Source: Paludibacteraceae bacterium (lineage in GTDB: Bacteria > Bacteroidota > Bacteroidia > Bacteroidales > Paludibacteraceae). From it: 12,233 nucleotides of DNA. Each line of letters begins with the position of its first letter. Position 1 is the first letter of the stretch. Below are positions 1 to 12,233 of the stretch, one piece after another. The position numbers and the translations under genes are program-made. The stretch covers positions 1-12,233 of the forward strand of contig JAGPGR010000028.1 in the NCBI GenBank assembly GCA_018055865.1, given 5' to 3'. The notes under the pieces were generated by a model. That model had not been told where the DNA came from. It worked only from the letters and a program-made list of their open reading frames with translations, and ran no database searches.

Positions 1-125
1 CAGTGATTATTACGGTCTGTAAAACACGTTTTTATTTTTTAATTGCCTGATAGATTGATGTATATCTCATCTCATGTTTTTTTATTTTTTTTACAATACT
101 TATACCAAAAAATTCATCTTTTTTG

Positions 126-133
126 TACCTTTG
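126..133 (+). promoter_or_regulatory. Putative Bacteroidota-type -7 promoter box
   Basis: The bases read TACCTTTG, an exact match to the TAnnTTTG -7 motif used by the Bacteroidota primary sigma factor. It lies on the coding strand about 107 bases upstream of the DUF47 start, implying a leader of roughly 100 bases. I see no good TTG at the usual -33 distance, so the call rests on the -7 box and its placement before the first gene of a two-gene unit. The rest of 1-239 is AT-rich spacer in which I see no gene. Confidence 0.5.
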
Positions 134-239
134 CATTGAAAATTACAAAAAGAGGTTAAATATCAAATACATAATACAACTATCAGATATATAAGTATTA
201 ACAAAAAAACATTATTAAACTATTAAATAAAATATCTGT

Positions 240-887
240 ATGGACAATACATTTTTCAGTAAATTCACCCCAAAAGAACCCAAGTTTTTTCCCCTGTTAA
301 AAGAAATTGTAGGAGTAATCAAAACCGCCTCCGGCTTAATGGCAGAATTTGTGGAAAAAGGGAATCACGAAAATGCAGCTGAATACTACAAAAAGATTAA
401 GGACGAAGAACGTAAAGGTGACACATTGTCTAACAGAATTTTTGATGAGTTGAATTCTACTTTTATCACTCCCTTTGACCGCGAAGATATTCATCACCTG
501 GCCAACCGGATGGACGATGTGACAGATTACATCAATAGTGCTGCCAAACGTATTTTTTTGTATAATCCCAAAGAGATTCCTGCAGCGGCCAAAGATTTGG
601 TGGCACTGATTATGGAAGCTGCCGAATGGATTGACAAAGCAGTAGGCGAACTGGATGTATTGAAAAAAAGCAGAAAAAACGTTTCTCAGTATTGTTTTGA
701 GTTACATTCGGTTGAAAATAAAGCGGATGATGTGTATGAACACTTTTTGATTGAGTTGTTTCAAAAACAAAGCGATAGTGTGGAACTAATAAAACAGAAA
801 GAAATCATGTATGAGTTGGAAAAAGCAACTGATGCTGCAGAAGCTGTTGGGAAAATAATAAAAACGATAATTGTGAAATACGCCTAA
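240..887 (+). CDS. DUF47 / PhoU-like phosphate transport accessory protein
   Basis: A 215-residue, largely helical, charged protein without membrane segments. It matches the DUF47 (PhoU-like, TIGR00153) family at full length. Visible hallmarks are the segment FITPFDREDI at residues 75-84, the following acidic stretch MDDVTDYI at 91-98, and repeated E/D-rich helices (EERKGD at 56-61, ENKADD near 160) of the kind PhoU domains use to bind metal ions. These proteins are typically encoded next to PiT-family transporters and are thought to control their activity from the cytoplasmic face. Here the next gene downstream is exactly such a transporter, 66 bases away with no separate promoter that I can see. 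The ATG at 240 is the only sensible start; it lacks a Shine-Dalgarno sequence, as is common in Bacteroidota. The family call is firm; the regulatory role is inferred from family and context. Confidence 0.93.
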   Translation: MDNTFFSKFTPKEPKFFPLLKEIVGVIKTASGLMAEFVEKGNHENAAEYYKKIKDEERKGDTLSNRIFDELNSTFITPFDREDIHHLANRMDDVTDYINSAAKRIFLYNPKEIPAAAKDLVALIMEAAEWIDKAVGELDVLKKSRKNVSQYCFELHSVENKADDVYEHFLIELFQKQSDSVELIKQKEIMYELEKATDAAEAVGKIIKTIIVKYA

Positions 888-953
888 AAGTGGTTTTCCG
901 GTAATTATTATTTTTTGTTTTTTTAAACCCCTTTTACCAACTAATATTTGAGT

Positions 954-1982
954 ATGACGTTATTAATCGTAATTATCGCTTTAGCGCTTATTTTTGATTT
1001 TATCAACGGTTTTCACGATGCTGCCAATTCTATAGCAACCATCGTATCGACCAAAGTGCTTACTCCTTTCCAGGCCGTACTTTGGGCAGCAATGTTCAAC
1101 TTTGTTGCTTTTTTTATTGCTAAATATCTTATCGGTGGCTTTGGTATAGCCGATACAGTTTCCAAAACCGTAATTGCCGATTTTGTAACATTACCGATAA
1201 TATTTTCGGGAATTGTTGCTGCCATTATCTGGAATTTGGCCACCTGGTGGTTTGGTATCCCTTCTTCTTCCTCACATACACTTATTGGAGGTTTTGCCGG
1301 CGCAGCTATAGCCAAATGGGGCTCATTGTCCGTTGTAAAAGGTACTGTAATTCTGAAAATTGCCTCCTTCATCTTTCTGGCACCTTTAATCGGGATGCTG
1401 GTGGCCATGGTTATTTCGGTCTTACTTCAGTGGTCTGTCAAGCGGGCTAATCCTCACAAAGCCGATTCGTGGTTCAAACATTTTCAGCTGGTCTCATCAG
1501 CGCTGTTCAGCATCGGCCATGGATTGAACGACTCTCAAAAAGTAATGGGAATAATTGCAGCAGCTTTGATTGCCACACACATACAGCATCCTGAAATAGG
1601 CTACGGAATTAACTCCATCAATGATTTGCCTAACTGGGTTGCATTTGCTTGTTTCACGGCAATCTCGCTCGGCACCATGTCAGGAGGGTGGAAGATAGTA
1701 AAAACAATGGGTACCCGAATTACCAAAGTAACTCCATTTGAGGGGGTGGTAGCAGAAACTGCCGGAGCGATGACACTTTATCTGACCGAATTCCTGAAGA
1801 TACCTGTAAGTACTACCCACACCATTACAGGTGCCATCATTGGAGTCGGATCGGTGAAACGATTGTCGGCTGTACGCTGGGGCGTCACCCGCAAACTACT
1901 CATTGCCTGGATTCTGACTATTCCGGTCAGCGCATTGATTGCAGCAATTGTATATTGGGCGCTCGGGCATCATTTGATTTGA
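954..1982 (+). CDS. PiT-family inorganic phosphate transporter
   Basis: A 342-residue polytopic membrane protein of the PiT family (PF01384), which imports phosphate, often as a metal-phosphate complex, by ion symport across the inner membrane. Both halves of the inverted family duplication are visible. The first has GFHDAANS at residues 19-26 and IPSSSSHT at 102-109. The second has IGHGLNDSQK at 187-196 and IPVSTTHTITG at 283-293. About ten hydrophobic segments are evident, with a short hydrophilic loop near 162-176. I chose the ATG at 954; an in-frame TTG six bases upstream (948) would add only two residues. The gene follows the DUF47 gene on the same strand and ends before a strong hairpin terminator, so the two form one transcription unit. 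Low-affinity phosphate uptake is the likely role; the sequence alone does not exclude another anion such as sulfate. Confidence 0.95.
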   Translation: MTLLIVIIALALIFDFINGFHDAANSIATIVSTKVLTPFQAVLWAAMFNFVAFFIAKYLIGGFGIADTVSKTVIADFVTLPIIFSGIVAAIIWNLATWWFGIPSSSSHTLIGGFAGAAIAKWGSLSVVKGTVILKIASFIFLAPLIGMLVAMVISVLLQWSVKRANPHKADSWFKHFQLVSSALFSIGHGLNDSQKVMGIIAAALIATHIQHPEIGYGINSINDLPNWVAFACFTAISLGTMSGGWKIVKTMGTRITKVTPFEGVVAETAGAMTLYLTEFLKIPVSTTHTITGAIIGVGSVKRLSAVRWGVTRKLLIAWILTIPVSALIAAIVYWALGHHLI

Positions 1983-1996
1983 TACTAAATGTATGA

Positions 1997-2018
1997 ATCC
2001 CGATAGATTAATCGGGAT
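1997..2018. repeat. Inverted repeat just after the phosphate transporter gene
   Basis: A perfect 8-base inverted repeat, ATCCCGAT at 1997-2004 and ATCGGGAT at 2011-2018, closes a 6-base loop (AGATTA). It starts 15 bases past the stop codon. No T-run follows directly, so it is more likely an RNA 3'-end stabilising hairpin or an accessory to the stronger terminator at 2047 than a terminator itself. Confidence 0.5.
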
Positions 2019-2046
2019 AAATTTCACGTTAAGAAATATAAAAATA

Positions 2047-2085
2047 AAAGGGCTTCACCAAGTTTGTGATGCCCTTTACTTTTTT
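2047..2085. terminator. Bidirectional intrinsic terminator between convergent genes
   Basis: The arms AAAGGGCTTCAC (2047-2058) and GTGATGCCCTTT (2066-2077) form a 12-position stem with one T-T mismatch and a 7-base loop. A T-run follows on the plus strand at 2081-2085. On the minus strand the bases past the hairpin also read T-rich, because the plus strand has an A-rich run at about 2036-2049. The hairpin lies between the convergent phosphate transporter and nitroreductase genes and can plausibly end both transcripts. Confidence 0.82.
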
Positions 2086-2143
2086 CTGCACGCTTTAATT
2101 CGTAAAAGGATTGATAATTTCACTCTTCAAGTCCCTGAATCAC

Positions 2144-2770
2144 TTATCGAATTTCAACCAATTGCTCAATCGATTTTCTTATTTTAGGCTGTTCTGCCAA
2201 ACGATCTGCTTTTTCATCCCGGAAACCGAGTGTAAGCAGCACAACGGCTTCTTCAGAGTCAGTGTCGAGACTAAGCATTTCATTGATTGCCTGAACATTA
2301 AATCCTTCGATAGGAGTGGAATCGATACCCAACTCAGCAGCTGCTACCAAAGCAAAACCAAGAGCAATATAGGTCTGGCGTATCATCCAGCTGAATTTGT
2401 TAATAGCCGGATTTTCTATCACTTTTTGAATTTTGGAGCGATAGCTGGCAATGTATTCATCTGAAGAATTGCGTATTCGTTTCATTTCGTTCAGATAGCC
2501 TTCTACATATTCTTCATCCAGTTTTTTTCTGGCTTTGAAAATAAGCAGGTGTGAGCATTGTTGCAATACGATTTGCGGACAGGATTTCTCGAAAATTTCA
2601 TTCAAAAGTTCTTTGTTTTCGGTAACTATTATCTTAAAAGGCTGCAACCCGTAGGCAGTCGGCGCAAGCCTTACAGCTTCGAGAATTGTATGCAAATCTT
2701 CGTCAGAGATTTTTTCTCCGGTCATTCGTTTGGTGGCATATCGCCAGTTGAGTGATTCTATTAAGTTCAT
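2144..2770 (-). CDS. Nitroreductase-family NAD(P)H-dependent flavin oxidoreductase
   Basis: A 208-residue cytoplasmic protein of the nitroreductase fold (PF00881, NfsB-like), an FMN enzyme that uses NAD(P)H to reduce nitroaromatics, quinones or other electron acceptors. Supporting motifs are the FMN-phosphate region NWRYATKRM at residues 8-16, the APTAYGLQPF segment at 36-45, PIEGFN at 153-158 and the C-terminal LGFRDEKADR at 181-190. Length matches E. coli NfsB (about 217). The chosen ATG at 2770 gives the usual family start (MNLIESLNWRY). An in-frame ATG at 2827 would add 19 residues that run through a G/C-rich repeat and read as WGGRGA; TrpG and TrpC in this window do carry such repeat-encoded extensions, so the longer start cannot be excluded. 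The gene stands alone, and its physiological substrate cannot be told from sequence. Confidence 0.9.
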   Translation of the reverse strand: MNLIESLNWRYATKRMTGEKISDEDLHTILEAVRLAPTAYGLQPFKIIVTENKELLNEIFEKSCPQIVLQQCSHLLIFKARKKLDEEYVEGYLNEMKRIRNSSDEYIASYRSKIQKVIENPAINKFSWMIRQTYIALGFALVAAAELGIDSTPIEGFNVQAINEMLSLDTDSEEAVVLLTLGFRDEKADRLAEQPKIRKSIEQLVEIR

Positions 2771-2786
2771 TATAGTTGGTTGATTT

Positions 2787-2812
2787 GCTCCCCTGCCACC
2801 CCAAAAAATGGG
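2787..2812 (+). repeat. G/C-rich palindromic repeat, copy 1
   Basis: Begins GCTCCCCTGCCACCCC and ends in GGG after an A-rich centre. It is a diverged member of the family found in the trp operon, whose consensus is roughly GCCCCCCTAACCCCC, then AAA, then GGGGG. It lies 17 bases upstream of the preferred nitroreductase start and inside the longer in-frame reading, where it encodes WGGRGA. Confidence 0.6.
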
Positions 2813-3093
2813 TTCAGAAAAAGACATTTCTGGTTTTTGAGTTATTGCGTTATTGAGTTGTTTGGTATTGTTAATTTTGTCCTGGTTCTTATAGCCTTTT
2901 TTTAACTTATTGATATCTTGATAAATACATGCATTGTTTAATGAATTTTGTGTCTACTTCGTGTTTTTTGTGTATCAGTTAACTGAGTTGTTACACAATG
3001 TTACTCCAAGAAAATTCATAAAAAAGTAGATTAATGTACCTGTCAGTATATGAACCACATAAAACAAACAGACAAGTTCTGATTCACTGTCAA
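2813..3093. other. Long spacer upstream of the nitroreductase gene
   Basis: This AT-rich stretch lies between the end of the epimerase gene and the repeat preceding the nitroreductase gene; the whole gap is 323 bases. I see no gene in it. It holds a perfect 12-base palindrome at 2975-2986, annotated separately, and must carry the nitroreductase promoter, but I found no clean TAnnTTTG on the minus strand. The stretch near 2948-2974 (TGTGTCTACTTCGTG and on) is low-complexity and may be a decayed intergenic repeat. Confidence 0.5.
2975..2986. promoter_or_regulatory. Perfect 12-base palindrome, possible operator
   Basis: TCAGTTAACTGA is its own reverse complement. It lies about 205 bases upstream of the nitroreductase start in a gene-free spacer. 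A site for a dimeric regulator is possible, but no partner copy and no regulator gene are in the window, so the role is a guess. Confidence 0.25.
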
Positions 3094-4131
3094 TCAAGTA
3101 GTTAATTCGGATGCGAAAGTTGAATAAGATACGAACCATTCGTGAAATTTCGTTATTCCTGTTTCGATAGAAGTGGATGGTTTGTAATCAAAATCGTGTT
3201 GTAAATGTGTAGTATCTGCAAAAGTGGCTATTACGTCTCCCGGTTGCATATCTTCCAGCGTAATTATTGCTCTTTTTCCGGTTGTTTTTTCAATTATTCC
3301 AATAAAATCCATCAGTGCAACAGGCTGCGAATTACCCATATTGTAAATTTCATACGGTATTTTTTTCTCCGGCGGTGATGGTATGATTTTCAGAATTCCT
3401 TTTACAATATCATCAATAAAGGTGAAATCTCGTTGCATATTACCCTGATTGAAAACCCGTATCGGCTGTTCGTTCATTATGGCATTCATAAATAATGAAG
3501 GTGCCATATCCGGTCTTCCCCAGGGACCATACACCGTGAAAAATCGTATTCCGGTTGTAGGAACCGAGAAAAGATGGCTGTAAACATGCGCCATCAGTTC
3601 ATTTGCCTTTTTGGTGGCAGCATAAAGGCTTGCGGGAGTATCGGTCGCGTCGGTTTCCCGGTAAGGAATGTTGGCGTTTAATCCGTAAATGCTGCTGGAA
3701 CTGGCATAAACCAGATGTTTTATTCCGAAATTCCGGCAATTCTCCAGCAGATTTTCGAACCCGGCAATATTCGAACTGATATATGTGTCTGGATTTTCGA
3801 GTGAATACCTCACACCCGCCTGAGCGGCCAGATGCAGAATGTGTGTGAATTTTTCGTTTTCAAATAAGGTTGCCAAGGCATTTCGATCGGTTATATCCAG
3901 TTGGACAAAGCTGTAAGAACTATTTTTTGAACTGCCAATTAATTCACCCGGCTTTATATCATTTCTCGAAATACCGGCATCCGACAATCGGGCATATTTC
4001 AGATTTACTTCATAATAAGCGTTGATATTATCCAGTCCGATGACCCGATATCCCGCTTCTGTCAGTGCTTTGGCTGCGTGGTATCCGATAAATCCGGCAG
4101 CTCCTGTTACGAGGATTTTCATTCTATTCAT
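3094..4131 (-). CDS. UDP-glucuronate 4-epimerase-like NAD-dependent sugar epimerase
   Basis: A 345-residue extended short-chain dehydrogenase of the NAD-dependent epimerase/dehydratase family. The Rossmann glycine motif GAAGFIG is at residues 10-16, the serine of the catalytic triad lies in ASSSSIYG (143-150), and the YxxxK pair is Tyr170/Lys174 (YAATK). The segments AAQAGVRYS (102-110), RFFTVYGPWGRPDMA (196-210) and MQRDFTFIDDI (232-242) are characteristic of the UDP-glucuronate 4-epimerase group (LpsL, WbnF, Cap1J type), which interconverts UDP-glucuronate and UDP-galacturonate in the cytoplasm. The ATG at 4131 overlaps the TGA of the upstream glycosyltransferase gene in an ATGA, supporting translational coupling; a second ATG at 4122 would start directly at MKILVTG. 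It is the last gene of the four-gene operon and probably supplies its sugar donor. Subfamily is likely but not proven; another UDP-sugar epimerase remains possible. Confidence 0.88.
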   Translation of the reverse strand: MNRMKILVTGAAGFIGYHAAKALTEAGYRVIGLDNINAYYEVNLKYARLSDAGISRNDIKPGELIGSSKNSSYSFVQLDITDRNALATLFENEKFTHILHLAAQAGVRYSLENPDTYISSNIAGFENLLENCRNFGIKHLVYASSSSIYGLNANIPYRETDATDTPASLYAATKKANELMAHVYSHLFSVPTTGIRFFTVYGPWGRPDMAPSLFMNAIMNEQPIRVFNQGNMQRDFTFIDDIVKGILKIIPSPPEKKIPYEIYNMGNSQPVALMDFIGIIEKTTGKRAIITLEDMQPGDVIATFADTTHLQHDFDYKPSTSIETGITKFHEWFVSYSTFASELTT

Positions 4132-5693
4132 TTTAGCACTACAATGTAGTAATTAACACCGAGGTAACGCTCTTTGTTTTCAATCAATGCCGCTAATTCG
4201 TTGTCCGTTTCCACTCTTTTCCGTTCGACGATGAGTAACTCGTTGGTATTGAGTTTACTGCTCAATTCTTCGAGAGTGACTTCCTGAACTTTTTCACCCA
4301 GAAAAACATCCATGCTCACCGAGCGCCTTATTTTATAGGTATTATAACCGGTTGTTTTATTTTTTTCCGAAATAGTTTTAGCCTCTTTGCACACATCAGC
4401 GAAACCCAGTTGCGGATTTATTTCTTTCAGCGACCAACCCACTACAAACAGCGTCAGGAAAAGCCCGAAAGCGAATGCTTTTATTGTGAGATATATGTCT
4501 TTCTGCTTGTAAATGAGAATAATACCGACAATTCCTGTGAGTGATAAAATGCCGGTTCCTGCATATATCAAAGGCAAACGAAGGTACGCAAGTTCGGCAT
4601 TTTGAGTGGTGACGATTATCAATCCGGGCAGAGCCGCAGCAAAAATTACAGCCGGAATAACCAGCGAAAGAGCCATCCACTTGTTCCAGGAGTATTTACG
4701 CAGTTGTAATGCAGAGAAATAAGCGAGAAAGGGCAGGAGCGGAACCAGATAGATAGCCAGTTTGGAGCTAAATAACGACAGCATCAGGAAAGTGGCGCCA
4801 AAAGTTATCAGGAAAAACCACTCAACATCCGTTTTAATTTTTTTGTAATACAGACTCGCAGCCGTTAAACCGATAAAAAGGAACGACCAGGGAATGACAG
4901 AGTACCAGATTGACAGGCCATAGAAATAAAACGGGGCTTTGTGATGGAATGAATCCACGGCGCGCCCTACTGTTTGATGAAATACCAGATTGTTCAGATA
5001 TTCTGTTCCGCCTTCGGCCAATACACCGGCAAACCAGCCTCCGAATAGCACAAGCAGAATAATCCACATTTTGGCTCCCCAGTATTTTCCCCACGATTTG
5101 AGTTGCTTTTTGAAAATTAAAAAAGCGATAGTGGAAACCAGCGGCATCAGTATTCCTACCGGACCTTTGGAGAATACGGCCAGAAACACTAAAACAGGAA
5201 ATAACCAGGTATCTTTTCGGGTGGAAGTGCCGGAATAAATCTGATAGAAAGTGTACAGTGCCAGCACAATAAACATAGTCATCAGCATATCCATCCGCAC
5301 AATTGGTGTAGATCCCAGAAACAGCGCGCTGCTCATCAGCAGCAACTGCGCAGCGGTTAGATCTTTCTGTTCCGTTTCGTTTTTCACCCACTTATTCAAC
5401 ACCATTAAAATGACTATGGCCGGAATAAACGAAAGTAACGACAAAAACCACATTTGATGCCCGCCGAGCACTTGTTTACCAATCATCATCAGCCAGAAAA
5501 ACAGTGGCGGTTTATCGGCGTAGGGCACTCCCTGATGGCTGAAAGTGAAGAAAGTGCCGTTTCGCAGCGCCTCGTCAACAATGCTCAGATACCTCAGTTC
5601 GTTGCTTGGCGTGTAATCGCGAAGAAGCATGATGGGCAACAGGGCAATTAACCAGATAAAATTCAGGTAATTAGTCTTGATTTGTAATTTCAT
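4128..5693 (-). CDS. ArnT-like GT39-type membrane glycosyltransferase
   Basis: A 521-residue integral membrane protein with roughly ten or more hydrophobic segments and a soluble C-terminal part (from about residue 430). It resembles the PMT/ArnT superfamily (GT-C fold), which takes a sugar from a polyprenyl-phosphate carrier and adds it to lipid A, core or protein on the outer face of the inner membrane. The first extracytoplasmic loop after helix 1 carries RDYTPSNELRYL (25-36), at the place of the usual acidic DE-x-RY motif, with Asn-Glu here. It is followed by the family hallmark YADKPPLFFW (58-67). Its start overlaps the end of the LAB_N gene by 23 bases and its stop overlaps the epimerase start by 4, so translation is probably coupled. 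With a GT2 synthase upstream and a UDP-glucuronate epimerase downstream, a uronic acid is the best guess for the sugar. Substrate and acceptor are inferred. Confidence 0.88.
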   Translation of the reverse strand: MKLQIKTNYLNFIWLIALLPIMLLRDYTPSNELRYLSIVDEALRNGTFFTFSHQGVPYADKPPLFFWLMMIGKQVLGGHQMWFLSLLSFIPAIVILMVLNKWVKNETEQKDLTAAQLLLMSSALFLGSTPIVRMDMLMTMFIVLALYTFYQIYSGTSTRKDTWLFPVLVFLAVFSKGPVGILMPLVSTIAFLIFKKQLKSWGKYWGAKMWIILLVLFGGWFAGVLAEGGTEYLNNLVFHQTVGRAVDSFHHKAPFYFYGLSIWYSVIPWSFLFIGLTAASLYYKKIKTDVEWFFLITFGATFLMLSLFSSKLAIYLVPLLPFLAYFSALQLRKYSWNKWMALSLVIPAVIFAAALPGLIIVTTQNAELAYLRLPLIYAGTGILSLTGIVGIILIYKQKDIYLTIKAFAFGLFLTLFVVGWSLKEINPQLGFADVCKEAKTISEKNKTTGYNTYKIRRSVSMDVFLGEKVQEVTLEELSSKLNTNELLIVERKRVETDNELAALIENKERYLGVNYYIVVLK

Positions 5694-6321
5694 TTGTTTT
5701 ATGATTATGTCCCAGAATGATATTGCGGCTATAGGCTACAAATCCAAAAGCTTGTCCGACTATGAGTACCGGATCCAGTCGGATGATGGCGTATATGATG
5801 ATAATAAATGAACCGACCAGACTAATAATCCAGAAGCCAATGGGCAGAAGCGATTCGTGTTTTCGGGAAGAATAAAGCCACTGATATACAAATCGAAGTG
5901 CAAAAATCAACTGACCCAACGAACCGAAAACAACCAACCAGATAGGAATATTGTCGTTTTTGAAGAAATTAGAGATATAAACCGGAAGATTATTCAACAT
6001 CAGACCGAAAGCAACCACGGGAGTTATTATCAGAACGAATTTGAGTATTTTGTGCAGTTTAGGCCAAATGCCGTGGATATTGAGATTCCACAGATAAATG
6101 TAATATGAAACCAATTGGCCGAGTATGATGGAAAAATCGTCGCGCAGCACGCCGTAAATAAACAGCAGATAGGAACCGATAATGCTCAGTAACCAGAAAA
6201 AAGGCGGCGCCATCACTTTTTTGGCTTTTTCGGACACAATCCACTGATACAGAATGCGTCCCGAGAAAAATGCCTGTGCTAAAAATCCGATGACATAGAC
6301 GAAAAGTTGTTGCCAGGTCAT
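5671..6321 (-). CDS. Duplicated LAB_N-domain membrane protein, SWEET-like, putative lipid-linked sugar flippase
   Basis: A 216-residue membrane protein made of two LAB_N (lipid A biosynthesis N-terminal, PF07578) units, residues about 5-81 and 126-202, joined by a further hydrophobic helix at about 92-109. The units align without gaps at an offset of exactly 121 residues: Q16/Q137, R22/R143, YQW 25-27/146-148, FW 42-43/163-164, GS 49-50/170-171, R60/R181, D62/D183, GQ 68-69/189-190, N79/N200. Three helices per unit plus the linker gives a 3+1+3 plan, as in SWEET transporters; as I recall, LAB_N is grouped with the MtN3/PQ-loop families. The ATG at 6321 lies one base past the GT2 stop; an in-frame TTG at 6345 would overlap the GT2 end and is less likely. 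Position between a polyprenyl-phosphate-sugar synthase and its transferase suggests it flips the lipid-linked sugar, as ArnE/ArnF do in enterobacteria. Domain call firm, function inferred. Confidence 0.86.
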   Translation of the reverse strand: MTWQQLFVYVIGFLAQAFFSGRILYQWIVSEKAKKVMAPPFFWLLSIIGSYLLFIYGVLRDDFSIILGQLVSYYIYLWNLNIHGIWPKLHKILKFVLIITPVVAFGLMLNNLPVYISNFFKNDNIPIWLVVFGSLGQLIFALRFVYQWLYSSRKHESLLPIGFWIISLVGSFIIIIYAIIRLDPVLIVGQAFGFVAYSRNIILGHNHKTNEITNQD

Positions 6322-6322
6322 A

Positions 6323-7066
6323 TTACTCAATATTAGTATCGCCAACCTTGTAGTTGATATATCTTTTTTTCATCCAGCGGAAAGCAAAACAATCCAGGAA
6401 GGGTGACAGGAGGCGGTTCCACAAATTAAATTTTGAAAGACCGGCCGTGCGCGGATAATGTCTTACAGCAATCTGTTTCACTTCCCCTTTTTGCAACTGT
6501 ATGAGTGCCGGCAGAAAGCGATGCATCCCGTTGAAAAACGGAACCCGTTTGGCATATTCCGTTTGTATTACCTTCAACGGGCAGCCCGTATCTTCCACAC
6601 CATCATTTGTCATCATTCTACGGAAGCCATTGGCTATTCTGGATTGAATTTTTTTGAAAATGCTGTCTTTTCTGTTGGCACGAATGCCCATCACCATAGC
6701 ATAATCGGGAATATCTTTCAGCAGCAGGTTGAAATCATCGGGATCGGTCTGCAAATCGGCATCAATATAACCAACAAAATCGGACTGGCAGTAATCTATT
6801 CCGGCTTTGATGGCAGCGCTTAACCCGGCATTTTGCTCAAATTCCAGGTAAAAAAAATCATTGCGGCGGGAACAAATATCATGAATGAAGCGGCTGCTGT
6901 CGTCTTTCGAGCCATCATTTACAAATATGATACATGCCGGATACAGAGAATGAGACAAAAAATGGCTCAACCGGTTTTCAAGCGCGGTCATATTTTCCTG
7001 CTCGTTGTAAACCGGAACTACAATTGAAAATTGATAATCTTTAGTGCGGTTAGGGATATATTGCAT
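6323..7066 (-). CDS. GT2 glycosyltransferase, polyprenyl-phosphate sugar synthase type
   Basis: A 247-residue GT-A fold family 2 glycosyltransferase of the dolichyl-phosphate-mannose synthase / ArnC / RgtE type. It transfers a sugar from a nucleotide donor to undecaprenyl phosphate on the cytoplasmic face. Motifs in order are VVPVYNE (16-22), VNDGSKDDS (49-57), the metal-binding DADLQTDPDD (102-111), DTGCPLK (159-165), FFNGMHRFLPAL (177-188) and the R-x-AGLSKF segment (206-213). These are hallmarks of the polyprenyl-phosphate subgroup. Unlike ArnC or GtrB it has no clear pair of C-terminal membrane helices, so it should be soluble or peripheral, as Dpm1-type enzymes are. It is the first gene of a tightly packed operon with the LAB_N protein, the ArnT-like transferase and the epimerase. 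The ATG at 7066 leaves a 125-base spacer to the trpA stop, which holds a promoter-like box. Confidence 0.91.
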   Translation of the reverse strand: MQYIPNRTKDYQFSIVVPVYNEQENMTALENRLSHFLSHSLYPACIIFVNDGSKDDSSRFIHDICSRRNDFFYLEFEQNAGLSAAIKAGIDYCQSDFVGYIDADLQTDPDDFNLLLKDIPDYAMVMGIRANRKDSIFKKIQSRIANGFRRMMTNDGVEDTGCPLKVIQTEYAKRVPFFNGMHRFLPALIQLQKGEVKQIAVRHYPRTAGLSKFNLWNRLLSPFLDCFAFRWMKKRYINYKVGDTNIE

Positions 7067-7090
7067 AATTTACAGTTTAATAAAATCCTG

Positions 7091-7098
7091 CAAAATTA
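7091..7098 (-). promoter_or_regulatory. Putative -7 promoter box of the GT2-LAB_N-GT39-epimerase operon
   Basis: The minus strand reads TAATTTTG, an exact TAnnTTTG match, 24 bases upstream of the GT2 start. This would give a leader of roughly 20 bases. The -33 region is only partly matched (a TTT about 20 bases further upstream). The box suggests the sugar operon has its own promoter and need not depend on trp transcription. Confidence 0.45.
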
Positions 7099-7130
7099 AT
7101 AAATAAAACCTACATAAAGTTTTTTTTCGG

Positions 7131-7176
7131 GGAAAATAAAATATTAATTTGATAATGAGATAGATTTTTATTTTCC
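7131..7176. terminator. AT-rich hairpin after trpA, possible trp operon terminator
   Basis: A perfect 11-base inverted repeat, GGAAAATAAAA at 7131-7141 and TTTTATTTTCC at 7166-7176, encloses a 24-base loop 16 bases past the trpA stop. The stem is almost all A-T and is followed on the minus strand by a CCCCG and an A-run, not the T-run of a classic terminator. It could terminate weakly or protect the trp mRNA end. Confidence 0.35.
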
Positions 7177-7191
7177 TGATTTTGTTTTGGA

Positions 7192-7962
7192 TTAGTTATC
7201 CAGCTTTTTCAATACTAATTTCACAGCTGATTCAATGTCGGAAGTTTCGTTCAGTGCTTTGATAAATGCACTGCCTACAATGGCTCCGGATGAATTTTCG
7301 AAAACCATTTCTTTTGTCGCTTTGTTTGAAACACCAAATCCAATCAACCTGGGATTTTTCAGATTCATGGCATTGATTCGCTTGAAGTAATCGATTTGAT
7401 TGATGAATGAGTTTTGAGTACCTGTAACTGCAGCCGAAGAAACCATGTAGATAAATCCGTTGGTGTTTTCATCTATTTCCCGAATGCGTTCGTCGGAAGT
7501 TTCGGGTGTAATCAGAAAAATGAATTCCAATCCGTATTTCTCGGCAATAGGCTTGTAATCAGTCAGATAGTCGGACATTGGAAGATCGGGAATAATCATT
7601 CCGTCCACATCTACCCGTTTGCATTCACGGCAGAATTCTTCGAATCCGAATTGCATGATCGGATTCAGATAACCCATCATTACCAATGGAATTTCAATTT
7701 TTCTTCGTACATCGGTCAGCTGACTGAAAAGCCGACGAATACTCATCCCGTTTTTCAAAGCAGCATGACTGCTTTGCTGAATCACCACGCCATCGGCCAT
7801 CGGATCCGAAAAGGGAATGCCGATTTCAACCAGTTCGATACCATTGTCCTGAAGTGCCTGAAGAATAGGAACAGTGTCATCCAACCCAGGAAAACCGGCT
7901 GTGAAATAGATAGAGAGAATGTTTTTGTTTTTCTTCCGGAATAATTTATTTATTCTGTTCAT
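7192..7962 (-). CDS. trpA: Tryptophan synthase alpha subunit
   Basis: A 256-residue TIM-barrel enzyme that cleaves indole-3-glycerol phosphate to indole and glyceraldehyde 3-phosphate, passing indole to the beta subunit. The family signature LVEIGIPFSDPMADG spans residues 44-58 and contains the catalytic Glu46 and Asp57, equivalent to E. coli Glu49 and Asp60. FIYMVSSAAVTGTQ follows mid-protein, and the phosphate-binding loops IGFGVS and AIVGSAFIK lie near the C-terminus. Length is slightly below the E. coli protein (268). The start overlaps the last 17 bases of trpF. trpB, the obligate partner gene, does not lie between trpF and trpA here; in Bacteroides-type operons it heads the cluster, outside this window. 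trpA is the last trp gene; an AT-rich hairpin follows it. Confidence 0.97.
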   Translation of the reverse strand: MNRINKLFRKKNKNILSIYFTAGFPGLDDTVPILQALQDNGIELVEIGIPFSDPMADGVVIQQSSHAALKNGMSIRRLFSQLTDVRRKIEIPLVMMGYLNPIMQFGFEEFCRECKRVDVDGMIIPDLPMSDYLTDYKPIAEKYGLEFIFLITPETSDERIREIDENTNGFIYMVSSAAVTGTQNSFINQIDYFKRINAMNLKNPRLIGFGVSNKATKEMVFENSSGAIVGSAFIKALNETSDIESAVKLVLKKLDN

Positions 7963-8602
7963 CGTCGTTTTTTTCTTTTGGTTTGTTCAGTTCTTCAATA
8001 AATTGACGAATTAATGCTGCGTTTTTCAGCCCGGGTCTGATTTCAAACTTGCTGTTTAAATCAACTCCGATCATTCTCGGATGTTCAATTTTCCGGATAG
8101 CTTTCACATCGTCTGCTGAAATACCGCCGCTCAACAAGAAGTTTTTTTCGCCTTGATAATCATGCAGGATATTCCAGTTGAACTTTTGTCCCGAACCGCC
8201 GTGAAGATCGGTTTTTGTGTCGAAAAGAAATAAATCGGCCGCATCTTCGTAATCCTTCGTAACTTTCAGGTTGTAGGATGCCATTATCGGAAAAACCTTG
8301 ATAACCATTGTTTTAGCCTCTTCTTTTATTTCCAGGCAAAGCTTTTTGTTGTCGGCACTATGCAGCTGAACAGCATCCAGGTCGTATTTATGAATGCAGG
8401 TCAGGATATTTTCCAGATTTTCATTCACAAAAACACCTGCTTTTTTGATTGAAGCCGGCAAAGCATTCAGTAAGCCTACATCCAGATTTTTCGCAAAACG
8501 GGGTGAATTCTGATAAAAGATAAAACCCATGTAATCCGGTTGCAAAGCCGCAATTTCACGGATGTTTTCGGGCTCACGCAGACCGCAGATTTTGATTAGC
8601 AT
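7946..8602 (-). CDS. trpF: Phosphoribosylanthranilate isomerase
   Basis: A 218-residue single-domain TIM-barrel enzyme that converts N-(5-phosphoribosyl)anthranilate to the carboxyphenylamino-deoxyribulose phosphate by Amadori rearrangement. The catalytic cysteine is Cys6 in KICGL (4-8) and the catalytic aspartate is Asp128 in FDTK (127-130). Phosphate-binding segments are GGSGQKFNW (135-143), LSGGIS (157-162) and GVDLNSKFEIRPG (179-191), the last being the family C-terminal signature. It stands alone and is not fused to trpC as in E. coli. Its charged C-terminal tail overlaps the trpA start by 17 bases, so the two are probably translationally coupled. A G/C-rich repeat lies 12 bases upstream of the start codon. 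Confidence 0.96.
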   Translation of the reverse strand: MLIKICGLREPENIREIAALQPDYMGFIFYQNSPRFAKNLDVGLLNALPASIKKAGVFVNENLENILTCIHKYDLDAVQLHSADNKKLCLEIKEEAKTMVIKVFPIMASYNLKVTKDYEDAADLFLFDTKTDLHGGSGQKFNWNILHDYQGEKNFLLSGGISADDVKAIRKIEHPRMIGVDLNSKFEIRPGLKNAALIRQFIEELNKPKEKNDDEQNK

Positions 8603-8614
8603 AAATAATTTGAA

Positions 8615-8636
8615 GCCATCTAACCCCCAAAACAGG
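8615..8636 (+). repeat. G/C-rich palindromic repeat, copy 2 (before trpF)
   Basis: GCCATCTAACCCCC followed by AAAACAGG, a diverged copy with its GCC end facing trpF. It pairs in inverted orientation with the copy at 8695-8718, so the two bracket most of the trpC-trpF spacer as a 104-base unit. Confidence 0.6.
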
Positions 8637-8694
8637 AATTATAACGGGCGGTTTATAAGTAGTTAAAGTAATCAAATTTTGTTCATTCCACTTT

Positions 8695-8718
8695 CTCTCA
8701 CGGGGAGATTCAGGGGGC
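8695..8718 (-). repeat. G/C-rich palindromic repeat, copy 3 (end of trpC)
   Basis: The minus strand reads GCCCCCTGAATCTCCCC then GTGAGAG. The first bases encode the final Pro and the TGA stop of TrpC. It is the inverted partner of the copy at 8615. Confidence 0.72.
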
Positions 8719-9570
8719 TGTCTGTATAATAAACTCACGCAAAGCATTCGCAGGATTTTCTTCTTTCATAAAATTTTCGCCCATCAGAAACCCCTGATAG
8801 CCATATTCCCGGAGTTCCATCACTGTTTCAGGCTTAGAAATCCCGCTTTCGCTTATTTTTGCAAATTCAGCCGGAATTAACCCGGCCAATTCTTTTGAAA
8901 TGTTGGTGTTGACTTCAAATGTTTTCAGATTCCGGTTGTTAACACCAACTATATCAACGAATTCGTTTATGTGCTCCAATTCCTGCTTGTTGTGAATTTC
9001 CAGCAGTACTTCCATACCCAGCGATTTTGCCTGTTTACCCAACGATTTCGTTTTCTGAGGAGTAAGAGCAGCAGCTATGAGCAAAATCACATCCGCACCC
9101 CATGCTTTGGCCTCAAAAAGCTGGTATTTGTCCACAATGAAATCCTTACGTAATATCGGGCAAGAAACATGAGGTCGTGTTAATTTCAAATCCTCGGGCT
9201 TTCCGCCGAAAAACAGCTCATCGGTCAGGATTGAAAGGCCGGAAGCACCTGCCTCAGCGTATCCTGTTGTGATTTCAAGCACATTGGCGTTTTCATGAAT
9301 CCATCCTTTCGACGGAGATTTCCTTTTAAATTCAGCAATAATACCCGAATCGGAGGCTTGCAAATTATCTTTCAAAGATATACATTTTCTCCGGAAAAAT
9401 GGCTCAATTTCAAGTTCCAAAATCGTTTTTAGCTGCCTACTTTCATAAATTTCCAGTTGTTTTTGGCTAATTATGTTATCCAGTATATTTCCTGCCCCCC
9501 TATCTCCAAAAGGGGGTGTTTGAATTTGTATTTCGGAATTCACTTTTTCATTCAATTTTCTTACTTTCAT
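8710..9570 (-). CDS. trpC: Indole-3-glycerol phosphate synthase
   Basis: A 286-residue TIM-barrel enzyme that closes the indole ring, giving indole-3-glycerol phosphate. Signatures are EFKRKSPSKG (80-89), LTDELFFGG (115-123), ILRKDFIVD (139-147) with the catalytic lysine, VGVNNRNL (208-215), ISESGIS (239-245) and GFLMGENFM (260-268). The canonical family start, of the form ILDNII, begins only at residue 29; the first 28 residues are an extension containing QTPPFGDRGAG (17-27), encoded by a G/C-rich repeat. No ATG or GTG lies in frame between residue 1 and the family start, so the ATG at 9570 is the best start. The C-terminal Pro and stop are also repeat-encoded. The gene is separate from trpF, unlike the fused E. 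coli trpCF. Confidence 0.95.
   Translation of the reverse strand: MKVRKLNEKVNSEIQIQTPPFGDRGAGNILDNIISQKQLEIYESRQLKTILELEIEPFFRRKCISLKDNLQASDSGIIAEFKRKSPSKGWIHENANVLEITTGYAEAGASGLSILTDELFFGGKPEDLKLTRPHVSCPILRKDFIVDKYQLFEAKAWGADVILLIAAALTPQKTKSLGKQAKSLGMEVLLEIHNKQELEHINEFVDIVGVNNRNLKTFEVNTNISKELAGLIPAEFAKISESGISKPETVMELREYGYQGFLMGENFMKEENPANALREFIIQTAP
9494..9522 (+). repeat. G/C-rich palindromic repeat, copy 4 (inside trpC)
   Basis: GCCCCCCTATCTCC, then AAAA, then GGGGG and TGTTTG. It lies within the trpC N-terminal codons and is translated as QTPPFGDRGA. A decayed inverted partner may sit at about 9634-9652, at the trpD end (CACCTTAACCTTC on the minus strand), but that resemblance is weak. 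Confidence 0.75.
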
Positions 9571-9639
9571 TTTTGTGAAAATCTTTCTTCGTTTTTTTCT
9601 GTAATTTTTTTAAAATACGCCAATAAACGACTTTGAAGG

Positions 9640-10638
9640 TTAAGGTGTGTATATCTCAATAAACTTTTCAAAAGCTATTTTGGCATTTCCGCTTTTTAAT
9701 GATTCAAGCGCTTCTGCCTTGCATTCTTCAATCGACTTTTCGGGACAAAGTGTCTGAATAGCAAAAGCGGCATTGATTACCACTGCATTGTGTTGCGCAT
9801 CGGTAGCATTGCCATTCATTATATTCATAAAAATTTGGGCAGCATCTCCCACTGTTTCTCCTCCCCACAGTTCTGTTTGTTCAATCCGTTTGAATCCCAA
9901 TTCTTCGGGTTCGTAAACGGTTTCACCAAGTGAATTAGTTACTTTGCAGGTTGTGGTCAGCGAAATTTCATCGTATCCATCCAGCGTGTGAACAATGGAA
10001 TAGTTGGTCCCCAGACTCTGATAAATATAATTGTACAATCGCATCATTTTTAGATTGTAAACGCCCAGACATTGATAATTAGGCCGAAGCGGGTTGATAA
10101 GCGGACCAAGCACGTTGAAAAAAGTCCTCACACCGATATTTTTACGCACACCGGCCACATTTTTCATAGCCGGGTTGCACAAAGGTGCATGCAGGTACGT
10201 AAATCCCGAATAATCAATGGCTTTTTTCAAGACACTCATATCTGTAGTAAATTTTGCCCCGTAAAATTCCAATACATTGGAAGATCCGCTCACGGAAGTT
10301 GCACCGTAATTTCCGTGTTTTGCTACTTTGTAGCCTGCACCGGCAAGCGCAAAGCAGGCGCAGGTAGAAATATTGAATGTGTTTTTTCCGTCGCCACCGG
10401 TTCCAACAATGTCAATCGGATCAAATTCCGATAGATCTGCTTCAATTGCCATATCGAGTAAGGCATCCCGGAAACCGATGATTTCGTTCAGTTCGATGCT
10501 TCGCATGATGAAAACAGAAATGAATGCTGCAATTTGCGATTCGTTGTATTTTCCTGCAGCAATACTCGTCATAACTTCGGCTGCTTCACTACGTGTAAGT
10601 GATTGATGTTCAAAAAGTTTATTTAATATTTGTTTCAT
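9640..10638 (-). CDS. trpD: Anthranilate phosphoribosyltransferase
   Basis: A 332-residue enzyme that joins anthranilate to PRPP in the second step of tryptophan synthesis. It has an alpha-helical N-terminal domain (about 1-70) and then the phosphoribosyltransferase domain. Motifs are the PRPP-binding IVGTGGDGKNTFNIST (77-92), KHGNYGATSVSGSSN (107-121) in place of the enterobacterial KHGNRAVSSKSG form, and the anthranilate-site segment GVRKNIGVRTFFNVLGPLIN (162-181) with a conserved Arg at 164. Length is normal. The ATG at 10638 is preceded by AGGAGG six bases upstream, the best Shine-Dalgarno sequence I see in the operon; it lies in a G/C-rich repeat. It is not fused to trpG, unlike E. coli. 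Confidence 0.97.
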   Translation of the reverse strand: MKQILNKLFEHQSLTRSEAAEVMTSIAAGKYNESQIAAFISVFIMRSIELNEIIGFRDALLDMAIEADLSEFDPIDIVGTGGDGKNTFNISTCACFALAGAGYKVAKHGNYGATSVSGSSNVLEFYGAKFTTDMSVLKKAIDYSGFTYLHAPLCNPAMKNVAGVRKNIGVRTFFNVLGPLINPLRPNYQCLGVYNLKMMRLYNYIYQSLGTNYSIVHTLDGYDEISLTTTCKVTNSLGETVYEPEELGFKRIEQTELWGGETVGDAAQIFMNIMNGNATDAQHNAVVINAAFAIQTLCPEKSIEECKAEALESLKSGNAKIAFEKFIEIYTP

Positions 10639-10641
10639 TAA

Positions 10642-10668
10642 GCCCTCCTGACCTCCCTGAAGAGGGAG
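10642..10668 (+). repeat. G/C-rich palindromic repeat, copy 5 (before trpD)
   Basis: GCCCTCCTGACCTCCC, then TGAA, then GAGGGAG. Internal arms CTCCCT and AGGGAG can pair. On the minus strand it contains AGGAGG close to the trpD ATG, so it doubles as the ribosome binding site. Inverted partner at 10713-10733, making a 92-base unit across the trpG-trpD junction. Confidence 0.7.
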
Positions 10669-10712
10669 AAAAAGAATTTAGTTTTTAGTATATAATGTTT
10701 ATGCTCTTAAAA

Positions 10713-10733
10713 TCACCCTTCGATTTAGGGGGC
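10713..10733 (-). repeat. G/C-rich palindromic repeat, copy 6 (end of trpG)
   Basis: The minus strand reads GCCCCCTAAATCGAAGGG. Its first bases encode the Ala-Pro-stop of TrpG, the stop being the TAA inside the repeat. Inverted partner of the copy at 10642. Confidence 0.7.
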
Positions 10734-11378
10734 CTGTAACCAGTTTTTCAACATCTGCTCTCCTTGAGGTGTTAACACCGACTCCGGATGGAATTGCACG
10801 CCGTGAACGTTGTATTTTCTGTGTTTGAGTGCCATAATCATTCTGTTTTCATCCATTGCCGTTATTTTCAGGCAATCGGGCAATGTCCCGGAATTCACTG
10901 CCCAGGAGTGATACCGCCCCACATTGAGCGTGGCAAGCATGTCGTAAAATAAAATATCATCATCGATTACATTTATTTTGGTAGCTACTCCGTGGTAAAC
11001 ATCCGACAGATTGATCAGACTTCCGCCGAAGGCTTCTGCTATTGCCTGATGGCCAAGGCAAACTCCCAGAATGCTCTTGGTAGGGTAGTAGGTGCGTATC
11101 ACATCTAGCAAAATTCCCGATTCATGCGGTAGTCCCGGTCCGGGAGAAAGAATGATTTTATCAAAACGGTCAATTTCATCCAACGAGATTTTGTCGTTGC
11201 GGTGAACTTCCACGTCGGTATAACCCAGATTTCTGACGGCATGAACCAAATTGTAAGTGAATGAATCGTAGTTATCGAAAACAAGGATACGGACTCCTGA
11301 ACTTGCCCCCCAACCCCCTAAAGGGGGAGTTTGAGAGTGCTTGTTTGAATTTTCTGTGTAATCGTTATCTTTTCTCAT
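10725..11378 (-). CDS. trpG: Anthranilate synthase glutamine amidotransferase subunit
   Basis: A 217-residue class I glutamine amidotransferase that supplies ammonia to TrpE for anthranilate synthesis. The triad is Cys107 in GVCLGHQ (105-111), with His197 and Glu199 in QFHPES (195-200). The oxyanion-loop segment LSPGPGLP (77-84) and the N-terminal VFDNYDSFTYN (33-43) are typical of TrpG/PabA. The family normally begins at about residue 30 here; the preceding 28 residues form an extension whose QTPPLGGWGAS (16-26) is encoded by a G/C-rich repeat. No ATG or GTG lies between 11378 and the domain, so the extension seems real. Position directly after trpE makes TrpG more likely than PabA, although one protein may serve both pathways. 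Confidence 0.95.
   Translation of the reverse strand: MRKDNDYTENSNKHSQTPPLGGWGASSGVRILVFDNYDSFTYNLVHAVRNLGYTDVEVHRNDKISLDEIDRFDKIILSPGPGLPHESGILLDVIRTYYPTKSILGVCLGHQAIAEAFGGSLINLSDVYHGVATKINVIDDDILFYDMLATLNVGRYHSWAVNSGTLPDCLKITAMDENRMIMALKHRKYNVHGVQFHPESVLTPQGEQMLKNWLQAP
11305..11329 (+). repeat. G/C-rich palindromic repeat, copy 7 (inside trpG)
   Basis: This is the best-formed copy: GCCCCCCAA, then CCCCCTAAAGGGGG with arms of five C and five G around TAAA, then AG. It is read through in trpG as PPLGGWGA. Inverted partner at 11448-11470; the pair spans 166 bases across the trpE-trpG junction and includes the trpG start codon. Confidence 0.85.
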
Positions 11379-11447
11379 GTAGTTTTTTATGAAAATATTT
11401 AAAAAGTGTGATTCTGTTTTTACACTGTCGAATAAAGCTTTTTAATT

Positions 11448-11470
11448 CTCCCGTCAGGGATTTAGGGGGC
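11448..11470 (-). repeat. G/C-rich palindromic repeat, copy 8 (end of trpE)
   Basis: The minus strand reads GCCCCCTAAATCCC, then TGAC, then GGGAG. It supplies the Ala-Pro-stop at the end of TrpE. Inverted partner of the copy at 11305. Confidence 0.78.
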
Positions 11471-12233
11471 AATTTCCGATAACTGTATTGCTTTTTTCAG
11501 CGCCGCCAGTTTATTATTTACTTCCTGCAATTCAGTTTCCTCGTCAGATTTGCTCACAATACCTGCTCCGGCCTGGTAATAAAGAGTATTTTTTTTGCTC
11601 ACAAACGAGCGAATAGTGATAGCCTGATTGAAACTTCCGTCGAAACCTATGTAGCCGATGCAACCGCCGTAAGGTCCGCGGTCGTGTGGTTCCAGTTGGT
11701 CAATCAGCTGCATGGCTCTGATTTTAGGTGCCCCCGACAGCGTTCCGGCAGGAAAAGTATCGGCAAAAAGTTTGATTATTTTAGTGTCAGGGTTGAGTTT
11801 CCCGCTTACGCTCGAAACCAAATGAAGTACATGCGAATAGTATTGGACTTCGCGAAATACGTCGACCTCCACATGGCTGCAGTTTCTGCTCAGATCGTTG
11901 CGGGCCAGATCAACGAGCATCACATGTTCGGCATTTTCTTTCGGATCGGATTCCAGTTTTTCGGCCAGTTCCAGGTCTTTTTCATCGTCACCGGTCCGGC
12001 GGAAAGTTCCTGCTATGGGTTTAATGTGAGCTTGACGGGTCTTTGCATTTACTACCAGATGTGCTTCGGGTGACGACCCGAATATCCGAAAATCACCAAA
12101 ATTAAAATAATAAAGATATGGAGATGGAGTGTTAGAGCGCAGATTGCGGTAAAGCGTGAAGTCATCTCCCTTGTATTTTTGGTAAAATCTACGTGAAAGT
12201 ACAATCTGAAAAACATATCCTTTGTGGCATTCT
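11462..12233 (-). CDS. trpE: Anthranilate synthase component I (5' end outside the window)
   Basis: The last 256 residues of TrpE; the frame stays open to the window edge, so the N-terminal part and start lie beyond it. This is the chorismate-binding domain that makes anthranilate from chorismate and ammonia. Motifs in order are FQIVLSRRF, NTPSPYLYYF, GSSPEAHL, IKPIAGTFRRTGDD, MLVDLARNDLSRN, HVLHLVSSVSG with the catalytic-type histidine, FPAGTLSGAPKIRAM, GPYGGCIGYIGFDG, AGAGIV, and the Mg-site acidic stretch DEETELQE near the end. A GTG at 11923 is an internal Val codon, not a start. The final Ala-Pro-stop falls in a G/C-rich repeat. Adjacent trpG, trpD and trpC make TrpE rather than PabB the likely identity. 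The tryptophan feedback site and any leader or attenuator are out of view. Confidence 0.95.
   Translation of the reverse strand, partial: ECHKGYVFQIVLSRRFYQKYKGDDFTLYRNLRSNTPSPYLYYFNFGDFRIFGSSPEAHLVVNAKTRQAHIKPIAGTFRRTGDDEKDLELAEKLESDPKENAEHVMLVDLARNDLSRNCSHVEVDVFREVQYYSHVLHLVSSVSGKLNPDTKIIKLFADTFPAGTLSGAPKIRAMQLIDQLEPHDRGPYGGCIGYIGFDGSFNQAITIRSFVSKKNTLYYQAGAGIVSKSDEETELQEVNNKLAALKKAIQLSEIAP

Follow-up and report, generated by a model that had tools for sequence, protein, structure and literature searches.

In Rhizobium, LpsL makes UDP-galacturonate (UDP-GalA) and the ArnT-like RgtA-C transfer GalA to lipopolysaccharide (LPS); we know of no LAB_N partner in that pathway. Excerpts of PMC7663294 describe the roles of rgtD, rgtE and rgtF, which cover polyprenyl-phosphate-GalA synthesis and GalA transfer to lipid A. 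Three-component systems, such as GtrA-GtrB-Gtr and a pentofuranose system with a MATE flippase and GT136 (PMC11127046, in excerpt), combine a lipid-linked monosaccharide synthase, a membrane carrier and a GT-C transferase. The SWEET/SemiSWEET family and the PQ-loop proteins, including MPDU1, are treated in excerpts of PMC3281891.

In this work, we describe a four-gene locus of a Paludibacteraceae bacterium, contained in a window (the whole stretch of DNA analyzed) of 12,233 nucleotides, which probably encodes a glycosylation system of three components that acts outside the cytoplasm and brings its own donor enzyme. By description, it resembles the Rhizobium LpsL-RgtE-RgtA-D pathway in its predicted polyprenyl-phosphate-GalA synthase and its likeness to lipid A GalA transferases, but here a single operon includes a dedicated SWEET-like protein. 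With the Arn (Pmr) pathway it shares a GT2 whose closest solved structure is ArnC, the ArnT fold and equivalents of ArnT Tyr43, Lys69 and Arg254, whereas an epimerase replaces the Ara4N enzymes, LAB_N replaces ArnE/F, the GT2 has no transmembrane segment and Asn occupies the position of ArnT Asp55. Compared with the three-component systems, the carrier is SWEET-like instead of SMR/GtrA or MATE type, and a donor epimerase usually belongs to the unit.

A conserved four-gene unit

All four genes lie on the reverse strand: a GT2 gene (7066-6323; 247 aa, PF00535), a double LAB_N membrane protein gene (6321-5671; 216 aa when read from the ATG at 6321; two stretches matching PF07578, 193.7 bits), an ArnT/PMT-like GT-C transferase gene (5693-4128; 521 aa; PF13231, 37.1 bits) and the gene of a UDP-glucuronate 4-epimerase-type NAD-dependent epimerase (4131-3094; 345 aa; PF01370/PF16363). 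LAB_N repeat 1 is encoded at 6079..6291 (PF07578, 101.6 bits) and repeat 2 at 5719..5925 (104.2 bits), both on the same strand as the genes. A single base separates the GT2 stop from the LAB_N ATG, the LAB_N and ArnT-like genes overlap by 23 bases, and the ArnT-like and epimerase genes overlap by four (ATGA). Coordinates and Pfam families thus confirm the genes, order and junctions (+1, -23, -4) of the first-pass annotation.

The trpA gene lies 125 bases before the GT2 gene and a nitroreductase gene follows the epimerase, flanks that are common to two congeners (L025 and L026). A close relative, L032, whose LAB_N is 88% identical, also carries the four genes, with no trpA in the preceding 7 kb. 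All four are present as well in locus L052, from Bacteroides luti, a cultured species. Upstream of the GT2 gene we read a promoter-like box, TAATTTTG (7091..7098, reverse strand), of predicted role, which is found at the identical position in L025 and L026 and not at that position in L032; the Bacteroidota -7 consensus is TAnnTTTG. No RNA elements or tRNAs were detected in the window at the gathering threshold. A phage origin was also considered and rejected: a single-protein scan of viral contigs gave 0 matches and an alignment scan one putatively viral contig of 9.5 kb (L160).

Three of the seven other genomes of the genus carry these four genes in identical order, one of them with the epimerase cut by a contig end. 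We also surveyed 81 loci, 80 of them named loci that rank as the best 80 among 569 relatives and are therefore biased toward the kin of the window and non-independent; 21 of the 81 were left out for short flanks. Among the 60 evaluable loci, 30 have the identical order and 41 all four genes, in five arrangements, while a GT2 gene lies near LAB_N in 59 and an ArnT-like gene in 60, so that the gene linkage expected of three-component periplasmic glycosylation systems, a synthase with a membrane carrier and a GT-C transferase, is present. An intact adjacent epimerase is absent from 19/60, in one of which (L051) it is split into two ORFs. Because the order recurs in congeners and in 30/60 loci, the linkage is not due to chance, and the earlier proposal of a co-conserved functional unit for a lipid-linked uronate is supported. 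No further neighbor family occurs in more than 9/81 loci, and a wider grouping that takes in genes for lipid A or capsule was rejected on this ground; the 25 commonest families, clusters without annotation that were read by eye, include no recurrent LPS-gene neighbor.

The epimerase also follows LAB_N between genomes. Within the genus it occurs only alongside LAB_N (4/4 vs. 0/4 without; Fisher p 0.03), and among 28 genomes it was found in 13/16 with a double LAB_N, those lacking it at E 1e-60 being G132, G178 and G262, versus 2/11 without; G047 (partial LAB_N, no epimerase) was set aside. As a background, 0/40 GtrA loci have the epimerase, against 41/60 LAB_N loci (Fisher p 1.8e-13, relatedness ignored). 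These 40, some of them truncated where a contig stops, were taken from 66 listed places; only five had a GT2 match scoring above 60 bits and four a transferase match, so that for GtrA units of comparable design the count is 0/5. ArnT/PMT-like loci of relatives with no adjoining LAB_N gave 0/10, although these are weak matches, four of them below 10 kb and one (L252) in which the match was not recovered. Since the 60-locus count used a profile score above 350 bits, the GtrA control tblastn above 150 bits and the ArnT/PMT-like control E 1e-4, the controls were the laxer.

Plasmids from Fusobacteriota, Alphaproteobacteria and one Paenibacillus carry the linkage as well, and the unit, first taken for a Bacteroidota version, is therefore not peculiar to that phylum. 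The epimerase accompanies 12/18 of these plasmid LAB_N loci and is missing from 6/18. In Cetobacterium (two loci) and Paenibacillus (one), a homolog of UDP-glucose dehydrogenase (Ugd; 45-47% identical) adjoins the epimerase. The Paenibacillus carries dehydrogenase, epimerase, GT2 and LAB_N, and a transferase match was not found there; to our knowledge Paenibacillus, a member of Bacillota, has no LPS.

The three enzymes

The best solved relatives of the GT2 are ArnC (9hwj, 5.7e-23), as its earlier description as ArnC-like would have it, and sll0501 (5eke, 1.2e-16). Its D-x-D motif, DADLQ in the window, reads DADLQ in 62 of 80 sequences, DADMQ in 15, DSDLQ in two and DADSQ in one, and we predict that it acts as a polyprenyl-phosphate uronosyltransferase. 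ArnC and GtrB carry C-terminal transmembrane helices. The window GT2, in contrast, has no hydrophobic or transmembrane segment, none of 80 LAB_N-linked GT2s rises above KD 1.6 within its final 150 residues, and 6/6 from other genera also lack a hydrophobic C-terminal segment, which is present in 7/10 GtrA-locus GT2-like proteins, including the five best-scoring.

The transferase shows the ArnT GT-C fold along its full length and its closest solved relative is the lipid A enzyme ArnT, in agreement with the first-pass annotation; the cut-off of the ArnT NCBIfam equivalog was not reached (73 vs. 567 bits). Functional residues of B. cenocepacia ArnT include Tyr43, Lys69 and Arg254 (PMC5377068, in excerpt). 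In type A transferases, to which that of the window belongs (66 rows), these are kept in 65, 65 and 66 rows, respectively, the rest being gaps. Type B, a second subtype that substitutes in some loci, has Lys69 in 13/13, Asn at Tyr43 and an Arg at the Arg254 position in 1/13. At Asp55, which we take to be catalytic in ArnT, with the numbering taken likewise, there is no acidic residue: Asn stands in 64/66 type A rows (two gaps) and Met in 13/13 type B rows.

Against solved proteins, the epimerase gave 1.6e-107 with 5u4q and 5.8e-48 with B. cereus UGAepi (6zl6), whose key residues we took from excerpts of PMC7984243 and PMC12338863. Ser145-Ser147, Thr199, Arg206, Tyr170 and Lys174 are invariant in 49/49 near-complete LAB_N-linked epimerases and correspond by alignment to the carboxylate-binding residues of UGAepi (B. 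cereus 126-128, Thr178 and Arg185) and its catalytic Tyr and Lys, with Ser instead of Thr at position 126. This supports an epimerase of the UDP-glucuronate (UDP-GlcA) 4-epimerase type, as first annotated, its activity being predicted from sequence. Two other assignments were rejected. GalE is the best NCBIfam model, below cut-off (146.7 vs. 262.3 bits), and named UDP-glucose 4-epimerases scored 2.8e-32 (4zrm) or weaker, with 9.7e-20 for 1lrk, presumably E. coli GalE, far behind 5u4q and UGAepi; 6pmh ("UDP-glucose 4-epimerase related") gave 9.1e-38. For dTDP-glucose dehydratase, the depositors' name for 5u4q, the window protein reads ASSSSIY where two other SDR rows read VSTDEVY, which we take to be a dehydratase-like motif.

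A SWEET-like membrane protein

The AlphaFold2 model of LAB_N (pLDDT 84.4) predicts a 3+1+3, SWEET-like topology, with helices at 3-33, 40-59, 63-82, 127-154, 161-181 and 184-215 and a linker at 91-110 and 112-120; a Foldseek search for LAB_N returned nothing below E 0.001, the best match (E 0.16) being a GPCR. At E up to 1 its profile matched eight SemiSWEET/MtN3 entries, four below 0.01 (best 5.9e-5; 4qnd is taken to be a SemiSWEET), and MtN3_slv was detected, weakly, in 23/23 members (best 4e-5; the window protein, at 0.0088, below the cut-off of the model). LAB_N thus shares topology and profile similarity with SemiSWEET, SWEET and PQ-loop proteins (MPDU1 being likened by description), but has x-Arg in place of Pro-Gln in both halves: the Gln position is Arg (22 and 143) in 83/83 rows, the register of repeat 2 being set by internal likeness. 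Of 24 checked positions, 20 are invariant in 83/83 across both halves, and there is an invariant Arg/Asp/Gln/Asn set. EamA-, ArnE/F- or GtrA-like families were absent from the eight Pfam families that 23 members matched with E no higher than 1.

This corrects the first-pass annotation, which counted flipping among the steps covered by the operon: LAB_N is SWEET-like, and readings of it as EamA-, ArnE/F- or GtrA-like were rejected. Searches of open-licence PMC papers brought up no account of LAB_N as a flippase. We predict that it serves the lipid-linked uronate step as flippase, anchor or both, since a GT2 devoid of transmembrane segments makes an anchor role possible besides flipping. More tentatively, and with considerable doubt, LAB_N may represent a separate class of bacterial polyprenyl-phosphate-sugar flippases with a SWEET/PQ-loop fold, specialized for uronates by the Arg that replaces PQ; the trio of soluble GT2, PQ-loop protein and GT-C enzyme would then be the bacterial counterpart of DPM1, MPDU1 and the PMT/ALG enzymes.

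Proposed pathway and alternatives

From the presence, order and co-conservation of the genes and from the families, predicted folds and key residues of their products, we infer the activities, sugar, direction and acceptor as follows. UDP-glucose dehydrogenase would make UDP-GlcA; a homolog of it, on which the supply of UDP-GlcA must rest, is encoded elsewhere in the genome, on contig C235, and the pathway is thus not complete and self-contained as had been claimed. The epimerase would convert UDP-GlcA to UDP-GalA, and the GT2 would load the uronate onto polyprenyl phosphate at the inner membrane face. LAB_N would take the polyprenyl-phosphate-uronate to the outer face, and may also tether the GT2 to the membrane. 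Outside, the ArnT-like enzyme would pass the uronate to an acceptor, which is probably LPS/lipid A-core or some other glycan of the envelope.

LAB_N could instead be a membrane anchor or activator of the soluble GT2, comparable to DPM3 for DPM1, with an unrelated or general flippase moving the lipid-linked uronate. The lack of a hydrophobic C-terminus in LAB_N-linked GT2s, the nearly constant proximity of the two genes and DPM3 matches in 2/23 LAB_N members, weak and at chance level, point this way; nevertheless, seven SWEET-type helices with so many invariant positions exceed the needs of an anchor, and no other recurring neighbor family offers a candidate flippase, so we hold anchoring in place of flipping to be unlikely. 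The two roles are compatible.

The uronate is likely GalA. That the unit handles GlcA directly, or GlcNAcA/GalNAcA, UDP-GlcNAcA then being the substrate of the epimerase, seems to us improbable. TviB-type UDP-GlcNAc dehydrogenases adjoin free-standing epimerase homologs in G109 and G206, whose identical carboxylate motif is therefore compatible with an N-acetylated uronate, and one lies 3 kb past the epimerase of a LAB_N locus (L088); some LAB_N loci lack an adjacent epimerase, and Klebsiella GlaKP bears "extended substrate specificity" in the title of a reference listed in excerpts of PMC7984243. However, the Ugd homolog is the sole PF03721 protein above cut-off in three of four LAB_N-bearing congeners (own genome, G002 and G007; G004 has four), all drafts 80-93% complete, Cetobacterium and Paenibacillus have a Ugd homolog next to the epimerase, and in a quick tree six free-standing epimerases form their own supported group (SH-aLRT 99) within the LAB_N-linked ones. 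A doubtful but somewhat stronger contender concerns only the acceptor, which may be a capsule, wall, secreted polysaccharide or protein glycan unrelated to lipid A. It agrees with the lack of recurrent LPS neighbors, the donor part of the module in Paenibacillus and the swapped-in transferase subtype, and would leave the lipid-linked uronate mechanism untouched; ArnT as closest solved transferase and Bacteroidales loci without recurrent capsule genes around the unit argue against it.

If LAB_N flips polyprenyl-phosphate-uronate, a widespread protein named after lipid A synthesis would gain a function, and the compact operon would lead one to expect decoration with acidic sugars in many Bacteroidota and other bacteria. 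It would also provide a bacterial model, in a simple system, for the unsolved role of MPDU1.

The unit and its conservation

The source draft genome is 2.24 Mb long and 88% complete, and the window is its contig C289. On the minus strand, trpE-G-D-C-F-A is followed by genes for a GT2 (7066-6323), a double LAB_N membrane protein (6321-5671), an ArnT-like transferase (5693-4128) and an epimerase (4131-3094); the gene coordinates bear out the four-gene run of the first-pass annotation, with junctions of +1, -23 and -4. The unit may own a promoter, because the GT2 gene is preceded by a box, TAATTTTG, which has the form of the Bacteroidota -7 element and recurs at the equivalent position in two congeneric loci (L025 and L026), though absent there in a further close relative (L032). 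Elsewhere in the window, the trp genes (7192-12232) show no trpB in the trpF-trpA interval, and positions 240-2827 encode, on the plus strand, a DUF47 (PhoU-like) protein paired with a PHO4-family phosphate transporter, then a nitroreductase on the minus strand.

Within the genus, LAB_N was found in three of the seven other genomes; all three have the complete four-gene series in the window's order, the epimerase being cut by a contig end in one. The epimerase (E 1e-60) occurs in 4/4 genomes of the genus with LAB_N versus 0/4 without it; across all 28 genomes searched, it was found in 13 of 16 with a double LAB_N, 0/1 with a partial one and 2/11 without, and lies apart from LAB_N in several of those 13 (e.g., G044, G286, G136 and G109). 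The distribution of the unit is patchy, since a single-protein search matched none of 29 genomes from the other genera of the family. LAB_N matches were present in 44 of the 296 genomes of a phylum sample; 11 (10 plus the window's own) were double, all within the class, and the remaining 33 genomes had weak matches to a single LAB_N, with E from 8e-8 to 1e-3.

A named-genome scan yielded 569 relatives, from which the best 80 were kept, making 81 loci with the window; the nearest named loci belong to MAGs that bear the labels Bacteroidales, uncultured Paludibacter and Bacteroidia. Sixty loci, with at least 3.0 kb before and at least 3.5 kb after LAB_N, were counted: 59 carry the GT2, 60 the ArnT-like gene, 41 the epimerase and 41 all four. 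This survey of gene order, proposed by the first-pass annotation, upheld the arrangement GT2-LAB_N-GT-epimerase in 30/60 loci, with four other arrangements of all four genes in 11/60. As order varies while linkage stays, these loci argue for a joint function rather than a merely inherited order. No other protein cluster near LAB_N was found in more than 9 of the 81 loci.

Whether such epimerases accompany any gene of LAB_N's kind was asked with GtrA loci, 40 of them, all from the window's taxonomic order and covering up to 6 kb per side. None had an epimerase above 150 bits (0/40 versus 41/60; Fisher p 1.8e-13, relatedness ignored), a weak control in that only 5/40 carry a GT2 of the LAB_N-linked kind. 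In a second control, up to 6 kb around 10 weak ArnT/PMT-like matches from relatives, neither epimerase, Ugd (UDP-glucose dehydrogenase), GT2 nor LAB_N was found at E 1e-4 (0/10).

By eye, a PAP2-phosphatase-like protein lies within 5 kb of LAB_N in 5/81 loci (e.g., L049, 3371-4129). In genome G051 (C4:90511-92570), the gene immediately preceding a Ugd homolog is an epimerase homolog interrupted by three in-frame stops, and no ArnT-like match adjoins the LAB_N locus of this genome (L028).

Donor sugar, synthase and transferase

Among solved proteins, the window epimerase is nearest to 5u4q (1.6e-107), deposited as a dTDP-glucose dehydratase, then to the B. cereus UDP-GlcA 4-epimerase, UGAepi (5.8e-48); MoeE5 scored 3.7e-34. 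The residues by which UGAepi holds the substrate carboxylate, as described in PMC7984243 and PMC12338863, are invariant in 49/49 LAB_N-linked epimerases. The window genome's Ugd homolog, truncated by a contig end, is nearest to TuaD, below cut-off; a Ugd homolog is the only protein above the PF03721 cut-off in this genome, G002 and G007, and G004 has four. A quick tree unites six free-standing epimerases, from G286, G136, G067, G167, G109 and G206, in a single group with SH-aLRT 99, which branches from within the LAB_N-linked ones; that of G044 lies elsewhere on a long branch, and adjoins a dehydrogenase nearest to the UDP-glucose dehydrogenase PRK15057. The adjoining dehydrogenase is TuaD-like in G286 and TviB-type (UDP-GlcNAc dehydrogenase) in G109 and G206, so that UDP-GlcNAcA may be a substrate in the wider epimerase family.

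No LAB_N-linked GT2 (0/80) has a C-terminal segment above a hydrophobicity score (KD) of 1.6, the highest reaching 1.23, and six of six GT2s from other genera likewise lack one (KD at most 1.34). Seven of 10 GT2-like proteins in GtrA loci exceed 1.6 and three do not; the five best-scoring ones (313-324 residues) all do, with KD 2.4-3.1. Given this missing segment, LAB_N may also dock the synthase, by analogy with DPM1, docked by DPM2/DPM3 according to PMC4281381.

The transferase model (pLDDT 90.7) has ArnT as its best solved match (sequence 2.6e-15, Foldseek TM 0.80, Z 35.7), the second-best Z being that of Pmt4 (26.1). Residues reported as needed for ArnT function (PMC5377068) are retained in the window's subtype, type A, which has Asn at the position of ArnT Asp55. 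A type B, separated by score, accounts for 13/79 rows (16-18% identical in six aligned); seven of its 13 loci have the epimerase. Because the transferase is exchanged beside a constant donor half, the two types suggest different acceptors. The type B loci are L056, L062, L063, L067, L073, L086, L087, L098, L102, L103, L106, L110 and L111; most aligned members show the motifs IMESRN and LEKPPLPTW. Their gene mostly precedes GT2, but is on the other strand in L056 and follows LAB_N in L063, which also has a type A gene.

Plasmid-borne modules

The first-pass annotation had inferred a Bacteroidota version of the pathway; the linkage is no speciality of that phylum, as module parts also occur on plasmids of Fusobacteriota, Alphaproteobacteria and Paenibacillus. 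LAB_N matched 18 plasmid records; within about 5 kb (tblastn), 16/18 have the GT2 and 12/18 the epimerase (Cetobacterium 2, Ilyobacter 1, Paenibacillus 1, Paracoccus 5, Hymenobacter 2, Phocaeicola 1). The Ilyobacter match (135 bits) is cut by the stretch end, and the two Hymenobacter epimerases lie on the opposite strand without GT2, no match to which was found in the stretches from Hymenobacter sp. HDW8 (L170) or Hymenobacter radiodurans (L167). No epimerase was detected in that range in Thalassospira (1), Azospirillum (4) or Pelagovum (1). Five of the 18 records also carry a nucleotide-sugar dehydrogenase, whose identity with the Ugd homolog of the window's genome is 45-47% in Cetobacterium (2) and Paenibacillus (1), and 29% in Paracoccus versutus (2). 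In Cetobacterium, genes for GT2, LAB_N, epimerase, dehydrogenase (the one compared nearest to the UDP-glucose dehydrogenase TuaD, below cut-off) and GT39 are consecutive, together a whole predicted route starting at UDP-glucose. The Paenibacillus locus combines LAB_N with dehydrogenase, epimerase and GT2; tblastn found no transferase match there.

LAB_N is single, with 91-111 residues, in the 12 annotated Fusobacteriota and Alphaproteobacteria plasmid records, which is what pairing of two SemiSWEET-like copies would predict. On the Hymenobacter sp. HDW8 plasmid (L170, 4965-5633), the LAB_N halves are annotated as two adjoining genes. GT2, LAB_N and epimerase are consecutive on a 9.5-kb contig listed in IMG/VR (L160, 553-2933). 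In 7/18 plasmid records, the module adjoins genes annotated as response regulator and as sensor kinase/ATP-binding protein (L161, L162, L163, L164, L167, L170 and L171), 4/18 being unannotated there; by analogy with PmrAB/Arn, such neighbours hint at regulated envelope modification.

Relation to three-component systems

Three-component systems comprise a lipid-linked donor synthase, a carrier and a GT-C transferase (PMC11127046), and the predicted parts of the LAB_N unit fit such a system with its own donor epimerase. The carriers in the accessible text of that paper are GtrA/SMR and MATE, whereas the LAB_N type is not named there; nor was a LAB_N function found in the open-licence literature searched. 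Window positions 5671-6321 match NCBIfam PRK01021 (lipid-A-disaccharide synthase, 610 positions) at model positions 8-212 (85.7 bits, below cut-off); because of this match, some LpxB proteins seem to carry an N-terminal double LAB_N region. As for the acceptor, it is only the kinship with ArnT that suggests lipid A. The LAB_N unit extends a known kind of system, with one new-looking part.
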